Notes: a model not told the origin generated them from the sequence alone. 64,000 nt of DNA from Lujinxingiaceae bacterium (GCA_013697635.1 JACCWM010000081.1:1-64000), one strand, 5' to 3'. Positions 1 to 64,000 are shown, numbered from the stretch's first letter. Made by a program: numbers and translations.

Positions 1-1
1 C

Positions 2-493
2 GACGTCGATGTTGACCACGACGTCGATCATGGCGGCAAAGACATCGAGACCTTCGGGCGTCGGTTCAATCCGCTTTTGAGCTTCAAGTTCTACACTTTT
101 GCGCTGGCCTTCTTTGGGCTTACCGGCGTGATTTTCACCCTGCTGGCGCTGGCCAGCCCGGTCGTCACGGCGGTGCTCGCCGCGATCATGGGTTTCGCGG
201 CAGGGCTGGGCGTTTCCTATGTTTTGCACGTCGCCAACCGCAGCGAAGGTAGCGCCGGCATCACCGAGGGCGACTACAAGGGCACGATGGCCAAGGTCAT
301 GTTGCCGATCAAGCAGGGACAGCGCGGCAAGGTGCGCATGCAGATCAAGGGACGCACGGTCGAGCTCCTGGCCGTCGGAGAGGATGACGAAGTGATGCTT
401 GATCTCAACGAAGATTGCATCGTGCTCGGCATCGAGGACGGTGTGGCGCGCGTGGTCGATTCAGGTGTGTTGGAGCGAAGGGAGAAGGCATAA
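2..493 (+). CDS. NfeD/YqiJ-like membrane protein, 5' end outside window
   Basis: The reading frame is open from base 2, so this is the C-terminal 163 residues of a longer gene whose start lies left of the window. Two adjacent hydrophobic segments (roughly residues 29-74 of the visible part) are followed by a soluble beta-rich domain of the NfeD OB-fold type, with a GxxGKVRMQIKG-like strand and an acidic V-rich end. NfeD-like proteins typically sit beside SPFH/flotillin genes and are thought to act with them in membrane microdomains; E. coli yqiJ-yqiK is the familiar pair. Two SPFH genes follow on the same strand, 93 bp downstream, which supports the call. The position-77 TTG start that an ORF caller might choose falls inside the frame and is not needed. 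Confidence 0.75.
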   Translation, partial: DVDVDHDVDHGGKDIETFGRRFNPLLSFKFYTFALAFFGLTGVIFTLLALASPVVTAVLAAIMGFAAGLGVSYVLHVANRSEGSAGITEGDYKGTMAKVMLPIKQGQRGKVRMQIKGRTVELLAVGEDDEVMLDLNEDCIVLGIEDGVARVVDSGVLERREKA

Positions 494-586
494 CTCAACG
501 TAAACATTGGTTTGTATTCACGAACTTGGCTGGATCTTTTTGGGTGCGCTCGACTTTGAGGCCGCCCAAGCAAACGGGGTAGCATA

Positions 587-2017
587 ATGGAAATTGGAAT
601 TGGAATGGGCGTTTTGGGGGTCTTGGTCGTGGGCTTTTTGCTCGCGGTCTTTGCCTTCGTCAAGGCGTTTTTGTACATCGGTCGGCCCAACGAGGTGCTG
701 ATCTTCTCGGGCCGCGACTATCGTCTGCCAAGCGGCGAGAAGATAGGCTACCGCGTGCTTTTGGGTGGCCGTACGATGTTGTGGCCGTTTTTGGAGAAGA
801 TTGACCGCATCGATCTGACGATCATGCCGGTGCACATCAATATCCACGGCGCCTACTCGCGCGGCGGCATCCCGCTCAACGTCCAGGCCGTGGCCAACGT
901 CAAGATCGACAGCAACCAGCGCAACATTCACAACGCGATCGAGCGCTTCCTGGGCCGCTCGCGAAACGAGGTGCTGCGTGTTGCACAAGAGACGCTCGAG
1001 GGTAACCTTCGCGGCGTCTTGGCGACCTTGACCCCCGAAGAGGTCAACGAGAACCGCCTGCTCTTTGCCGAGCGCCTGGCCAATGCCGCCGAGCCGGACT
1101 TCGAGAAGCTCGGCCTGCATCTCGATACGCTCAAGATTCAAAACGTCAGTGATGATCGCGACTACCTCGAGTCGCTTGGCCGCAAGCGCATCGCCGAGGT
1201 GATCAAGGTCGCCGAGGTCGCCGAGTCCAACTCGATGAAGACGGCCGAAGAGGTCGAGGCCGGCGCTCAGGGTGAGGGCGAGGTTGCTCGTCGCAACGCC
1301 CAGGCCCAGATTCAGGTCTCGCAAAATGCCCTTCGCGAGCTGCAAGCGCAGCTCGAGCTCGATGCCCGCTCCGAGGAGGAGCGCGCCTCAGCGCGTGCGC
1401 TTGCCGCACGCGCCGAAGCCGAGCAGGAGCTTCAGCAGGTGCGTACCGAGCTGGAGAAGATTCGCCTCCAGGCCGATATCGTCATCCCGGCCGAGGCCGA
1501 CAAGGTTGCCCGCGAGCTGGTCGCAGCCGGTGAGGCCGCCGAGATCGCCGAGCGCGGCCGCGCGATGGCCGAGGTTTTGCGCATGATGTCCGAAGTTTGG
1601 CAGGAGGCCGGCGAGTCGGCGATGGACGTCTTCATCCTGCAGCGCATCGAGTCGGTCATGCTCAAGGTTTCTGCAGCCGCTCGCCAGGTCAAGGTGCGCG
1701 AGGTTGCGCTGATCGACAGCGGCTCCGGCGAGACACTGCCCAACTACGTCAGCGCCTTTCCCAAGATCGTCTCGACGATCTTTGCCGAGATGCGCGACAC
1801 GGTCGGCATCGACATCGGTGGTGTGCTCACCGGCAACCACATGCGCGGCAACAATGGCGGCGGTGATTCGCAGCAAGGCAGCGGCGGCGTCAAGCGTCCG
1901 CTCGACGCGCTCAAGCGTGGCCAGGAGCGCAGCAACCTCTTTGAGGGTCGCCCCGGCACCCAGCATTCGATCCCCAAGCTCGGAGGCCAGGGGCCTGTGG
2001 GCGCCGACGAGACTTAG
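587..2017 (+). CDS. SPFH/flotillin-like membrane protein 1
   Basis: 476 residues. An N-terminal membrane anchor (about residues 4-30) is followed by an SPFH (band 7) domain to about residue 210, containing the RGGIPLNV and ETLEGNLRGVLATLTPEEV segments typical of flotillins. A long Ala/Glu/Arg-rich coiled coil runs to about residue 340, followed by a C-terminal oligomerisation region and a flexible Gly/Ser/Gln tail. Flotillins form large membrane-associated assemblies that organise microdomains. It lies between the NfeD-like gene and a second SPFH gene, and the three probably form one operon. The ATG start at 587 gives the complete anchor. Confidence 0.9.
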   Translation: MEIGIGMGVLGVLVVGFLLAVFAFVKAFLYIGRPNEVLIFSGRDYRLPSGEKIGYRVLLGGRTMLWPFLEKIDRIDLTIMPVHINIHGAYSRGGIPLNVQAVANVKIDSNQRNIHNAIERFLGRSRNEVLRVAQETLEGNLRGVLATLTPEEVNENRLLFAERLANAAEPDFEKLGLHLDTLKIQNVSDDRDYLESLGRKRIAEVIKVAEVAESNSMKTAEEVEAGAQGEGEVARRNAQAQIQVSQNALRELQAQLELDARSEEERASARALAARAEAEQELQQVRTELEKIRLQADIVIPAEADKVARELVAAGEAAEIAERGRAMAEVLRMMSEVWQEAGESAMDVFILQRIESVMLKVSAAARQVKVREVALIDSGSGETLPNYVSAFPKIVSTIFAEMRDTVGIDIGGVLTGNHMRGNNGGGDSQQGSGGVKRPLDALKRGQERSNLFEGRPGTQHSIPKLGGQGPVGADET

Positions 2018-2094
2018 GCTCGGTCGGCAAGAATCGGTTGTGAGCTTGCTTTGCGAATTTTGAATCAACGTCGGTTTCATCGAGAGTTAAAAAT

Positions 2095-3333
2095 ATGAGT
2101 CCCATCATTGCGTTAATTGGCATCATCCTGCTCGGTGTGATGGCGATCTCTTTTGTGGTCACCAACCTCATCGAGATCTGCCAGCCCAACGAGGTCCTGG
2201 TCTTTAGCGGCTCGCGCAATGCGCGCGGCTACGAGATCATCAACTCGGGCAAGAAAGTGCGCGTACCGCTGATCCACCGTGTGGACCGGCTCGACGTCAC
2301 CAACATGGTCATCGACCTCAACGTCACCAATGCCTACTCCAAGGGCGGCATCCCGCTGAACATTCGCGGCGTGGCCAACGTCAAGGTGGGCAGCCGCGCG
2401 CCGCTTATCAACAGCGCTGTTGAGCGCTTCCTGGGCATGACGCGCCAGCAGATCATGCAGATCGCCAAGGAGACCCTCGAGGGTAATCTTCGCGGTGTTT
2501 TGGCCACGCTGACGCCCGAGGAGGTCAACAACGACCGTCTCAAGTTCGCGCAGTCGCTCTCCGAGGAGGCCGAGCACGACCTGAGCAAGTTGGGCCTCGA
2601 GCTCGACACGCTCAACATCCAAAACGTCACCGATGAGCAGGGCTTTTTGGACTCGCTTGGTCGCCAGCAGTCCGCCGAGTTGATCATGAGCAGCCGCGTT
2701 GCCGAGGCCAAGAACCGCGCCGAAGCCAGCGTGCTCGACGCCGAGAACCAGCAAAAGCGCGCGATCGCCAAGATCAACGCCCAGGGCGAGATCGCCAAGG
2801 CCGACGCCGAGCGCCGGATCATCGACGCCAAGACGCGCGCCGAGGCCATGGTCGCCGAGGAGCGCGGCCGTGTCGGTGCCAATGTCGCCAAGGCTCGCGC
2901 CAGCCTCGACGTGCAGCGCGCCCGCCTCGAGCAGGTCAAGCGCCAGCTCGCTGCCGACGTGATCCAACCCGCCCAGGCCCGAAAGGCCCAGCTCGAGGCC
3001 CAGGCCAAGGCCAACGTCGCCTCGACCATCGAGGACGGCAAGGCCAACGTCGTCGCGCTCAAGGAGCTGATCACCACCTGGAAGAGCGCCGGAGAGGGTG
3101 CACGCCCGATCTTCTTGCTCCAGCAGTTCGACGTGATCGTCGACTCCATGCTCTCGACCATCGGAGACATCGAGATCGCCAAGATCACCGTGATCGACTC
3201 CAAGCTCAACGACATCGACCGCAATGGCTCGGTACCGATGAAGGCCGCCAGCGGCTCCGAGCAGCTCAAGCAGACGCTGGGTATGGATTTGCCGCGCATG
3301 TTGCAGGGATTGGCGGCGATGCAAGAGAAGTAG
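2095..3333 (+). CDS. SPFH/flotillin-like membrane protein 2
   Basis: 412 residues, a tandem paralogue of the gene upstream. It has the same architecture: a membrane anchor (about residues 3-25), an SPFH domain with KGGIPLNIRG and TLEGNLRGVLATLTPEEV, an Ala/Lys/Arg/Glu coiled coil (about 195-330) and a short C-terminal domain. The two proteins share long identical blocks in the SPFH domain but differ in the coiled coil and tail, so they may form a hetero-oligomer. The spacing of 77 bp from the first gene and the terminator directly after the stop suggest it is the last gene of the operon. Confidence 0.9.
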   Translation: MSPIIALIGIILLGVMAISFVVTNLIEICQPNEVLVFSGSRNARGYEIINSGKKVRVPLIHRVDRLDVTNMVIDLNVTNAYSKGGIPLNIRGVANVKVGSRAPLINSAVERFLGMTRQQIMQIAKETLEGNLRGVLATLTPEEVNNDRLKFAQSLSEEAEHDLSKLGLELDTLNIQNVTDEQGFLDSLGRQQSAELIMSSRVAEAKNRAEASVLDAENQQKRAIAKINAQGEIAKADAERRIIDAKTRAEAMVAEERGRVGANVAKARASLDVQRARLEQVKRQLAADVIQPAQARKAQLEAQAKANVASTIEDGKANVVALKELITTWKSAGEGARPIFLLQQFDVIVDSMLSTIGDIEIAKITVIDSKLNDIDRNGSVPMKAASGSEQLKQTLGMDLPRMLQGLAAMQEK

Positions 3334-3366
3334 GCCGCGGGCCAAAACGCTCGCAGTAGCTACAAG

Positions 3367-3401
3367 CAGCCACGCCCTCCAAAGAGGTGCGTGGCTGTTT
3401 T
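3367..3401 (+). terminator. Rho-independent terminator after the SPFH genes
   Basis: CAGCCACGC (3367-3375) pairs perfectly with GCGTGGCTG (3389-3397). An inner CCTC/GAGG stem extends it, and TTTT follows on the plus strand. It lies 33 bp after the second SPFH stop and just before the convergent Bat operon end. Confidence 0.85.
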
Positions 3402-3415
3402 GCGTTCGGGGAGGG

Positions 3416-6022
3416 TCAAAGGCCCAACAGCTCGTGGGCCTGCATCCAGCCGTTGACGCCGTCGGCGATCTCGACCTTCGTCCAGCCTTTTCGTTGCTCG
3501 ATGACGTGGACCATCATGCCAGCGACCGGCCTGGTGTTGCCCTTGTGCAGCGAGGCGTAGGTGCTGGGCCCCTCGCGCAGCTCGGGGGCGGCGGAGACGA
3601 TGATCGCGGGGTTTGCGTCGTGGGTCAGGGCGTAGCGGGTCAGGCCCCCGGCGGCCACAAGGGCGATCGTCAGAGCGGCGGCCCAGATCACGGCCGTGGC
3701 GCTGCGCCGAGCCCACGTCGCCTTGACGAGGCGTCTGGCGAGCAGGGCCAAAAAGATTGCCCAGAGTGCGGTGCTGAGCAGGATGAGGAGCAGATTGGTC
3801 GAGATGGCGGCGCCAAAACGCCAGCCCTCGAGCGCCTCGCTGTAGAGCGGGGTTCGGGCGCTGGTGGCCTGGTGGGCGACGATCTGGCGCACGATGTCGA
3901 GGTTGGCCTTGATCGCCTGGTGGGTGGGGCGAAGAAGTGAGGCGCGCTCGAGGTAGTGGCGAGCCAGGGCGTACTGGCCGTCGTGGGCCAGGGCCGTTCC
4001 GGCGTTGAGCAGGAGCAGGGCGTTTTGGGGCTCGGCCTGGGCGCGTGTTTGCCAGAGTTGGGCTGATTGCGCCCAGTTTTCGGTCGTTTCGCTGCTCGGC
4101 GCGTCGTGCGGTGTTTCGGCATAAAGCGGCTGAGGGGCGAAGGCCAAGAGCATTCCGGTGGCGAGCAGGATGGCCAAGACCGGGCCGGCCGCGGCTGAGG
4201 GCTTGTGGCCCTGGCGAGTGAGCTCAGCGTCGAGGCGCAAGAGGGCCTCGCGGCAGCGGGCGGTCAGTGCAGCGAGGTCTTTGTGGGAGAGCGTCTCGCG
4301 CGGTGCGAAGCGAACGGCGTTGCAGGCGGCGAGGATGGCGAGCAGCTCGGCTTGAGTCTCGGGGCTTGCGCCGTGGCGGGCCAGATGGGGGCGAAGCTCG
4401 CCCTCGGTGACCACGCCAGGGGGCACGCCGAGCATGTTGGTAAAATAGGTGTGCATCGCGCCGATGAGCGCGCCGTATCCGGAGGCGGGGCTGTTCGAGG
4501 CTTCGCTGGCCTGTGCGAAGTGCTCGTGGATCGCCTCCCAGAGGGCTTTTTTCGCGTTTTTGGCCGATCGACTCGTTGGGCGAAAGCGCAAGAGCGGGCC
4601 ACCAAAGACGAGCAGCAAGATGCCCAACAGCGGCACGGTCGTGGCGGCCCACCAGGCGGGCAGCGTAAAAATGGCGCGGGCGGTGTAAGCGGTCGCCTCG
4701 GTGTCGTCGACGATCGGACGCAAGCGCGCAGCGAGCGCCGCCGCGATATCACCGCGGTGGCGTGAGACGCGGGCGACGTCTTGATCGGCAGCCTGGGGCT
4801 CAGCGGGCAGCTCGCCTGCCTCGACGTTGATGTTGATGGGCTCGGAGGCGACCGTCTGGTACTGGCCAAGCTCAGGGTCGAAGTAGGACAGCTCGAGGCT
4901 GGGGATGGTCAGCGTGCCTTCGGCCAGCGCAATCAGCGTGATTTTTTCGACACGCGTGCCGTAGATGGCGAGGTCGCGCACTTCGCGTTTGGTGTCGTGG
5001 GTGTGGTTGACCATGCGCGTGCCCTCGATCGCTGCGAGCTCGGCGAAGCGCAGGCGACTGGAGCGGCCTCGCCCGTTGGAGGCAAGCGTGAGGGTGATCG
5101 GCGCGCCGACGCGGGTGCTGGTGGTGTCGGCGTTGACCGAGAAGGACCAGCGCCCGACGTTGCCTTCGTAGAATCCCGGCGGGGCGCCTGGGGGCAGCGG
5201 CTTCACGTTGACCGTGAGCTGCTCCGACATGAGATTCTCATCGCTTGTCGGGCCAAAAAAGCCGCCGCGTACGACGGGGGCGGTCATCGAGTCGATCGTT
5301 GCCTCACCGGTTTGCAGCGGGAAGGCGGCAAACGCGCGAAGCGGCGTCTTCTCGAGCAGGCGCGCGCCCACGGTGACCATGACGCGGCGACCGGCGATCT
5401 GCTCGCTGACGTCCTCGATCCAAAAGGCGTCGAGGTTGGGCTCCGAGGGAGGGCGCGGGCGAACCCGCGTCTGGCGGGTGTCGACATAGAGGTCGTAGGC
5501 GACAAGGATCTGCTCGCCGATGTACGGGTCGCGCTGGGGGGCGACGGTGACCTCGAGGTACATGTTCTGGTTGCGGTTCTGGGTGATGCCGGGCATCTCG
5601 CTGGTTTCGACGACCTTGACGTCGAGGCTCACCGGCGTAAAGCGCGAGGCGCCGACCTGGAGCACGGGCGGCTCGATGCGATAGGTACCCGTCTCGGGCG
5701 CGCGCAGGGTGTAGGTGATGGTGAGCTGGCGGCGTGCGTTGCCGTTTCGAATGATGAACTGCGGTGCAGTCATGCGCCCGACGACCTCAAAGGAGGCGGC
5801 GACGAAGCCGGGCTCGCGCAAGAGGCGAATCTCGTGGTTGCCCTCGGTGACGGCGTCGATGGTGTAGATGAGCTGGCCGCCGGCTTCGACCATGCGCGGT
5901 TCGACGTTGACCGCGATCTGGGCCTCGGGCTGGGCCAAGGCAGATCCTGCCGTGCTCAGGGCGATGAGCAAAAAAGCGCTGGCGGCGAGCAGCGAGCGGC
6001 TGGCTTTGCGATCAAGGGGCAT
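3416..6022 (-). CDS. batD: BatD-BatE fusion protein
   Basis: 868 residues. The N-terminal signal peptide ends near the ALAQ site, then a BatD-type periplasmic beta-sandwich region runs to about residue 400. A membrane segment (about 453-476) and a cytoplasmic helical region follow. A second signal-like hydrophobic segment (about 613-636) introduces a BatE-like part with TPR helices (about 655-715), two membrane segments (about 740-761 and 774-793) and a C-terminal SH3 domain. Bat proteins are linked to aerotolerance and envelope stress, probably as a MoxR-assisted complex. The ATG at 6022, 5 bases past the upstream stop, is preferred to the TTG at 6034. BatD and BatE are usually separate genes, so this appears to be a fusion that kept the internal signal. 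Confidence 0.85.
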   Translation of the reverse strand: MPLDRKASRSLLAASAFLLIALSTAGSALAQPEAQIAVNVEPRMVEAGGQLIYTIDAVTEGNHEIRLLREPGFVAASFEVVGRMTAPQFIIRNGNARRQLTITYTLRAPETGTYRIEPPVLQVGASRFTPVSLDVKVVETSEMPGITQNRNQNMYLEVTVAPQRDPYIGEQILVAYDLYVDTRQTRVRPRPPSEPNLDAFWIEDVSEQIAGRRVMVTVGARLLEKTPLRAFAAFPLQTGEATIDSMTAPVVRGGFFGPTSDENLMSEQLTVNVKPLPPGAPPGFYEGNVGRWSFSVNADTTSTRVGAPITLTLASNGRGRSSRLRFAELAAIEGTRMVNHTHDTKREVRDLAIYGTRVEKITLIALAEGTLTIPSLELSYFDPELGQYQTVASEPININVEAGELPAEPQAADQDVARVSRHRGDIAAALAARLRPIVDDTEATAYTARAIFTLPAWWAATTVPLLGILLLVFGGPLLRFRPTSRSAKNAKKALWEAIHEHFAQASEASNSPASGYGALIGAMHTYFTNMLGVPPGVVTEGELRPHLARHGASPETQAELLAILAACNAVRFAPRETLSHKDLAALTARCREALLRLDAELTRQGHKPSAAAGPVLAILLATGMLLAFAPQPLYAETPHDAPSSETTENWAQSAQLWQTRAQAEPQNALLLLNAGTALAHDGQYALARHYLERASLLRPTHQAIKANLDIVRQIVAHQATSARTPLYSEALEGWRFGAAISTNLLLILLSTALWAIFLALLARRLVKATWARRSATAVIWAAALTIALVAAGGLTRYALTHDANPAIIVSAAPELREGPSTYASLHKGNTRPVAGMMVHVIEQRKGWTKVEIADGVNGWMQAHELLGL

Positions 6023-6027
6023 AGCGG

Positions 6028-9000
6028 CTACCAATTTTTCTCAATGAGGCGGGCAGGCATGTTTTCGAGCGCCTTTCGCAATTGGAAATTGTCGTCAGCC
6101 TCCTCGAGTGCCTGGAGAATGTCCTGAATCTGCTGGACGTCGATGTCCTGCTCTTTGCCGTCGAGTTCGTTTTGTGAGGGCGTGCCGTCGTCCTCCTCGC
6201 TGTCTTCGTTCTCGGCAGCTTCGTCGCCCTCAGCGGGCTCGTCGGCCTTGGAGTCGTCGGGCTCGTTTTGCTCGCTAGACTTCTCTTCGTCGCCGGGATC
6301 TTGCTCGCCGTCGTCTTGTTCGCTGTCGTCGGACTCGTCTTGCTTGTCTTGCTCGTCGCTCTCTTCGGGCTCGTCTTGCTTCTCTTCTTCTTGTTCTTCT
6401 TCGTCTTGTTCCTCACTCTCGGGCAGATTCAGCGCCACGAGATGATAGAAGCCCGGCTCGCCGTGCACGCGAACGAGGCCGTGCTCATCCTCGAGTTCTT
6501 CGTGGCGAAGCACGCGCTGAAGCGGCATGGCTGGTGGGGCGTCGGGGTTTGGCGAAGGTTCCACAATCACGTGCAAGCCCTGAGCTAGGACGTCGGTGCC
6601 ATTGGCCGTGAGCAACTCAAAGTCGATCTCGGGGAAGCGGGGCGTGCCCTGATCAACGCGCGAGAACGAGGCGGAGACCGCGCTCAGTCCAAGCTCGAGG
6701 GTCTTGTCGTCACCGGGTGCGACGTGGAAGTAGTCGACGTTGTCCGGGCAGATGCGCAAGTAGCGGTGCATGGGCAATTGAGGATCGAGCACGGCGGGCT
6801 GATTGGGTGAGTCATTGGGCTCGTAGCGGTCGTCGCCCGTGGGACAAGAGCCATACGTGTAGAGATCGAGCGCATAGGGGCCTTGTTGGGTGCCATCGGC
6901 GCCGCGCACGCGCACGAGGTAGGCGCCGGCCGTGGTGATGTCTTGAAGGCCGGCGGTCAAATAGGGGCCATCGAAGCGGCCGCGAGCGAGCACCTTGCCG
7001 CTTGCCTGCTCGACGATCTCGACCTCGAGCTCGGGCGCGGACTTGGTCTCGGGATCCTCCATGGCTCGAAGGTCGACAAAGATGCTGTCACCGGGCTCGG
7101 CGTCGATGCGAAACCAGTCCTCGTTGTCCGGGCAGATGTGCAGCTCATGGCTGCCGGCACTAAGCATGGCGGCCTGGGCTGGCGAGTCGTTGGGCTCGAA
7201 GCTGTCTTCGAGCACCGAGCAGGGCGGAATGACCTCGATCTCGAGATCGTACTCGTATTCGAGGCCCTCGGCGGCCATGACCTTGGCAAAGATGTGGTTC
7301 TGGCCGCCGGTGAGCATGTCGGGGGTGACCACGAAGCGCTCGATCGTGCGCTCGGTGCGCCGGCGCTTGTTGATGCGTTCGAGCTCGCCGGCCTCGACCA
7401 CGCCCAGGCCCTGATCGACGGCGACGGCCTCGAGGCCGCGATCGTCGAAGACGACGAGTTGTAGATCGGGGGCCTGCGGCAAAAATGTGTGCTCGGGATC
7501 GGGCACTTTGCGAAGCGAGCGAAAGTTGGCCTTGATCGTGACGTGGCTGCCGACGACGGCCTGCACGACGTACCAGTCGTCGTTGAGCCCGCACAAGGTG
7601 AGCTTCTCGGTCTTGGCCTGCTCGAGCGCGCGGGCCTGGGCGAGCGTATCGTTGGGCTCGAGGGCGTCCTCGAGTTGGGAGCAGGGCGGGTAGAGCTTTC
7701 GAAAGACCAGCTCGAGGTTGTGGCGCGCATCGATAAAGCGCGCCGAGGCGTGCAGCGCATTGTCGGACATGCCGAGCACCAGGGCCTGCTTGAAGACGTC
7801 GTAGGCCTCCTGCCATTTGTCCTGGCTAGCGAGCGCGAGGCCGAGGTTGTAGAGCACGTCGAATTTGAGGTCGTCATCGTCGGTCGCCAGGGCGCGGGCC
7901 AGCGAGGTTTGCGCCATGGCGTAGTCGCCCGTGCTCAAATAGGCGCGGCCAATGTTGTAGTGGTAGGCGTCGCGATCGGAGACGGCGCTCTCGGCCTCCA
8001 GATAGCGGGCGACGGCCTCGTCGATGCTGCCAAGCGTCGAATGAAAGGCGTCCTCACAGCCCACCGCTCCCAAGAACAGCAGGAGCACGATGCTCGTCGT
8101 CGACGCGCGCGTTCGGGGTTTTCTGGCCGGCTCGTTTGGCGCGCCCCTGGCGGGCGCCACCGTGCGGCGGCGTTGGCCCAGCCCAAAGGCGATCAGCAGC
8201 AACAACAGGGCGGGAGCCAGAAAAAAGACGAAGCGGTCCTTGTAGCGCTGGCGCAGCATACTTTCGAGCTCGGTCTTCTCCAGCTCGTTGAGGTAGCCCA
8301 CGAGCGTGTTGGCGACGCTGTTCTTGCCGCTGTAGTGGATGTAGAGGCCGCCGGCTTTGGCGGCCATCTCCTTGAGGGTGGTCTCGTCGAGGCGGGTGAT
8401 GACGTATTCGCCGCTGGAGTCGCGCAGATGACCGGTGAGGCTGCCGGACTTGTCGAAGGTGGGCACGCGTGCGCCGTCGGGGCTGCCGATGCCCACGGTG
8501 ACCAGGCGGATGCCGTGCTCGCGGGCGAGCGCGGCGGTGGCCAGCGGGTCGGATTCGTGATCCTCACCGTCGGTGACGAGCACGATCACCTGGTTTTTGG
8601 CCCGGCGCATGTGGCGCGAGTCTTCGGATTTGTCGCTGAGCTTTCGGCCGAGCAACAGCTCGATGCTCTCGCGCGTGGCCGCGCCGACCGAGGTGCCGCC
8701 AACCGGGATCTGGTCGGGATGCAGTTTGCTCAAGAAGAAATTGATCGCCGCATAGTCGGTGGTCAGCGGGGACTGCGGAAAGCTAATCGAGGTGAAGACG
8801 ACCAGGCCGACGCGATCGCCGTCGAGGCGCGACATGACCGTGCGCATCTCGGTGGCCGCGGCCAACAGGCGATTGGGCGCGGCATCCTGGGCGAGCATGC
8901 TGCTCGAGAGGTCCAGGGCAAAGACCACGTCGACGCCCATGCGCTTGATCTCGCGCTCGGTCATGCCCCACTGCGGTTGGGCCAAGGCGACGATGAGCAA

Positions 9001-9198
9001 GACCACGGCGGCAGCGACCAGCGCGGCGCGCACGGTGTCGCGCGTGGGGCTGAAGCGCTCGGCCATCGCGTCGACCATGTGGGCGTGGCCGATGTCGGCC
9101 TTGACGCGGCGCTTCCACTGCCAGTGGCTAAGCCAGGCGGCAGCGAGCGGCAACAAGATGAGCAGCCAGTAGAGGTTCTCGGGTCTTGCAAAGTGCAT
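6028..9198 (-). CDS. batB: BatB-BatC fusion with three EPND-type domains
   Basis: 1,056 residues. Two N-terminal membrane segments frame a VWA domain with MIDAS motif DLSSS (96-100), as in BatB. A third membrane segment (about 321-340) is followed by a second hydrophobic stretch ending in a lipobox-like LGAVGC (Cys381), exactly as a separate BatC lipoprotein would begin, then TPR helices to about residue 500. Three domains each opening with Cys...EPND follow (EPND at about 514, 668 and 793), resembling bacterial pre-peptidase-type beta domains. A Glu/Asp/Gln/Ser tract (about 928-1006) and a BatC-like amphipathic C-terminus end the protein. The ATG at 9198 has GAGG nine bases upstream and was chosen over the GTG at 9228, which overlaps batA. 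Confidence 0.85.
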   Translation of the reverse strand: MHFARPENLYWLLILLPLAAAWLSHWQWKRRVKADIGHAHMVDAMAERFSPTRDTVRAALVAAAVVLLIVALAQPQWGMTEREIKRMGVDVVFALDLSSSMLAQDAAPNRLLAAATEMRTVMSRLDGDRVGLVVFTSISFPQSPLTTDYAAINFFLSKLHPDQIPVGGTSVGAATRESIELLLGRKLSDKSEDSRHMRRAKNQVIVLVTDGEDHESDPLATAALAREHGIRLVTVGIGSPDGARVPTFDKSGSLTGHLRDSSGEYVITRLDETTLKEMAAKAGGLYIHYSGKNSVANTLVGYLNELEKTELESMLRQRYKDRFVFFLAPALLLLLIAFGLGQRRRTVAPARGAPNEPARKPRTRASTTSIVLLLFLGAVGCEDAFHSTLGSIDEAVARYLEAESAVSDRDAYHYNIGRAYLSTGDYAMAQTSLARALATDDDDLKFDVLYNLGLALASQDKWQEAYDVFKQALVLGMSDNALHASARFIDARHNLELVFRKLYPPCSQLEDALEPNDTLAQARALEQAKTEKLTLCGLNDDWYVVQAVVGSHVTIKANFRSLRKVPDPEHTFLPQAPDLQLVVFDDRGLEAVAVDQGLGVVEAGELERINKRRRTERTIERFVVTPDMLTGGQNHIFAKVMAAEGLEYEYDLEIEVIPPCSVLEDSFEPNDSPAQAAMLSAGSHELHICPDNEDWFRIDAEPGDSIFVDLRAMEDPETKSAPELEVEIVEQASGKVLARGRFDGPYLTAGLQDITTAGAYLVRVRGADGTQQGPYALDLYTYGSCPTGDDRYEPNDSPNQPAVLDPQLPMHRYLRICPDNVDYFHVAPGDDKTLELGLSAVSASFSRVDQGTPRFPEIDFELLTANGTDVLAQGLHVIVEPSPNPDAPPAMPLQRVLRHEELEDEHGLVRVHGEPGFYHLVALNLPESEEQDEEEQEEEKQDEPEESDEQDKQDESDDSEQDDGEQDPGDEEKSSEQNEPDDSKADEPAEGDEAAENEDSEEDDGTPSQNELDGKEQDIDVQQIQDILQALEEADDNFQLRKALENMPARLIEKNW

Positions 9199-9209
9199 GG
9201 CGCCGGTCC

Positions 9210-10259
9210 TCAGGGATAAGTGCGGCACAGAGTGTGGCGCAGCAAAAATTGAGCTGACAACAATAAGAGCGCCCAGAACACCAGCGGGCGATAGAGCTCG
9301 CGGTGCTCGACGTTGGAGATGTCTTCGAGACGCGAGCGGTCGTACTCGTCGAGGATCGTTTTCAAATCATCGCGCATCGAGGCGCCATCCTGGGCGCGAA
9401 AGTAGCGGCCGTCGGTGATCTGGGCGATCTCCTCAAGCAGCGCCGGATCGATCGGGAACTCGACTTTGCGATAGCTTGTGCGCCCGGAGAAGATGTCGCG
9501 GCCTACGGGCACCATCGCCAGTCCGTCGCGCCCGACCAGGATCGGGTAGACCACGATGCCAAGCTTTTTGGCCATCTCGGCGGCCTGCTGCGGTGAGATG
9601 TTTCCGCCGCGCCGGTCACCGTCGGTGATCAGGATCAGGATCTTGGTGTCGGCCGTGCTCTCGGCCAGGCCGGCAATCGAGCGGCCCAACGCGTTGCCGA
9701 TGGCCGTGCCGGCCTCGTCGATGTCGGCCAGGCGCAGGTGATCGAGCGACTGGGCGACCATGTTGTGATCGAGGGTGAGCGGAAAGTGCAAAAAGGCCTC
9801 GCGTGCGAAGAGCACGATGCCAATGCGGTCGTGCTCGCGGCTTTTGACGAAGTCGCGAAGCGTCTGCACGGCCGAGTCGAAGCGGTTGACCGGCTCTTTT
9901 CCCAGGCGCTCGAGGCGGCGCACCTCCTGCTCGTCGAGATCGATGGCGCGCATCGAGCCGGACATGTCGAGCGCGACGAAGATGTCGATGCCTTCGACGT
10001 CGACCTCCTCGAATTCGGTGGTCTGGGGGCGTGCCAGGGCGAAGATCACCAGCGCGATCGCCGCCAAGGTCAAGACGTCGAGCAGGGGCATCAAGTAGTG
10101 GCGAAAGCTGCGCGGTTGCGTCTTCAAAAAGCTTGCCTGAGAGAACAAAAAGGTTCCCTGGCGGGCGCGGCGAAAGCGTGGTGCGAAGCGAAAAAATGCC
10201 AGCGCCGGCACGATCAAAAGGGCAACGAGCACCCAGGGATAGGCGAATGCAAAGTTCAT
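9210..10259 (-). CDS. batA: BatA, VWA-domain membrane protein
   Basis: 349 residues. It has two N-terminal membrane segments (about residues 7-23 and 59-76), a VWA domain with an intact MIDAS motif DMSGS (98-102) and the downstream ITDGD strand, and a final membrane segment near the C-terminus. This is the standard BatA layout, with the VWA domain facing the periplasm. The start codon overlaps the upstream stop by 4 bases (ATGA), and the BatB-BatC gene starts 11 bases after its stop, so the three genes are tightly coupled. Confidence 0.93.
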   Translation of the reverse strand: MNFAFAYPWVLVALLIVPALAFFRFAPRFRRARQGTFLFSQASFLKTQPRSFRHYLMPLLDVLTLAAIALVIFALARPQTTEFEEVDVEGIDIFVALDMSGSMRAIDLDEQEVRRLERLGKEPVNRFDSAVQTLRDFVKSREHDRIGIVLFAREAFLHFPLTLDHNMVAQSLDHLRLADIDEAGTAIGNALGRSIAGLAESTADTKILILITDGDRRGGNISPQQAAEMAKKLGIVVYPILVGRDGLAMVPVGRDIFSGRTSYRKVEFPIDPALLEEIAQITDGRYFRAQDGASMRDDLKTILDEYDRSRLEDISNVEHRELYRPLVFWALLLLSAQFLLRHTLCRTYP

Positions 10260-11358
10260 GGGGCTGCCTCCTCCTCGCCGGGCGCGGACGTCAAGGGTTT
10301 GGGCGCGGGTGCAGGCAGGGGCGCCGATTCGGTCGGTCGCGCGCGCGTCAGCTCAACGAGCGCCAGGGCGCGCAAAAGGTGCTCCCGTGCCTGGACATCG
10401 GAGGGGCTCGCGCCACTGAACTTGACGAAGTCGCAGTGGTCGAGCCAGCGCATCACCTCGCCCAGGTCGGTGCCCGAAGGCCAGCGCACATGCTTGAGGC
10501 GTTCGCGAATCTCCGAGATCGTCAGCTCCGTGCCGGGAAAGTTGTAGCGCCGGCCCAGATACTCACGCAAGGTCTCGGACATGCGCACATAATAGATCAT
10601 CACCTCGCCACGCTCGAGCAGTCCGCTGCTCTTGAGCGCGCGCAGTTTCTCCAGGGCGAGCTGGTCTGCGGGGCGTGCGGGCGCGGCAAATTCTTCGACT
10701 TCGCGGCGTCGAAAGGCCATGAAGCCCAGCGCAGCGAGCAGCAGGGCGCCAAGGCCAACTCCGCCGGCCCAGGCCAGCGTATAGTCGTCGACCCAGATCG
10801 CGACCGGCGGCCGCGGCGGCGCAAAATGCGGCTCGGCAATTCCGTCGAGCGCCGAGCGAACCAAGACGGCGATGGCCTCGGTCTTGATCTCGGTGACGCT
10901 CGAATCGGGCGCCATGACACTGAGCGCAAAGGCCGGCAGCTTGGCCTGGCCGGGGCGAAAGATGGCAAACGTCAGGGCAAGCGAGGTGGTCGTCGAGCGC
11001 TCGCCAGGCGTCTCTTGGATGCCCGTATCCAAGAGCTCAAAGCGCGAGCCACCGAAGTCGTCGGGCAGGATCACGCGGCCGCCGCGTGGGTGCTCGACGA
11101 CAAGCTCCACTTGCAGCGGCTGGCCCACGGTGAGATTTGGCGGCGCGTGGAGGGTCTGGCTCTTCAAGAATGCCAAGGCAGCGGCTTCGACCGGAGCTTT
11201 GTCGGCTCTGTCGGCGACGCCGGCCTGCTCGGCCCCCTGGGAGGCCAATTCATCGACTAGCTTGGCCTCTTGCGTTGCCAGTGCTGGCGCGGCCAAGAAC
11301 AAGGTGGCTGCGACGAGCAGCGCCGCTTCGAGCGGCATGTAGGGCCTGGTCCGAATCA

Positions 11359-11362
<4 letters not shown>
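10256..11362 (-). CDS. Bat-operon membrane protein (DUF4381-like position)
   Basis: 368 residues. A signal peptide (about residues 1-29, ending ALAT) leads to a periplasmic beta-rich domain. One membrane segment lies at about 198-217. A cytoplasmic helical domain then carries an LREYLGRRYNFPGTELT segment and ends in a Pro/Ala/Glu-rich tail. Proteins with this layout sit between DUF58 and BatA genes in MoxR-Bat operons. It overlaps both neighbours by 4 bases (ATGA), consistent with translational coupling. I recognise the family by position and topology rather than by a catalytic motif. Confidence 0.75.
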
Positions 11363-12234
<872 letters not shown>

Positions 12235-12243
12235 GGCTGGCTC

Positions 12244-13236
12244 TCAAGGCACGTCGATGGTCTCGAGGAGCTGCTTGATCACGCGCTCCGAGGTGTAGTC
12301 GTCGGCTTCGGCCTCGTAGGTCACGATCACGCGGTGGCGAAGCACGTCGTAGGCCACCGACTTGATGTCCTCGGGTGTGACGTAGCCGCGCCGATTGATG
12401 TAGGCGTGGGCGCGGGCAGCGAGGTTGAGATAGATCGTGGCGCGCGGGCTGGCGCCAAACTCGATGTAGTCGCGCAGGCTGCGCATGCCAAACTGCTCGG
12501 GGGTGCGCGTGGCAATAATGATGTCGACGATGTAGTCCTTGAGCTTCTCGTCGAGGTAGACGCTGCGCACGGCCTTTTGGGCCTCGAGGATATCGTCGCG
12601 CGTGACCACGGGCTGGAGCTTGGGCAGCGAGGGCTGCTCGGTGATCAAATCCATGATCTGGCGCTCTTCGGCGCGCGTGGGGTAGTCGACGCGAATCATC
12701 AGCATGAAGCGGTCGATCTGGGCCTCGGGAAGCGGGTAGGTGCCCTCTTGCTCGATGGGATTTTGCGTGGCGAGCACCAAAAAGGGCTCGGTGAGCGGAT
12801 AGCTCGTGTCGCCAATGGTGACCTGGTGCTCCTGCATCGCCTCGAGCAGGGCCGACTGCACCTTGGCCGGAGCGCGGTTGATCTCGTCGGCCAACAAGAT
12901 GTTGGTAAAAACCGGGCCCTTTCGGGGCACGAAATTGCGCGTTTGCTGATCGAAGATCATCGTGCCGATCAGATCGGCCGGCAGCAGATCGGGGGTGAAC
13001 TGGATGCGCTGAAAAGCGCTGTCGATGCAGCAGGCGAGCGACTTGACCGTGAGCGTCTTGGCCAGGCCGGGTACGCCCTCGAGCAGCACGTGGCCGCCGG
13101 TCAACATGCCGATGAGCAGTCGGTCGATCATGTATTGCTGGCCGACGACGACCTTTTTGAGCTCATCGCTGATGCGCTCGACAAAGGCGCTTTGCTCGTG
13201 AATCTCTTCGTTTAAGCGGGCAACTTCAGTATCCAT
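12244..13236 (-). CDS. MoxR-family AAA+ ATPase
   Basis: 330 residues, the usual MoxR length. Walker A is LEGVPGLAKT (about residues 52-61) and Walker B is LLADEINRAP near residue 115, with the sensor segment LATQNPIEQEGTYPLPEAQ and the arginine-bearing DRFML region. MoxR ATPases act as chaperones for VWA proteins, here presumably DUF58, BatA and BatB encoded immediately downstream. The gap to the upstream RNase H gene is only 39 bases, so the operon may start with that gene. Confidence 0.95.
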   Translation of the reverse strand: MDTEVARLNEEIHEQSAFVERISDELKKVVVGQQYMIDRLLIGMLTGGHVLLEGVPGLAKTLTVKSLACCIDSAFQRIQFTPDLLPADLIGTMIFDQQTRNFVPRKGPVFTNILLADEINRAPAKVQSALLEAMQEHQVTIGDTSYPLTEPFLVLATQNPIEQEGTYPLPEAQIDRFMLMIRVDYPTRAEERQIMDLITEQPSLPKLQPVVTRDDILEAQKAVRSVYLDEKLKDYIVDIIIATRTPEQFGMRSLRDYIEFGASPRATIYLNLAARAHAYINRRGYVTPEDIKSVAYDVLRHRVIVTYEAEADDYTSERVIKQLLETIDVP

Positions 13237-13275
13237 CTTCTACCTCTCTTCCAAGTGCAGTGATGCATTACAAAA

Positions 13276-14010
13276 CTACTTGATGGCGCTTGTGGCCAGA
13301 TAATCGGCGCGCTCGTTCAAGGGGTGACCGGCGTGGCCCTTGACCTTGATCAATACGAGGTCGTCAAAGTCAGCCAGCACGGCCTTGGTCTCTTTGATCA
13401 GCTCCTGGTTGGCCTTGGCCTTCCAGTTTTTGGTTAACACCCCGATGCAATAGGTGCTGTCCGTGTACAGGCGCACCGGGCGGCCCTTGTCCTCGACGTT
13501 CTCCAGGGCCACTTTGATGGCCATCAGCTCGCCGATGTTGTTGGTCCCGATACCCAGGTGTTGCTTGATCTCCATGTAGGAGTCCCCGTCGCGTAGCACC
13601 ACCCCATAGCCGCAGGGGCCGGGATTTCCTGAACAGGCGCCATCGGTGTAGATCTCGACGATGCCGTCTGCTGGCACGGCCACCTCGATGAGCTCGGCGG
13701 GCACCTCGGTCGAGATGCGCTTTGGGCCCCAGGTGGCTTGCTCGCTAGAAGAAATGGGAGGGCTGGCGCTTTTTGTTCCCTTGGGCGACGGTTTTTTTGC
13801 CGCCGATGGGCTCTTGCCAGTGGACGCTGGCCCGGCCGGGGCGGCGTCCTCGGTCTCGCTGAGATTTCGCGGGTTGGCGCTGTAGGTCTTGGCCGTCTCC
13901 GAGTCCTGGTAGCGCATCGCGACCAGTCCCTTCTCGAGCACCGGCTGGCCGGCGTCATCGACCTTGATCCAGACTTGCTTTCCCTTGAAGTAGCGCGATG
14001 ACCAGGACAC
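13276..14010 (-). CDS. rnhA: Ribonuclease HI with an unusual N-terminal extension
   Basis: 244 residues from the GTG at 14010. The C-terminal 135 residues form an RNase HI domain with the complete active site, Asp123 (TDGACSGNPGP), Glu161 (NIGELMA), Asp184 (YTDST) and Asp236 (NERADYL), plus the catalytic-loop His226. It degrades RNA in RNA-DNA hybrids. About 110 residues precede it: a small basic domain beginning SWSSRYFKGKQVWIKV and a Lys/Ser/Pro-rich linker. This does not look like the usual viroplasmin-type hybrid-binding domain. GTG 14010 has AGG seven bases upstream; a TTG at 14052 lacks a ribosome binding site. Confidence 0.88.
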   Translation of the reverse strand: MSWSSRYFKGKQVWIKVDDAGQPVLEKGLVAMRYQDSETAKTYSANPRNLSETEDAAPAGPASTGKSPSAAKKPSPKGTKSASPPISSSEQATWGPKRISTEVPAELIEVAVPADGIVEIYTDGACSGNPGPCGYGVVLRDGDSYMEIKQHLGIGTNNIGELMAIKVALENVEDKGRPVRLYTDSTYCIGVLTKNWKAKANQELIKETKAVLADFDDLVLIKVKGHAGHPLNERADYLATSAIK

Positions 14011-14252
14011 GGCATACCTGCGTGGTGGGAGTCGGGTGGAGCGGGCGTTCAAGCCAGCGGGCGGCGACGAGGCTTGTGTACAACGTTTGAACTATCCTTG
14101 CCAGTGGGGAGTGGCGGCGAGGTCTTTGGACCCCCCTGCGGGCGATTTGGCGTGACAGTTTGGCACGGTTTTGGGTGTGGCCAGCGGCCCAAATACCCGG
14201 TCTTTGCGTCTAAATTGGGTATTTTCGTCCATTCTTGAGCTTTGTGGCACGG

Positions 14253-14268
14253 TGGCACTCTCGTTGCA
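14253..14268 (+). promoter_or_regulatory. Sigma-54 (-24/-12) promoter of the Flp-type pilin
   Basis: TGGCACTCTCGTTGCA matches the sigma-54 consensus TGGCAC-N5-TTGCA at every fixed base, with GG at 14254-14255 and GC at 14266-14267 in the required 10-base spacing. The pilin start lies 134 bases downstream. The roughly 390 bases between RNase H and the pilin hold no other gene that I can support, which leaves room for an upstream activator site. Confidence 0.85.
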
Positions 14269-14401
14269 GTCACATGTAGGGCAAGGGAGCACACTTGGCT
14301 TCATGCACTTACCAGACAGGCAACACAGCACGACCAGCACAGAGATAGTTTACGCCGACTCGCAGCGCCTCACTCATCCGCGCTGAACTTGGAGCAAGCT
14401 C

Positions 14402-14587
14402 ATGAACCTCATCGAACTTTGCAAGTCCTACCACCAAGACGAATCCGGCGCGACGTCGACCGAGTACCTGATCCTTTTGATCCTGATCGCCTGCTTCATC
14501 ATTATGGTGGTCAAGAAGTACGGCGATACGCTGGGCAAGAAGTACCGCTCGGCCGATGAGCTCGTGCGCAAGGAAGTGACCTTCTGA
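14402..14587 (+). CDS. Flp-type (type IVb) pilin-like protein
   Basis: 61 residues. After a short leader comes a prepilin-peptidase site ending in Gly16, followed by ATSTEY, which puts the conserved Glu and Tyr at mature positions 5 and 6, and a 20-residue hydrophobic helix, the hallmark of Flp pilins. The C-terminus is short and charged. GGAG lies seven bases before the ATG. Flp pilins polymerise into tight-adherence pili, but no Tad secretion genes are in this window, so it is an orphan here. A sigma-54 promoter lies upstream. Confidence 0.85.
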   Translation: MNLIELCKSYHQDESGATSTEYLILLILIACFIIMVVKKYGDTLGKKYRSADELVRKEVTF

Positions 14588-14811
14588 GTCGGCTTGGTTT
14601 TTTTGCACCTTGCGAGCCTTGACCGCCTACAGGCGTCGGCTCTGCCCGCCATCCTGCCCGCCGCCAGGCTTGCCGGTCTCTTTGGAGGCCGCGCGCGCGC
14701 CTTTGCCTCCTCTTTGTCTTTGCCGGTTGTGGCCGTTTGCGCCCGAGGTGCTTAGTCTAAGCGGTGTGCAAGAGCGGCCGACGAGGTCGCCCGGCCCGAC
14801 CCCCAGGGGCG
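14588..14811. other. Intergenic region without a gene
   Basis: Between the pilin stop and the hisZ promoter I see no ORF with coding character. A run of seven T follows the pilin stop by about 10 bases, but only a weak stem precedes it, so a terminator is not proven. Confidence 0.5.
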
Positions 14812-14840
14812 TTGACAGCCCCGGTTCAACCATCTACAAC
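14812..14840 (+). promoter_or_regulatory. Sigma-70-type promoter before hisZ
   Basis: TTGACA (14812-14817) is separated by exactly 17 bases from TACAAC (14835-14840), a perfect -35 and a 4/6 -10 element. The expected start site is about 44 bases before the hisZ GTG. A CCCGGTT/AACCGGG inverted repeat (14820-14826 and 14838-14844) overlaps the promoter and could be an operator. Confidence 0.6.
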
Positions 14841-14890
14841 CGGGCCACCTGGGGTCCCAAGGTTTTTTCCAAAGCGTATTGAAGGACATC

Positions 14891-16015
14891 GTGCTCGATC
14901 ATCAATTTGTCACGCCAGCGCTCGACCGCTCGGTTAGTTTGCGCCGCCAGATCACCACGCAGGCCATGCAAATCTTTGCCGGCTGGGGCTATCGCGAGAT
15001 CCAGATCCCGTTGCTCGAGCACTTCGACTCGCTCAAGAGCGGCCTCGACGAGGATCAGATCGCGCGCAGCTTTCGCTTTGTCGATCGGGCGGGCAACCTG
15101 ATGGTGCTTCGCCCCGATGTCACGCCGGCCGTGGCCAAGACCTATGCCTACCAGCTTCGCAGTGCGCCCTTGCCGCTGCGCGTGAGTTATTCGAACAAGG
15201 TGGTTCGCATAGAGCGTGCTTTTGTCGGCGCTCAGCTCGAGAGCTACCAGGTGGGCCTCGAGCTGATCGGCGCCGAGGGCCTGGTCGCCGATGTTGAGGT
15301 GCTGCTGATCGTGCTCGAGTTGCTCGAGCGCCTGGGGCTCAAGCGCTTCCAGATCAATTTAGCGGACCACAAGGCGGCAAGCCTGCTCTTGAGTGCGACG
15401 GGCGCCCCCAGCCGCTTTCGCGACGACGTCGAAGACGCCATTTTGGCGCGCGATCCCGACGAAGTGCGCTCGATCCTCAATGGGCTGGGCACCCGAACGC
15501 CGATCGTCGAGGCGATCGCGGTGATGGCAAGCCTGGAGGGCGGGCTGCAAAAGATCGATCTGATTGAGCGTCTCTTGCCCAACGAAGTCGCGCTCAAAAA
15601 GCGCCTCGATTATTTACGCAAGCTCGAGCAGGCCATGGCCGATCTTGGCTACGGCGAACAGGTGCGCGTCGATCTGGGCGAGATCGATGGCCCCGGCTAT
15701 TATACCGGCATCGGCTTTAGCGTGGTGGCCGAGGGAGCCGGGCGAAGGCTCGCGCGTGGCGGCCGCTACGACGAGCTCATCGGCCTGTTCGGCCAGTCCA
15801 CCGCAGCCGTGGGCTTCTCATTCTCACTGGAGGCGGTCGTCGAGCTGCTTCATCCGCAGGCGGGATCATCGGCAAGTCGTCGACAGCCGGGCGACGCGGT
15901 CTCGATTGATCCCAAAGATCCGGTGGCCGGGCTTCGCATCGCCCTGGAGCGTCGACGCCAGAACTTGCCCACGCGTGTGGTCGTGCAATCGGGAGACAAA
16001 CGTGACAAGCCGTGA
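14891..16015 (+). CDS. hisZ: HisZ, regulatory subunit of ATP phosphoribosyltransferase
   Basis: 374 residues related to class II histidyl-tRNA synthetase catalytic cores, without the anticodon-binding domain. Recognisable parts are the motif-2-like LRPDVTPAVAKTYA and YSNKVVRIERA segments and the C-terminal GxGRYDELIGLFG-like block. HisZ activates the short form of HisG in the first step of histidine synthesis. The GTG at 14891 has GAAGGA five bases upstream and is preferred to the TTG at 14879, which lies inside that ribosome binding site. Its end overlaps the HisG-like gene by 14 bases. Confidence 0.85.
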   Translation: MLDHQFVTPALDRSVSLRRQITTQAMQIFAGWGYREIQIPLLEHFDSLKSGLDEDQIARSFRFVDRAGNLMVLRPDVTPAVAKTYAYQLRSAPLPLRVSYSNKVVRIERAFVGAQLESYQVGLELIGAEGLVADVEVLLIVLELLERLGLKRFQINLADHKAASLLLSATGAPSRFRDDVEDAILARDPDEVRSILNGLGTRTPIVEAIAVMASLEGGLQKIDLIERLLPNEVALKKRLDYLRKLEQAMADLGYGEQVRVDLGEIDGPGYYTGIGFSVVAEGAGRRLARGGRYDELIGLFGQSTAAVGFSFSLEAVVELLHPQAGSSASRRQPGDAVSIDPKDPVAGLRIALERRRQNLPTRVVVQSGDKRDKP

Positions 16016-16769
16016 CCGCCTGCGAATCGCCCTACCCAAGTGTGCGGAGCTGCCGGCCATCTGCGAGCAGTTTCGGGCCTGCGGATTCCCCGTGCCCGAT
16101 CTGAGCACGGCCGGACTGCACTTGATCAAGGATCCGATCAACTGTGGCTTCGACTTCGAGATTTTCCGCCTGGCTGCCCCCGACGTCGGCACCTATGTCG
16201 AGCACGCGATTAGCCACGTCGGCATCATGGGCACTGACCTGCTTCGCGAGAGCGATGCCGAGGTCTGGCGTCCGCTGACGTTTCCTTACGGCAAGTATCC
16301 GCTGGTCTTCGCCGCGCCCCGCGGCGAGTCGATCGCCAGCCTCTCTGCGCGCCCCCAGATCCGCATCGCCACGCCTTATCCGCGCTACACCCGTGAGCTC
16401 TTTGCCCACCGTGGACTCGCTGCCGAGATCGTGGCCGTCTCCGACAGCACCACGGCCTGTCTGCTCGGTCTGGCCGACGGCTATGTCGACCGGCTCACCG
16501 ACCCGCAGTCGCTGCTCGACCACGATTTTCGCGTCGTCGAGTTGCTCGGCTACACCCGTCTCAAGCTCATCGTCAACCGGGCCTGCTGGGCTCGCCGCCG
16601 CATCGCGATTCAGCTGCTCGTGCAACGCCTCGAGCTGCATCAGCCTCTGCCGCCGGCCGAGATCTTCATCCCCTTCGATGACGAGGATGATCTACAACTG
16701 GTGCGCCCCTGGGAAGGTGAGAGTGAGGCCAGCGAGGGCAGTGACGAGGCCGAAGACTCGGTAGGTTGA
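16002..16769 (+). CDS. hisG: HisG-like protein (short form) with degraded PRPP signature
   Basis: 255 residues in the size range of short-form ATP phosphoribosyltransferase. The overall HisG pattern is present: RIALPK at the N-terminus, GIMGTDLL, RIATPYPRYTRELFAHRG and LKLIVNRA. However, the PRPP-binding signature, normally D-[LIV]-x2-[ST]-G-x-[ST]-[LM], reads D163-R-L-T-D-P-Q-S-L, so the invariant [ST]-G is replaced by Asp-Pro (167-168). The N-terminal LPKGRL is LPKCAEL. GTG 16002 has GGGAG seven bases upstream. No other his genes are nearby. It may be a weak or non-catalytic HisG or a paralogue with another role. Confidence 0.7.
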   Translation: MTSRDRLRIALPKCAELPAICEQFRACGFPVPDLSTAGLHLIKDPINCGFDFEIFRLAAPDVGTYVEHAISHVGIMGTDLLRESDAEVWRPLTFPYGKYPLVFAAPRGESIASLSARPQIRIATPYPRYTRELFAHRGLAAEIVAVSDSTTACLLGLADGYVDRLTDPQSLLDHDFRVVELLGYTRLKLIVNRACWARRRIAIQLLVQRLELHQPLPPAEIFIPFDDEDDLQLVRPWEGESEASEGSDEAEDSVG

Positions 16770-16789
16770 ATCGGCATTGCGCCGAACGG

Positions 16790-19700
16790 CTATTCGACGC
16801 GTTCCATGAAGATACGCAACCAGATCGCCTCGTTGTGGCGGCCTTGCAACTCGAGCAGGTCGGCCAGGTGGCTGTAGAGCTCGGCCAACTCGTAGGGTGC
16901 GCCCGATGAGGAGCGAAGCGCGCGGCGCACTTCGGCCTCGGCTTTGACGTAGTTGCCCTGGCGGTAGTAGAGCCAGCCCAGCGTGTCGATGAAGCTGGGG
17001 CTGCGCTCGCGCGAGCCGGCGATGGCGCGGCGCACCATGTCGAGGCCGAGCTCAATGTTGTGGTCGGTGGTCGAGTACACGTAGGCCAGGTTGTTGAGGT
17101 AGGTGGCGTGGGCGCTGTCGAGTGGGCCGCGCACCTGCTCCTGGGCGATCAGGGATTCATAGACGGCGTAGGCTTGTTGGGGGTGGCCGGAGTGCTCAAA
17201 GAGCGTGGGCAGGGTCATGGTGACGTCACTGTGGATTGAGCCCGTCAGACCGGCCGCCAGTCGCGGGTAGTGCTGCTCGAGAAAGGAAGCGCCGTAAGCG
17301 GCGCGCCCTGGCGCGATAAAGGTTGCGAGGGTGAGTCGGTAGGGCTGGGTGACGTGTATGTCGTGCACCGGGGTGCGAGCCAGGCGAGCGAGATACTCGT
17401 TGGCGAGCGAGGCCTCGTTGGCGCTAAACGCCGCGCGAGCGATGCGATAGTAGGAGAACTGGCGGCCCAGACCCTGGGACTCGACGCGGTCGAGATCGGC
17501 GCGCGCGGCGTCGACCTGGCCGGTGGCAAGCAGCGAAATGCCGCGAATAAGGTACGGCTCGGGGCGCTGCGGGTGGGCATCGATGGCCAGCTGGGCAAAT
17601 TCCAGCGCCTGGCCGTAATGCTCGCCGTCGATCAGCAGCTTGCCCAGATCGATGGCGGCGATCGCCGGATCGGAGCTCATGGCGATGTATTGTTGAAAGT
17701 GGGTGGCCGCATCCTCGTCAAATCCAAGCTTGATGTTGGCCAGACCCAGGTGGCGATGGCTGTGGCGCGTGAGCTTTTCGACCGGGATCTGGGGGGCGAG
17801 AAAGCGCGCGGCCTCCACATACAGGCGGCCCAAGACGAGTTGGTCGAGCACGTATTCGACCGTGCGCGGTTGAAAGGCCGTGTCTTGGAGCAGTTCGAGA
17901 ATCAGGGCGCGGCCGGCCTCGACATCACCCGTGCCAAAACGCAGGTTCACCTCGTTCATGCGCATCTCGAGCATGGCGCCAAAGCCCTCACGCACGGGCA
18001 TGAGCAGCGGCTCGATGAGTTCGGGCTCGAGATGAGAGCGCGACAGCGCCGCCATGCCCTCGACGGTGGTCGCCGGAGCCTCGGCTACCTGCCAATACAT
18101 GCTCGAGAGGCGAGCGACGGCTTCTTGGTCGCCGTTGTTGCGGGCCGCAGAGAGGGCACGCAAGATATTGGTCTCGGTGGGAACGGCGCGCGCGCTTTGA
18201 TCGCGAAGTGCGGCCGCGCCCTGGTCATAGCCCAGGCGCGCGAGTTGGTCGGCGGCGATACCACGGGCCAGTTGTTTGTCGGCGGCCTGGGCGACGAACG
18301 ACTCGACGAGCTTGTCGACTCTCTCGTCCTGGCCGCTTGCACGCGCGTTGGAGAGCATGACCTCGATGGCGTTTCGGGAGACGGCGAAGTCGGCCGAGAC
18401 GAGCAGCGGTCGGGCGATCTCGTTGGCGTGGGCATAGTGGCCGTGGATGTTGAGCATGCGTGCAAGGTTGAGGCGCTCGAGCGCGCCGCTTTGAGCACCA
18501 CCGGCGCGCTCGAGTGCCTGCCGTAGCTGGCCATCGGCGTCGGGATCGGAGGAGAGCATGCTCAAGCGCAAGGACAGATCGCGCAGGCGATCGTGGGTGC
18601 GCACGGTCTCGGGCAGATCGGCGATGAATGCCTCGACCTCGGCGACAAAGCCGCGCGCAGCGATGGCTTCCAGGCTTGCCTGCACGACCTCGACGGAGCT
18701 GTCGGCATGGGCATCGCCAAACCAGATGACGCTACGCTCGGCGTTGTCGGCGAGCATCCAGGGGCCCTCGCGAAGCAGCGCGATGGCCGCCTCCGGGTCA
18801 TTGTGAGCGTCGATCGTGTAGTGCATCAACATGGGCGCGGCCGCCGAGGCAAAGCGCTCCTGGGTGACGAGGTGGCGCAACAGGCCGATGAAGCGCTCGT
18901 GCTCGCCCAAGAATTCAAAGCGCAAGGCGAGCAGCCGCAGGTCCATGGCCGTCGCCGGCGTGCCCTGGGCGTCGGTGCGCGGGCGCGAGAGGTGCTGTTG
19001 GAACCAGGACAGGGCCTGGGCGTGATCGCCCATGAGCATGTAGCTGTGGGCGAGCAGGGGAATGAGCGGGGTGTGGCCCAGGTCGATCGCGTGGCGAAGA
19101 AACAAGACGCCGCGCTCGAGCTCGCCCTCGCGCACCAGGAATTCGCCAAGCGTGCCCATGAACTGCAGATCGGGAATGCGAGGGGGATCGAGCAGGGGGC
19201 GTGCGGCTTCGAGCAGGCGATCGATGCCGCCAAGGCGGGTGAACAGGCCGGCATGGGTGAGCAACACCTGGGCTGCCATGTCCTGATCGCCGACGACGAG
19301 TTCGTTCTCGATGACGGCGACGGCTTGCTCGACGTGACCGTGGCGCTCGAGCGCGCTGATCAGCTGGGCAAGCTCCATACCATCGGCGCGAAGCCTGGCG
19401 ATCGCCTGCTCGACGCGCGCGGGATCGGAGGCGGTGAGTTCATCCTCGGCGATGTGCCCCATGAAAAGCGAGCGCTCGAAGGGGTTGGTGGACAGGGCTC
19501 TTCGCGATGCTTCGAGGGCCTCGTTGAAGCGGCCCGTCTCGCTCATCGACTCGACGAGCGCCGACCAGATGCTGGAGCGCAGCGTCGGCTCCGCGGCAGT
19601 TGCAGCGAGTTCGATGTCGGCTGTGCCGCCTTCGATATCACCGGTGCGAATGCGCAGTCGACCGCGTTGCAGGCGGCCTTCGCCGTGATCGGCGGCGAGC

Positions 19701-22612
19701 GCGAGCGCCTGATCGTAGGCCTCGAGCGCCTGTGAGACCTCGCCGCGGCCCTCGTAAAAGCGTGCAACGGCCAGCCAGGCGTCGGGTCCATGCGAGCTCT
19801 GGGAGGCGAACTGCTCAAAGCTCTCCAAGGCGCGATCGGGCTTGCCGGCGCGGTAGAGATTGACAGCCAACTGGTAGGTCATCGTGTCGCCCTGCAGGCC
19901 GCGCATGCGCGTGATCTGGTCGACGGCCTCGCTCCACATACCGGCGTTCTCGAGCACGGTGAGCACGGCCTGGCGCGCACGCGCGGGGTTTTGCGAGCGT
20001 GCGAGGTATTTGGTGATCAGCGCCGGCACCTCGCGCGAGCGATCGGAGTTGCGGTATATCTCGGCCAGGCTCGCAAAGGCGGCCTGGATGTACTCCTGGT
20101 TGTCGGAGCCGAACAAGGCCAACAGGTAGGGCTCGGCGGCGCGGTAGCGATGAAACTGCACGAGGTTTTGAGCGATCGTGCGCCCGTCCTTGAGATTCTT
20201 GCTGCGCATCTCGTAGTGGGTCTGGAAGACGTCCTCGGCTTTTTCGGCCTCGCCCAGGTTGAGCAAGACATTGCCGTAGTGCAGCAGCATCTGGCCGCTT
20301 GGCGGGCCCTTGGACAGCAGCTTATCGTAGGCGCGCGCGGCGGCGGCCCACATGTTTTTGGCGCGCATGTTGCTGGCGAAGTCGCGAAGCTCGGTGTAAC
20401 TGGGGTCGGCGGCGTCGAGATAGCGGCTGTAGTAGGCCTCGGCCTCACGTTGGGCGCCGGGCAGCGGCAGATCGCCGCGGTGATTGTACTGGGCGGCCTG
20501 CAAATAGGCGTCGGCCATGAGCCGATAGATGCGCGGGTCGCTCTCGCCGCCCTTGAGCAGCTGGTGATAGAAGACAAGTAACCAGCGCGAGTAGCCCCGA
20601 TTCTCAAAGCGGCGCGCGATCGTTTCGAGCGCGTCGAGGCGGCGCTCGGCGGACTCGATGTAGCGGCGAACCAGCTCGAAGGCCTCGCGCTCGCGGCGCT
20701 GCTCGAAGTACAGCTCGGTGAGCTGCTCGTAGTGCGACCATTCGCGCGGCTCGAGGCGGATGAGTTCCTCGAGGATGCGTACAGCCTCGTTTTGCAGTGT
20801 GCTTGAGCGGTAGCGCGTGAGCACTTCGCGAAGGGCGCGATTGCGATTGGGTGCGGCGGCTACGTAGCGATCCAGGGCGCCTTTCATGTCGCTGTCGCGG
20901 CGTTGGCGTCGGTAGATGTCGGCGACTTGCAACCAGGATTCGAAGTGTCCCTCGCGCGCGGCGCGCATGAAGTAGGGCAGGGCGTCATCCCACTGTGCGC
21001 GGCGGGTAAAACGCTCGCCGACGAGCTGGAAGTCGGCCGTACGGTTGCCGCGCACCCGTATCCATTGCTCAAAGAGCGCGTGTAGCTCGCGCGGCTTGCT
21101 CCACTCGACGTAGACGGCGGCCAGGCGGTCGACCACCGAGAGGCTCGAGGGCTCTTGCTTGAGGGCACGCTTGAGGGCCCTTTCGGCGTCTTCGAACATG
21201 CGCTGACCAAGAAAGATCGCCGCGACGTCGAGCAGGGCCTGACGGTTTTCGCCGCGATCCTTGACGAAGTTTTCCAGCGCGATCTTGAGCTCGTCACTGG
21301 CATTGGTCGCAGCATAAATGCGGGCGAGCTCAAGCCAGATGTCGCCTTTGGAGCTCGAATCGCGCGCCACGGCGCGCTCGTAGAAGAAGCGGGCGAGCGC
21401 GAAGTTGCGCCGCCCGGCGGCCCAGCGCGCGGCATTGATCTCGGCGTCGACGGTGGCATCGGCGCGCTCGACGTAGAGCTTGAGCACGCGCTCGACGTCG
21501 TCGGCCTTGGCGCGGCGAGCGTAGAGCTCGGCCAGCGTCTGGGCGACGCGCCAACTGGCCGGCGATTCGACCATCGCCTCCTCGAGCAGCTCAAAGGCCA
21601 GATCGGAGTCTTGTTGGTTGAGTGCGGTGTCGGCGGCGGTGACGTAGACCTCGGGGCTCAGAGGCAGACCACGCAGCTTGCGCATGTCCTCGAGATAGGC
21701 TGCCACATGCAAGCGGGCGGCGGCCTTGTTGGAGGTGGACATGAGCAGGCCGGCCATGTGCAAGCGAAGTTGTGCGCGGCGAAAGGTCACCTCGCCGGAC
21801 TCCATGTCTTCGAGCGCCTGAGTGTAGAAGTGCAGAGAGACTCCCGTGGCGCCGAGCTGATCGGCGCGCTGGGCGATCTCGAGCAAGCGTTGGCCCCGGC
21901 GTGAAGGCTCGCTCGTGTCGATGTAATTTTGCCAGGCGGCGATCGCCTCGTCGGCGCGATCGAGGCGCACGAGCAAGACGCCAAGCTCCATGGCGTAATT
22001 GACGCGCTCGGGGTACTCCTCGAGCAGGGCGCGGTTGATGGCGACGGCCTCCACGAGGCTGCCCTGCTGGACGAGACTCTCCGCGAGCTGCTCGCGGCTC
22101 AAGCGAAGGTGGTCGTCGCTCGCCTCAGGATGGTCTCGGTCGATCGCGCCAAGCTCGGTGCGTATGGAGAGCACGGTTTGAAAGTTCTGGCGCGAGGTGG
22201 CCAAGACCAGCGCGGCCTCCAGGGCGCGCTGGTAGTCGGTATCGCTGACGCTGGTCGGGTCGGCCGCGCGGGCGACGCGCCAGGCGTCGACGGCCTCGAT
22301 TGCACGACCGAGCTCCCAGTAGACCTTGCCCAACACGCGACCAGCATCGGCATTGATCGCGCCCGATTTAAAGGCGCGATCGGCATAGGGCAAGGCGTCG
22401 TGATATTGCTCTTGGCCGATCAGCGCCTGGGCCATCAAAACATTGGACTGGGGGCTGGCGATGTCGCGGTCGAGCCCTTCGCGTGCATGGGACTTGGCGG
22501 CCTCGAAGTCTTGGTGGGCCAGCGCCTGCATGCCCCGCTCATAAGGGTGCACACATCCCGAAGAGAAGACGACGACGACAACGAGCACAAAACAAGCCCC
22601 AAACCTTTGCAT
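16790..22612 (-). CDS. Giant TPR-repeat lipoprotein
   Basis: 1,940 residues from ATG 22612, with AGG six bases upstream. A lipoprotein signal peptide ends in the lipobox SSGC (Cys20). The rest is an almost unbroken array of tetratricopeptide-like helical repeats, with recognisable A..Y.....A and LG.......A patterns throughout and a more canonical TPR block at the C-terminus (YSTTDHNIELGLDMVRRAI and similar). No enzymatic domain is visible. It is probably a periplasmic scaffold anchored to the outer or inner membrane. It stands alone, converging on hisG with only 20 bases between the stops. Its function is unknown. Confidence 0.85.
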   Translation of the reverse strand: MQRFGACFVLVVVVVFSSGCVHPYERGMQALAHQDFEAAKSHAREGLDRDIASPQSNVLMAQALIGQEQYHDALPYADRAFKSGAINADAGRVLGKVYWELGRAIEAVDAWRVARAADPTSVSDTDYQRALEAALVLATSRQNFQTVLSIRTELGAIDRDHPEASDDHLRLSREQLAESLVQQGSLVEAVAINRALLEEYPERVNYAMELGVLLVRLDRADEAIAAWQNYIDTSEPSRRGQRLLEIAQRADQLGATGVSLHFYTQALEDMESGEVTFRRAQLRLHMAGLLMSTSNKAAARLHVAAYLEDMRKLRGLPLSPEVYVTAADTALNQQDSDLAFELLEEAMVESPASWRVAQTLAELYARRAKADDVERVLKLYVERADATVDAEINAARWAAGRRNFALARFFYERAVARDSSSKGDIWLELARIYAATNASDELKIALENFVKDRGENRQALLDVAAIFLGQRMFEDAERALKRALKQEPSSLSVVDRLAAVYVEWSKPRELHALFEQWIRVRGNRTADFQLVGERFTRRAQWDDALPYFMRAAREGHFESWLQVADIYRRQRRDSDMKGALDRYVAAAPNRNRALREVLTRYRSSTLQNEAVRILEELIRLEPREWSHYEQLTELYFEQRREREAFELVRRYIESAERRLDALETIARRFENRGYSRWLLVFYHQLLKGGESDPRIYRLMADAYLQAAQYNHRGDLPLPGAQREAEAYYSRYLDAADPSYTELRDFASNMRAKNMWAAAARAYDKLLSKGPPSGQMLLHYGNVLLNLGEAEKAEDVFQTHYEMRSKNLKDGRTIAQNLVQFHRYRAAEPYLLALFGSDNQEYIQAAFASLAEIYRNSDRSREVPALITKYLARSQNPARARQAVLTVLENAGMWSEAVDQITRMRGLQGDTMTYQLAVNLYRAGKPDRALESFEQFASQSSHGPDAWLAVARFYEGRGEVSQALEAYDQALALAADHGEGRLQRGRLRIRTGDIEGGTADIELAATAAEPTLRSSIWSALVESMSETGRFNEALEASRRALSTNPFERSLFMGHIAEDELTASDPARVEQAIARLRADGMELAQLISALERHGHVEQAVAVIENELVVGDQDMAAQVLLTHAGLFTRLGGIDRLLEAARPLLDPPRIPDLQFMGTLGEFLVREGELERGVLFLRHAIDLGHTPLIPLLAHSYMLMGDHAQALSWFQQHLSRPRTDAQGTPATAMDLRLLALRFEFLGEHERFIGLLRHLVTQERFASAAAPMLMHYTIDAHNDPEAAIALLREGPWMLADNAERSVIWFGDAHADSSVEVVQASLEAIAARGFVAEVEAFIADLPETVRTHDRLRDLSLRLSMLSSDPDADGQLRQALERAGGAQSGALERLNLARMLNIHGHYAHANEIARPLLVSADFAVSRNAIEVMLSNARASGQDERVDKLVESFVAQAADKQLARGIAADQLARLGYDQGAAALRDQSARAVPTETNILRALSAARNNGDQEAVARLSSMYWQVAEAPATTVEGMAALSRSHLEPELIEPLLMPVREGFGAMLEMRMNEVNLRFGTGDVEAGRALILELLQDTAFQPRTVEYVLDQLVLGRLYVEAARFLAPQIPVEKLTRHSHRHLGLANIKLGFDEDAATHFQQYIAMSSDPAIAAIDLGKLLIDGEHYGQALEFAQLAIDAHPQRPEPYLIRGISLLATGQVDAARADLDRVESQGLGRQFSYYRIARAAFSANEASLANEYLARLARTPVHDIHVTQPYRLTLATFIAPGRAAYGASFLEQHYPRLAAGLTGSIHSDVTMTLPTLFEHSGHPQQAYAVYESLIAQEQVRGPLDSAHATYLNNLAYVYSTTDHNIELGLDMVRRAIAGSRERSPSFIDTLGWLYYRQGNYVKAEAEVRRALRSSSGAPYELAELYSHLADLLELQGRHNEAIWLRIFMERVE

Positions 22613-22909
22613 CTGCAACCTAATCTCAGGGAACTAAGAAGCCCGTAGAACAAAATGCCCTGGAGAAGCGTTGGGCATCACTGTCAACCGTGACACTCGC
22701 CTAAAACATTTCGCAGGCCGGTCGACGTTGCCGATAGCCTATTTCGCCGCGTGGGGCTTCGCAAGTGCCTTGCACAGGAAGGCTGTTCGGTGCCAGGTAA
22801 GGAAATTTGGTCAGAACCCTTTACATCAAGGGGCGCTATGCTAAAGCTATGCGCCGATTTGATGCACACCGAAGGGCTTCCAATCGCTAACAGTAAAGCC
22901 AAGGGATTG

Positions 22910-23527
22910 ATGGTGAACGATTTTAATAATGACAGAATGTCCTATAAGAACTTGACGATTGAGCGCGGCCAACGCCACTGCAAGATCGTCGATGAGGAGG
23001 ACAACGTCGTCTTTCGCACCACGAACGTTCGCGATGCTCAAGACTATCTGGCCCTGATCGAGGAGATCGACCGGCTGCAACGCCTGCTCGATGCCCGTGG
23101 CATGGCGCCCCACCGGATCTATCTGCTGGCCTCGGACGAGGACAAGCGCGGTCGAGTCAACTTCGAGAACGTGCCCGCCAAAGAGGTCGTGATCGTCGCC
23201 AAAGCCGAGAACGACTCGGTCGTGGTGCGCTATCTCGATGATGGCAAAGAAGAGATCGTCGATCTCGAGGAGATCGAGCCGATCGAAGGCGGCTCCTATC
23301 TGCAGGGCTCCGATGTCCAAGACGAGGCCGTTCACGTGGTGATGCGTTTCGATCGCGACAACGAGTCGGCGACGCTTGCAGTGTTTCGCTCGGTGGAGAA
23401 CGCCGACGAACTCGCAAGTGAGTGGCAACACGGCGAGGAGGCCCCCGGCACGGAGTATGGTCTGACGCTGGTGCACTCCGAGGGCGACATCTTGTTGTAT
23501 CGCTCGGACTCCTCGATCGAGGATTGA
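22910..23527 (+). CDS. Hypothetical cytoplasmic protein
   Basis: 205 residues from ATG 22910, acidic, without signal peptide or membrane segment. The N-terminal half looks alpha/beta with a helical segment around DYLALIEEIDRLQRLLDARG. The C-terminal half consists of predicted beta strands rich in Val, Asp and Glu. I recognise no family. The frame is open upstream with possible ATG starts at 22838 (AAGGGG four bases before) and 22937. I chose 22910 because the upstream codons look less coding-like, but this is uncertain. Confidence 0.7.
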   Translation: MVNDFNNDRMSYKNLTIERGQRHCKIVDEEDNVVFRTTNVRDAQDYLALIEEIDRLQRLLDARGMAPHRIYLLASDEDKRGRVNFENVPAKEVVIVAKAENDSVVVRYLDDGKEEIVDLEEIEPIEGGSYLQGSDVQDEAVHVVMRFDRDNESATLAVFRSVENADELASEWQHGEEAPGTEYGLTLVHSEGDILLYRSDSSIED

Positions 23528-23563
23528 GTGTGCAAGGCTTCGGCCTTGAGAACGGGGCAACAA

Positions 23564-23594
23564 AAAAGCACCGAGTCATCGACTCGGTGCTTTT
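23564..23594. terminator. Bidirectional Rho-independent terminator
   Basis: GCACCGAGTC (23568-23577) and GACTCGGTGC (23581-23590) form a perfect 10-bp stem with loop ATC. AAAA precedes it and TTTT follows it, so it can stop transcription from both sides of the convergent pair of genes. Confidence 0.9.
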
Positions 23595-23642
23595 GTTTCT
23601 TGTTGAATCCCTGTGTTCGACAAACAGTGCTGCCCAGACGAG

Positions 23643-24002
23643 CTAGACGAGCGGCAGCTCGCCGACGATCTCGGGCTCATTGCCTTCGGTCGCAAAGCCA
23701 GCGCGTTTCCAGGCGTCGAGGCCGCCGTCGAAGTCCGAAACCTTGCGATATCCCAGCGCCTCGAGGATCGTTGCGGCCTTGTTGGAGGCCTCGGCCTCGT
23801 GATTTTCGCCGTAGACGACGAGTCGCTCATTTTTGCTCAATTCCACAGGCGCGCGCCGCTCGAGCTCCGAGAGGGGGATATTGATCGCGCCGGGGATATG
23901 TTCTTTTTGATAGTGTTCGGGCTCGTGCAAATCGATGAGTACGAAATCCTCTTGGCTATCCATTCGTTGCTGCAACTCCGTGCTCGACATCAACCGTGCC
24001 AT
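23643..24002 (-). CDS. Rhodanese-fold protein lacking the catalytic cysteine
   Basis: 119 residues from ATG 24002, with AAAGGA six bases upstream. The rhodanese fold is clear: FVLIDLHEPEHYQKEHIPGAINIPLSEL, then the strand LVVYG where the active-site loop follows, and ALGYRKVSDFDGGLDAWKRAG. In active rhodaneses the loop reads C-x5-R/S. Here the Cys position is Gly (VVYGENHEAEAS), so sulfur transfer by the usual persulfide is not possible. It may bind a partner or regulate. It is a single-domain cytoplasmic protein. Confidence 0.88.
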   Translation of the reverse strand: MARLMSSTELQQRMDSQEDFVLIDLHEPEHYQKEHIPGAINIPLSELERRAPVELSKNERLVVYGENHEAEASNKAATILEALGYRKVSDFDGGLDAWKRAGFATEGNEPEIVGELPLV

Positions 24003-24402
24003 GAAAGTCCTTTCGTTCATGGCCAACGCTTGCCAAAGAGTCCCCACTTTCTATCAACAGCTTCTTCGACAGGTGCTGGCCGGGTTATTGGGGGCGTTCG
24101 CAAGGCCTTGAGTCGGCGTGCCCGAGATCGCGGCGTGCCTTCTTTGGGCTCGATTGGTTTGCACCGGGTAATATAGTGGCCATCGTGGGCGAAGCAACTC
24201 GACAACTTTGCGTGCAGTGCAATCGGGTCGAGAGCAAGGCTTCGGGGCCAGACCGGTGCTTCCCCCCAATCAACAAGCAAGCAGGCCCGGCGATTCCAGG
24301 GTGGTTTGCTTGCCGCCACTTGCTTGCACCCAACAGGCGCGTGGGGTATTGCTCATTGTGTTGTTCAGGTCTTGAGGCCGTGCTTTAAGTGAGTCAGCGC
24401 AA
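24003..24402. other. Intergenic region, one doubtful small ORF
   Basis: This 400-base gap separates the divergent rhodanese and TPR/PEGA genes. A frame at 24176-24388 (+, GTG start) would encode 70 residues with CxxC pairs (LCVQC near the start, YCSLCC near the end), which could be a small zinc ribbon. It has no ribosome binding site and weaker GC bias at third positions than neighbouring genes, so it is noted but not called as a gene. Confidence 0.3.
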
Positions 24403-25386
24403 ATGTCTTCATCGCTCGTAAAACTCTGGTTTTTTTCCATTGCCCTGTCCGCGTTGGTTCTGGCCAGCTCGCCAGCGCTTGGGCAGACCGCTGAGCAGCG
24501 CCAGGATGCGATCGAGGTCGTGCGCCAGGCCAATGCCCACTATGACCAGGGCGAGTTTCAGCAGGCTTTGAAGATGTATCGGCGCTCCTACCGCTTGCTT
24601 GACGATGCGCGCCTTCTGTATCGCATCGGATTGACCTACGAAAATCTGGGGAACTTCGTGCGCGCGCGCGAGTACCTCGAGGACTACTTGCTCAAAGATC
24701 CCGAGAGCCAGTATGCCGGGCGCATCCGGGCCAAGATCGAGCAGTTGGCCACGCTCGAGAAGAACATGCAGTCCTATCTGGCAGTCAACTCGGAGCCTCG
24801 CGGAGCCAAGGTCTTTCTCGACGGTGATGTGGACAGCGTCGAGGGAACGACCCCGGTTCGCATCCCGGTGGGCGCCGGCGAGCATACGGTCGTGCTGATC
24901 TTCGAGGGCCGTCGCAAGCTCGAGGACATCGTCACCGTCGAGCCGGGTCAGACCATCGAGCGCACCTACCGCGCCGAGGCCGGCACGAACACCGAGGCTC
25001 CCTTGGAGAGCCAACCCAAGGAGGTCGTCGCGGCGGCGCCCATTCAGGGGCCCAGTCAAGGGTCGGTTGGGCAGGGTAATTCCGCGGTTGCTCCGGGCAC
25101 TTTCCGCATGATCGATCTTGGGCCTCCAACCGGTATCATCGCCCTCTCGTGGGCGGTCATTGCTGCAGGCAATCTGATGATATTGGCGGCGATCTGGCCG
25201 TTTTCCGATGCCGACATCGTCGACCCCAGCGCCGGGTATGCAGGCGTGGCAATGGTCGGCGCCGGTGTGTACATGCTGGCAATTCACGATTGGTCGTCTG
25301 TGGTCGAGCCTTCGAGTCTCGCCTTTGAGAACGGTCCCTTTCGGCTTCCGCAAGCAAGGCAATTTACACTTCGCGCGCGCTTCTGA
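24403..25386 (+). CDS. Periplasmic TPR and PEGA-domain protein
   Basis: 327 residues. A signal peptide ends near ALGQ (about residue 28). TPR helices occupy about 33-115 (QANAHYDQGEFQQALKMY and following), then a PEGA domain at about 125-195 begins SYLAVNSEPRGAKVFLDG. Two hydrophobic segments lie near the C-terminus (about 245-265 and 275-293). PEGA domains are surface-binding beta modules often joined to kinases or TPR proteins in Myxococcota. A similar TPR plus membrane layout occurs in the gene at 32028-32816. The function is not known. Confidence 0.8.
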   Translation: MSSSLVKLWFFSIALSALVLASSPALGQTAEQRQDAIEVVRQANAHYDQGEFQQALKMYRRSYRLLDDARLLYRIGLTYENLGNFVRAREYLEDYLLKDPESQYAGRIRAKIEQLATLEKNMQSYLAVNSEPRGAKVFLDGDVDSVEGTTPVRIPVGAGEHTVVLIFEGRRKLEDIVTVEPGQTIERTYRAEAGTNTEAPLESQPKEVVAAAPIQGPSQGSVGQGNSAVAPGTFRMIDLGPPTGIIALSWAVIAAGNLMILAAIWPFSDADIVDPSAGYAGVAMVGAGVYMLAIHDWSSVVEPSSLAFENGPFRLPQARQFTLRARF

Positions 25387-25514
25387 GTGGTGCACGCGCC
25401 TTGCACGCGCCTTGCCCGCAGCGCGCGCCGGTGCTAACAAAGTGGTAAGAGACGGCAACGGCGTGCCAAGACGCGCCAATTTTCAATCCGATGACCTCCA
25501 CCACGTGATCTGCC

Positions 25515-25703
25515 ATGGCCTTCAAGGCGCCCCAACATTTGCAAAAGAAAAAGTCGCCGTTCTACTGGGATTGGTGGGGTGAGAACCCGATCGAGATCGT
25601 TTTGGTGATCTTGATCGTCGTATTCTTCTTCGCATTGCCGCGCACCGGCTGCGGGATCACACAGCAAAACGTCAGCCTGCCGGTCGCCGCCGCCTCACGC
25701 TGA
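25515..25703 (+). CDS. Small single-pass membrane protein
   Basis: 62 residues with a basic, aromatic N-terminus (KKKSPFYWDWW), one membrane helix (about residues 28-41) and a short tail. Codon use resembles the neighbours. No clear ribosome binding site is visible, and the stop converges on the BamA-like gene 13 bases away. No family is recognised. Confidence 0.5.
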   Translation: MAFKAPQHLQKKKSPFYWDWWGENPIEIVLVILIVVFFFALPRTGCGITQQNVSLPVAAASR

Positions 25704-25715
25704 AGCGTTGCCCTA

Positions 25716-28076
25716 CTAAAACGAGTGGCCGATACTCAAATAAAACGAGTAGCCCGGCACGAGCCGCTGGATCGGGTCTTCATCAAGCGGCACAAAGTCA
25801 CAAAACTGGGTGCCGACGGTGCGCGGATCGACGCAGCGGCGAAAGCGCTCATCGTCGCGAATGTCACTGAGCAACAGCGCGCCGTCGAGGCGCAGGGGTC
25901 CCACGGGCGTCACCCACCAGACGCCGGCGCCAATGCCGTAGAGGGTGGTCGCGGCGATGTCCGCCCAACTCTCGGTGCCCTGGTCGTTGTGCGTGGTGCC
26001 AAAGAGAAACTGGCCCTGCAAAACCGTTGCGGCGTCGACGAACATCGCCCCCCAGAAGTCACCGACGTCGAGAAAGCTTCGGGCAATGCGAAAGCGCGGC
26101 TCAACGGAGGCTTCGAACATGGTCAGGCCACCGACGGGTACGGGGTCTCCGGTCTGGGTGAACAGTGAGAGACGCCGGCGCCCGAAGGCGCGCATGCCGT
26201 CGGTGCCGCCGCTGTTGAGCCGACTTTGCACCGGCACGCCCGTGTCGCGCCCGACGTTGTAGACCGAGCCCAGGCGGGTTCGCATCGCGAGCACGTTGGA
26301 GGTGAACAGCTCAAAGGGCACGTAAGCCTCGCCGGAGACGACGGCGCGCACGTAGTCGAATTCGCCGCCAATCAGATAGCGTCCGGCCTCGGCCAGGGCA
26401 AAGCGCGCGATGAAGCCTCGCGTGGGATTGAGCACGTCGTCGCGGTAATCGATCGAGACGGTCTGCTCCAGGGTTTCGAGCAAGAACTCGGGCCGAAAGT
26501 CCAGGCCCAGGCCGGTGGCGCCTAGATCGAGCAAGCCCTCGTTGATGTTGCTGTAGTTGAAGTAGGCCACGCTGTAGGCGAGCTCGAGGATCAGCCGGCG
26601 AAAAAACGGCCGGTCGACGCTCAGACGCAGCAGCGGGTTCCACACAGTAAAGCCCTCGCGCACGTCGCGCTCGACGCGCGCGCGCATGCGAAAGTTCGTG
26701 CGTCGCTCGAAGAACTGAGGCTGGGAGAAGCGAAGCTCGGTGGAGAGCAGCACGCCTTCGTTGCCGGTGTCCTCGGGACGCAGAAAACCCGGTGCCCAGG
26801 CATAGCCTGCGGCCGTGATGTGCTCGAGCTTTCGCAAGCCACCGAGGAAGTTACGGCTCGACCAATTGACCAGGCCGCGCACATCCTGGCGAGTATCCTC
26901 GGCGGCGATGCCCACGCCCAGGCGCACGCGGTATTTCTTGGCCTCCTTGAGGCGCACGACGATCGGCACCTCTTCGCTGAGCTGGCTTCGCTGCTCAGCC
27001 TCCTCCTGGGCGGAGGCCAGAAAGCCCGAGACGCCCAGCGGCCCCGGAGGCGGCGGGTCGGTCAAAGGCTCGTCGGCAACATCGAGAGGCTCGGCCTCTT
27101 TGCCCTCTCGCTCCTGGAGCTCATCGAGCTTGTCCTCGACGAGCTCTTCAACCGGCAATCCCGACTTCTCGGCTGGGCCTTCGCGCTGAATGTCCTCGAG
27201 CACCTTGGCTTGGACCGGATCCTCGAGCACGAGCTCGCGCGCCTCATGGCCGGGCAAGACCGTGACCAGGCCGAAGACGCCCAGATCGTAGATGTCCTTC
27301 TGGGCCTCGAAGAGCCTCTCGGGCGTGTAGCGCTGACCGGGCGAGAAGGGCAGGGCCTCGCGAACGAAGCGCTCTTCGACGTCTTCGAGGCCGAAGATAT
27401 GAACCTGCCCAAAGACCGTCTCCGGGCCGGGATCGACGTAGAAGATCACCTCGGCTGAGTTTTGCTCCGGCATCACGAAGACGCGGCCGGCCACCTCGGC
27501 ATAGGCGTGACCGGCCTGCTTGAGCCGGCTGCTGATCGCCTCGCGCGAGGCCAGATAGCTCGCCTGGGTGAACACGTCGCCGGCCTCCAGGGGCAAATCG
27601 GCCAGCAGCTCATCGCGCCGGGGTCCAATGGTGTCGTTGAGGCCCTCGAGTGTGATTCCGGAGACTTCCACGGGCAGTCCCTCGTCGATCGAGAGCGTGA
27701 TGCGTACGGAGTTGCGCTCCGGGCTCTCGACGATCGACTCGGTGAGCACCTCGGCGTTGAAGTAGCCGCGCTGGCGATAGAAGACCAGGATGCGTTCGAC
27801 GTCGCGGCGCCAATCGAAGAAATTGTAAAAACGTCGCTCCTGGCCGATGACCGGCAGCCAGGCCACCGATGCGCGCCAGCCCGGATCCTGGCGCGTCGCC
27901 AGGCCGGCTTTGATCTCGCTCAAACTGAAGCGATCGACGCCGCGGATGTCCAGTGACTCGACACGCATGATCGTGGTGCCGGGGACGATGTAGTCCTCGC
28001 GCTGTTCGGCGCCTGCGCATGAAAACAGCGTCAGCGACGTCAGCACCACCAGCAGTTTGAGAGTGTCATGGGACAT
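25716..28076 (-). CDS. BamA/TamA-like outer-membrane protein with lipoprotein-type signal
   Basis: 786 residues. The signal peptide ends LFSC (Cys20), a lipobox, which is unusual for this family. POTRA-like domains span about residues 35-270 (for example the RGYFNAEVLTESIV and GHAYAEVAGRVFV segments). A charged, Pro-rich insertion follows at about 275-375. The C-terminal Omp85 beta barrel occupies about 390-786, contains GTDGMRAFGRRRLSL (the conserved barrel-interior loop region) and ends in Phe, as outer-membrane barrels do. It probably inserts or exports proteins at the outer membrane. Confidence 0.85.
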   Translation of the reverse strand: MSHDTLKLLVVLTSLTLFSCAGAEQREDYIVPGTTIMRVESLDIRGVDRFSLSEIKAGLATRQDPGWRASVAWLPVIGQERRFYNFFDWRRDVERILVFYRQRGYFNAEVLTESIVESPERNSVRITLSIDEGLPVEVSGITLEGLNDTIGPRRDELLADLPLEAGDVFTQASYLASREAISSRLKQAGHAYAEVAGRVFVMPEQNSAEVIFYVDPGPETVFGQVHIFGLEDVEERFVREALPFSPGQRYTPERLFEAQKDIYDLGVFGLVTVLPGHEARELVLEDPVQAKVLEDIQREGPAEKSGLPVEELVEDKLDELQEREGKEAEPLDVADEPLTDPPPPGPLGVSGFLASAQEEAEQRSQLSEEVPIVVRLKEAKKYRVRLGVGIAAEDTRQDVRGLVNWSSRNFLGGLRKLEHITAAGYAWAPGFLRPEDTGNEGVLLSTELRFSQPQFFERRTNFRMRARVERDVREGFTVWNPLLRLSVDRPFFRRLILELAYSVAYFNYSNINEGLLDLGATGLGLDFRPEFLLETLEQTVSIDYRDDVLNPTRGFIARFALAEAGRYLIGGEFDYVRAVVSGEAYVPFELFTSNVLAMRTRLGSVYNVGRDTGVPVQSRLNSGGTDGMRAFGRRRLSLFTQTGDPVPVGGLTMFEASVEPRFRIARSFLDVGDFWGAMFVDAATVLQGQFLFGTTHNDQGTESWADIAATTLYGIGAGVWWVTPVGPLRLDGALLLSDIRDDERFRRCVDPRTVGTQFCDFVPLDEDPIQRLVPGYSFYLSIGHSF

Positions 28077-28180
28077 CGTGTTCTTTCATTGCGTTCGCCA
28101 GACGTGGCGATCGCTTTGGCGGCAAAATATAGGAGAGACCCCCGGCAAGGCAACCGTCGAATCCGATCCGCCGGCTGCGT

Positions 28181-29833
28181 TCAGTCTTTGAAGAAATCGC
28201 CCATGGGATCATCGTCGCGCAGCCGCTTCTTTCGTTTGGGGAAGGCCTCGGCGGCCTTTTCGAGGCTTTCACGCGCTGCCTTGGCGCGCCGAGCGGCCGC
28301 GCGTGCCTCGATCGTGGCTTCGCGAAGGCTCAACTCATCGCGTGGCGCGTCGGCGGGCTTTTGTTCACTGGTCGTGACCGTTGGCGCAGGCTTAGCCTCG
28401 GTCTTTGCTGGCTTGGAGGAGGCTGCAGCTGGCCTTGGCGCGGCTTCTTTGGGCGCATCTTCGACGGCGATCGCCCGATCAACTTCTGCCAACTCGGCGT
28501 CGGCTTGGCCACCGGCGTCGATCTCGGCCAGCGCCTCAGCCAGGAGTGGCTCGTCGGCGCCGACGGGCTCGGGATAAACCACGGGCCGCTCGGTCAACGC
28601 GGGCTCCCGCGATTCGGTGTGGATCCAGTAGGCTGCAGCCGAGGCTGAAACCAGGAGTACAACGAGCGCCAAGGCCACTTTCTTCAAGCCAGAGGAGGGC
28701 GCTGGGCTCAGCAGCGCATCGAAGCTGTCGTCGGCATCAGCCTGCTTTCGCTGCGCAGCATCGACTTGCGCTGAGGGCGTCGCGTTCGACACCTCCGGCG
28801 CCACAAAGGCCACAGCGGCGGTCTCGGCCAGCCCGATCGAGCCGCCGTCAATGTCGCGAAGCGGCATCGACTTGAGCTCGTGGGGGCGCAGTCCAGCGAG
28901 CGCGCTCTCGAGCGCTTCACGAACCTCGGTCGCCGAAGCATAACGATCCGCGCTGCTCTTTTGGAGCAGGCGAACCACGAGTTCTTCGACCTCGACGGGC
29001 ACTACACCGTGCGCTTTGGCGCTCAACGACTCGACCTCGCCGAAGATATGGGCCATCAAGATGGCCATCGGAGTGTCTCCGCCAAAGGGTGGCCGACCGC
29101 CGATTAGCTCGTAGAGGATGCAGCCCAGACTGTAGAGATCACTTCGCCCGTCGATCGCCTGGCCCTGGCACTGCTCGGGGCTCATGTAGTGCGGCGTGCC
29201 GAAAATCTGACCGGTCTGGGTGACCTGTGTCTGAGAATTGATCACTTTGGCGATGCCGAAGTCGAGAACCTTGACGAAGGTGCCACCGCCGCTCATTTCG
29301 AGCACGAAGATGTTGTCGGGCTTGAGATCGCGGTGAACGATGCTCGCGTCATGGGCGGCCGAGAGCGCCGAGGCGATTTGAATGCCGATCTTGAGGATCT
29401 CCTCGAGGGTGAGATCGCCTTTGGTCAGGCGCGCCGAGAGCGTAAGTCCTTCGAGGTACTCCATGGCCAGATACAGCGTGCCGTCGGGATCCTGGCCGAA
29501 GTCGAGGATCGTGACGCAGTGCGGGTGATTGATCGTCGTGGCGATCTTGGCTTCCCGAAAGAAGCGGTCGACAAAGGAGTCGTTGTCGTTGAGCGAGGTG
29601 TGCAGCGTCTTGATCGCCACGCGGCGCTGCACGCTGCGTTGGTGGCCCAGATAGACTGCGCCCATGCCGCCTTCGCCGATCTTCTTCTCGATGATCCAGC
29701 GTCCATCGAGGTTGCGCCCGAGCATCGGATCGGCCACCGCAGGTCCACGGCCCAGGCGCAACTTCATGCCGTCGTTGGGGCAGAAGTCGACCGCGTCGTC
29801 GAACTCGGTCTGACATGTGGGGCAAATCTTCAT
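28181..29833 (-). CDS. Zinc-ribbon Ser/Thr protein kinase (membrane anchored)
   Basis: 550 residues from ATG 29833. A short zinc ribbon (Cys4, Cys7, Cys18) precedes a complete Hanks-type kinase: Gly-loop GEGGMGAVYLG, VAIK lysine, HRDLKPDN catalytic loop, DFGIAK metal-binding motif and MSPEQ. A membrane segment lies at about residues 400-420. The remaining extracytoplasmic tail is Ala/Pro/Glu/Lys-rich without a known sensor domain. All catalytic residues are present, so it should be active. It lies next to a second kinase and a small lipoprotein that carries a copy of its first codons. Confidence 0.93.
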   Translation of the reverse strand: MKICPTCQTEFDDAVDFCPNDGMKLRLGRGPAVADPMLGRNLDGRWIIEKKIGEGGMGAVYLGHQRSVQRRVAIKTLHTSLNDNDSFVDRFFREAKIATTINHPHCVTILDFGQDPDGTLYLAMEYLEGLTLSARLTKGDLTLEEILKIGIQIASALSAAHDASIVHRDLKPDNIFVLEMSGGGTFVKVLDFGIAKVINSQTQVTQTGQIFGTPHYMSPEQCQGQAIDGRSDLYSLGCILYELIGGRPPFGGDTPMAILMAHIFGEVESLSAKAHGVVPVEVEELVVRLLQKSSADRYASATEVREALESALAGLRPHELKSMPLRDIDGGSIGLAETAAVAFVAPEVSNATPSAQVDAAQRKQADADDSFDALLSPAPSSGLKKVALALVVLLVSASAAAYWIHTESREPALTERPVVYPEPVGADEPLLAEALAEIDAGGQADAELAEVDRAIAVEDAPKEAAPRPAAASSKPAKTEAKPAPTVTTSEQKPADAPRDELSLREATIEARAAARRAKAARESLEKAAEAFPKRKKRLRDDDPMGDFFKD

Positions 29834-29837
29834 GGGC
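29797..29837. repeat. Direct repeat copy B (kinase start)
   Basis: 41 bases covering the first codons of the kinase gene match 30370-30410 at 39 of 41 positions. The repeat ends just outside the start codon, where the two sequences diverge. Confidence 0.9.
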
Positions 29838-29884
29838 AAGTCTTAAGAGACATTGAGCAGCATGGGGCGCATCGGGGCATCCAA

Positions 29885-30406
29885 CTAAAAGTCTCCAAAA
29901 GGGTCAAACGTTTTCAAGCTGGCTTTGTCGGCCGAGCGATCGCCAGGGCCGGACTTGCCAGGGCCGGATTCAGACTTTTCGTTGCGGTCAGAGATAGCGC
30001 TGTATGGGTTTGATGACATCGGTCTACGACCCACACGGCTCGGTCGCTTGTGATTTCGTGGTCGTGCGGCGTTTGTCGTTATGGTTTTTGTCGTCAGGTT
30101 ATAGGCCGCCTCGAGCCGATCGAAAGCTTCCTCGCCGGCTTGGCCAACGCGTTGGTGCGCCTCGGATTGTGCGAGTCCAAGCGTTGCGCCCACCTGGGCC
30201 TGCTCGCTGGCTGCTCGTATAGCTTGACCGAGCGCTTGGGCGTTGGAAACGGCTGCGCGCTCTTGGGCCTCGGGTGCGCTCTGAGGCGCCGGTTTGGAGT
30301 CGCAAGCTACGGCAAACAAGACAACGAGCAGGGCAAGCGCGCACATCGCGTGGCTGCTATCCACCTTGGCGTCGAACTCGCTCTGAGATGTGGGGCAAAT
30401 CTTCAT
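29885..30406 (-). CDS. Small lipoprotein with a vestigial kinase zinc-ribbon start
   Basis: 173 residues if read from ATG 30406. The first residues, MKICPTSQSEFDAKVD, copy the start of the neighbouring kinase (MKICPTCQTEFDDAVD) but lose Cys7 and Cys18. A hydrophobic segment ending FAVAC follows immediately, giving a lipobox at Cys35. A second start, ATG 30346, would give a normal lipoprotein signal peptide and is probably the functional start. The rest is an Ala/Gln-rich helical stretch and a Ser/Lys/Gly tail. It overlaps nothing and begins just after the stop of kinase 2. Confidence 0.65.
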   Translation of the reverse strand: MKICPTSQSEFDAKVDSSHAMCALALLVVLFAVACDSKPAPQSAPEAQERAAVSNAQALGQAIRAASEQAQVGATLGLAQSEAHQRVGQAGEEAFDRLEAAYNLTTKTITTNAARPRNHKRPSRVGRRPMSSNPYSAISDRNEKSESGPGKSGPGDRSADKASLKTFDPFGDF

Positions 30407-30410
30407 GGGC
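30370..30410. repeat. Direct repeat copy A (lipoprotein start)
   Basis: 41 bases, 39 identical to 29797-29837, on the same strand and 573 bases away. It supplies the ATG and first 13 codons of the lipoprotein reading frame. Confidence 0.9.
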
Positions 30411-31999
30411 TAGAGTCGCTCGACCTGAGGCTTGCGCGAGTCTTCGTCTTCGAGGCGCTCGATGATGATCGGCTTGGTGTCCTCTTTGGGCGTGACTTCC
30501 GGGCTCTTTGTGGTCGTCGTCTGGGTGTTTTGGGGTGGGCGCGGACGAATCGTCTTGTTCGATGTGCCGGTGTTTTTGGATTCCGTGCGCGCCTCGATCG
30601 CTTGTAAGTCGACGATCTCAGCGGCCTTGGCGGCCACCAGGGCAAAAGAGAACTCTTGGCGCGTGGTGACCTGCGGGTTGACCGTGATGTCGACCTCGCG
30701 CGCCTCGAAGCCCTCGAGCTCGAGCCTGTAGGTGACCGAGGTCGTATTCGGTGGCAGCGCAACGGTCAGAGGCGTCTTGCCCATGGGCACGAGGCCGTCG
30801 AGCACCATGGCGCTGCTCGGCTCCGAGGAGATACGGATGCGCATGGGATCGGATTCGGCCACGGCCGCGCCGTTTTCCAGCTCGCCGGCGGCATGGAGCT
30901 CGGCGGCGAGCGCGCCGTTGGGTTCGCCGCCCTGTTGATTGGACTTGAGGACGACCAGGGTCGCCAGCACGATGATGAGCACGATGACCGCTCCGATGGC
31001 GATCGCGGCGATCGGCGGCGCGCTCTTGGTGGGCACGGGGTCCGCATCGGCGGCCATGATTGTGACGCTGCGATCGAGCTTGGCGCGGTTGGCGCCGGTG
31101 AGCATCTCTTTGCGATTGACGAGCGCCTGCTCGAGCTCTTCGCGAAGCTCGTCGGTGGTCTGCGGCCGATCCTGGGGCCGCTTTGCCAGTGAGCGACGAA
31201 CGACGTGCTCGAGGCCAAGCGGGATGAGGCCGAGCGCGTTCTCCGGCAAGCGCTCGGCAAACGGTGGCGGGGCGTCCTGGGTGTGGCTGATCATCAACGC
31301 CGTGGTGCTCGGCTGCTGAAAGGGCGGGGCGCCGCAGAGCATCTCGAAGATGATGCAGCCCAGGCTGTAGATGTCGCTGCGATTGTCGACCTTCTCCGAG
31401 AGGATCTGTTCTGGCGACATATAGCGCGGCGTACCAATGATACGCCCGTCACCGGTGAGCTGTACGTCGTCCTCGCCGCTGACGACCTTGGCGATGCCAA
31501 AGTCGAGCACCTTGGCCACGTCCTTGTCGCCGTCGACCTCGATCAAGAAGATGTTGTCGGGCTTGATGTCGCGGTGAACGATGCCGTGGCGGTGCGCTTC
31601 GCTGAGCGAGCGGCAGACCTGCGAGGCGATGTGCACCACGCGCTCGGGCGAGATCGGGCCTTCCTTGATCAGATCGCTCAAGGTGTGGCCGTTGAGCAGC
31701 TCCATGGTCAGAAACAAGAAGCCGTCGTCGGTTTGGCCGTAATCAAAGACGGTGACAGTATTGGGGTGGCGAAGCTGGCTGACGGTGAGCGCTTCGCGCT
31801 CGAAGCGCGCCGCCGTGACCGGGTTATGCGAGGGGATGAATTTGAGCGCGATGCGCCGGTTCATGTTGCGCTGAATCGCCTCGTAGACCGCGCCCATGCC
31901 GCCAAAGCCCATCAGACTTACGATTTCAAAGCGCCCCGCAATCGTCTGGCCCACCAGGCGTTCGTACAATTGTTTGCGATGTTCGCGCGAAGAACTCAT
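30410..31999 (-). CDS. Ser/Thr protein kinase with PEGA-type tail
   Basis: 529 residues. The kinase domain (about residues 22-285) has Gly-loop MGFGGMGAVYEA, IALK lysine, HRDIKPDN and DFGIAK. A membrane helix lies at about 328-350. A PEGA-like beta domain (about 385-455) contains SSEPSSAMVLDGLVPMGKTPL. The C-terminus is a Lys/Thr/Glu-rich tail. It has no zinc ribbon, unlike the neighbouring kinase. The two kinases and the TPR protein upstream may be co-transcribed; the gap to the TPR gene is 28 bases. Confidence 0.93.
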   Translation of the reverse strand: MSSSREHRKQLYERLVGQTIAGRFEIVSLMGFGGMGAVYEAIQRNMNRRIALKFIPSHNPVTAARFEREALTVSQLRHPNTVTVFDYGQTDDGFLFLTMELLNGHTLSDLIKEGPISPERVVHIASQVCRSLSEAHRHGIVHRDIKPDNIFLIEVDGDKDVAKVLDFGIAKVVSGEDDVQLTGDGRIIGTPRYMSPEQILSEKVDNRSDIYSLGCIIFEMLCGAPPFQQPSTTALMISHTQDAPPPFAERLPENALGLIPLGLEHVVRRSLAKRPQDRPQTTDELREELEQALVNRKEMLTGANRAKLDRSVTIMAADADPVPTKSAPPIAAIAIGAVIVLIIVLATLVVLKSNQQGGEPNGALAAELHAAGELENGAAVAESDPMRIRISSEPSSAMVLDGLVPMGKTPLTVALPPNTTSVTYRLELEGFEAREVDITVNPQVTTRQEFSFALVAAKAAEIVDLQAIEARTESKNTGTSNKTIRPRPPQNTQTTTTKSPEVTPKEDTKPIIIERLEDEDSRKPQVERL

Positions 32000-32027
32000 G
32001 TATTAGGCCGACGATTTGTTGGAAATC

Positions 32028-32816
32028 TCAAAAGCCCAGGCTCATGCCCAAACCAGCGCCCGAGGGCGAAAACCAGGGGCTGAACGCGACACCCGAGGCC
32101 GCCGCGGTGTCCGAGGGCGTGGCCGTGATGAACAGGTAGGTGCCGATGACCGTGACCACGCCACCGACGATGAACAAGCCGTCGGCGATCAAAGCGCGCG
32201 TGCTGCCCGTCTCCTGGGCGGCCTGGCGACCGGCGGTATCGGTCGGGTCGGCGTTTCGAAACTCCTGCTCGCTCACCGATGCCAGCCAGCCAAAAGTACC
32301 ACCGATGGCGAGCAGCCCGACGCCCGAGCCCAGCGTGATGTAGGCCACGGTGCGGTCCGGGCTCTTGGGCTTGGGATCGGGGGTTAGCGGGAGTTGGTCT
32401 TTGTCTCTATCATCGCCGGCGGGCCTGGGATCGTTGGGATCCGAGGCGTTGGCGTTGCGCTCGCGCAGTTTTTGAACCTGCGCCAGGGCGTGTTGGCGCG
32501 CCTCACTCTCGACGTCCGGGGCAACCACGAAGCGCTCGTAGTAGACGATCGCGTTGTCCCAATCCTCGATCTTCTCGTAGCACTTGGCGATGTTATACAA
32601 AAGGTTGGGCACCGACTCGAGCTCATAGGCTTGCTTGAAGGCGTCGATCGCCCCAGAAAAATCTTGTGCGCGGTACTTCTGAGCCCCCTGGCTGGAGAGG
32701 ACTTCGACCTTTCTCGCGATCTCGGACTGGTCGGCGGGCTGCTGGGCAAAGGCAGTGCTGACTGGAGCCGCCATGGCCAAACCCGCGATGAGCACGATAC
32801 TGATGAGATTTCGCAT
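32028..32816 (-). CDS. Periplasmic TPR protein with two membrane segments
   Basis: 262 residues from ATG 32816. The signal peptide ends near AFAQ. TPR helices span about 28-110 (QDFSGAIDAFKQAYELE and following). An Asp/Pro/Lys-rich linker is followed by two hydrophobic segments (about 157-178 and 205-225), and the protein ends in Phe. The layout resembles the TPR/PEGA protein at 24403-25386 without the PEGA domain. It lies directly upstream of kinase 2 on the same strand and may feed it a signal, but this is inference. Confidence 0.75.
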   Translation of the reverse strand: MRNLISIVLIAGLAMAAPVSTAFAQQPADQSEIARKVEVLSSQGAQKYRAQDFSGAIDAFKQAYELESVPNLLYNIAKCYEKIEDWDNAIVYYERFVVAPDVESEARQHALAQVQKLRERNANASDPNDPRPAGDDRDKDQLPLTPDPKPKSPDRTVAYITLGSGVGLLAIGGTFGWLASVSEQEFRNADPTDTAGRQAAQETGSTRALIADGLFIVGGVVTVIGTYLFITATPSDTAAASGVAFSPWFSPSGAGLGMSLGF

Positions 32817-33043
32817 CACTTTTCTTGGGAGAGGTTGGTCAATTGCGGCGTGTGATAAGGGCGTTCATGGGCCGATGATACCCCCAAGTCGCCACAACGT
32901 CCAGAAGCTTCGATGGCACGGCCAAACCCCGGCAGTTGGCAGTGGACAGGCGCTCGATCTCGTCCCATCATGGCCCACGTGGAGCACCAGCAACAGACAT
33001 TGCAAAAGTTTTGGGCAATCGTTAAGCGGGAGAAGTCGATACG

Positions 33044-35740
33044 ATGAGCACGCAAGACGAAAACAGTGGCAGCGAGACAATCTCCACGCCGTCTGAGAGA
33101 CGCACGGTCGTTTTGCCCGAGAGCACGATGGGCTCGGACATGTGGGAAGCCCTCGCTCCCACGATCAGCCCGCCACCGCTCGGTTTGGAGGCGACACCGG
33201 CATTGGCGCCGCCTGGAAAAGGTTTGCAAGGCATGGCCAGTCGCTGGACGCAGTTTTTCCCGGCGATCAAGAGCGAAAAATCGGTCGGCATGGGCACCTT
33301 TCAAGGTGTTTATCGCCCGACGATTCTGACGATCCTCGGCGTGATCATGTATCTGCGCCAGGGCTGGATCGTCGGCGAGGCGGGTCTGCTCGGCATGGTG
33401 GCGATCATCTCGTTGACTTTCTTGATCACGGGCACCACAGCCTTGTCGCTGTCCTCGATTACGACCAATATCCGTGTTGGCACCGGCGGCGTTTTCTCGA
33501 TCATCAGCCAGTCTCTGGGGTTGGAGACCGGCGGAAGCATCGGTATCCCGCTCTTTTTGGGCCAGGCGCTGGCCGCCGCGCTGTACATCTACGGCTTTAG
33601 CGAGGCCTGGCTCTACATCTTTCCCGGTCACCCGCAGTGGCTGGTCGCTTATGGCGCCTTTGCGCTGGCCTTTGGCGTCACCTTGGTCTCGACACGCCTG
33701 GCCTTCAAGCTGCAAAGCGCGATGTTGGTGGTGATTTTGGCCTCCTTTCTCTCGATCATTTTGGGCTGGACGAGCTTGGGCGCCGGCGAGGTCACGCTGC
33801 AAAATCCTACCCTTCTTGGCTCGTTCGAGGATGGCGGCTTCTGGTTGCTTTTTGCTGTCTTTTTCCCGGCCGGCACGGGCATCACCATTGGCGCGAGCAT
33901 GTCCGGGGCGCTGGCTAATCCGCGGCGCAGCATTCCGCTGGGCACGCTGGCGGCCTGGGCGACGGCGCTGTTCGTCTACATCTTAATGGCGATCTGGTAC
34001 AGCACGGTGGCCACGCCCGAGGAGCTGCGCTCCAATTATCTGGTCGTAGTCGACCACGCCGCCTTCGGCGAGCTCGTATTGCTCGGAATTCTGGGATCGA
34101 CCTTTACGGCGGCGCTGAGCTCGATGGTCGCCGCGCCGCGGGTGCTGCAGGCGCTTGGCGCCCACGGGATCGTGCCCAAGCGCGCTTTTTTTGGGCGGCT
34201 CTCGCTCGGTGGCGAGCCGCGCAACGCGATCCTTGCCACCGGCGCGCTCGTGGCGGCGGCGCTGCTGCTCGGTAGCCTCAACAACATCGCCATTCTGATC
34301 ACGATGTTCTTTCTGCTCACCTACCTGACCCTCAACATCGTCGTGCTCATCGAGCAGGGCCTGGGCATGATTTCGTTTCGCCCGATCTTTCGCGTGCCGA
34401 TCGCCGTGCCGGCCGTGGGCACCATCGCCTGCGTGGTAGCGATTTTTGTGATCAGCCCGGCCTTTGCGTTGGTGGCGCTGGCTTTTGTCGCCGCGATCTA
34501 CATCTATCTGGTCGGCCGAAAGCTCGAATCACCCTGGCAGACGGTGCGAAGCAGTATTTTCGTCTCACTGGCGGATTGGGCCGCCAAGCGCATCGCCAAG
34601 AGTCCAGACGAGGCCAACGAGCGCTCCTGGAAGCCCGACTTGCTCGTGCCCGTCGAGTCGCGTGCCCAGCTTGATGGCAGCTTTCGCTTTTTGCGTGTGC
34701 TCACCGAACCCAAGGGGTCGTTGCAGATCGTCGGTGTATCGAGCGCGCCCACAGGCTCGGCCAAGGTCGTGGACGCGCTCGACACCGTCGCGCTGAGCGC
34801 GGTGCCCGACCATGCAACACCGGTGGGTTTGCCTGCGGTCGACGACTTGTCGGTCGACTCGCCCACGGCTAGCCCAGAGGCCGGCGAGTTGGACGAGCGC
34901 AGCGAGGGCGCGCTCGATACCGCAAGCGAGGCCAGCGAGGACAAGCCCAGGATGCGTTTGTCGCTTCCTCGGCCCCGAAAGACTCATGTCACTGAGCTTG
35001 GAAAGCCGCTCAGCCAGACCGGGCCTATGGCGTCGGGCAAAACGAGTACATCCCTGCCTGTGATCGGAAATGGCCTCAAGACCATCCATGATGTGGCCAA
35101 CGACTTTCAAAACGAAGGGTTGTTCGCCTCGGCGGTTACGATCGAGGCGCCCAGCTATCTCAAGGGCGTTCAGATGAGCTCGGCCGTGATGCGCGGCAGC
35201 TTTTTTCGCCCGAACATCCTCTTCGTCAACGCCCATCTCTACGACCGCCTGACCTTGCAAGGTCTGATCGACACGGCCGCCGACCACCAACTGGGCGTGG
35301 CCTTTCTCTACGAGCACCCGGAGTCGTCGCTGGGACATGAGCGGCGCGTCAACATCTGGGTGCGCGATCAGAGCCCACAATGGCATCTGGGCTTGAGGCT
35401 GGCCAACCTCGATTTGGCGCTGCTGCTCGGCTACCAGATCTATCGCAACTGGCAGGGCCCGCTTCGCCTGCTCACGGTCTGCCCCGACCCGGCTGAGATG
35501 GCCAATGCGCGCACATTCTTGCAGCAGCTCATCGACGATGCCCGCCTGCCGTCGCACTCGGAGTGCTGGGTGGAGCAGGGCGGCCTGCTCAATAAGATCA
35601 GCGAAGCACCGCGTGCCGACCTCCAGATCCTGGGCCTTGCGCCGTTGGTCGACGTCGATTGGATGCGCACCGTCGTTCAGCGAAGCGGCAGCTCCTGTTT
35701 GTTCGTGCGCGACTCCGGGCGCGAGAGCGCGTTGGCCTGA
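33044..35740 (+). CDS. Cation-chloride cotransporter homologue (SLC12/APC superfamily)
   Basis: 898 residues. About twelve membrane segments lie between residues 95 and 500, beginning TILTILGVIMYLRQGW and including FFPAGTGITIGASMSGAL, which matches the family-specific helix of SLC12 Na-K-Cl and K-Cl cotransporters. A large cytoplasmic C-terminal part (about 510-898) has a Ser/Asp/Glu-rich linker and a terminal alpha/beta region, again as in that family. It probably moves chloride with sodium or potassium. The divergent promoter region to its left (32817-33043) is shared with the TPR gene. Confidence 0.85.
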   Translation: MSTQDENSGSETISTPSERRTVVLPESTMGSDMWEALAPTISPPPLGLEATPALAPPGKGLQGMASRWTQFFPAIKSEKSVGMGTFQGVYRPTILTILGVIMYLRQGWIVGEAGLLGMVAIISLTFLITGTTALSLSSITTNIRVGTGGVFSIISQSLGLETGGSIGIPLFLGQALAAALYIYGFSEAWLYIFPGHPQWLVAYGAFALAFGVTLVSTRLAFKLQSAMLVVILASFLSIILGWTSLGAGEVTLQNPTLLGSFEDGGFWLLFAVFFPAGTGITIGASMSGALANPRRSIPLGTLAAWATALFVYILMAIWYSTVATPEELRSNYLVVVDHAAFGELVLLGILGSTFTAALSSMVAAPRVLQALGAHGIVPKRAFFGRLSLGGEPRNAILATGALVAAALLLGSLNNIAILITMFFLLTYLTLNIVVLIEQGLGMISFRPIFRVPIAVPAVGTIACVVAIFVISPAFALVALAFVAAIYIYLVGRKLESPWQTVRSSIFVSLADWAAKRIAKSPDEANERSWKPDLLVPVESRAQLDGSFRFLRVLTEPKGSLQIVGVSSAPTGSAKVVDALDTVALSAVPDHATPVGLPAVDDLSVDSPTASPEAGELDERSEGALDTASEASEDKPRMRLSLPRPRKTHVTELGKPLSQTGPMASGKTSTSLPVIGNGLKTIHDVANDFQNEGLFASAVTIEAPSYLKGVQMSSAVMRGSFFRPNILFVNAHLYDRLTLQGLIDTAADHQLGVAFLYEHPESSLGHERRVNIWVRDQSPQWHLGLRLANLDLALLLGYQIYRNWQGPLRLLTVCPDPAEMANARTFLQQLIDDARLPSHSECWVEQGGLLNKISEAPRADLQILGLAPLVDVDWMRTVVQRSGSSCLFVRDSGRESALA

Positions 35741-35864
35741 GCTCGGTTGCCGATCGGATATTTGCCGCTGCAACGCGCATTTGCTAGGGTGTTGTCGCTA
35801 TTACACCGACATAGTGGCCGACACCCGAAGCAGGAGGTGACAGCTCACGTCCTCGAGGGTCAAG

Positions 35865-37517
35865 ATGCGAAATTTGGTGGCAGTGCTCAGCCTCACCCTG
35901 ATTTGCATGGTGGGCTGTGACGGGCGGCTCGACTTGGGCGAGGCCAAGGCGCCTGCCGGCCCCAGCAACCAGAGCAACAACGCCAACAACACCAATACGA
36001 ACAACACCAACATCGAGATCAACACCGGTGTGATCGGCGTGGCCTTTAGCGGCGCTCGCCGGCTCAGTCGCGACGAGTATGACAACACGCTACGCGATCT
36101 GCTCGAGGACGGGACGCGCCCTGGCGCGCTCTTGCTTCCCGAGGATTCGGTTGACCCCTTCGACAACGACTACCGCACGCAATACGCCTCGATGACCTTG
36201 ATCGAGGCCGTCGAGGCCCTGGCCGACAGCGCGAGCGAGCGCTTGTTGGCCGACACCGCGCGCCGCGACCGGATCGTGGGCTGTAGCCCGCGTGGGCCCG
36301 ACGACGCGGTCTGCATGCGCCGGTTTATCGAGACCTTTGGCCGGCGCGCCATGCGGCGCGCGCTGCGCCCGGTCGAGGTCGAGCGCTTTTTGGCACTTCA
36401 GAGCTTCGCCGTCGAAGACAACAACTTCTACTCGGCGGTCGATCTGGTTGTGCGCGCCATGCTCCAGCAGCCGGAGTTTCTCTACCGAGTTGAGCGCGGC
36501 ATCGCCGTTGAGGGCCGCCCCGGCGTCTTTCGGCTCAATCACTGGGAGATGGCCTCCAGGCTGTCTTATCTGCTCTGGGGCACCAAGCCCGACGACTGGG
36601 TGCTTGACCTTGCCAGCGAAGCCAAGCTCGGAACCTCCGAGGAGATCCGCGCCGCAGCCACGCGCATGCTCGAAGATCCGCGGGCCGTCGCGCGTGTTGA
36701 GCGCTTCCACGCGATGTGGCTTGGCTACCATCAGATCCCCCATCCCACGGAGCTCGCCACGGCGCTTCGCGCGGAGAGCGATGCACTGGTTCGCCGCGTG
36801 ATCTTTGAGGAGAAGCGCTCCTGGCTCGATTTGTTTCGCGTCGAAGAGACCTTTGTCGGCGATTATCTCGTCGAGCACTACGGCTTGAGTGCGCCCAGCG
36901 CTCCAGCACCTCGCTGGGTGGCTTACGGCGATTCCGGCCGGCGCGGCATCCTCTCGCACGGCAGTTTTCTGTCGGTCGCCGCCAAGTTCGACGACACCAG
37001 CCCCACCCAGCGTGGCCTGCTGATTCGAAACCGGCTGATGTGCGAGGAGATCGAGCCCCCGCCGCCGACGGTCGACGTCGACCAGCAGCCCCACCACGAA
37101 ACCAGCCCCTGCAAGGCCGACGCCTATGCCGGCTACATGCAAAGCGGCTGCGGATCCTGCCACGGCCAGATGGACCCGATAGGCTTTGGTTTGGAGAACT
37201 ACGACCGCGCCGGGCGCTACCGTGCACACGACAACGGCTATCCCGAGTGCGCAATTGAGGGCTCTGGCGAGCTGATTGGCATTGGCGGCTTCAAGGGTCC
37301 GGCCGAGCTTGGCCAGGTGCTCATCGACAACGACGTCGTCGATCGCTGCCTGGTCACTCAGGTATTTCGCTTTGCGATGGGCCAGCGCGAGACCAAGGAC
37401 GACGAGGCTTTGATCGACGCACTGCATAAGAAGTTTCGCGACAAGGGCTATCTCTTCGACGAGCTCCTCTTGGACTTCGTCACGATGGAGAGCTTTTCCT
37501 ACCGAATGGAAGAATAA
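35865..37517 (+). CDS. DUF1592/DUF1588-type secreted protein with CxxCH motif
   Basis: 550 residues. A lipobox, MVGC (Cys18), is followed by an Asn/Thr-rich linker. The body is the DUF1587-DUF1592-DUF1588-DUF1585 arrangement: RRLSRDEYDNTLRDLL, GRRAMRRALRPVEVERFL, RGILSHGSFLSVAAKFDDTSPTQRG and the terminal LLLDFVTMESF. A c-type-haem-like CGSCH (429-433) lies in the DUF1588 segment, as is usual. These proteins occur with DUF1552 proteins in Planctomycetes, Verrucomicrobia and Myxococcota and are suspected to act in extracellular oxidation or polymer use, but the reaction is unknown. Confidence 0.9.
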   Translation: MRNLVAVLSLTLICMVGCDGRLDLGEAKAPAGPSNQSNNANNTNTNNTNIEINTGVIGVAFSGARRLSRDEYDNTLRDLLEDGTRPGALLLPEDSVDPFDNDYRTQYASMTLIEAVEALADSASERLLADTARRDRIVGCSPRGPDDAVCMRRFIETFGRRAMRRALRPVEVERFLALQSFAVEDNNFYSAVDLVVRAMLQQPEFLYRVERGIAVEGRPGVFRLNHWEMASRLSYLLWGTKPDDWVLDLASEAKLGTSEEIRAAATRMLEDPRAVARVERFHAMWLGYHQIPHPTELATALRAESDALVRRVIFEEKRSWLDLFRVEETFVGDYLVEHYGLSAPSAPAPRWVAYGDSGRRGILSHGSFLSVAAKFDDTSPTQRGLLIRNRLMCEEIEPPPPTVDVDQQPHHETSPCKADAYAGYMQSGCGSCHGQMDPIGFGLENYDRAGRYRAHDNGYPECAIEGSGELIGIGGFKGPAELGQVLIDNDVVDRCLVTQVFRFAMGQRETKDDEALIDALHKKFRDKGYLFDELLLDFVTMESFSYRMEE

Positions 37518-37530
37518 GCGGAGAGCGGCA

Positions 37531-39015
37531 ATGCAACGATTGCGAAACTTCAAGATGAGTCGGCGCTCGGTGCTCAAAGGCATCGCGGGCGCAGCGCTGG
37601 GCTTGCCCATGCTCGATGTTATGCTCAACGGCCACGGCGAGGCTTTTGCCGACACGCATCACAACAGCAGCGGTTTGCCTCAGCGCTTTCTGGTCTGCTT
37701 TGGCGGCCAGTCGCTCGGCTGCGACGGCGATCGGGTGCACAACATGTATGTGCCCGAGCGCGTCGGTGCCGACTATGACCTCAAAACGGCGCTCGTGCCG
37801 CTGGGCCTCTACAACAACATCAAGGACGAGGTCACGGTCGTCTCCGGGCTGAGAATTGCCACGGCCAATGGCGGCGCGATCCCTTCGGGCGGGCGCTCCG
37901 ACGACTTTCACATCAGCTCGCTTAGCCCGCTCTTCTCCGGCGTGCGCTCCGGGGCCGGCAGCACCGTGCAGGGCATAACCTCCGATCAGATCGTCGCCGA
38001 CCAGATCGCCGACGGCACGACCTTCCGCTCGCTCAACTACCGCGCCCAGGCCTCCTGGTATCTGACCGTCTCGGCCCCTTATGGCCGCGATCTGATGAGC
38101 TATCGCCAGGACGGCAATCGCGTCGTCGCCCAGCCCGGCACGGTCAGCCCGCGGTTGGCCTACAACTCGCTCTTCTCCAACTTCAGCTCACCAGACCCCA
38201 GTGAGCTTGACCGGCGCAACTTTTTGCTCGCAGGGCGAAAGAGCGTCATCGATCTCGTGCGCCAGAGCTACGAGGAGCTCATCCCCCAGCTCGGCGCAGC
38301 CGACCGCCACCGCCTCAACCAGCATTTGCACGAGATCCGCGATCTCGAGCGGCGCATCCAGGCGATCCCGCCGGCCCAGATCGGCGCCTGCGCCCAGACC
38401 GAAGACCCTGGCGAAGATCCGGCGATCGGCGGCAACCAGACCGTGGTCAGCGGCAACGACTTCGACACCAGCGCCGGCTACTCCAGCGAGGACGATCGCG
38501 CCCGAATCTTCTGCGATTTGATCTACATGGCCTTTGCCTGCGACATGACCCGGGTGGGCACCCTGATGTTCACCATGGCCCAGTCCCACATGAGCGCCTA
38601 TCCGTTTTTGGGCGAGTCCTTCGACATCCACGAGGTCGGCCACTCGCGCCTGGGGACCAAGGGCGTCAGCGACGTGATCGCCTGGCACATGAAGCATTTT
38701 GCCTACCTGCTCGCCAAGATGCGCGACACCAACGAGGGCTCGGGCAACATGCTCGACAACAGCGCCGTGGTCTTTTTGCACGAAGGCGGCCACGGCCTCG
38801 ATCCTGCCACCGGCAATCAGTACAGCTCGCACTCCACCGAGAACATGGCCTGCCTGATCGCCGGGCGCGCCGGCGGCCTGGCGCCCGGCCGCCACGTCGT
38901 CGCCGAGGGTAAGCATCCGGCCAACGTGTTGATCTCGGCGATGAACGCCGTGGGCGTCCAGACCGACACGCTGGGCGAGGTCTCCGGCGCGATTCCCGGG
39001 CTGTTCGGGGCTTAA
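37531..39015 (+). CDS. DUF1552 secreted protein (Tat signal)
   Basis: 494 residues beginning 13 bases after the DUF1592 gene, with GGAGAG before the ATG. The N-terminus has a twin-arginine-type signal (SRRSVLKGIAGAALGL). DUF1552 landmarks follow: PQRFLVCFGGQSLGCDGD, the DLERRIQAI helix and the C-terminal HSTENMACLIAGRAGG region. It is expected to work with the DUF1592 partner outside the cytoplasm. Confidence 0.92.
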   Translation: MQRLRNFKMSRRSVLKGIAGAALGLPMLDVMLNGHGEAFADTHHNSSGLPQRFLVCFGGQSLGCDGDRVHNMYVPERVGADYDLKTALVPLGLYNNIKDEVTVVSGLRIATANGGAIPSGGRSDDFHISSLSPLFSGVRSGAGSTVQGITSDQIVADQIADGTTFRSLNYRAQASWYLTVSAPYGRDLMSYRQDGNRVVAQPGTVSPRLAYNSLFSNFSSPDPSELDRRNFLLAGRKSVIDLVRQSYEELIPQLGAADRHRLNQHLHEIRDLERRIQAIPPAQIGACAQTEDPGEDPAIGGNQTVVSGNDFDTSAGYSSEDDRARIFCDLIYMAFACDMTRVGTLMFTMAQSHMSAYPFLGESFDIHEVGHSRLGTKGVSDVIAWHMKHFAYLLAKMRDTNEGSGNMLDNSAVVFLHEGGHGLDPATGNQYSSHSTENMACLIAGRAGGLAPGRHVVAEGKHPANVLISAMNAVGVQTDTLGEVSGAIPGLFGA

Positions 39016-39038
39016 GGGTTGCTCGAAAAAAAATTGCG

Positions 39039-39050
39039 CACTTGCAAGTG
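39039..39050. promoter_or_regulatory. Perfect 12-bp palindrome, possible operator
   Basis: CACTTGCAAGTG is self-complementary and lies 164 bases before the isochorismatase-type gene, in the gap that follows the DUF1552 stop. No promoter was identified with confidence nearby. Confidence 0.25.
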
Positions 39051-39213
39051 ACGAGGGTGTCTCGGCATAGCCGGGCAGCGCACTCTGATTCAATGCATGC
39101 CGCGGTTCTTTGAGATCCGCGAGCCGCTTGCTCGAGATCCTTGATTTGCATTCGTTCAGTACTGATTAGCTTTGCACTGACAATCAGGAACGGCACTTCA
39201 AGAGGAGTCAGCC

Positions 39214-39903
39214 ATGAAAGCGATCAACCCACACCAAACCGCACTCGTCGTCACGGATCCGCAAAACGATTTTCTCAGCACCGATGGAGTCGCCTGGGAG
39301 CTGGTCAAGGAGAGCGTGATTGAGAACGAGACGATCGACCATCTCGAGAAGCTCTTTCGAGCCACCAAGGCCAACGCCATCCCCGTTTTCATCTCGCCAC
39401 ACTATTATTATCCCACCGACCATCAATGGCAGGTCGAGGGAACGCTCGAAGAGAAGATGCACGCGATGCAAATGTTCGACCGCAAGGGTCCCCTCTCACT
39501 GGAGAGCTTCGAGGGGTCGGGAGCGGATTGGTTGGAGCGGCTCAAGCCCTATATCGAGGATGGCAAGACGGTCATCGTCAGCCCCCATAAGGTCTACGGC
39601 CCTCAATCCAACGACCTCGTGCTCCAGCTGCGAAAGCGCAATATTAACACGGTCCTCTTGGCAGGAATGTCCGCCAACCTCTGTGTCGAGTCTCATATGC
39701 GAGAGCTGCTCGAGCAGGGCTTCGAGGTGATCGTGATCAAAGATGCCACGGCGGCGGCTCAATCCCCAGAGCTCGGCGATGGCTATGCCGCCGCCCTGAC
39801 GAACTTTGCCTACTTGGCCAATGACGTGGTGACGACCGACGAGGTCATCGAGGTCATTACAGGACCGCGGCCGCAAGCGACGATGGAGAGTCCTCGCCCA
39901 TGA
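39214..39903 (+). CDS. Isochorismatase-family cysteine hydrolase
   Basis: 229 residues. The catalytic triad is visible: Asp15 (TDPQNDF), Lys126 (SPHKVYG) and Cys157 (ANLCVESH). This fold hydrolyses amide or ester bonds of small molecules such as nicotinamide, isochorismate or ureides. The substrate cannot be read from the sequence. AGAGGAG precedes the ATG. It is the first gene of the plus-strand redox island. Confidence 0.9.
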   Translation: MKAINPHQTALVVTDPQNDFLSTDGVAWELVKESVIENETIDHLEKLFRATKANAIPVFISPHYYYPTDHQWQVEGTLEEKMHAMQMFDRKGPLSLESFEGSGADWLERLKPYIEDGKTVIVSPHKVYGPQSNDLVLQLRKRNINTVLLAGMSANLCVESHMRELLEQGFEVIVIKDATAAAQSPELGDGYAAALTNFAYLANDVVTTDEVIEVITGPRPQATMESPRP

Positions 39904-40235
39904 CTTTTGAACGCTCGATCGCAGCGCTTTTTGCCGGTGTGGTTGTGGTTTATGTCCGCTCACAGACGAGCAAGAGACAAACACAAAAGACATCATGAGA
40001 GTCGAAAGCGCCACCGCCGAGAGTTACCGCTGCCCTCACTGCGCCAGACAGCCTCTTCTACGAATACGACAACCACGTCGTCTCGCTTTTCGTCAGTGAT
40101 ACGGCCCTCTTGGCCGAAGGCTGCTCGCAGTCTCAAGGGCATTCGATCTGTGTTCGCGAAAAAGACGGCCTTCGGCTCATGCTCGTCGGCGATGTCTCCA
40201 CGGCCTGGATGAAGGAAGTGCTCGGCGCCTTATGA
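39900..40235 (+). pseudogene. Remnant of an anti-sigma-like or zinc-binding gene
   Basis: A 32-codon ORF (39900-39998, M-T-F-E-R..., one membrane helix GVVVVY) overlaps the previous stop by ATGA. A second short frame starts at 39995 (ATGA overlap again) and contains YRCPHC before stopping. A third frame, open from 39999 without a start codon, encodes a good C-terminal match in style to membrane anti-sigma factors: LFYEYDNHVVSLFV, then REKDGLRLMLVGDVSTAWMKEVLGAL. The three pieces lie in different frames, so the region looks like a decayed gene. Confidence 0.55.
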
Positions 40236-40251
40236 AGGCTCCCTGAATTCT

Positions 40252-40280
40252 TGTAACGAAATCTCATGGCAGAGTACTTC
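40252..40280 (+). promoter_or_regulatory. ECF-type promoter candidate before dsbD
   Basis: TGTAACG (40252-40258), 16 bases, then TACTTC (40275-40280). The same TGTAACG-N16-TAC arrangement occurs before the fusion oxidoreductase at 43459. It lies 28 bases before the DsbD start. Confidence 0.5.
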
Positions 40281-40307
40281 AATGGGTGAAGCCTGACCTG
40301 GAGACTC

Positions 40308-41576
40308 ATGACAATTTTTGAAGCCATTTTACTCGCCTTCGTCGGGGGTGCAGTCCTCAACCTGATGCCCTGCGTGCTGCCCGTTCTGGCCCTGAAGATC
40401 AGCTCTCTGGCCCGCACGGGCGGCGAGTCGAGCCGGGCCCGCATGGAGCACGGTCTTGGCTATAGCCTCGGCATCATGGCGTCGATGCTCGTCTTGGCCG
40501 CCTCGGTCATCGCGCTGAAATCCGCCGGCCAACTCGTCGGCTGGGGCTTTCAATTCCAGCATCCCCTCTTCGTCGCCGCTTTGACTGCGGTGATGGTGCT
40601 CTTTGCCCTCAACCTGTTCGGGGTCTACGAGTTCACAATTCCACAAGCGATCAGCGGCCTTGCCCCATCTGAAAGCAGCGGCACGCGTCGCAGCTTCTTC
40701 GAAGGAGTGCTGGCCGTCGTCCTGGCCACGCCGTGTACGGCGCCGTTCATGGGGGCTGCTATTGGCTTTGCCATGGCCGGCGACGCCTGGCTCGTCGTGG
40801 CCGTGTTCATGAGCCTGGGCGCTGGTCTGGCCTCACCTTTCGTGCTCGTCGCCTTCGTACCAGCCTTCCATCGCTTCCTACCCAAGCCTGGCAATTGGAT
40901 GGTCGTGATGAAGAAGCTGCTCGGCTTTGCCCTGCTGACCACGGCGCTTTGGCTGGTGTGGCTGTTCGGACGCCTCACGGATATGAATGGAGTCGTTCAC
41001 CTTCTGGGCAGCCTGATCGCCATCGCGTTCGCAGTGTGGGTCTACGGTGAGCTGCAGTACCAGAGCCTGACTTGGAAGCGAACGGGCGTCCTCACGGCGG
41101 TTTTGCTGAGCGTCGGCCTCGGCACCATTTATGGACTGAGCGATCTTCAAAGCGACGCGAGGGACGTCTCGGTCAACGTAGCCAAGGCTTCTGCCGTCGA
41201 GCCCTCGGCCAACCCAAAAATCGACTGGATTCCGTGGTCAGAGAGCCGTGTTCAACACGCTCTCGAAGAAGGCCGGCCCGTATTCGTCAATTTTACCGCC
41301 GATTGGTGCATCAGCTGCAAGGTCAATGAGCGAACGGCTCTCTCAACGCCAGAAGTCGTCGCCGAGGTCGCCCGAACAAAGACGCTGATGCTGCAGGCCG
41401 ATCTCACTCGCCCAGAAGACGAGCTCGTGGCCAAGCTCGCCGAATTTGGGCGCTCCGGCGTGCCGCTTTATCTCGTCTACTCTCCCAAGAATTTGCAAAA
41501 ACCACGCATTCTTCCTCAAGTTCTGACGCGTGACATGGTAGTGGAGGCATTTGCACAGGCCGCCCTTTCGCCCTGA
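40308..41576 (+). CDS. Short DsbD-like thiol-disulfide transporter
   Basis: 422 residues. Seven or eight membrane helices carry the conserved pair Cys22 (LMPCVLP) and Cys143 (ATPCTAPF), the DsbD/CcdA electron relay. A C-terminal thioredoxin domain has W-C334-I-S-C337-K. The N-terminal DsbD-alpha domain is missing, so the partner that receives electrons outside the membrane is encoded elsewhere, perhaps the peroxiredoxin-like lipoprotein next in line. It passes reducing power from cytoplasmic thioredoxin across the membrane. Confidence 0.92.
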   Translation: MTIFEAILLAFVGGAVLNLMPCVLPVLALKISSLARTGGESSRARMEHGLGYSLGIMASMLVLAASVIALKSAGQLVGWGFQFQHPLFVAALTAVMVLFALNLFGVYEFTIPQAISGLAPSESSGTRRSFFEGVLAVVLATPCTAPFMGAAIGFAMAGDAWLVVAVFMSLGAGLASPFVLVAFVPAFHRFLPKPGNWMVVMKKLLGFALLTTALWLVWLFGRLTDMNGVVHLLGSLIAIAFAVWVYGELQYQSLTWKRTGVLTAVLLSVGLGTIYGLSDLQSDARDVSVNVAKASAVEPSANPKIDWIPWSESRVQHALEEGRPVFVNFTADWCISCKVNERTALSTPEVVAEVARTKTLMLQADLTRPEDELVAKLAEFGRSGVPLYLVYSPKNLQKPRILPQVLTRDMVVEAFAQAALSP

Positions 41577-41686
41577 AATCGTCCTCTCCGAGGTCTTGAA
41601 GTAGGCTCTAACCAACGATCTGGCCGCCGCACTCGCTCGCGACGGCTCATGGACATTCACTCTCACTCTTGCAAAGGTCAGCTCAC

Positions 41687-42451
41687 GTGATTTCCAAATC
41701 AAAAATGGCGTCGGTCCTGCTCATCTTGATCTTCATCGCCGCGGCGTGTGAACAAAAGACCCCTGATACCGAAGCCTCTGCTACGGAGGCGAGCCAGAAT
41801 GAAGCGGCTGCGGCCCAAGTGGAGCCTGTGGCGACCGAGGAAGCTCCCAAAGCCCCACGTCTGATCGAGGCGAAAGCTACGGCCGACGATCTCATCGGTG
41901 TATTGCCCGAAGGCGTCGGCATCGAGGTCGGCCAGCCCATGCCGGAGATCGAAGTCCAAAACGCCGAGGCAGTTGCAGTCAACCTAAATGCCCTGGCCGC
42001 CGAGGGGCCGATCCTTTTGGTCTTCTATCGGGGCGGCTGGTGCCCGTTTTGTAATTTTCAGATCCGAGAGCTCACCCTGGCTCACGCCCAGTTCGATGAG
42101 CGAGGGGTCACTCCCGTGGCGATTAGCGTCGACCGGATCGAAGAGGCCTCCAAGACCCAGCAGGCCTACACCATTCCATTCCCGGTCCTCTCCGATCCCG
42201 ATCTGATTGCCCATAAGGGCTTCCGCGTGATCAACGAGGTGGCCGAGCAAGAGAGCGCAAAGCTCAAGATGATGGGCATGGACTTGGAGGCATCGTCGGG
42301 CCGCCAGCACAGCACGGTCGCCATCCCCGGCGTCTTCCTCATCGACAAAGAGGGCGTCGTCAGGTGGGCCCACGCCAATGCGGACTACCGGGCCCGCCCC
42401 TCGATTGAGCAGCTGCTCGCCGCCATCGATGGCGCTTCCCTGGCGCCGTGA
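41687..42451 (+). CDS. Peroxiredoxin-like (AhpC/TSA) lipoprotein
   Basis: 254 residues from GTG 41687, with AAAGG upstream; an ATG at 41705 is the alternative. A lipobox, IAAAC, is followed by a Glu/Ala/Thr-rich linker and a thioredoxin-fold peroxiredoxin-like domain with GGWCPFCNF as active site. The CPFC motif suggests thiol-dependent peroxide reduction or disulfide exchange, with DsbD as a likely electron donor. It is anchored in the periplasm, unlike most AhpC enzymes. Confidence 0.85.
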   Translation: MISKSKMASVLLILIFIAAACEQKTPDTEASATEASQNEAAAAQVEPVATEEAPKAPRLIEAKATADDLIGVLPEGVGIEVGQPMPEIEVQNAEAVAVNLNALAAEGPILLVFYRGGWCPFCNFQIRELTLAHAQFDERGVTPVAISVDRIEEASKTQQAYTIPFPVLSDPDLIAHKGFRVINEVAEQESAKLKMMGMDLEASSGRQHSTVAIPGVFLIDKEGVVRWAHANADYRARPSIEQLLAAIDGASLAP

Positions 42452-42487
42452 TCGAGCTTCGAGACGGATCACAAACGAGGATCGTTG

Positions 42488-43102
42488 ATGACGAGTGATG
42501 ACGAGGCCACCTGGGTTAGGCGGCTCAAGCAAGGAGATGAGGCGGCTTTTGAACGGCTCATCGATACGTATTATGGGGCCATGCTCCGACTGGCTCGAAG
42601 CCTCTGCCCCGATCCGGCGACGGCGGAGGATGTCGTACAAGAAACCTGGTTTGCCATCCTGAGCGCCATCGCGCGTTTTGAGGGTCGCTCCACGTTGAAG
42701 ACGTGGATCTTCGCCATCTTGACGAACCAGGCCAGGAAGCGGGCCGCAAAAGATCGGCGTTTTGCAGCCTGGCTTCTCGGTGACACGACGGAGGACGAAG
42801 CCATCGCTGGTCCAGATTGCGCCACGGCTCAGGCAGCCATGTCGCCCTGGCCTCTCGATGCCGAGGCGAAGGTTCATAGAGACCAAGTTTTGACCATTGT
42901 GCAGGAGGCGATCGAAAACTTGCCTTCGAATCAACGCACTGTGGTGATCTTGCGCGATATCGAGGGTCTCGAGCCGGCAGAGGTCTGCGAGCTTTTGAAG
43001 ATCACCGATGGAAATCAACGCGTCCTTTTGCACCGTGGACGTGTGAGCATTCGCAATACCGCCGATCAGGCGCTGAACCCGAACCCGGAGATGTCCCGAT
43101 GA
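42488..43102 (+). CDS. ECF sigma factor (RpoE type)
   Basis: 204 residues. Region 2 (about 25-95) has the DVVQETW core-binding helix and RFEGRSTLKTWIFAILTNQARK. Region 4 (about 140-195) has LPSNQRTVVILRDIEGL and the helix-turn-helix PAEVCELLKI. GAGGA precedes the ATG. It overlaps the anti-sigma gene by 4 bases and is probably transcribed with the peroxiredoxin-like gene, whose stop lies 36 bases before it. Confidence 0.95.
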   Translation: MTSDDEATWVRRLKQGDEAAFERLIDTYYGAMLRLARSLCPDPATAEDVVQETWFAILSAIARFEGRSTLKTWIFAILTNQARKRAAKDRRFAAWLLGDTTEDEAIAGPDCATAQAAMSPWPLDAEAKVHRDQVLTIVQEAIENLPSNQRTVVILRDIEGLEPAEVCELLKITDGNQRVLLHRGRVSIRNTADQALNPNPEMSR

Positions 43103-43404
43103 TGACGTGCAAAGAAGCCACCGATCAGGTCACCGACTATCTTGACGGGCGAGTTCCACACGGCAAGAGGATCGGCATCTGGCTGCACCTGATGATGTGC
43201 GTTCGTTGTCGATCGTATGTCAATCAGATGCGCCAGGTCGTCGAGCTCATCGGCGATCTCTCCAAGCAACCCCTGACGACGGCACCACCGGATGTACGAG
43301 ACGCCTTGATGGCGGAGTTTCGACGGCGAAAGAACGCCCCCGCCGATGGGCCCGGCCATGTTGAGGACGGTGAGGACGCTGAGGACGCTGAGGACGAAAG
43401 ATAG
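43099..43404 (+). CDS. Zinc anti-sigma factor (zf-HC2 type)
   Basis: 101 residues. It contains Cys4, then His30-x3-Cys34-x2-Cys37 (HLMMCVRC), the ZAS zinc-binding pattern that responds to thiol oxidation. There is no membrane helix, so it is cytoplasmic. The C-terminus is a short repeated Glu-Asp-Ala tail. The ATGA overlap with the sigma factor is the usual arrangement for a partner pair. Oxidation of the zinc site would be expected to release the sigma factor. Confidence 0.9.
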   Translation: MMTCKEATDQVTDYLDGRVPHGKRIGIWLHLMMCVRCRSYVNQMRQVVELIGDLSKQPLTTAPPDVRDALMAEFRRRKNAPADGPGHVEDGEDAEDAEDER

Positions 43405-43458
43405 CTGCCGCGAATGCGCTTAGCGTCCGCCAGGCGCTCGTGTCCTTGGAAGTGAAAG

Positions 43459-43489
43459 TGTAACGATCTGCGGCTCAAGTGTACCGATA
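43459..43489 (+). promoter_or_regulatory. ECF-type promoter candidate before the fusion oxidoreductase
   Basis: TGTAACG (43459-43465), 16 bases, then TACCGATA (43482-43489). It has the same spacing as the site before dsbD. The coding start lies 41 bases downstream. Confidence 0.5.
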
Positions 43490-43530
43490 TATTGGGGAAA
43501 GTCGTTATTCGTGCCGCACGAGGAGTCTCC

Positions 43531-45849
43531 ATGACAGCAACCGTCACCAAGACCAGTTCATCCGCCGAGCCTTCTGACTCCGCCGAGTCCAGGAGCATGA
43601 AGAATTGGATCAAGCCAGGACTCGGCGTTCTTTTGATCGCTGGAATCATCGGCGTCGTCTTTGGTCCAAGCGAGGCGTGGCTCCTTGCCACGACGGAGTT
43701 CATTCAAAACATGGGCGTGACCGGGGCGCTCATCTTCGCCGGGGCTTATATCCTGGGTACGATCTTCTTTTTCCCAGGCAGCATCCTGACCATCGGCGCG
43801 GGTTTTCTCTTCGGCCTCTTAGGGGGCGTCGTGGTCGTCTCCGTGGCGAGTACGTTGGGTGCCCTGGCGGCGTTCTTTCTGGGGCGATACGTCGCCCAGG
43901 ACGTGGTGCGCAAGAAGATCAAAGACTACCCTCGCTTCAACGCGATTTATCGAGCCGTGGGCAACGAGGGCTTCAAGGTCATCTTGCTCACACGGCTGGT
44001 ACCGGTCATTCCTTTCAACTTCCTGAACTACGCCTTTGGACTCACCGACGCGTCCTGGCGACAGTACCTGGCCGCCTCGTGGGTGGGCATGACCCCCGGC
44101 ACGATCGCCTACGTCTACATCGGCGCCGTGGCAGGAAGCCTCACCCAGGCCATAGCTGCGGACGGACCACCGAATTGGATGAGCTATGGCCTCTTCGCCC
44201 TCGGTGGCGTGGCGGTCGTAGCGGCCACCTGGCTCGTCACCAGGCGCGCTCGCCAGGAGTTCGACAAGATCGTCGACGAAGAAGCGCGTCCTGAGCAGAA
44301 AACAGGCCAAATCGAGGTTGAGCATGTGGTTCCACGGCTTGAGCCCGCCGATGAGTTCAACGATAAGCTCGTCAAGAACACTCATCCTCCGGGCTGGAGC
44401 AACCCCGACCCCGGCGAGGTGTACAACTTCATCGCCATCGGCGCCGGCACTGCTGGCCTCGTCGCAGCCGCCGGGGCAGCGATACTTGGCGCGCGCTCGG
44501 CGATCATCGAACGCAAGCTCATGGGCGGCGACTGCCTCGTCACGGGCTGCGTCCCATCAAAAGCCTTGATCCGCTCCTCGCGGGCTATCCATGATGCACG
44601 CCAACTCTCTGCGTACGGAGGCCTGGTCGAAGGGGAGGTCACGGTTGACTTCGGCCGCGTCATGGCGCGTATGCGCAGGCTTCGGGCTGACATCAGCGAA
44701 CACGACGCCGCGACGCGCTTTGCCGACATGGGGGTCGATGTCTTCTTCGGAGACGCCTGCTTCACCGGCCCCAACACGATCGTCGTCGGCGGCCGAGAGC
44801 TCACCTTCACGAAGGCCCTCATTGCCACGGGAGCCTCGCCCATCATCCCTCCCATCGACGGGCTCGACGAGGTCGATTACCTGACGAGCGAGACGATCTT
44901 TTCGCTCACGGAGTTGCCCGAGCGGCTGGGAATCATCGGCGCCGGCCCGATTGGCTCAGAGCTTGCGCAAGCTTTTGCTCGCTTTGGATCCAGCGTCTTC
45001 GTCCTCGACCAGGCCGAGAGAGCGCTCTCTCGGAGCGACTCCGATGGGGCACGAATCGTCCAGGCCGCCCTCGATCGCGACGGCGTCCACTCGATCTTTT
45101 GCGCCAAGATAGAGAAGGTCGAAGCTGCAAGCCCGGGATCGAGGTCGACAAAGATCATCTTCGAAGTCGATGGAGAGCTTCGAGACATCGAGGTCGACGC
45201 CCTCCTCATAGCGGCGGGCAGAAGGCCAAACGTCGCAAACCTTGGACTCGAGAACGCCGGCGTTCGTTTTGACGACAAAACAGGCATCGAGATCGACGAT
45301 CGACTGCGCTCGAGCAAGCGGCATATTTTTGCTGCCGGAGACTGCGCGAGCAAATTCCAGTTCACCCACGTCGCCGAAGCCCAGGCCAAGATCGCCCTTC
45401 AAAACGCCTTAGTCTTCGGACGCAAGAAGGCCACGGACTTGATCATCCCTCGCGTCACCTACACCGACCCGGAGCTTGCCGAAGTCGGCCTCTGTGAAGA
45501 TGAAGCGATCGCCGACGGCCTAGAGTTCGATGTGATCAAGTATGACTTCGAAGATCTCGATCGGGCGATCACCGATGGTGAGACCGCCGGCTTTGCGAAG
45601 GTCTTGTTGGAGAAGGGCAAAGATCGAATTCTCGGCGCCGCCATCGTCGCGCGTAACGCCGGCGACATGATCTCCGAGATGACCCTCGCCATGAACGAAG
45701 GCATCGGCCTCGCCCGCATCTCATCGGTGATTCATCCTTACCCCACCCAGGCCGAAGCCATCAAGAAGCTCGCCGACGAGTATAATCGCCGTCGGCTCAA
45801 ACCATGGATGAAGCGCTGGCTCGAGCGCTTCTTCGCCTGGATGCGCTGA
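43531..45849 (+). CDS. Fusion of VTT/DedA membrane domain and mercuric-reductase-like flavoprotein
   Basis: 772 residues from ATG 43531, with GAGGAG upstream. Residues about 25-230 form a SNARE-associated/VTT (TVP38-like) membrane domain with GTIFFFPGSILTIGAGFLFG and LTRLVPVIPFNFLNYAFGL. Residues about 290-760 form a pyridine nucleotide-disulfide oxidoreductase: FAD motif GAGTAGLVAA, redox pair Cys335-x4-Cys340 in GGDCLVTGCVPSK, NAD(P) motif GAGPIGSELAQAFARFG, and a C-terminal dimerisation domain. There is no mercury-binding terminal cysteine pair, so the electron acceptor is probably something other than Hg. Confidence 0.9.
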   Translation: MTATVTKTSSSAEPSDSAESRSMKNWIKPGLGVLLIAGIIGVVFGPSEAWLLATTEFIQNMGVTGALIFAGAYILGTIFFFPGSILTIGAGFLFGLLGGVVVVSVASTLGALAAFFLGRYVAQDVVRKKIKDYPRFNAIYRAVGNEGFKVILLTRLVPVIPFNFLNYAFGLTDASWRQYLAASWVGMTPGTIAYVYIGAVAGSLTQAIAADGPPNWMSYGLFALGGVAVVAATWLVTRRARQEFDKIVDEEARPEQKTGQIEVEHVVPRLEPADEFNDKLVKNTHPPGWSNPDPGEVYNFIAIGAGTAGLVAAAGAAILGARSAIIERKLMGGDCLVTGCVPSKALIRSSRAIHDARQLSAYGGLVEGEVTVDFGRVMARMRRLRADISEHDAATRFADMGVDVFFGDACFTGPNTIVVGGRELTFTKALIATGASPIIPPIDGLDEVDYLTSETIFSLTELPERLGIIGAGPIGSELAQAFARFGSSVFVLDQAERALSRSDSDGARIVQAALDRDGVHSIFCAKIEKVEAASPGSRSTKIIFEVDGELRDIEVDALLIAAGRRPNVANLGLENAGVRFDDKTGIEIDDRLRSSKRHIFAAGDCASKFQFTHVAEAQAKIALQNALVFGRKKATDLIIPRVTYTDPELAEVGLCEDEAIADGLEFDVIKYDFEDLDRAITDGETAGFAKVLLEKGKDRILGAAIVARNAGDMISEMTLAMNEGIGLARISSVIHPYPTQAEAIKKLADEYNRRRLKPWMKRWLERFFAWMR

Positions 45850-46005
45850 TCCTTGGAACGGCGAGTACCAGCAGGTCGACGAGAACTTCCGACGTATTCT
45901 TGGCCATGGCCTCTGAAACGGGGGTTTGTGCATAGCTTTGATATTTCAAGGTCTTATGTGCTGTCCTTGTGCTTTTTTTAAAGTCTCTCGTAGATCGAGC
46001 ACGCC

Positions 46006-48306
46006 ATGCCACGCTCCTTCATTCGGCTGCGGCCCCGTTCAAACCAGATCTTCATCAGCCAGGGGCGCATCGTCATGGCGACCGACGCCGATGGCCAAAT
46101 CGACCCGGACGGCGAGCAAGGCCTCTTCGTCCATGAGACACGCATGCTCTCACGGCATCGCGTGCTGATCGACGGCGCGCGCGCGATGCCCGTCGCGCTC
46201 TCCAAGGTCGAGGAGCATGCCTGGCTGGGTTACTATATCGTGCGCGCGCCGGGCTCGCAGCAAAGCGCGGTGGATATGGGAAGTGGGCTGATGGACGATG
46301 TCAGCGAGCAGACCCTCGAGCTTCGCATCTCGCGCTTTGTGGGCTCGAACGTGCACGAAGACCTCGACCTGACCAACTATTCGTCGAAGCCGGTGCGCTT
46401 CGAGCTTGGCGTCGAGCTCGATGCCGACTTCGCTGATCTGGTGGAGACCGCCCGCGAGCGTCAGCAGCACGGCACCTTACAGCGCCGATGGGAGCAGATC
46501 GGCGCAAAGCAATGGGAGCTGCGCTTCGATTATGCCGCCCGCCACAAGCAGGCTCGCCTCGAGCGCGGGCTGCGCGTGCTCATTCACCGCGTCGACTCCG
46601 AGCCGCGCTGGCACGAGGGGCGCATTGTCTTTGACGTGGTGCTCGCGCCCCTTCAGCGCTGGCATGCCTGCTTTGACTACGTTCCCGTCTTGGAAGAGGC
46701 GCTCAGCCTGGGCCGGGAGGCGTCGAATTATCAATGCCGCTCGTTTGAACCGACCAGCAACCTCATGGACGAGCGGCGTGGAAGTTTTTTGAAGCGGGCC
46801 GCCAGCCTTCACGTTGGCAAGGCGGAGCCGCTGACTCGGGCCGTCGAAGGGGCCTTCGAGCAGTCGGTCGAAGATCTGGCCAGCTTGCGCCTGCACGATC
46901 TCGATGTCGATGAGCGAAGCTGGACGATGGCCGCCGGGCTGCCCTTGTACGTCGCGCTCTTTGGGCGCGACACGCTGACGGCGGCCTGGCAGGCGGCGAT
47001 GATCGACACCGGCATGTTGCGCGGTACCCTGGTGCGCCTGGCCGAGCGACAGGGCCGCGTCGACGACCCCTGGCGCGATGAAGAGCCCGGGCGCCTGCTG
47101 CACGAGGCGCACACCGGGCCGCTCGAAGTGCTCAATTACAACCCGCGTGCACGCTACTACGGCTCGATTACGACCTCGGCCTTCTTTCCGGTCGCGCTGT
47201 GCGAGCTCTGGCATTGGACCGGAGACCGCGATCTCGTGGCTCCTTTCGTCAAGCCGGCGCTCGCTGCCTTGAAGTGGCTCGACGAGCGCGCCGACCTCGA
47301 CGGCGACGGGCTCTACGAGTACAAAACGCGCTCCTCTCAAGGCACCAAACACCAGGCCTGGAAAGACTCCGACTCCGCCATGGTCTACGAGGACGGCACG
47401 CAGGCCGAGCCTCCGATCGCGGCGAGCGAGGAGCAGGGTTTTGCCTACATGGCCAAGTTCATGATGGCGGAGCTGCTCTGGTGGTTGGGAGAGCGTGACC
47501 TCTCTCGCCACATGGCCGGCCAAGCCAGTGCGCTCAAGAGTCGCTTCATCGATGCTTTCTGGATGCCTGACGAGGCCTACCTGGCCATGGCGCTCGACCG
47601 CGACAAGCGCCCGCTGCGCTCGATCAGCTCCAACGCCGGCCACTGCCTGGCCACCGGGATCATCGACCGCTCAATGGCCGGCCCGATCGCCGGGCGCCTG
47701 CTCTCCGAGGACATGTTCAGCGGCTGGGGCGTGCGCACGCTCTCGAGCGAGCATCCGGCCTACAATCCCTACAGCTACCACCGCGGCTCGGTCTGGCCTG
47801 TAGAGAACGCCACCTTCGCGCTGGGTTTCATGCGCTACGGGCTCTACGAGCACGTCGCAAAGCTCAGCCGGGCGATGTTCGAGGCCGCCATGCTCTTCGA
47901 GTCCTATCGGCTGCCCGAGGTCTTCAGCGGCCACGGCCGCGACGCCGATCATCCTTTTCCGGCCTTGTATCCGGGGGCCAATGCGCCGCAGGCCTGGTCG
48001 GCCTCGGCGATCTTCTGTTTCGTGCAGGCGATGTGCGGACTCTACCCCTATGCCCCCCTGAAGATGCTCGTCGTCGATCCGCACCTGCCGGCCTGGCTTC
48101 CCGAGCTGACGCTTGAAAACCTGAAGGTGGGCCGCGCGCGCGCGACGATTCGTTTCTTTCGGCGCGCCGATGGCACGTCCGATTACCGCGTCGAAGCGCT
48201 CGAAGGCAGCTTGCACGTGCTGCGACAGCCAAGCCCCTGGTCGCTGACGGCGACGCCAAGCGGACGCCTCGTCGACGCCTTCTCCAGCCTGTTGCCAGGC
48301 CACTGA
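46006..48306 (+). CDS. Glycogen debranching enzyme (amylo-alpha-1,6-glucosidase family)
   Basis: 766 residues. The N-terminal beta domain (about 1-270) is the debranching N-terminal type, with GLFVHETRMLSRHRVLIDG. The C-terminal (alpha/alpha)6 barrel contains LPLYVALFGRDTLTAAWQAAM, YKTRSSQGTKHQAWKDS and YHRGSVWPVENA, as in amylo-alpha-1,6-glucosidases. It probably acts on 1,6-linked branches of glycogen or trehalose-type reserve polymers. It heads a plus-strand cluster with the SDR gene 28 bases downstream. Confidence 0.9.
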   Translation: MPRSFIRLRPRSNQIFISQGRIVMATDADGQIDPDGEQGLFVHETRMLSRHRVLIDGARAMPVALSKVEEHAWLGYYIVRAPGSQQSAVDMGSGLMDDVSEQTLELRISRFVGSNVHEDLDLTNYSSKPVRFELGVELDADFADLVETARERQQHGTLQRRWEQIGAKQWELRFDYAARHKQARLERGLRVLIHRVDSEPRWHEGRIVFDVVLAPLQRWHACFDYVPVLEEALSLGREASNYQCRSFEPTSNLMDERRGSFLKRAASLHVGKAEPLTRAVEGAFEQSVEDLASLRLHDLDVDERSWTMAAGLPLYVALFGRDTLTAAWQAAMIDTGMLRGTLVRLAERQGRVDDPWRDEEPGRLLHEAHTGPLEVLNYNPRARYYGSITTSAFFPVALCELWHWTGDRDLVAPFVKPALAALKWLDERADLDGDGLYEYKTRSSQGTKHQAWKDSDSAMVYEDGTQAEPPIAASEEQGFAYMAKFMMAELLWWLGERDLSRHMAGQASALKSRFIDAFWMPDEAYLAMALDRDKRPLRSISSNAGHCLATGIIDRSMAGPIAGRLLSEDMFSGWGVRTLSSEHPAYNPYSYHRGSVWPVENATFALGFMRYGLYEHVAKLSRAMFEAAMLFESYRLPEVFSGHGRDADHPFPALYPGANAPQAWSASAIFCFVQAMCGLYPYAPLKMLVVDPHLPAWLPELTLENLKVGRARATIRFFRRADGTSDYRVEALEGSLHVLRQPSPWSLTATPSGRLVDAFSSLLPGH

Positions 48307-48334
48307 GAACGTTCCTCCAGATGGAGTAGAAATC

Positions 48335-49348
48335 ATGCCACGTCGTATCGCAGATCAAGTCGTCATCATCCTGGGAGCCTCCTCGGGGCTGGGCCGCCAG
48401 ACCGCGCTCGATTTAGCCGACAAAGGCGCATGCGTGGTCGTCGCCTCTCGAAACCTGCCCGCCCTCGAGGAGCTCGCCGAGGACCTCGAGCGTCGCGGCG
48501 CAACGCGCGCGATCGCCCGGGCCACCGATATCTCCAAGACCGACGAGGTCGAGGCCTTGATCAGCTCGACGCTCGCTGCGTTCGGCCGCATCGACACCTT
48601 GATGGTCATGCCGGGACTGGCGATCTATGCGCCGATCGAGCAGACCACGCTCGAGGAGTTTCAGCGCATGATCGATGTCCTGCTCATCGGCTATGTGCGC
48701 GCGGCCCATGCCGTCCTGCCTGTTTTTCGCCGCCAGGGCTATGGCACCCTGATCAACGTCGCCTCGGCGCTGGGAAAGGGCGCCGTGCCGCTGCAAGGAG
48801 CCTACACCTCGGCAAAACACGGCGTGGTCGGCTTTACGCAGACCCTGCAAATGGAGCTTCGCGGCAGCGGCATCGATGTCTGCCTGGCGCTTCCCGGCTC
48901 GATGGCCACGCCGCTGCAGGCGGTTCACGCGCGCAGCAAGACCGGGCGCGTGCCCAAGGCCGTCGTGCCCGTCTTTCACCCCAGGCGCGTCTCCAGGAAG
49001 GTCGTGCGCTGCGCGCGCAGGCCGCGCGCGCTGATCAAGCCCGATCCGCAGTCCAAGGTCTTCATTCCGTTGGGCTACGTCGCCTCCGGCCTCTTGGACC
49101 GCGTGCTTTCGCGCTTTGGTGAGCGCTTGCAGATGACCCACGAGCCCGAGCCGACGCGCGGCCATGACAACATCGACGCGCCCATGCTCACGGCCGAGAG
49201 CGCCTCGATCACCGGCGGCGCGCTGACCACGGCCGATCGTCTACGGCGTTGGACGCGCTTTCATCCCGGCCGCGCGCTGCTCATGGCGAGCGCCGCGGCC
49301 GCCGGGGTGTGGATGACCGGGCGCAAACTCGCAAGCTCCATGAGCTAG
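48335..49348 (+). CDS. Short-chain dehydrogenase/reductase
   Basis: 337 residues. The cofactor loop is GASSGLG (14-20) and the catalytic residues are Ser144 and Tyr157-x3-Lys161 (YTSAK). The usual NNAG motif is replaced by VMPG. A long basic C-terminal extension (about 215-337) may carry one hydrophobic segment. GGAG lies before the ATG. The substrate is unknown. Confidence 0.9.
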   Translation: MPRRIADQVVIILGASSGLGRQTALDLADKGACVVVASRNLPALEELAEDLERRGATRAIARATDISKTDEVEALISSTLAAFGRIDTLMVMPGLAIYAPIEQTTLEEFQRMIDVLLIGYVRAAHAVLPVFRRQGYGTLINVASALGKGAVPLQGAYTSAKHGVVGFTQTLQMELRGSGIDVCLALPGSMATPLQAVHARSKTGRVPKAVVPVFHPRRVSRKVVRCARRPRALIKPDPQSKVFIPLGYVASGLLDRVLSRFGERLQMTHEPEPTRGHDNIDAPMLTAESASITGGALTTADRLRRWTRFHPGRALLMASAAAAGVWMTGRKLASSMS

Positions 49349-49389
49349 ATGAGCTAGATCACCGCGTACTCTCATTTAAGGAGAAGAAC

Positions 49390-49881
49390 ATGAATACATC
49401 ACGTGCTTTTGGAGCCGGCGTTCTGGGCGGCCTTGTCATGACGATCATCACGGCGATTGCCCGGGCCGCGGGCATGCCCGTCAACATCGAGGCGATGCTT
49501 GGCAGTATGTTGGGCCTCGCCCCCGCGGCCACCGGCACCTGGCTGCTGGGCCTGCTGATGCATCTGGTCCTCTCGGGCTTGATCGCGCTCTTGTATGCCT
49601 GGGGTTTTGAGCGCGTCACCCATCGCGCCGGATGGCAAATCGGTGTGGCCTTCTCGGTGGTTCACATCATCATCGCCGGTCTCTTCATGGCCATGCTGCC
49701 GGCGATCCATCCCATGATTCCCCAGATGATGGCCGCTCCGGGCGCGTTCATGATTAATATGGGAGCGATGGGCGTGCTCTTTTTGATCGTGGAGCATGTG
49801 ATTTACGGCGCGATCGTCGGTGGCGTCTACGCCCCAGAGGTTCGACGGGTCCGGACCTACGAAGAGGCACAGACGGCCTGA
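49390..49881 (+). CDS. Four-helix membrane protein (hypothetical)
   Basis: 163 residues from ATG 49390, with AAGGAG six bases upstream. The ORF can be extended to 49249 but only by overlapping the SDR gene in another frame. Four membrane segments are visible, with Met-rich loops around MAMLPAIHPMIPQMMAAP. No family name is recognised. It is linked to the debranching-SDR-reductase cluster by short gaps. Confidence 0.8.
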   Translation: MNTSRAFGAGVLGGLVMTIITAIARAAGMPVNIEAMLGSMLGLAPAATGTWLLGLLMHLVLSGLIALLYAWGFERVTHRAGWQIGVAFSVVHIIIAGLFMAMLPAIHPMIPQMMAAPGAFMINMGAMGVLFLIVEHVIYGAIVGGVYAPEVRRVRTYEEAQTA

Positions 49882-49966
49882 ACTGGTCACGAGCTGCAGG
49901 GTGCGCATGGTCTCTAAGCGTTCGTGCTTCGATTCCCGCCACCCCTTGGCTGACCCAGGACCTGAC

Positions 49967-50713
49967 ATGCTTCACAAAGAACAGCAAACGCTCTGCGACG
50001 CGTGGCAGGGCGATTTCACCGATTTGAAGGCGATCTTTCTCAACTGTACGCTCAAGCCCAGCCCGAAGCCCTCCAATACCGCCGGGCTGATGAGCGTCTC
50101 GCGCGCGATCATGGAGCGCCTCGGTGTGCAGGTGGAGATGGTGCGCCCGGTCGACCACGTGCTCGCGCCCGGTGTCTATCCGGACATGACCGAGCACGGC
50201 TTCGAGCGCGACGACTGGCCCGAGCTCTACGCCCGGGTGCTGGCGTGCGACATCGTCGTGATCGGCAGCCCGATCTGGCTCGGTGAGAAGTCCTCGGTGT
50301 GCACGCGCCTTGTCGAGCGCCTCTACGCCAACTCCGCCGAGGTCAACGAGGCCGGGCAATACGTCTATTATGGGCGCGTGGGCGGCTGCATCATCACGGG
50401 CAACGAAGACGGCAGCAAGCATTGCTCGATGAACATCTTGTACTCCTTGCAGCACCTGGGATTTCTCATCCCACCGCAGGCCGATGCCGGCTGGGTCGGC
50501 GAGGCAGGCCCCGGTCCCTCCTACTGTGACGAGGGCTCCGGCGGTCCCGAGAACGAATTCACCCAGCGAAGCGTCACCTTCATGACCTTCAACCTGTTGC
50601 ACATGGCCCGCATGCTCAAAGACGCCGGCGGCATTGCTGCCCACGGCAACCAGCGCACGCGCTGGGAGGCTGGCGACTGGCCTGGCCATCCTAATCCCGA
50701 GCATCGACGCTAA
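49967..50713 (+). CDS. Flavodoxin-like NAD(P)H-dependent FMN reductase
   Basis: 248 residues from ATG 49967, with AGGA upstream. It has the flavodoxin-type fold: FLNCTLKPSPKPSNT (phosphate-binding turn), VVIGSPIWLGEKSS and GGCIITGNEDGSKHC. These enzymes reduce FMN or quinones with NAD(P)H. A frame extension upstream to 49820 overlaps the previous gene and is not supported. It is last in the plus-strand cluster and converges on the hydrolase-OsmC gene. Confidence 0.85.
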   Translation: MLHKEQQTLCDAWQGDFTDLKAIFLNCTLKPSPKPSNTAGLMSVSRAIMERLGVQVEMVRPVDHVLAPGVYPDMTEHGFERDDWPELYARVLACDIVVIGSPIWLGEKSSVCTRLVERLYANSAEVNEAGQYVYYGRVGGCIITGNEDGSKHCSMNILYSLQHLGFLIPPQADAGWVGEAGPGPSYCDEGSGGPENEFTQRSVTFMTFNLLHMARMLKDAGGIAAHGNQRTRWEAGDWPGHPNPEHRR

Positions 50714-50720
50714 AGCGATC

Positions 50721-51941
50721 TCAGCGCTCACCGAGCTCGGTCGAGATGTGCACCGTCGACTCCAACGTGCGATGCACCGGGCACCTGTCGGCGATCTCGA
50801 CCAGACGCTGGCGTTGTTCGTCGCTGAGATCGCCCTCGATGCGAAGGCTGCGCCGGAAGTGGTCGAGATGGGGCGCGTCGGGGTCCATCTTCTCGCAGTC
50901 CTTGTTGTGGCTGCGGGAGTGCTCGACGGTGACCTCGACGCCCTGCAGCGGCCACTCTTTGCGGTCGGCATACATGCGAAGCGTCATCGACGTGCATGCG
51001 GCAAGTCCGCTGGCGAGGAAATCGTAGGGCGTTGGGCCGGTGTCGGTGCCGCCGAGATCGGCGGGTTCGTCGGCGTAGAGGGCGAAGCCGTTGGCCATCA
51101 GCTCGGTGCGAAAGCCCCGCTCGGTGCGCGCCACGACGCGATTGGCCGGCACCTTGGCGCGCCAGTCGGCGGCCGGGCGCGCGCTGACGTAGCGCTGCGC
51201 CCAGGAGGCGATGACCTGGCCGGCGAATTCGGCGTCTTCTCTGCAGCTGAGCAGGTGGTCGGCTTGATCGAGCGCGATGAAACTGCGTGGATGCGAGGCG
51301 GCCTTGAAAATGCGCGTGGCGTTCTCGATGTTGACCGTCTCATCGGACGGCGCATGCAAGATCAGCAAGGCACGCTTCAGGCCGGCGATCGCCTCGCGCA
51401 TGCGAATGATCTCGAGATTATCGAGGAAATGCTGGCGCACCAGAAACGTGCGCCCGGCGACCTCGACTTCGGCCTCACCACTCTCGCGAATGCTCGCCAG
51501 GCCGGCGGCCAGATGCTTCTTGACATGTATGGGCTCGCTGGGCGCGCCGATGGTCGCCACGGCCTTGACCGCGTCGAGCTCGTGGGCGGCGAGGATCGCC
51601 GCTGCACCTCCCAGCGAGTGGCCAACCAAAAGCTCCACCGGAGCAAAATGCTCCCCGATGTAGCGAGCCGCAGCGACGAGATCGGAGACGTTGGAGGAGA
51701 AGTTCGTCGCGGCAAACTCGCCAGCGCTCTGGCCCAGGCCCGTGAAGTCAAAGCGCAACACCCCGAAGCCTGCGTGGGTCATCGCTCGGGCGATTGAGCG
51801 ATGGGCGTGCGAGTCCTTCGAACACGTAAAACAGTGGGCGAGCACGACGTAGCTTATGGGCTCGCACTCGACGGGAAGGTCGAGGTGGGCCGAGAGCATC
51901 GAGCCCTCGGCGTTGGGAAAGGTCAGTCTGCGTGTGGGCAT
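50721..51941 (-). CDS. Alpha/beta hydrolase-OsmC fusion
   Basis: 406 residues. The N-terminal alpha/beta hydrolase has GHSLGG with Ser109 and a late DQADHLL histidine. The C-terminal OsmC domain (about 270-406) has the peroxidatic-type Cys in ACTSMTLRMYADRK and a second Cys in DRCPVHRTLES. The fusion is known in other bacteria. It may clear lipid or organic peroxides. It lies 18 bases after the end of the glycosyltransferase on the same strand. Confidence 0.9.
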   Translation of the reverse strand: MPTRRLTFPNAEGSMLSAHLDLPVECEPISYVVLAHCFTCSKDSHAHRSIARAMTHAGFGVLRFDFTGLGQSAGEFAATNFSSNVSDLVAAARYIGEHFAPVELLVGHSLGGAAAILAAHELDAVKAVATIGAPSEPIHVKKHLAAGLASIRESGEAEVEVAGRTFLVRQHFLDNLEIIRMREAIAGLKRALLILHAPSDETVNIENATRIFKAASHPRSFIALDQADHLLSCREDAEFAGQVIASWAQRYVSARPAADWRAKVPANRVVARTERGFRTELMANGFALYADEPADLGGTDTGPTPYDFLASGLAACTSMTLRMYADRKEWPLQGVEVTVEHSRSHNKDCEKMDPDAPHLDHFRRSLRIEGDLSDEQRQRLVEIADRCPVHRTLESTVHISTELGER

Positions 51942-51959
51942 GTTGCGCTCCTTGGAAGG

Positions 51960-53018
51960 TCAGGCAATCGCGTCGATGGTTTTCTTCGACCCTGCGCGCC
52001 GGGCCAGCCAGCTCGTTGCCGGCAGCACGCCCAGCAGCAGCCCGAAGGTCAGCGTGCCGGCCAGCACGTCGAAGAAGCGCGTGTCGAGTTTTGCGGCCAG
52101 ATGCGCGTCGAACGCGGGCAGGGCGCGTGGCCCGCTGCCTGCAAGCACGTCGGCCAGCAGGGCGAGCTGCCAGGCATTGCGGCGCACGAACTCGCCCACG
52201 TCAACGAAGACCTCAGCGCTTCGATGCGGGCCCATCGCCGCGACGACCGGATAGAGGCTGTTTAGAAAGTGCTCCAACTCCAGGGGGCCGAGCTTGTCTT
52301 GGGTCGCGTAGACGTGGGGCAAAGCCTCGAAGAACTCCTCGATCTCGGCGACAAAGGCGCCCATCATCACGGCCATCACCACGTAGCGCGCGCCAAAGCC
52401 TTCGGTCTCGAAGCGGCGCGCCGAGGTTGTGAGCGTGCCAGGCAGGGTCATCCAGTGGCCGCGCGCGTGGATCACGCGGCCGATGCGTTGGTCCTCAAGA
52501 AAGCTCATCGACTCGTCGAAGCGTCCGAGCTCATCGAAGAAGGCGCGCTCGATCAAGATGCCCTGATCGCCGTTGAAGGTGTAGGGCCGGTTGAGCGCGG
52601 ATTTAGCCTCGAGAAAACAGTAGTTTAGCGCGCAGGGGTCGTGCTTGCAGGCGAAGGCCAGGCTGAAGTGGCCCGCCAGCCGGCCGGTGCCAAGCGCTTC
52701 GCGCTGTTGTTGCCACGAGCTGGCCGCCTCACCCAACATCGCAGGATCTTCGAGGGCGCTATCCGCGTGCAAGAAGAGCAAGAACTCGTGGTGTGCGTGG
52801 CTTGCGCCAAGATTCATCTGGCGGCCTCGCCCGGGCGCACTGTGGAACACCCGCGCGCCTGACGCGGCGGCAATTTTGGCCGTGTCATCCTCGGAGCCTG
52901 CATCGACTACGATCACGTCGAGCGCGACGCCGACTTGCCTGGCGAGGCCGTCGAGCAGGCCCGGCAGGCAGGCCGCCTCGTTGATGGCAGGGATGATAAT
53001 CGAGATTGCTGAGGTCAT
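51960..53018 (-). CDS. TIGR04283-type glycosyltransferase
   Basis: 352 residues from ATG 53018; the longer frame from 53258 overlaps the DUF547 gene and is not supported. A GT2 fold begins ISIIIPAINEAACLPGLL, with DAGSEDDT, GRGRQMNLGA and FLHADS. This family is named for arsenosugar clusters, but no ArsM or radical-SAM partner is near, so the sugar acceptor is open. The C-terminal half (about 240-352) is a less conserved helical domain with a final hydrophobic segment. It lies 19 bases after the DUF547 gene. Confidence 0.8.
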   Translation of the reverse strand: MTSAISIIIPAINEAACLPGLLDGLARQVGVALDVIVVDAGSEDDTAKIAAASGARVFHSAPGRGRQMNLGASHAHHEFLLFLHADSALEDPAMLGEAASSWQQQREALGTGRLAGHFSLAFACKHDPCALNYCFLEAKSALNRPYTFNGDQGILIERAFFDELGRFDESMSFLEDQRIGRVIHARGHWMTLPGTLTTSARRFETEGFGARYVVMAVMMGAFVAEIEEFFEALPHVYATQDKLGPLELEHFLNSLYPVVAAMGPHRSAEVFVDVGEFVRRNAWQLALLADVLAGSGPRALPAFDAHLAAKLDTRFFDVLAGTLTFGLLLGVLPATSWLARRAGSKKTIDAIA

Positions 53019-53037
53019 GGCTCGAGTCAGGGGTGCG

Positions 53038-53883
53038 TCATTTGCCGCTGTCGTTGAGGCTCCAGTCGTAGTCCAAAAAATCGACCGTCGGGTCGTTGTT
53101 CTTGGCTTCGATGAAAGCGCGCACCGAGTCGGAACTGTAGCGAGCGACGTAGCGGGCGACGTTTGAAGCGCTGCCTTTGAAATCATTGTTGGTGAAGTCG
53201 TCGCCGTACCAGTCGAAGAGCTTGGTGACGCGAAGTTTGTCGCCCTCGACGCGCACAAAGCGCGGCGAGCCCAATACGGCGCGGCTGGCCTCCTCGAGCT
53301 GCGCGTCGAGCGCTTCGCCGGTGTAGGCCGTGGCGCGAAGCGGCGGACAATCTTTTGCCGCGCAGTTGACGGCGAAGTGGATGCGCGGGTCTTTGAAGAT
53401 CGGGCGGATCAGATTGTGCTCGATGTTGTCCAGGCTCAGGGTGTGCGAGGCCACCTCGTAGCGCGCCGAGCCCCAGGGATCGGAGAGGTCGCGAATCGAG
53501 CCGACGGGATAATTCTCCACGATCAGCTTCAAGGTGTAGCCGTTGTAGGCGTTGATCAGCAGGGCGTGCTGCTCGTCGGCGCCGAGATCTTGCATGCGCG
53601 CCTTTGCGATCGTTTGCAAGTAGGCGTCGAGTTTGGCGCGGTCGGCCTTGAGGCCGGCGTAATTGACGCGGCCAGCCTGGGCGTCGACGTGCGCGCTCAA
53701 AAGGGCATCGAAGGCCGAGTGGTCAAATACCTGGCCGCCGCTCTTCTGGCCTTCGGTCATCTCGGCGACGATCGGGCCATCGAGCAGATCGGCCGAGGGC
53801 GCCGAGCAGGCCGTGATCAGGGTGAGCAGGGTGAGCAGGGCGGCGACGAAAAATCGGGGGTGAGGCAGTCTCGAATTCTTCAT
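53038..53883 (-). CDS. DUF547 lipoprotein
   Basis: 281 residues from ATG 53883, with AAGGA eight bases upstream. A lipobox, LITAC, is followed by the DUF547 domain: LLINAYNGYTLKLIVENYP, FKDPRIHFAVNCAAKDCPPL and FDWYGDDF. The conserved NCAA..C motif and flanking His suggest a transglutaminase-like or cysteine-hydrolase fold, with no reaction proven. DUF547 genes often stand next to TIGR04283-type genes, as here. Confidence 0.88.
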   Translation of the reverse strand: MKNSRLPHPRFFVAALLTLLTLITACSAPSADLLDGPIVAEMTEGQKSGGQVFDHSAFDALLSAHVDAQAGRVNYAGLKADRAKLDAYLQTIAKARMQDLGADEQHALLINAYNGYTLKLIVENYPVGSIRDLSDPWGSARYEVASHTLSLDNIEHNLIRPIFKDPRIHFAVNCAAKDCPPLRATAYTGEALDAQLEEASRAVLGSPRFVRVEGDKLRVTKLFDWYGDDFTNNDFKGSASNVARYVARYSSDSVRAFIEAKNNDPTVDFLDYDWSLNDSGK

Positions 53884-54115
53884 GGGCAAAATCCTTTCAA
53901 AAAGCCTAGGGGAGCCTGTGTTGGCCTGCATTCTTAAATTAATGGGCGGGCGTTGTCCAACCACACCCGCTCTTTAACGTACGCGAACCAATTGACACTT
54001 CCCGGGCAAATGCGGTAACCCGGTAGCGTACCGTTTTCAGTGTACGGCGGATGTCGGTTCAGCAGTGCGGGGGCACAGCTTGTAGACTTGGACCCATTCG
54101 TAATGAGGGAGGAGC
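53884..54115. other. Intergenic region with weak promoter-like element
   Basis: No gene is supported. TTGACA occurs at 53992-53997 on the plus strand but no good -10 follows at 16-18 bases. Inverted repeats (CCGGG/CCCGG at about 54002 and 54019) make the segment structured. Confidence 0.4.
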
Positions 54116-54154
54116 AAAACCGGGGTTTCGATTCGTCGAAACCCCGGTTTTTTT
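54116..54154. terminator. Strong bidirectional Rho-independent terminator
   Basis: ACCGGGGTTTCGA pairs with TCGAAACCCCGGT across a TTCG loop (54119-54148), with AAA/TTT extending the stem. Seven T follow on the plus strand and AAAA precedes for the minus strand. It could end the minus-strand hydrolase transcript at 54415-55179 or a plus-strand non-coding transcript. Confidence 0.9.
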
Positions 54155-54196
54155 ACGACCATGTCCTCCAGATTCCCCAGACCCGAGTCTTAGACG

Positions 54197-54407
54197 ATGT
54201 CCGAATCCTCCACCATCGAGCGCGTCCAGACCCCCTCGACGCGCGAAAGCCTCGCGGCCGAGCTGATGTCCTGCGGCCTGAGTGCTGGCATGACCGTGCT
54301 CGTTCACAGCTCGCTGAGCAGCCTGGGCTGGGTTTGCGGCGCGAGTGATCTCGCAGCCCGCGCTCGTCGATTTTGGGGTCGCGTGGATGGAGCGAAACCG
54401 AGGCTGA
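54197..54407 (+). pseudogene. Aminoglycoside N3-acetyltransferase remnant with internal deletion
   Basis: The N-terminal codons encode a typical AAC(3) start (ESLAAELMSCGLSAGMTVLVHSSLSSLGWVCG). The frame then breaks near 54340-54362. In the next frame, the last codons before the stop at 54405-54407 read LVDFGVAWMERNRG, a typical AAC(3) C-terminus. About 200 internal residues are therefore missing and the two ends are out of frame. The gene cannot encode an active enzyme. Confidence 0.75.
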
Positions 54408-54414
54408 GGCCTAT

Positions 54415-55179
54415 CTAAAGCCAGCCGGCGCCCGTGACCTTGCCCAAAAATCGCTCCAGCTCGGCCAGGTAGGCCGCCTGGTTGTAGGCAAAGATGCTGT
54501 TGTGGTCGCCGCGATCGAAGAGCACCAGGCGTTTGTCGGGGCTTCTGGCCCAGGCGTGCAGGCGCTCGGCGTGGCTGGGCTCGACGAGGTGGTCGCCCCT
54601 GGCGTGCAAAACGAGCAGCAAGCCGCTGTAGCCGGCGAGCTTCTTTTCGTGATCGAGGTAGGCGTCGCGCTCGGCCTCGAGCTCATCGAGCGTGCAGCCG
54701 AGCTCGTCGGGCATTGCGCGCAACAAGATGCGCTCGAGCACGTCGGCGATCGCGCTCTCGAGCACCAGCCCGCCGATGTTCGGATAACGACGGGCGAACT
54801 CCACGGCGTAGATCGAGCCGATCGAGCGCCCAAACACCACCAGTCGCTCGGGCGCAAAGCCTGTCGCCTCGTAGATCGCCTCGACATCACCGAGCATCGA
54901 ACCCAGCTTGGGCGAGCCCGTCGAGCCCCCGTAGCCACGGTACTCGGCAAAGAAGACGTTGACGCCCATCGCCAAGAGCGCGTCCGCAAGGCCCGGCACG
55001 TAGTCGGCCACGACCTCGCCGTTGCCATGAAAGTGCACGACCATCGGAGCCTTCTCGTCGATCACGCGCCGATAGCAGGCCAGGCGGTGGCCGCCGGCCT
55101 CGACCCAGGAGACCTCGGGTGGCTGCTCGTCGAAGGGAAAGAAGTAGCGCTCACTGATCAGGGGATGGTCAAAAAGCAT
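54415..55179 (-). CDS. Alpha/beta hydrolase
   Basis: 254 residues, no signal peptide. Oxyanion region HFHGNGE, nucleophile Ser119 in GRSIGS, acid in HARGDHLVEPSHA and His in DRGDHNSIF give a complete triad. The fold resembles small cytosolic esterases or thioesterases; the substrate is unknown. Its stop is 7 bases from the end of the AAC(3) remnant. Confidence 0.88.
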   Translation of the reverse strand: MLFDHPLISERYFFPFDEQPPEVSWVEAGGHRLACYRRVIDEKAPMVVHFHGNGEVVADYVPGLADALLAMGVNVFFAEYRGYGGSTGSPKLGSMLGDVEAIYEATGFAPERLVVFGRSIGSIYAVEFARRYPNIGGLVLESAIADVLERILLRAMPDELGCTLDELEAERDAYLDHEKKLAGYSGLLLVLHARGDHLVEPSHAERLHAWARSPDKRLVLFDRGDHNSIFAYNQAAYLAELERFLGKVTGAGWL

Positions 55180-55253
55180 GAGGGGTCGGGCTCCAAACTT
55201 GGGTGGGGGGTGGAGGAACTTGATATGTCGCGCTCGGGCGAGCGGTAATTCGC

Positions 55254-56279
55254 CTACCAGGCCTCGGACGTGACCGGCGGCTCCTCGATCGCCGGCGCTG
55301 CTTGCTCGGGTGCTTGCTTGAGCGCTTCGTCGTGCTCGTCGTGCGCGGCCGGCTCGATGGGCTTGATCGCGCGCACGCGGGCCAGCGCTTCGACGTCCTC
55401 GGCGGTGAGCAGGACTTCCTCTCGAAGGGGTGTATCGCTGACCGTCTCGGCACCGTTTTTATCCCACGAATAGAAACTCTTTTTGATGGTCAGAACGTTC
55501 GAATCCGGGCAGCGCGGGCAGCGACTCAGCAGGTAGATGGCGAGCGGGTTGAAGACCATCGCGGCTTCGGTATCTGGATGGCTTGCCAGCACCATGTTGT
55601 GCTCGGTCATGGTATGGGCGATCTCGATGAGCTGGTCGGCCTGGTTGGCGCGCTTGATCTGGTCATCAAAGTCGACGCCCAGATTGGCCACGGCCAAGCT
55701 GTCGGGCTCTACTTCGGTCCACTGGTTGCAGCGCTCGCAAAACGGGATCGAGGCCGCCGTCCACCCACCAAAGCTTGCGAAGCCGGCGATGATCGCCGCC
55801 TCGATAGCCCAGACCAACCAGACGAACACGCCGCTGATCGGTGCGCCGCCGCTCTTGCCGATCACCCAGCCCTGGTCGACGGCCGACGCGACGAAGTCGG
55901 CCCGCGAGACCGCGGCGCGAAGCTGGTCGACCTCCTCGGCGGCCATCTCGTCGAAGAGCGACAGATGTAAAAAGGCGAGCTCATAGGAGGCCAGATGTGT
56001 GGCCACGGCCGCAAAGAGGCCCAGCGCAGCGCCGGCGCAAAGGCCCAGGGCCCCCAGGGCCTGGTTTCGGCAATCGCCGGCCTTCACCGCTTTGGTGATT
56101 CCTATGTGCAACAAGTAGCCCATGCCGGCGGCGACAAGCATGTTGATGTAAATAAAGGGTATGTAGGTGACGATCGCCTGGTAGGGAACCGCCAGGACCA
56201 CCGCCCCCAGCGCCAGCGCGCCAAGAAAAGCCACAAAACTCGCCCGAACTTTCCCGGAAGAACGGTATGTCTGAATCAT
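55254..56279 (-). CDS. Membrane protein with CxxC pairs (hypothetical)
   Basis: 341 residues. Four membrane segments occupy about residues 14-190, with a periplasmic loop at about 105-145. The soluble C-terminal part has two CxxC pairs (PFCERCNQW and RCPRCPDSN), which look like a zinc ribbon interrupted by about 70 residues, and a Glu/Ala/Pro-rich tail. No family is recognised. Confidence 0.8.
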   Translation of the reverse strand: MIQTYRSSGKVRASFVAFLGALALGAVVLAVPYQAIVTYIPFIYINMLVAAGMGYLLHIGITKAVKAGDCRNQALGALGLCAGAALGLFAAVATHLASYELAFLHLSLFDEMAAEEVDQLRAAVSRADFVASAVDQGWVIGKSGGAPISGVFVWLVWAIEAAIIAGFASFGGWTAASIPFCERCNQWTEVEPDSLAVANLGVDFDDQIKRANQADQLIEIAHTMTEHNMVLASHPDTEAAMVFNPLAIYLLSRCPRCPDSNVLTIKKSFYSWDKNGAETVSDTPLREEVLLTAEDVEALARVRAIKPIEPAAHDEHDEALKQAPEQAAPAIEEPPVTSEAW

Positions 56280-56487
56280 TGAAACATCTCGTGTTTAGAA
56301 GTGCGTCGGACGACCACAATTGAAATCAGGGCAGGCCCGAGTATTGCGAGCTTTGGCCGTTTAAGCAACCCGCTCGCGCCCGGAGCTACCTTGAAGGGGC
56401 AGGATTCTAGCGTGTGACATCACGATTGAATTCGTTTAACATCCCCAGGACACATTTCAATCGGAAACGATTCAGCCGAGACGACAT

Positions 56488-58731
56488 ATGCCAAGGGTAA
56501 TGCACCTCTGCGTTTCATCGATCATTGTACTGGTAATGGCACTCGCAGCCTGCAACCCATCGGAGAAGATCCAGGCGGCAAGCGTGCTCGCCGAGGCCAC
56601 CTTCATCATCGACAGCGGGCCGCTGGTCCGCGATCTGACCATGCGTACGGGCTTTGGCATCTATACCGCGGCGTCAGCTGGCGAGCGTGTCGCCGTGCTG
56701 TTTGGCTCGTCGCTCGAGGGATACGTGGACCACTACGATCCCGGCTCCGGTGGCTTCGATGGGACCACGACCACCAGCTCGACGAGCCTGCAGATCGCGC
56801 TGAGCGAGGACGGTGGCAAGAGCTGGCGCATGGTGCCCCTTCCGCCAAACTTTCCTCATGGCATCCCCGTGCGGCTCCATCTCTACGGTGGCCGAATCTA
56901 TATGGTCGGCCAGCGCGACGGCTCCCGAGATGTGTCCTCGGCCATCCGCACGACCACCTTTGCGCTTGCCGAGTTGCACCTCGACGAGGGCCGATGGGGT
57001 CCGGTGATCGGCGGGATCTTCGGTGTGACTGGCGGGCGGATGAGCATCCACGGCCCTCACGTTCGTGGATTCACTCAGCAAGTATCCGGTCACGGCAGCG
57101 ACGTGGGCGATCCGAACTCCAAGCTCGGGGACTTCTTCTGGCAAGAGGTCAACCTCGACACGGCCAGTTTTGCCGAGGGTGCCAGGATGTACACCTATAG
57201 CGAACGCTGTGACGGCAGCTACGAGGCGCTCGGCGAGGGCGCCGCATGGGGGGCGTTTGCAGAATGTGGCACGCCGTTTTGCCGAATGACCCAACGCGAT
57301 GGCGAGTGCACCCGTCACAAGCGCGAAATTTGTCAGATGGGCGTCTGGCCGCAGCCCTTGTACGCCAGCGATCCCTCGCCATCCGGCGACTCGATGCTCC
57401 CGCGAGCGCGCGCCTGTGCGCCCATGGCTGTGTGGCCTGCCGAGGCATCCGGCTACGGTGCTACGGTGTTGCTCGCCGGCCCACAGCATGTCGAACAAGC
57501 CTTTGTGCGCGATGGGCACACCTATGCCGCACGCATGATACCCGCCGAGGAGGCCGAGATGCGCGTTTGGCCACAGACCTGTCAGATCTCGGAGCAAGAC
57601 CCCTATGGAGCACTTTGGTGCGCATCAACCGGTGGCATCTGCTCGCTGGCCGTGGACTGCGACTTACAACCCCAGGCCTGTGCACTCCCTGAGCCGCGCT
57701 GCGTGGAGTGGGTCGTGCCGTCGAAGATCGTAGTCTCTCACCTGGGTCAGGGCCGCCTGGCGGGCAGCAGGCAGGGCAGGGCAGGAGGCACGTTCATGGC
57801 CGATTTGCTCGTGCTCAAGGGCCCTGAGACCTTCTTGCCAGACGGCTCCCTAGAGCTTGCACCCGAAGAGTCACGACTTGTGCGCTACGTTGGGGCCGCA
57901 GGGCTGGACGAAGTCTCAATTCCGCTCTGGGCCTGCCAGAGCGGCGAGAACACGTGCGGACACGAGACGGGCGAAGACAAGTTCGGTGGCGTCGAAGCAC
58001 TCTTCAAGCTAAACGATTCCGACTATCTGGCAATTTACGCGACGCGAAACAACGACCATCCTTACAACCGGCAATACTACGCTGTGCGCTCGACGCCCAA
58101 GGTGCGTCCCCTGGCAGACCAGGCGCCACCGGCTCGCACCGACGCCCTGCTGGGCTGCTCGGCAGCGCTTCCCGCCCCCTCCATGCTCGAGCGCACGATC
58201 GCCGAGATCGTCGCCTGCAGCATCCGAGTCGGTGGCGATGGACGCCATCCGACCGATCCCAATGTGGAGCTTGGACCGACGCTCATTCAGAAGTTCCTCG
58301 TCGAGGAGTGGCACAAGGCGACTGGGCCAGAACAGACAGAATTTCTCGAGCGCTTTGCACGCGAGGGCTGTGATGGCTTCGAGGTGACGCGCGACGTTTA
58401 TCCTGCACACAACCCCAATGCCCAAGCGATGCACGAGTGTGGGCCGGCAGATAACTGGTCATCTTGTGGCTGCCAAGCCAACGTGCTCAGGATTTACGGC
58501 GGAACCGTCGACTGCGAGGCGCTCGGCCTCGAGTGCATCGACGGGCTCACCCCTCAGTGTGGGCCCGCCCTCGAATGCCCGCTGAGCGATTCGCACGCAC
58601 CCTGCCAGGGCGACGTCTTGCTCTATTCAGTATTCTCGAGCATGCGCCACATCGACTGCCGAGCGCTCGGCATGACCTGTCTCGAATCGATGGCGACACG
58701 CTACCCCCGCGGGGCCTGCGTGAAGCCGTGA
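56488..58731 (+). CDS. Large Cys-rich lipoprotein with BNR-like repeat
   Basis: 747 residues. The lipobox MALAAC gives Cys22. A beta-rich N-terminal region includes an Asp-box (SEDGGKSWRMVPLP) as in sialidase-type propellers. The C-terminal 300 residues hold many Cys pairs. It is secreted or surface-exposed. No enzymatic motif is visible. The 208-base upstream gap contains a CGTG-N6-CACG inverted repeat but no clear promoter. Confidence 0.8.
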   Translation: MPRVMHLCVSSIIVLVMALAACNPSEKIQAASVLAEATFIIDSGPLVRDLTMRTGFGIYTAASAGERVAVLFGSSLEGYVDHYDPGSGGFDGTTTTSSTSLQIALSEDGGKSWRMVPLPPNFPHGIPVRLHLYGGRIYMVGQRDGSRDVSSAIRTTTFALAELHLDEGRWGPVIGGIFGVTGGRMSIHGPHVRGFTQQVSGHGSDVGDPNSKLGDFFWQEVNLDTASFAEGARMYTYSERCDGSYEALGEGAAWGAFAECGTPFCRMTQRDGECTRHKREICQMGVWPQPLYASDPSPSGDSMLPRARACAPMAVWPAEASGYGATVLLAGPQHVEQAFVRDGHTYAARMIPAEEAEMRVWPQTCQISEQDPYGALWCASTGGICSLAVDCDLQPQACALPEPRCVEWVVPSKIVVSHLGQGRLAGSRQGRAGGTFMADLLVLKGPETFLPDGSLELAPEESRLVRYVGAAGLDEVSIPLWACQSGENTCGHETGEDKFGGVEALFKLNDSDYLAIYATRNNDHPYNRQYYAVRSTPKVRPLADQAPPARTDALLGCSAALPAPSMLERTIAEIVACSIRVGGDGRHPTDPNVELGPTLIQKFLVEEWHKATGPEQTEFLERFAREGCDGFEVTRDVYPAHNPNAQAMHECGPADNWSSCGCQANVLRIYGGTVDCEALGLECIDGLTPQCGPALECPLSDSHAPCQGDVLLYSVFSSMRHIDCRALGMTCLESMATRYPRGACVKP

Positions 58732-58765
58732 CGGCCACAGAACCTGCCAACCGGAGACCCTTTTG

Positions 58766-59948
58766 ATGCGCCGTGGCTTTAGCATCTGGGTGACACTGCT
58801 CACCATGACCCTGTGGGCCGCGACCGCCCTTGGCGTCCCTGTGATTGACCGCGCGGTGGTCGATCAGGCCGGCGTCTTGAGTGACGAGGCCATCGCCTCG
58901 CTCAGCGCGACGCTGCACGCCCACCATCAGGCGACCGGCGTGCAGCTGGCGATTCTCATCGTGCCCACCATTGGCGCCGAGCCGATCGAGGACTACTCGC
59001 TAAGAACAATGGCGAGGCGGCCAGGCCGACAGCGATCGGGGCGTGCTCGTGACTATGGCCCTCGAGCAACGCCAAAATCGCCTCGAGGTTGGCTACGGCC
59101 TAGAGCACGTGCTCAGCGACCATGTCACGCGCACCATTCTCGACGCCGCGCTGAGCAATCTGCGCGAGGCGCGCTATGCCGAAGCCTGTGAAGTCATCGC
59201 CCATGGCGTGATCACGCGCACGTCCCATCTCGTGCGCGACCAGCCCATCGCTCTGCCCACGCTCTCGGCGTCGAGCAAGCCTCAGCGCTTCCAGTTTGGC
59301 AAGTACACCCCCTATGCGATCACGGCGTTGCATTTTGGGCTCGCCGTCTTTCTTGGATTTTGGGGATGGAGGCAACGCCAGAGAGCGCTGCTCGCCGAAG
59401 AGAGCAACGGTGGCTGGGGCGCGCTACTCACGGTGGCTCTGGGCGGAGCCGCCGTGAGTAGCGTGATCGCCTCCGAGGGAAACATCCCGGCCATGGTGGG
59501 GCTTTGGCTTGTGGGCATCGCCGCCGGCATGGTGCTCGGTCGCGCTCGCCAGGACGAGCTTGGCCGATTCGTGCTGGTGCCCCTGATTATCTTCATGATG
59601 TCTTACATAGCTTGCATGCCCGAGCTCGGTGCCCAAAACGCCGGAGAGTGGTTCCTGCATGTTCTCCTGGTTGCAATCCTCACGATCGTGATCTCGGGCG
59701 GCATACTTTACCTCGTGGTCGGCGACAGCAGCTCATCTTCCTCCTACTCCTCGCATTCGAGCTTCAGCCATCGTTCGACGACGCCGCGCTCTCCCAGCGC
59801 CCACTCGTCGAGCAGCTCGAGTCGTCCGAGCAGTTCGAGCAGTTCGAGTCGTCCGAGCAGCTCGCGAAGTTACGGCGGCGGAGGCGGCTCCTTTGGTGGC
59901 GGCGGAGCCAGCTCCTTTGGTGGCGGCGGAGCCAGCTCCCGTTGGTAG
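58766..59948 (+). pseudogene. TPM-domain (YgcG-like) protein gene with a frameshift
   Basis: The first frame encodes a signal peptide and the first half of a TPM domain (DRAVVDQAGVLSDEAIASL). It should continue as QWRGGQADSDRGVLV, but this lies in the next frame from about 59008. The second frame completes TPM (ALEQRQNRLEVGYGLEHVL), two or more membrane segments and a Ser/Gly tail ending SFGGGGASS-R-W, typical of these proteins. The shift is near 59001-59010. GGAG precedes ATG 58766. If the shift is real the protein is broken; a single base error would restore it. Confidence 0.75.
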
Positions 59949-59958
59949 GCGCGGTCTC

Positions 59959-60303
59959 TCAGGGTTTGGGTACGGGCTCGACCCACAATCCCGGCGCGTA
60001 GATCGAGACGTCTCCCAGGCCGCGATGCGCGCCAAGGCTTCGGCACGCTCGTATGAGACACCGGTGTAATCACCGTTGATGTCGATATGTGTGTGAGCTT
60101 CGCTCCACTCGACAGGAAAACGGTCGACGAGCTCATGCAGGATCGCGATCGCCTGGTCACGGTGCCCGAGCGTCTTCCTGGCTGGCGAAGACATCGTTTG
60201 AGCTCGTAAGTTGAATGCCGCCCGGATCGCAACCCCACAGCACAGCGAAAGATAAGCCGACCCATATCGTGCTCGAACGAACCATCATCGCCTCGTCGTC
60301 CAT
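59959..60303 (-). pseudogene. Frameshifted lipoprotein gene
   Basis: On the minus strand a lipoprotein start (VRSSTIWVGLSFAVLWGC) runs to NDVFASQEDARAP and stops. The next frame continues with GHRDQAIAILHELVDRFPVEW and SYERAEALA, and a third frame ends GDVSIYAPGLWVEPVPKP. Two shifts are therefore needed. It converges on the TPM pseudogene 10 bases away. Confidence 0.6.
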
Positions 60304-60343
60304 AATTTCACTTTGACCAATCGTTGTTCGTCGTAACAGCGCT

Positions 60344-60510
60344 GTGCTCATCAATCAAAGACTGGCCTCGACCTGCTCGAGCTTCGGTTTCTCTTGGGAA
60401 CTGGCGCCCGTCGATGCGCTGGTCTATGGTGTGCCGTTAATCGTCGAACAGCCGGTACCTGGCGAGAACACGAGCACCACCGAACATCTTGTTTTTCTAC
60501 GCTACATTAT
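60344..60510 (+). pseudogene. Possible glycosyltransferase C-terminal fragment
   Basis: A short frame contains DALVYGVPLIVEQPVPGENTS, similar in style to the G-x-P-x-I-V-x-x-P-x-P-G motif of MurG/MGDG-synthase-type glycosyltransferases. No further domain accompanies it. It is weakly supported and may be chance. Confidence 0.25.
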
Positions 60511-60527
60511 GATTGAAAAGGTAAACC

Positions 60528-60764
60528 ATGAACCTCAAGCTCACGACATTTCCCCTGATCGCTGGCGTCACTTTGTGCGCGGGCCTGTTCTTTGCCGCAG
60601 GATGTGAAAAGCCCGCAGCACCGGCAGCACCTGCAGCAAAGGCAGCACCGGCAGCACAGGCAGCACCCGCAAAGGCGGAATCGACGGCCACAATCAGCAT
60701 CAACAAAGACGGCGCCGGCGTCGAAGTCAAAAATGTCGATATCAAGGTCGAAACCAAGAACTAG
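60528..60764 (+). CDS. Small Ala/Pro/Lys-rich lipoprotein
   Basis: 78 residues, with AAGG six bases before the ATG. A lipobox, FAAGC (Cys26), is followed by repeated Ala-Pro-Ala units and a short beta-like end (ISINKDGAGVEVKNVDIKV). It is probably a periplasmic or cell-surface spacer protein. Confidence 0.8.
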   Translation: MNLKLTTFPLIAGVTLCAGLFFAAGCEKPAAPAAPAAKAAPAAQAAPAKAESTATISINKDGAGVEVKNVDIKVETKN

Positions 60765-60791
60765 TCCCGCCGCTCCGACCACCGGCACCAA

Positions 60792-60820
60792 GTACCTCGG
60801 CGCATGCGGCGTCGAGGTAC
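60792..60820 (+). other. Stem-loop without T tract
   Basis: GTACCTCG (60792-60799) pairs with CGAGGTAC (60813-60820), 28 bases after the small lipoprotein stop. No T run follows, so it is not a standard terminator. Confidence 0.4.
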
Positions 60821-60908
60821 GCACCAGGGCTTCATCGATGCTCGGGCTTCGAAGGCTCGGATTCCCGGTTTACCTCGGCGATTGACTTGCACCCGACATG
60901 GCGCTTTA

Positions 60909-61696
60909 ATGCGCTGCATGAAGCTCAACGTCCCCACAATCTTGTGCATGCTCATCTTGACCGCAGCGGCCTGCGACGACGCCGGCACGGCCCTGCGTTG
61001 CGAGGCGAACAAGGACTGCTTCAAAGACGAAATTTGCCAGCGTGGTTGGTGCTCGGATGGGGCCGGCGTCGAGAAGGAGAATAACGACCCCATCGGGCAC
61101 AACAACCCCATCGGGCACAACAACCCCATCGGGAACAACAACTCCACCGGGTACAACAACCCCGTCAAGCACAACAACTACAACAACGGCGACATTTGGC
61201 CCTGCTGGCGCGAGGGACCTGCACCTCGTTCGAGCGCGATGGTCTGCACACGGACGCCGGTTATCTCATCGAGCCCGAGGGCGTCGAGACCACGGGCTGC
61301 CAGGAGGTCGACGACCCGACATCCATGGTCGGCATGGCCAAACGCTCCGAAACGGGCAACGCGTGCCCGAATCGCCGCGATCGCTACACGCTTCGCTCCG
61401 CGCTCTGTGCCCACAAGGGCCAACTTGTCACCCTCAGCGTTCGCCCGGAGAACACGGAGTGCGATTTGAGCGCGATGGTGATCGCCATCGAGACCAGCGG
61501 GCAGGACTACGGCATCTGCACTCCCGACAACACCTATTGCCATGAGCACGTGCTGGCTGCGGGCAGCCGCGAGCGCCGCTTCTGGCTTTATCTCGACAGC
61601 CCGCCCAGCGACCTGGCGATCGTGACCACCCCTATCGATGTCAGCTCCACAGGCGGCGCGCGTTTTGAGTACACCCTTGAGATTACCGTTGAGTGA
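60909..61696 (+). pseudogene. Asn-repeat lipoprotein gene with a frameshift
   Basis: Frame one encodes a lipoprotein signal (LTAAAC), a Cys-rich segment (CEANKDCFKDEICQRGWC) and an Asn-rich repeat. After about 61190 coding character moves to another frame: SFERDGLHTDAGYLIEPEG, then a Cys-containing beta-rich domain ending FEYTLEITVE. The shift lies at about 61190-61215. The downstream catalase-like gene begins immediately after it. Confidence 0.7.
61083..61172 (+). repeat. Five 18-bp tandem repeats encoding an NNPIGH-type unit
   Basis: Five units of 18 bases encode NDPIGH, NNPIGH, NNPIGN, NNSTGY and NNPVKH. The units diverge toward the 3' end. They form the linker after the lipoprotein's Cys-rich segment. 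Confidence 0.9.
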
Positions 61697-61701
61697 CCCA
61701 A

Positions 61702-63126
61702 ATGAAATTTAAGACGCTATTGATGTTTGTGATGTTTGGCCTTTTGTTGACGAGCGTGGCTTGCGCGCAGGCCGAAGAGGAAGAAGCGCTTCCGCCGGAC
61801 GCCGAGGACAGCGCTTTTGTGAACACCAATGCCAAAGACGATTCTCAGGGCGTGCAGGAGGGCAGCTGGGAGGGGTTTTGTGTGCTCAACCTGGCGAACT
61901 CGGCCTCGGCGGAGTTGTTGAAAGAGGTCGTGCACTCGTGGCCCGCCAAACAAATCTTCGAGACGCGCATCGGCCGCGATAAGATCGCGGGAACCGCCGA
62001 CGATCGGCCCTTCGAGACGCTCAAAGAACTCGACGCGGTCCGCTACGTGGGGTTCATCACCTTCTCCCAGTTGAAGCGCTACGCGGCCGCCAACGGATTT
62101 TGTCCGGCGATCGGTGAGGAGACGCTTGTCGCCGGCGAGCAGCGGCTTGCGGAGCAGGTTGCCGAGCGCTCGGCGCAGCTTGTCATCGAGAAGTTCGAGT
62201 CCGAAGGCTTTGCGCGGCGCGACGCGCACCCCAAATCCCACGGCTGCGTCAAGGCCCACATCGACATCGACAACCGCGCGCTTTCGCCCGAGGAGCGCAT
62301 CGGCCTCTTTGCCAGCAATCAGAGCTATCCGGCCTGGATTCGCTTTAGCAACGGCAGCCCCTTGATCCAGGTCGACAACCAGCGCGACGTGCGCGGCATG
62401 GCGATCAAGGTCATGGAGGTCGAGGGCGACAAGGTGCTCGAGCGCCATCGCGATGAGCAAACGCAGGATTTTCTCTTGATCAACGGCAGCGCTTTCTTCG
62501 TCAAGACGCCGGCCGACTACCTGCAGTTCACCAAAAAAGCGCTCGACGGCAGCCCGGTCTCGTTTTTTCTGAGCCTCGACCCGCGCGAGTGGCGCCTTCG
62601 CGAGCTCTACAACCTGCTCTCGATCGTGGGCAAAAAGCCCTCGAGCCCGATCACCCAGTATTGGAGCACGACGCCATACGCGCTCGGCGAGGGCAGGGCG
62701 GTCAAGTACTCGGCGCGCCCCTGCGGTGAATTCGCCTCGGGCTGGCCCAAGAATCCAGGCGCCGATTTTTTGCACGACAGCTTGGCCGATGCCCTTCGCA
62801 GTGACGACGCCTGTTTTAACTTCATGGTGCAACGCCAGGTTCATGCCGGCGGCACGCCGATCGAAGACTCCACGGTCAACTGGGACGACACCGACTCACC
62901 GTTTCTCAAGGTCGCCACGATCCGCATCCCCAGCCAGAGCTTCGACTCGCCCGAGCATGAGGCGTTTTGCGAGGATTTATCGTTTAATCCCTGGCACACG
63001 CTGCCCGAGCACCGCCCGTTGGGCAACATCAACCGCACGCGCCGCGTGGTCTATGACCTGATCTCGGATCTGCGCCACACGCTCAACGACTCGCCACCCA
63101 GCGAGCCGCGCTCCCACGCATTCTGA
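61702..63126 (+). CDS. Catalase-like haem-protein family lipoprotein
   Basis: 474 residues. A signal with lipobox VAC (about Cys21) is followed by an acidic linker, a helical segment (LNLANSASAELLKEV) and a catalase-type domain: SHGCVKAHIDI, WIRFSNGSP, DVRGMAIKV, NPWHTLPEHRPLGN and a C-terminal R-x3-Y (RRVVY) that could supply the haem ligand. It is related to catalase-like proteins with less defined activity. ATG 61702 follows GAGTG; a GTG at 61693 overlaps the previous stop. Confidence 0.85.
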   Translation: MKFKTLLMFVMFGLLLTSVACAQAEEEEALPPDAEDSAFVNTNAKDDSQGVQEGSWEGFCVLNLANSASAELLKEVVHSWPAKQIFETRIGRDKIAGTADDRPFETLKELDAVRYVGFITFSQLKRYAAANGFCPAIGEETLVAGEQRLAEQVAERSAQLVIEKFESEGFARRDAHPKSHGCVKAHIDIDNRALSPEERIGLFASNQSYPAWIRFSNGSPLIQVDNQRDVRGMAIKVMEVEGDKVLERHRDEQTQDFLLINGSAFFVKTPADYLQFTKKALDGSPVSFFLSLDPREWRLRELYNLLSIVGKKPSSPITQYWSTTPYALGEGRAVKYSARPCGEFASGWPKNPGADFLHDSLADALRSDDACFNFMVQRQVHAGGTPIEDSTVNWDDTDSPFLKVATIRIPSQSFDSPEHEAFCEDLSFNPWHTLPEHRPLGNINRTRRVVYDLISDLRHTLNDSPPSEPRSHAF

Positions 63127-63134
63127 GCCGCTTT

Positions 63135-63548
63135 TTACCACGGCTCGGACAAGAATCCCTCGATCTCGGCCGTGGCTGTGGCGATGTCATCGTTGCTCGG
63201 CTCGCCCTCCAAGACCTCGGCCAAGGTGACGAGGATCGGCGAGACACTCTCAAAGAGCGGCCGATGCTCGCGCAACTCCGCGGGCAATTCCTGCCATGAG
63301 TCCTCGATCTCTGCGCCGAGCACCTCGGCCATCGGCACCAGCGACTCATCGAGGTCATCGTCGACATCGAGCTCGACGTCGCCGCGCTTGGTCTCTTTGA
63401 CCGCCTTGTCGAGCGCCCCGAAGAGCGCGGTGACGTTTTCTCGCAGGGCGTCGAGGTAGTCGGGATCGCACTCGTCGTCCTCTTCGACTTCGTTGTGCCA
63501 GGCTTCAGCGCGCTTGCGAAACTTCTTCAATGCTGTACGGACTCGCAT
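63135..63548 (-). CDS. Acidic hypothetical protein
   Basis: 137 residues, very acidic after a basic N-terminus, mostly helical by appearance, without signal peptide or membrane segment. It converges on the catalase-like gene with 8 bases between stops. No family is recognised. Confidence 0.7.
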   Translation of the reverse strand: MRVRTALKKFRKRAEAWHNEVEEDDECDPDYLDALRENVTALFGALDKAVKETKRGDVELDVDDDLDESLVPMAEVLGAEIEDSWQELPAELREHRPLFESVSPILVTLAEVLEGEPSNDDIATATAEIEGFLSEPW

Positions 63549-63688
63549 GGGCGTACCTCATATCATGTGTTTTGTGGACGGATAGCCCTAGAACCTGGAT
63601 CCCAACGAGCGATTGGCGAGATCATCGCCACAAATAGGCGCGCGCTTGCATTCGACTTGCGGATCGATCTAGTTGTCAGTTCTCGAAA

Positions 63689-64000
63689 ATGCCTCTGCCA
63701 ACGGTGATTTGCGTGCATCAAAAAAGACTCGTTCCTCTAAAGCCGCGCGCGACCTGGCGGGCGATATTGACCTTCGTCCTGGCGTTGGTGCTGCTGACGC
63801 CGAGCCCGGCTGGCGCCGAGCCCACCCGGCCCTTTCAGTTCGAGCTCGTCGGCGGGCTGGACTGGAATGCGGACACGTCGCTCTTAGCCGCAAACATCTA
63901 CCTCGGCTACTTTCGAAGCCTTCGAACGCTCTCGCCCAATTCGGTGTGGTTCGTCGGTGCTGGCCCGCGTTTTATGTGGGGAAAATTGTCGGTCTTCGAG
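63689..64000 (+). CDS. Secreted beta-rich protein, 3' end outside window
   Basis: The frame from ATG 63689 stays open to the right edge (104 codons). A basic start and hydrophobic core end at a signal-peptidase site near GAEP. The mature part alternates hydrophobic and polar residues (FELVGGLDWNADTS, LLAANIYLGYF, VWFVGAGPRFMWG), as in a small outer-membrane barrel. No further domain can be seen. Confidence 0.7.
   Translation, partial: MPLPTVICVHQKRLVPLKPRATWRAILTFVLALVLLTPSPAGAEPTRPFQFELVGGLDWNADTSLLAANIYLGYFRSLRTLSPNSVWFVGAGPRFMWGKLSVFE

Follow-up and report, generated by a model that had tools for sequence, protein, structure and literature searches.

A TGTAACG promoter-like motif around an ECF sigma factor and its zinc anti-sigma partner, and its conservation across a sigma family

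Introduction

When one short element stands before two genes of the same cluster and a sigma factor gene lies between them, the question is whether the element is a promoter and whether that sigma factor is its reader. This question is raised by a 64,000-nucleotide stretch of DNA from a Lujinxingiaceae bacterium (GCA_013697635.1), which was analysed as a whole and is referred to here as the window. A first-pass annotation had reported TGTAACG-N16-TAC directly before a DsbD-like gene and again before a VTT-reductase fusion; it had also placed an ECF sigma factor and a zinc anti-sigma factor (ZAS) between the two copies, and predicted a single redox-responsive regulon with the sigma factor as the likely reader.

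Sequences and Searches

Homologs of the sigma factor were gathered from 57 genomes of the class and from GTDB-wide contigs. Enrichment was measured with a motif-blind test, in which the 400 bp preceding each of 77 non-redundant homologs (the window left out) were scored for every 6-, 7-, and 8-mer against a background of 1257 pieces from the same loci. Genome scans were pattern searches. Genome-wide hits of TGTAAC-N16-GAAC were mostly scattered and were used only where they adjoin the sigma gene (relatives G008, G016, G017, and G020); tandem hits in G021 C146 and one hit in G008 C9 were inspected and left out of the evidence.

The Two Sites and Their Rarity

Both reported copies are exact matches—TGTAACGAAATCTCATGGCAGAGTAC at site 1 and TGTAACGATCTGCGGCTCAAGTGTAC at site 2, each on the coding strand of its downstream gene—and Pfam matches confirm that the sigma factor and zinc anti-sigma factor lie between them (Table 1). 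The identity between the copies exceeds the earlier description; when aligned, they have in common TGTAACGA, followed by 14 mostly free bases and a common GTAC, giving the form TGTAACGA-N14-GTAC. No further matches occur within the window, even with one mismatch allowed. Window-level statistics are weak evidence by themselves: when the window is shuffled and one mismatch is allowed, the mean is 0.67 matches, and 18 of 100 shuffles reach two or more.

The motif is not frequent in the genome. Across all 6.2 Mb the exact pattern is found three times, against five for a reversed-pattern control, and TGTAACG-N17-AC ten times (control, 33); copies of the latter outside the window lie within open frames, with the exception of one C78 site. 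By chance, a same-strand pair within 3.3 kb is expected about 0.0016–0.005 times with the exact pattern and 0.024 times with the loose one. The third exact copy (G000:C78:50319-50344, minus strand; L001) is intergenic, about 70 bp ahead of a kinase-like gene, and is a possible further member of the regulon.

Genes of the Cluster

Five genes lie between and around the two sites, all on one strand (Table 1). The DsbD-like protein retains both transmembrane cysteines (C22 and C143) and a CxxC pair (C334/C337); the alpha domain is absent. The sigma factor falls within the NCBIfam superfamily TIGR02937, with equivalogs matched below threshold only. The sigma and anti-sigma genes share 4 bp, NF052368 matches above its cut-off at the pair, and the anti-sigma protein has no obvious membrane segment. 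Its cysteines and histidine fit the C/H-x23-26-H-x3-C-x2-C signature; with adjacent, overlapping genes and this zinc signature, the pair fits the class of ECF sigma factors with a cytoplasmic ZAS (the RsrA/MseR/HrsE kind).

Table 1. Features of the cluster, in window coordinates.
Feature	Position	Strand	Details
Predicted ECF promoter 1	40252..40277	+	-35 TGTAACG, -10 GTAC; AC at offset 24; DsbD-like ATG 30 bp past its end
DsbD-like membrane thiol transporter	40308..41576	+	Pfam DsbD_TM and Thioredoxin_7; beta (TM) and gamma (thioredoxin) domains
AhpC/TSA peroxiredoxin-like lipoprotein	41690..42451	+	Lipobox-like C20; CxxC C118/C121
ECF sigma factor (proposed to read promoters 1 and 2)	42488..43102	+	Pfam Sigma70_r2/r4_2; region 4.2 helix NQRVLLHRGR
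Cytoplasmic zinc anti-sigma factor (ZAS)	43099..43404	+	Pfam zf-HC2; 101 aa; C4-x25-H30-x3-C34-x2-C37
Predicted ECF promoter 2	43459..43484	+	-35 TGTAACG, -10 GTAC; VTT-reductase ATG 46 bp past its end
VTT/DedA membrane domain fused to FAD disulfide reductase	43531..45849	+	Pfam VTT and Pyr_redox; redox pair C335/C340 in GGDCLVTGC

The reductase part of the VTT fusion is of the PRK06370 type, with its redox cysteine pair intact. Two more specific identities were tried and rejected—MerA, where the equivalog cut-off was missed (382 vs 454 bits), and RclA, where it was also missed (239 vs 740 bits). The protein also lacks a C-terminal cysteine pair.

The intergenic gaps are 113 bp between the DsbD-like and peroxiredoxin genes, 36 bp between the peroxiredoxin and sigma genes, and -4 bp between the sigma and anti-sigma genes. 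No terminator is predicted in the first gap, and a search of 39900-46000 gave no sigma-70-like promoter. The gaps, together with the terminator-free DsbD–peroxiredoxin interval, suggest that site 1 serves a four-gene operon (DsbD-like, peroxiredoxin, sigma, and anti-sigma) and site 2 the VTT-reductase gene.

Upstream of the cluster, the stretch directly 5' of promoter 1 (39990-40240) is non-coding or decayed and resembles a broken small gene: one frame is open for 63 aa (40044-40235), with no match in NCBIfam, and a second frame holds a fragment that bears a CxxC. Further upstream lies a gene for an isochorismatase-family hydrolase (39214-39903), which is without the motif.

The Motif Tracks the Sigma Family

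The motif-blind test returned the same element. TGTAAC was the top 6-mer, in 32 of 77 upstream regions vs 53 of 1257 background pieces, and TGTAACG the top 7-mer (25/77 vs 24/1257), each with log10 p = -22.9; 46 of the 77 regions have no TGTAAC within 400 bp. When sites are aligned on TGTAAC, AC lies at offset 24 in 20 of 35 (p = 2e-16) and at the immediately neighbouring offsets in 0–4; offset 24 is its position in both window sites. A search of 714 kb of GTDB loci gave 52 copies of TGTAACG-N16..18-AC, the highest count of 630 permutations of its letters (mean 7.0); many of these loci have AC one base later, at offset 25.

Comparison of orthologous upstream regions also bears out the first-pass annotation. 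TGTAAC is kept in the 400 bp upstream of the sigma gene in 9 of 11 class orthologs, compared with 1 of 17 control ECFs (p = 7e-5), and the full motif is upstream of none of the 17 controls, which are of the same class. The two groups also differ in the region 4.2 helix: the sigma family has NQRVLLHR(A/G)R or close to it (NQRVLLHRxR as the family form), whereas the controls have GTVKSRLHRAR-like helices. This distinctive helix would be the mechanistic correlate of the TGTAAC motif. Among the partner anti-sigma factors, all 73 that were checked have a complete Cys-His-Cys-Cys zinc signature.

Targets in Relatives

In G020, TGTAACGAATTTACCTCCCGGCGAAC stands before the sigma gene and TGTAACGATTGGCGAGGTTAATGTAC before the peroxiredoxin ortholog, which lies beyond the anti-sigma gene. 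The closest DsbD homolog of G017 is on another contig, behind a DUF547 lipoprotein gene in what is probably an operon, and TGTAACATTTCCTCGCTGTCCTGCAC precedes the DUF547 start. In other phyla the motif stands ahead of genes for MsrB (L127), an FAD disulfide reductase (L139), an EgtD-family histidine methyltransferase (L064), DUF547 (L116), and cytochrome P460 (L126). It lies directly before the sigma gene itself in G020, L112, and L113; in L080 and L089 the gene order behind it is ZAS–reductase–ECF; and in G013 a divergent gene for a DsbA-like protein lies behind a weaker copy, identified by eye. For a number of targets elsewhere (HD protein, DUF3179, DUF547, and lactonase-like), a redox role is not obvious.

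At the targets themselves, the motif recurs before the peroxiredoxin ortholog of G020 and the DUF547-DsbD genes of G017; where homologs of DsbD or the VTT-reductase are not linked to this sigma factor, it was not found. Conservation therefore follows the sigma factor and not each target.

Several neighbouring genes deserve mention in their own right. In two distant phyla the motif is followed by a gene for a DUF547 protein (L260:447-1295 and L116:4933-5874), and one of the two genes belongs to a probable DsbD operon; DUF547 proteins are thus candidates for a role in redox defence. In mycobacteria, genes for DUF417 and DoxX membrane proteins (L065:8159-8680 and L070:7015-7524) follow TGTAACG sites in the neighbourhood of the sigma homolog; RclC, which acts in the hypochlorite response of E. 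coli, is a DUF417 protein, and this hints at reactive chlorine as a signal. Among class relatives, a second, different ECF gene adjoins the orthologous sigma gene, with a TGTAAC motif ahead, in L200, L201, L204, L205, L209, and L210. Where the site faces a second, divergently oriented ECF gene, as it does in several class relatives, there may be a two-sigma cascade or a second reader.

Comparison with Described Systems

By analogy, the system is best read as working like RpoE2-HrsE of Haemophilus or sigmaE-MseR of Neisseria, with an ECF16-like promoter. As in the window, the ECF gene of those systems adjoins that of a small zinc anti-sigma factor with the C/H-x23-26-H-x3-C-x2-C pattern (PMC7907618, PMC2893595); the described cases are autoregulated, with an MsrAB regulon and targets in oxidative-damage repair (PMC7907618, PMC2893595), and the MsrB target in L127 is a further likeness. 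The promoters and targets differ: the deduced Neisseria promoter, GTMAGBWTT / CGTCTAAH with a spacing of 12–13 nt (PMC2893595), is unlike the window's TGTAACG-N17-AC, and the window's targets are the DsbD-like protein, the peroxiredoxin, and the VTT-reductase; the window's anti-sigma factor also has an extended acidic tail. No response to the oxidants tried was seen with meningococcal MseR, whose cysteine pattern is the same (PMC2893595), and for this reason an oxidant signal in the present system should be proposed with caution.

In promoter form, the window sites closely resemble those of ECF16, for which we compared EcfF-OsrA (Bradyrhizobium), SigF-NrsF (Caulobacter), and BcrS-AbcS (Brucella). 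Published ECF16 promoters are GTAAC(g/a)-N14-15-(c/t)CG(t/a) and TGTAAC-N17-CGAA, the response is to ROS/HOCl, and the EcfF regulon includes a DsbD-like membrane protein and thioredoxin (PMC3420878, PMC8315932). Set against the ECF16 form tGTAACc-N16-CGAA, the -35 fits; the -10 is GTAC in the window and (C)GAAC in G016, G017, and G020. The promoter likeness raised the possibility of ECF16 membership, which we rejected. The ECF16 anti-sigma factor is a six-TM DUF1109/NrsF protein, whereas the window's is a soluble zf-HC2 ZAS, and PF06532 (DUF1109/NrsF) has no match in the genome (the Caulobacter control was positive). Moreover, the readable NrsF-linked ECFs of the same phylum have mostly TAVKLRAHRAY-type helices, not NQRVLLHR. 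The absence of NrsF and the different helix therefore point to an ECF system of the ZAS type whose promoter is ECF16-like. The NrsF-linked ECF loci of the phylum were uninformative for a comparison of promoters, with any TGTAAC in one of 15 and an ECF16-type motif in none.

The sigmaR-RsrA pair of Streptomyces (ECF12) is alike in its redox-sensing ZAS anti-sigma factor, and the window's anti-sigma factor matches TIGR03988 (RsrA) below threshold. However, the sigmaR promoter is GGAAT-N18-GTT, whereas both window sites are TGTAACG-N17-AC, and the target set is different.

Which Factor Reads the Motif

Taken from the sequence evidence above, both copies are very probably promoters, with TGTAACG as the -35 and GTAC as the -10 element, recognised by the ECF sigma factor whose gene they flank; this factor would be held by its ZAS, freed by oxidants, and autoregulated. 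A different ECF sigma factor of the genome, acting through crosstalk or a cascade, is an unlikely reader. A first-look search gave 23 ECF-like candidates in this genome, and the class relatives with a divergent second ECF gene facing the motif would suit such a reader; however, enrichment follows the family of the adjacent sigma factor and the motif is missing upstream of the 17 other class ECFs, both the window and G020 carry it with no second ECF gene adjoining, and NrsF, the anti-sigma factor of ECF16, is absent from the genome.

A binding site for a transcription factor, whether activator or repressor, common to both genes is highly improbable. A rare element common to two upstream regions could be an operator, but this one is bipartite with fixed spacing, is not palindromic, lies 30–46 bp ahead of the start codons, resembles the published ECF16 promoter form of TGTAAC and CGAA at N16-17 (PMC3420878, PMC8315932), and is found together with a sigma family whose -35-recognition helix is distinctive. 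That a short pattern recurred by chance is the least probable of the readings, even though the shuffled windows by themselves would allow it and the other genomic copies look random and lie mostly within genes, because k-mer enrichment upstream of the 77 homologs recovered the same 7-mer and spacing independently in other phyla and so few same-strand pairs this close are expected.

A Proposed Circuit

With the adjacent sigma factor as reader, the cluster would work as follows. At rest, the sigma factor would be bound by its zinc anti-sigma partner, and oxidation of the Cys-His-Cys-Cys zinc site would set it free. Free sigma factor would then transcribe the operon for the DsbD-like protein, peroxiredoxin lipoprotein, sigma factor, and anti-sigma factor from site 1, which would provide positive autoregulation together with a built-in shut-off, and the VTT-FAD-reductase gene from site 2. 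Autoregulation is the best reading of the window motif that lies before the probable sigma-containing operon. The membrane and periplasm may receive reducing power from the products, which may also serve in peroxide removal or the repair of oxidised thiols; a membrane thiol-transfer chain and a membrane-tethered FAD reductase would thus be switched on together. As for the single redox-responsive regulon of the first-pass annotation, its promoters and reader are supported, since the motif tracks the sigma family and its helix, while we infer the redox response from the zinc signature, complete at 73 of 73 loci, and from the identity of the targets.

Significance for the Family

The seven-base element first noted in the window is supported, by its recurrence near homologous sigma genes, as the probable -35 signature of a multi-phylum ECF-ZAS family. 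On balance, we lean towards a widespread and apparently undescribed redox family, which has the NQRVLLHRxR helix, keeps TGTAACG-N17-AC across Actinomycetota, Acidobacteriota, Chloroflexota, Planctomycetota, and the window's phylum, controls lineage-specific sets of thiol-repair and disulfide-reductase genes, and has reached an ECF16-like promoter with an unrelated helix and anti-sigma factor. Its novelty is provisional; TGTAACG combined with an ECF sigma factor was not found in the literature that we searched, a scope outside of which the published ECF re-classification lies.

A promoter code drawn by eye from two copies is thus a conserved signature of a sigma family that spans at least five phyla, and genes for oxidative-damage repair often follow it there. 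The pairing of a specific -35 element with a specific region 4.2 helix is directly testable. The motif can also serve as a query for the oxidative-stress regulons of many uncultured or hard-to-manipulate bacteria from sequence alone—and in this bacterium it connects a probable thiol-stress response with an uncharacterised VTT-reductase fusion.
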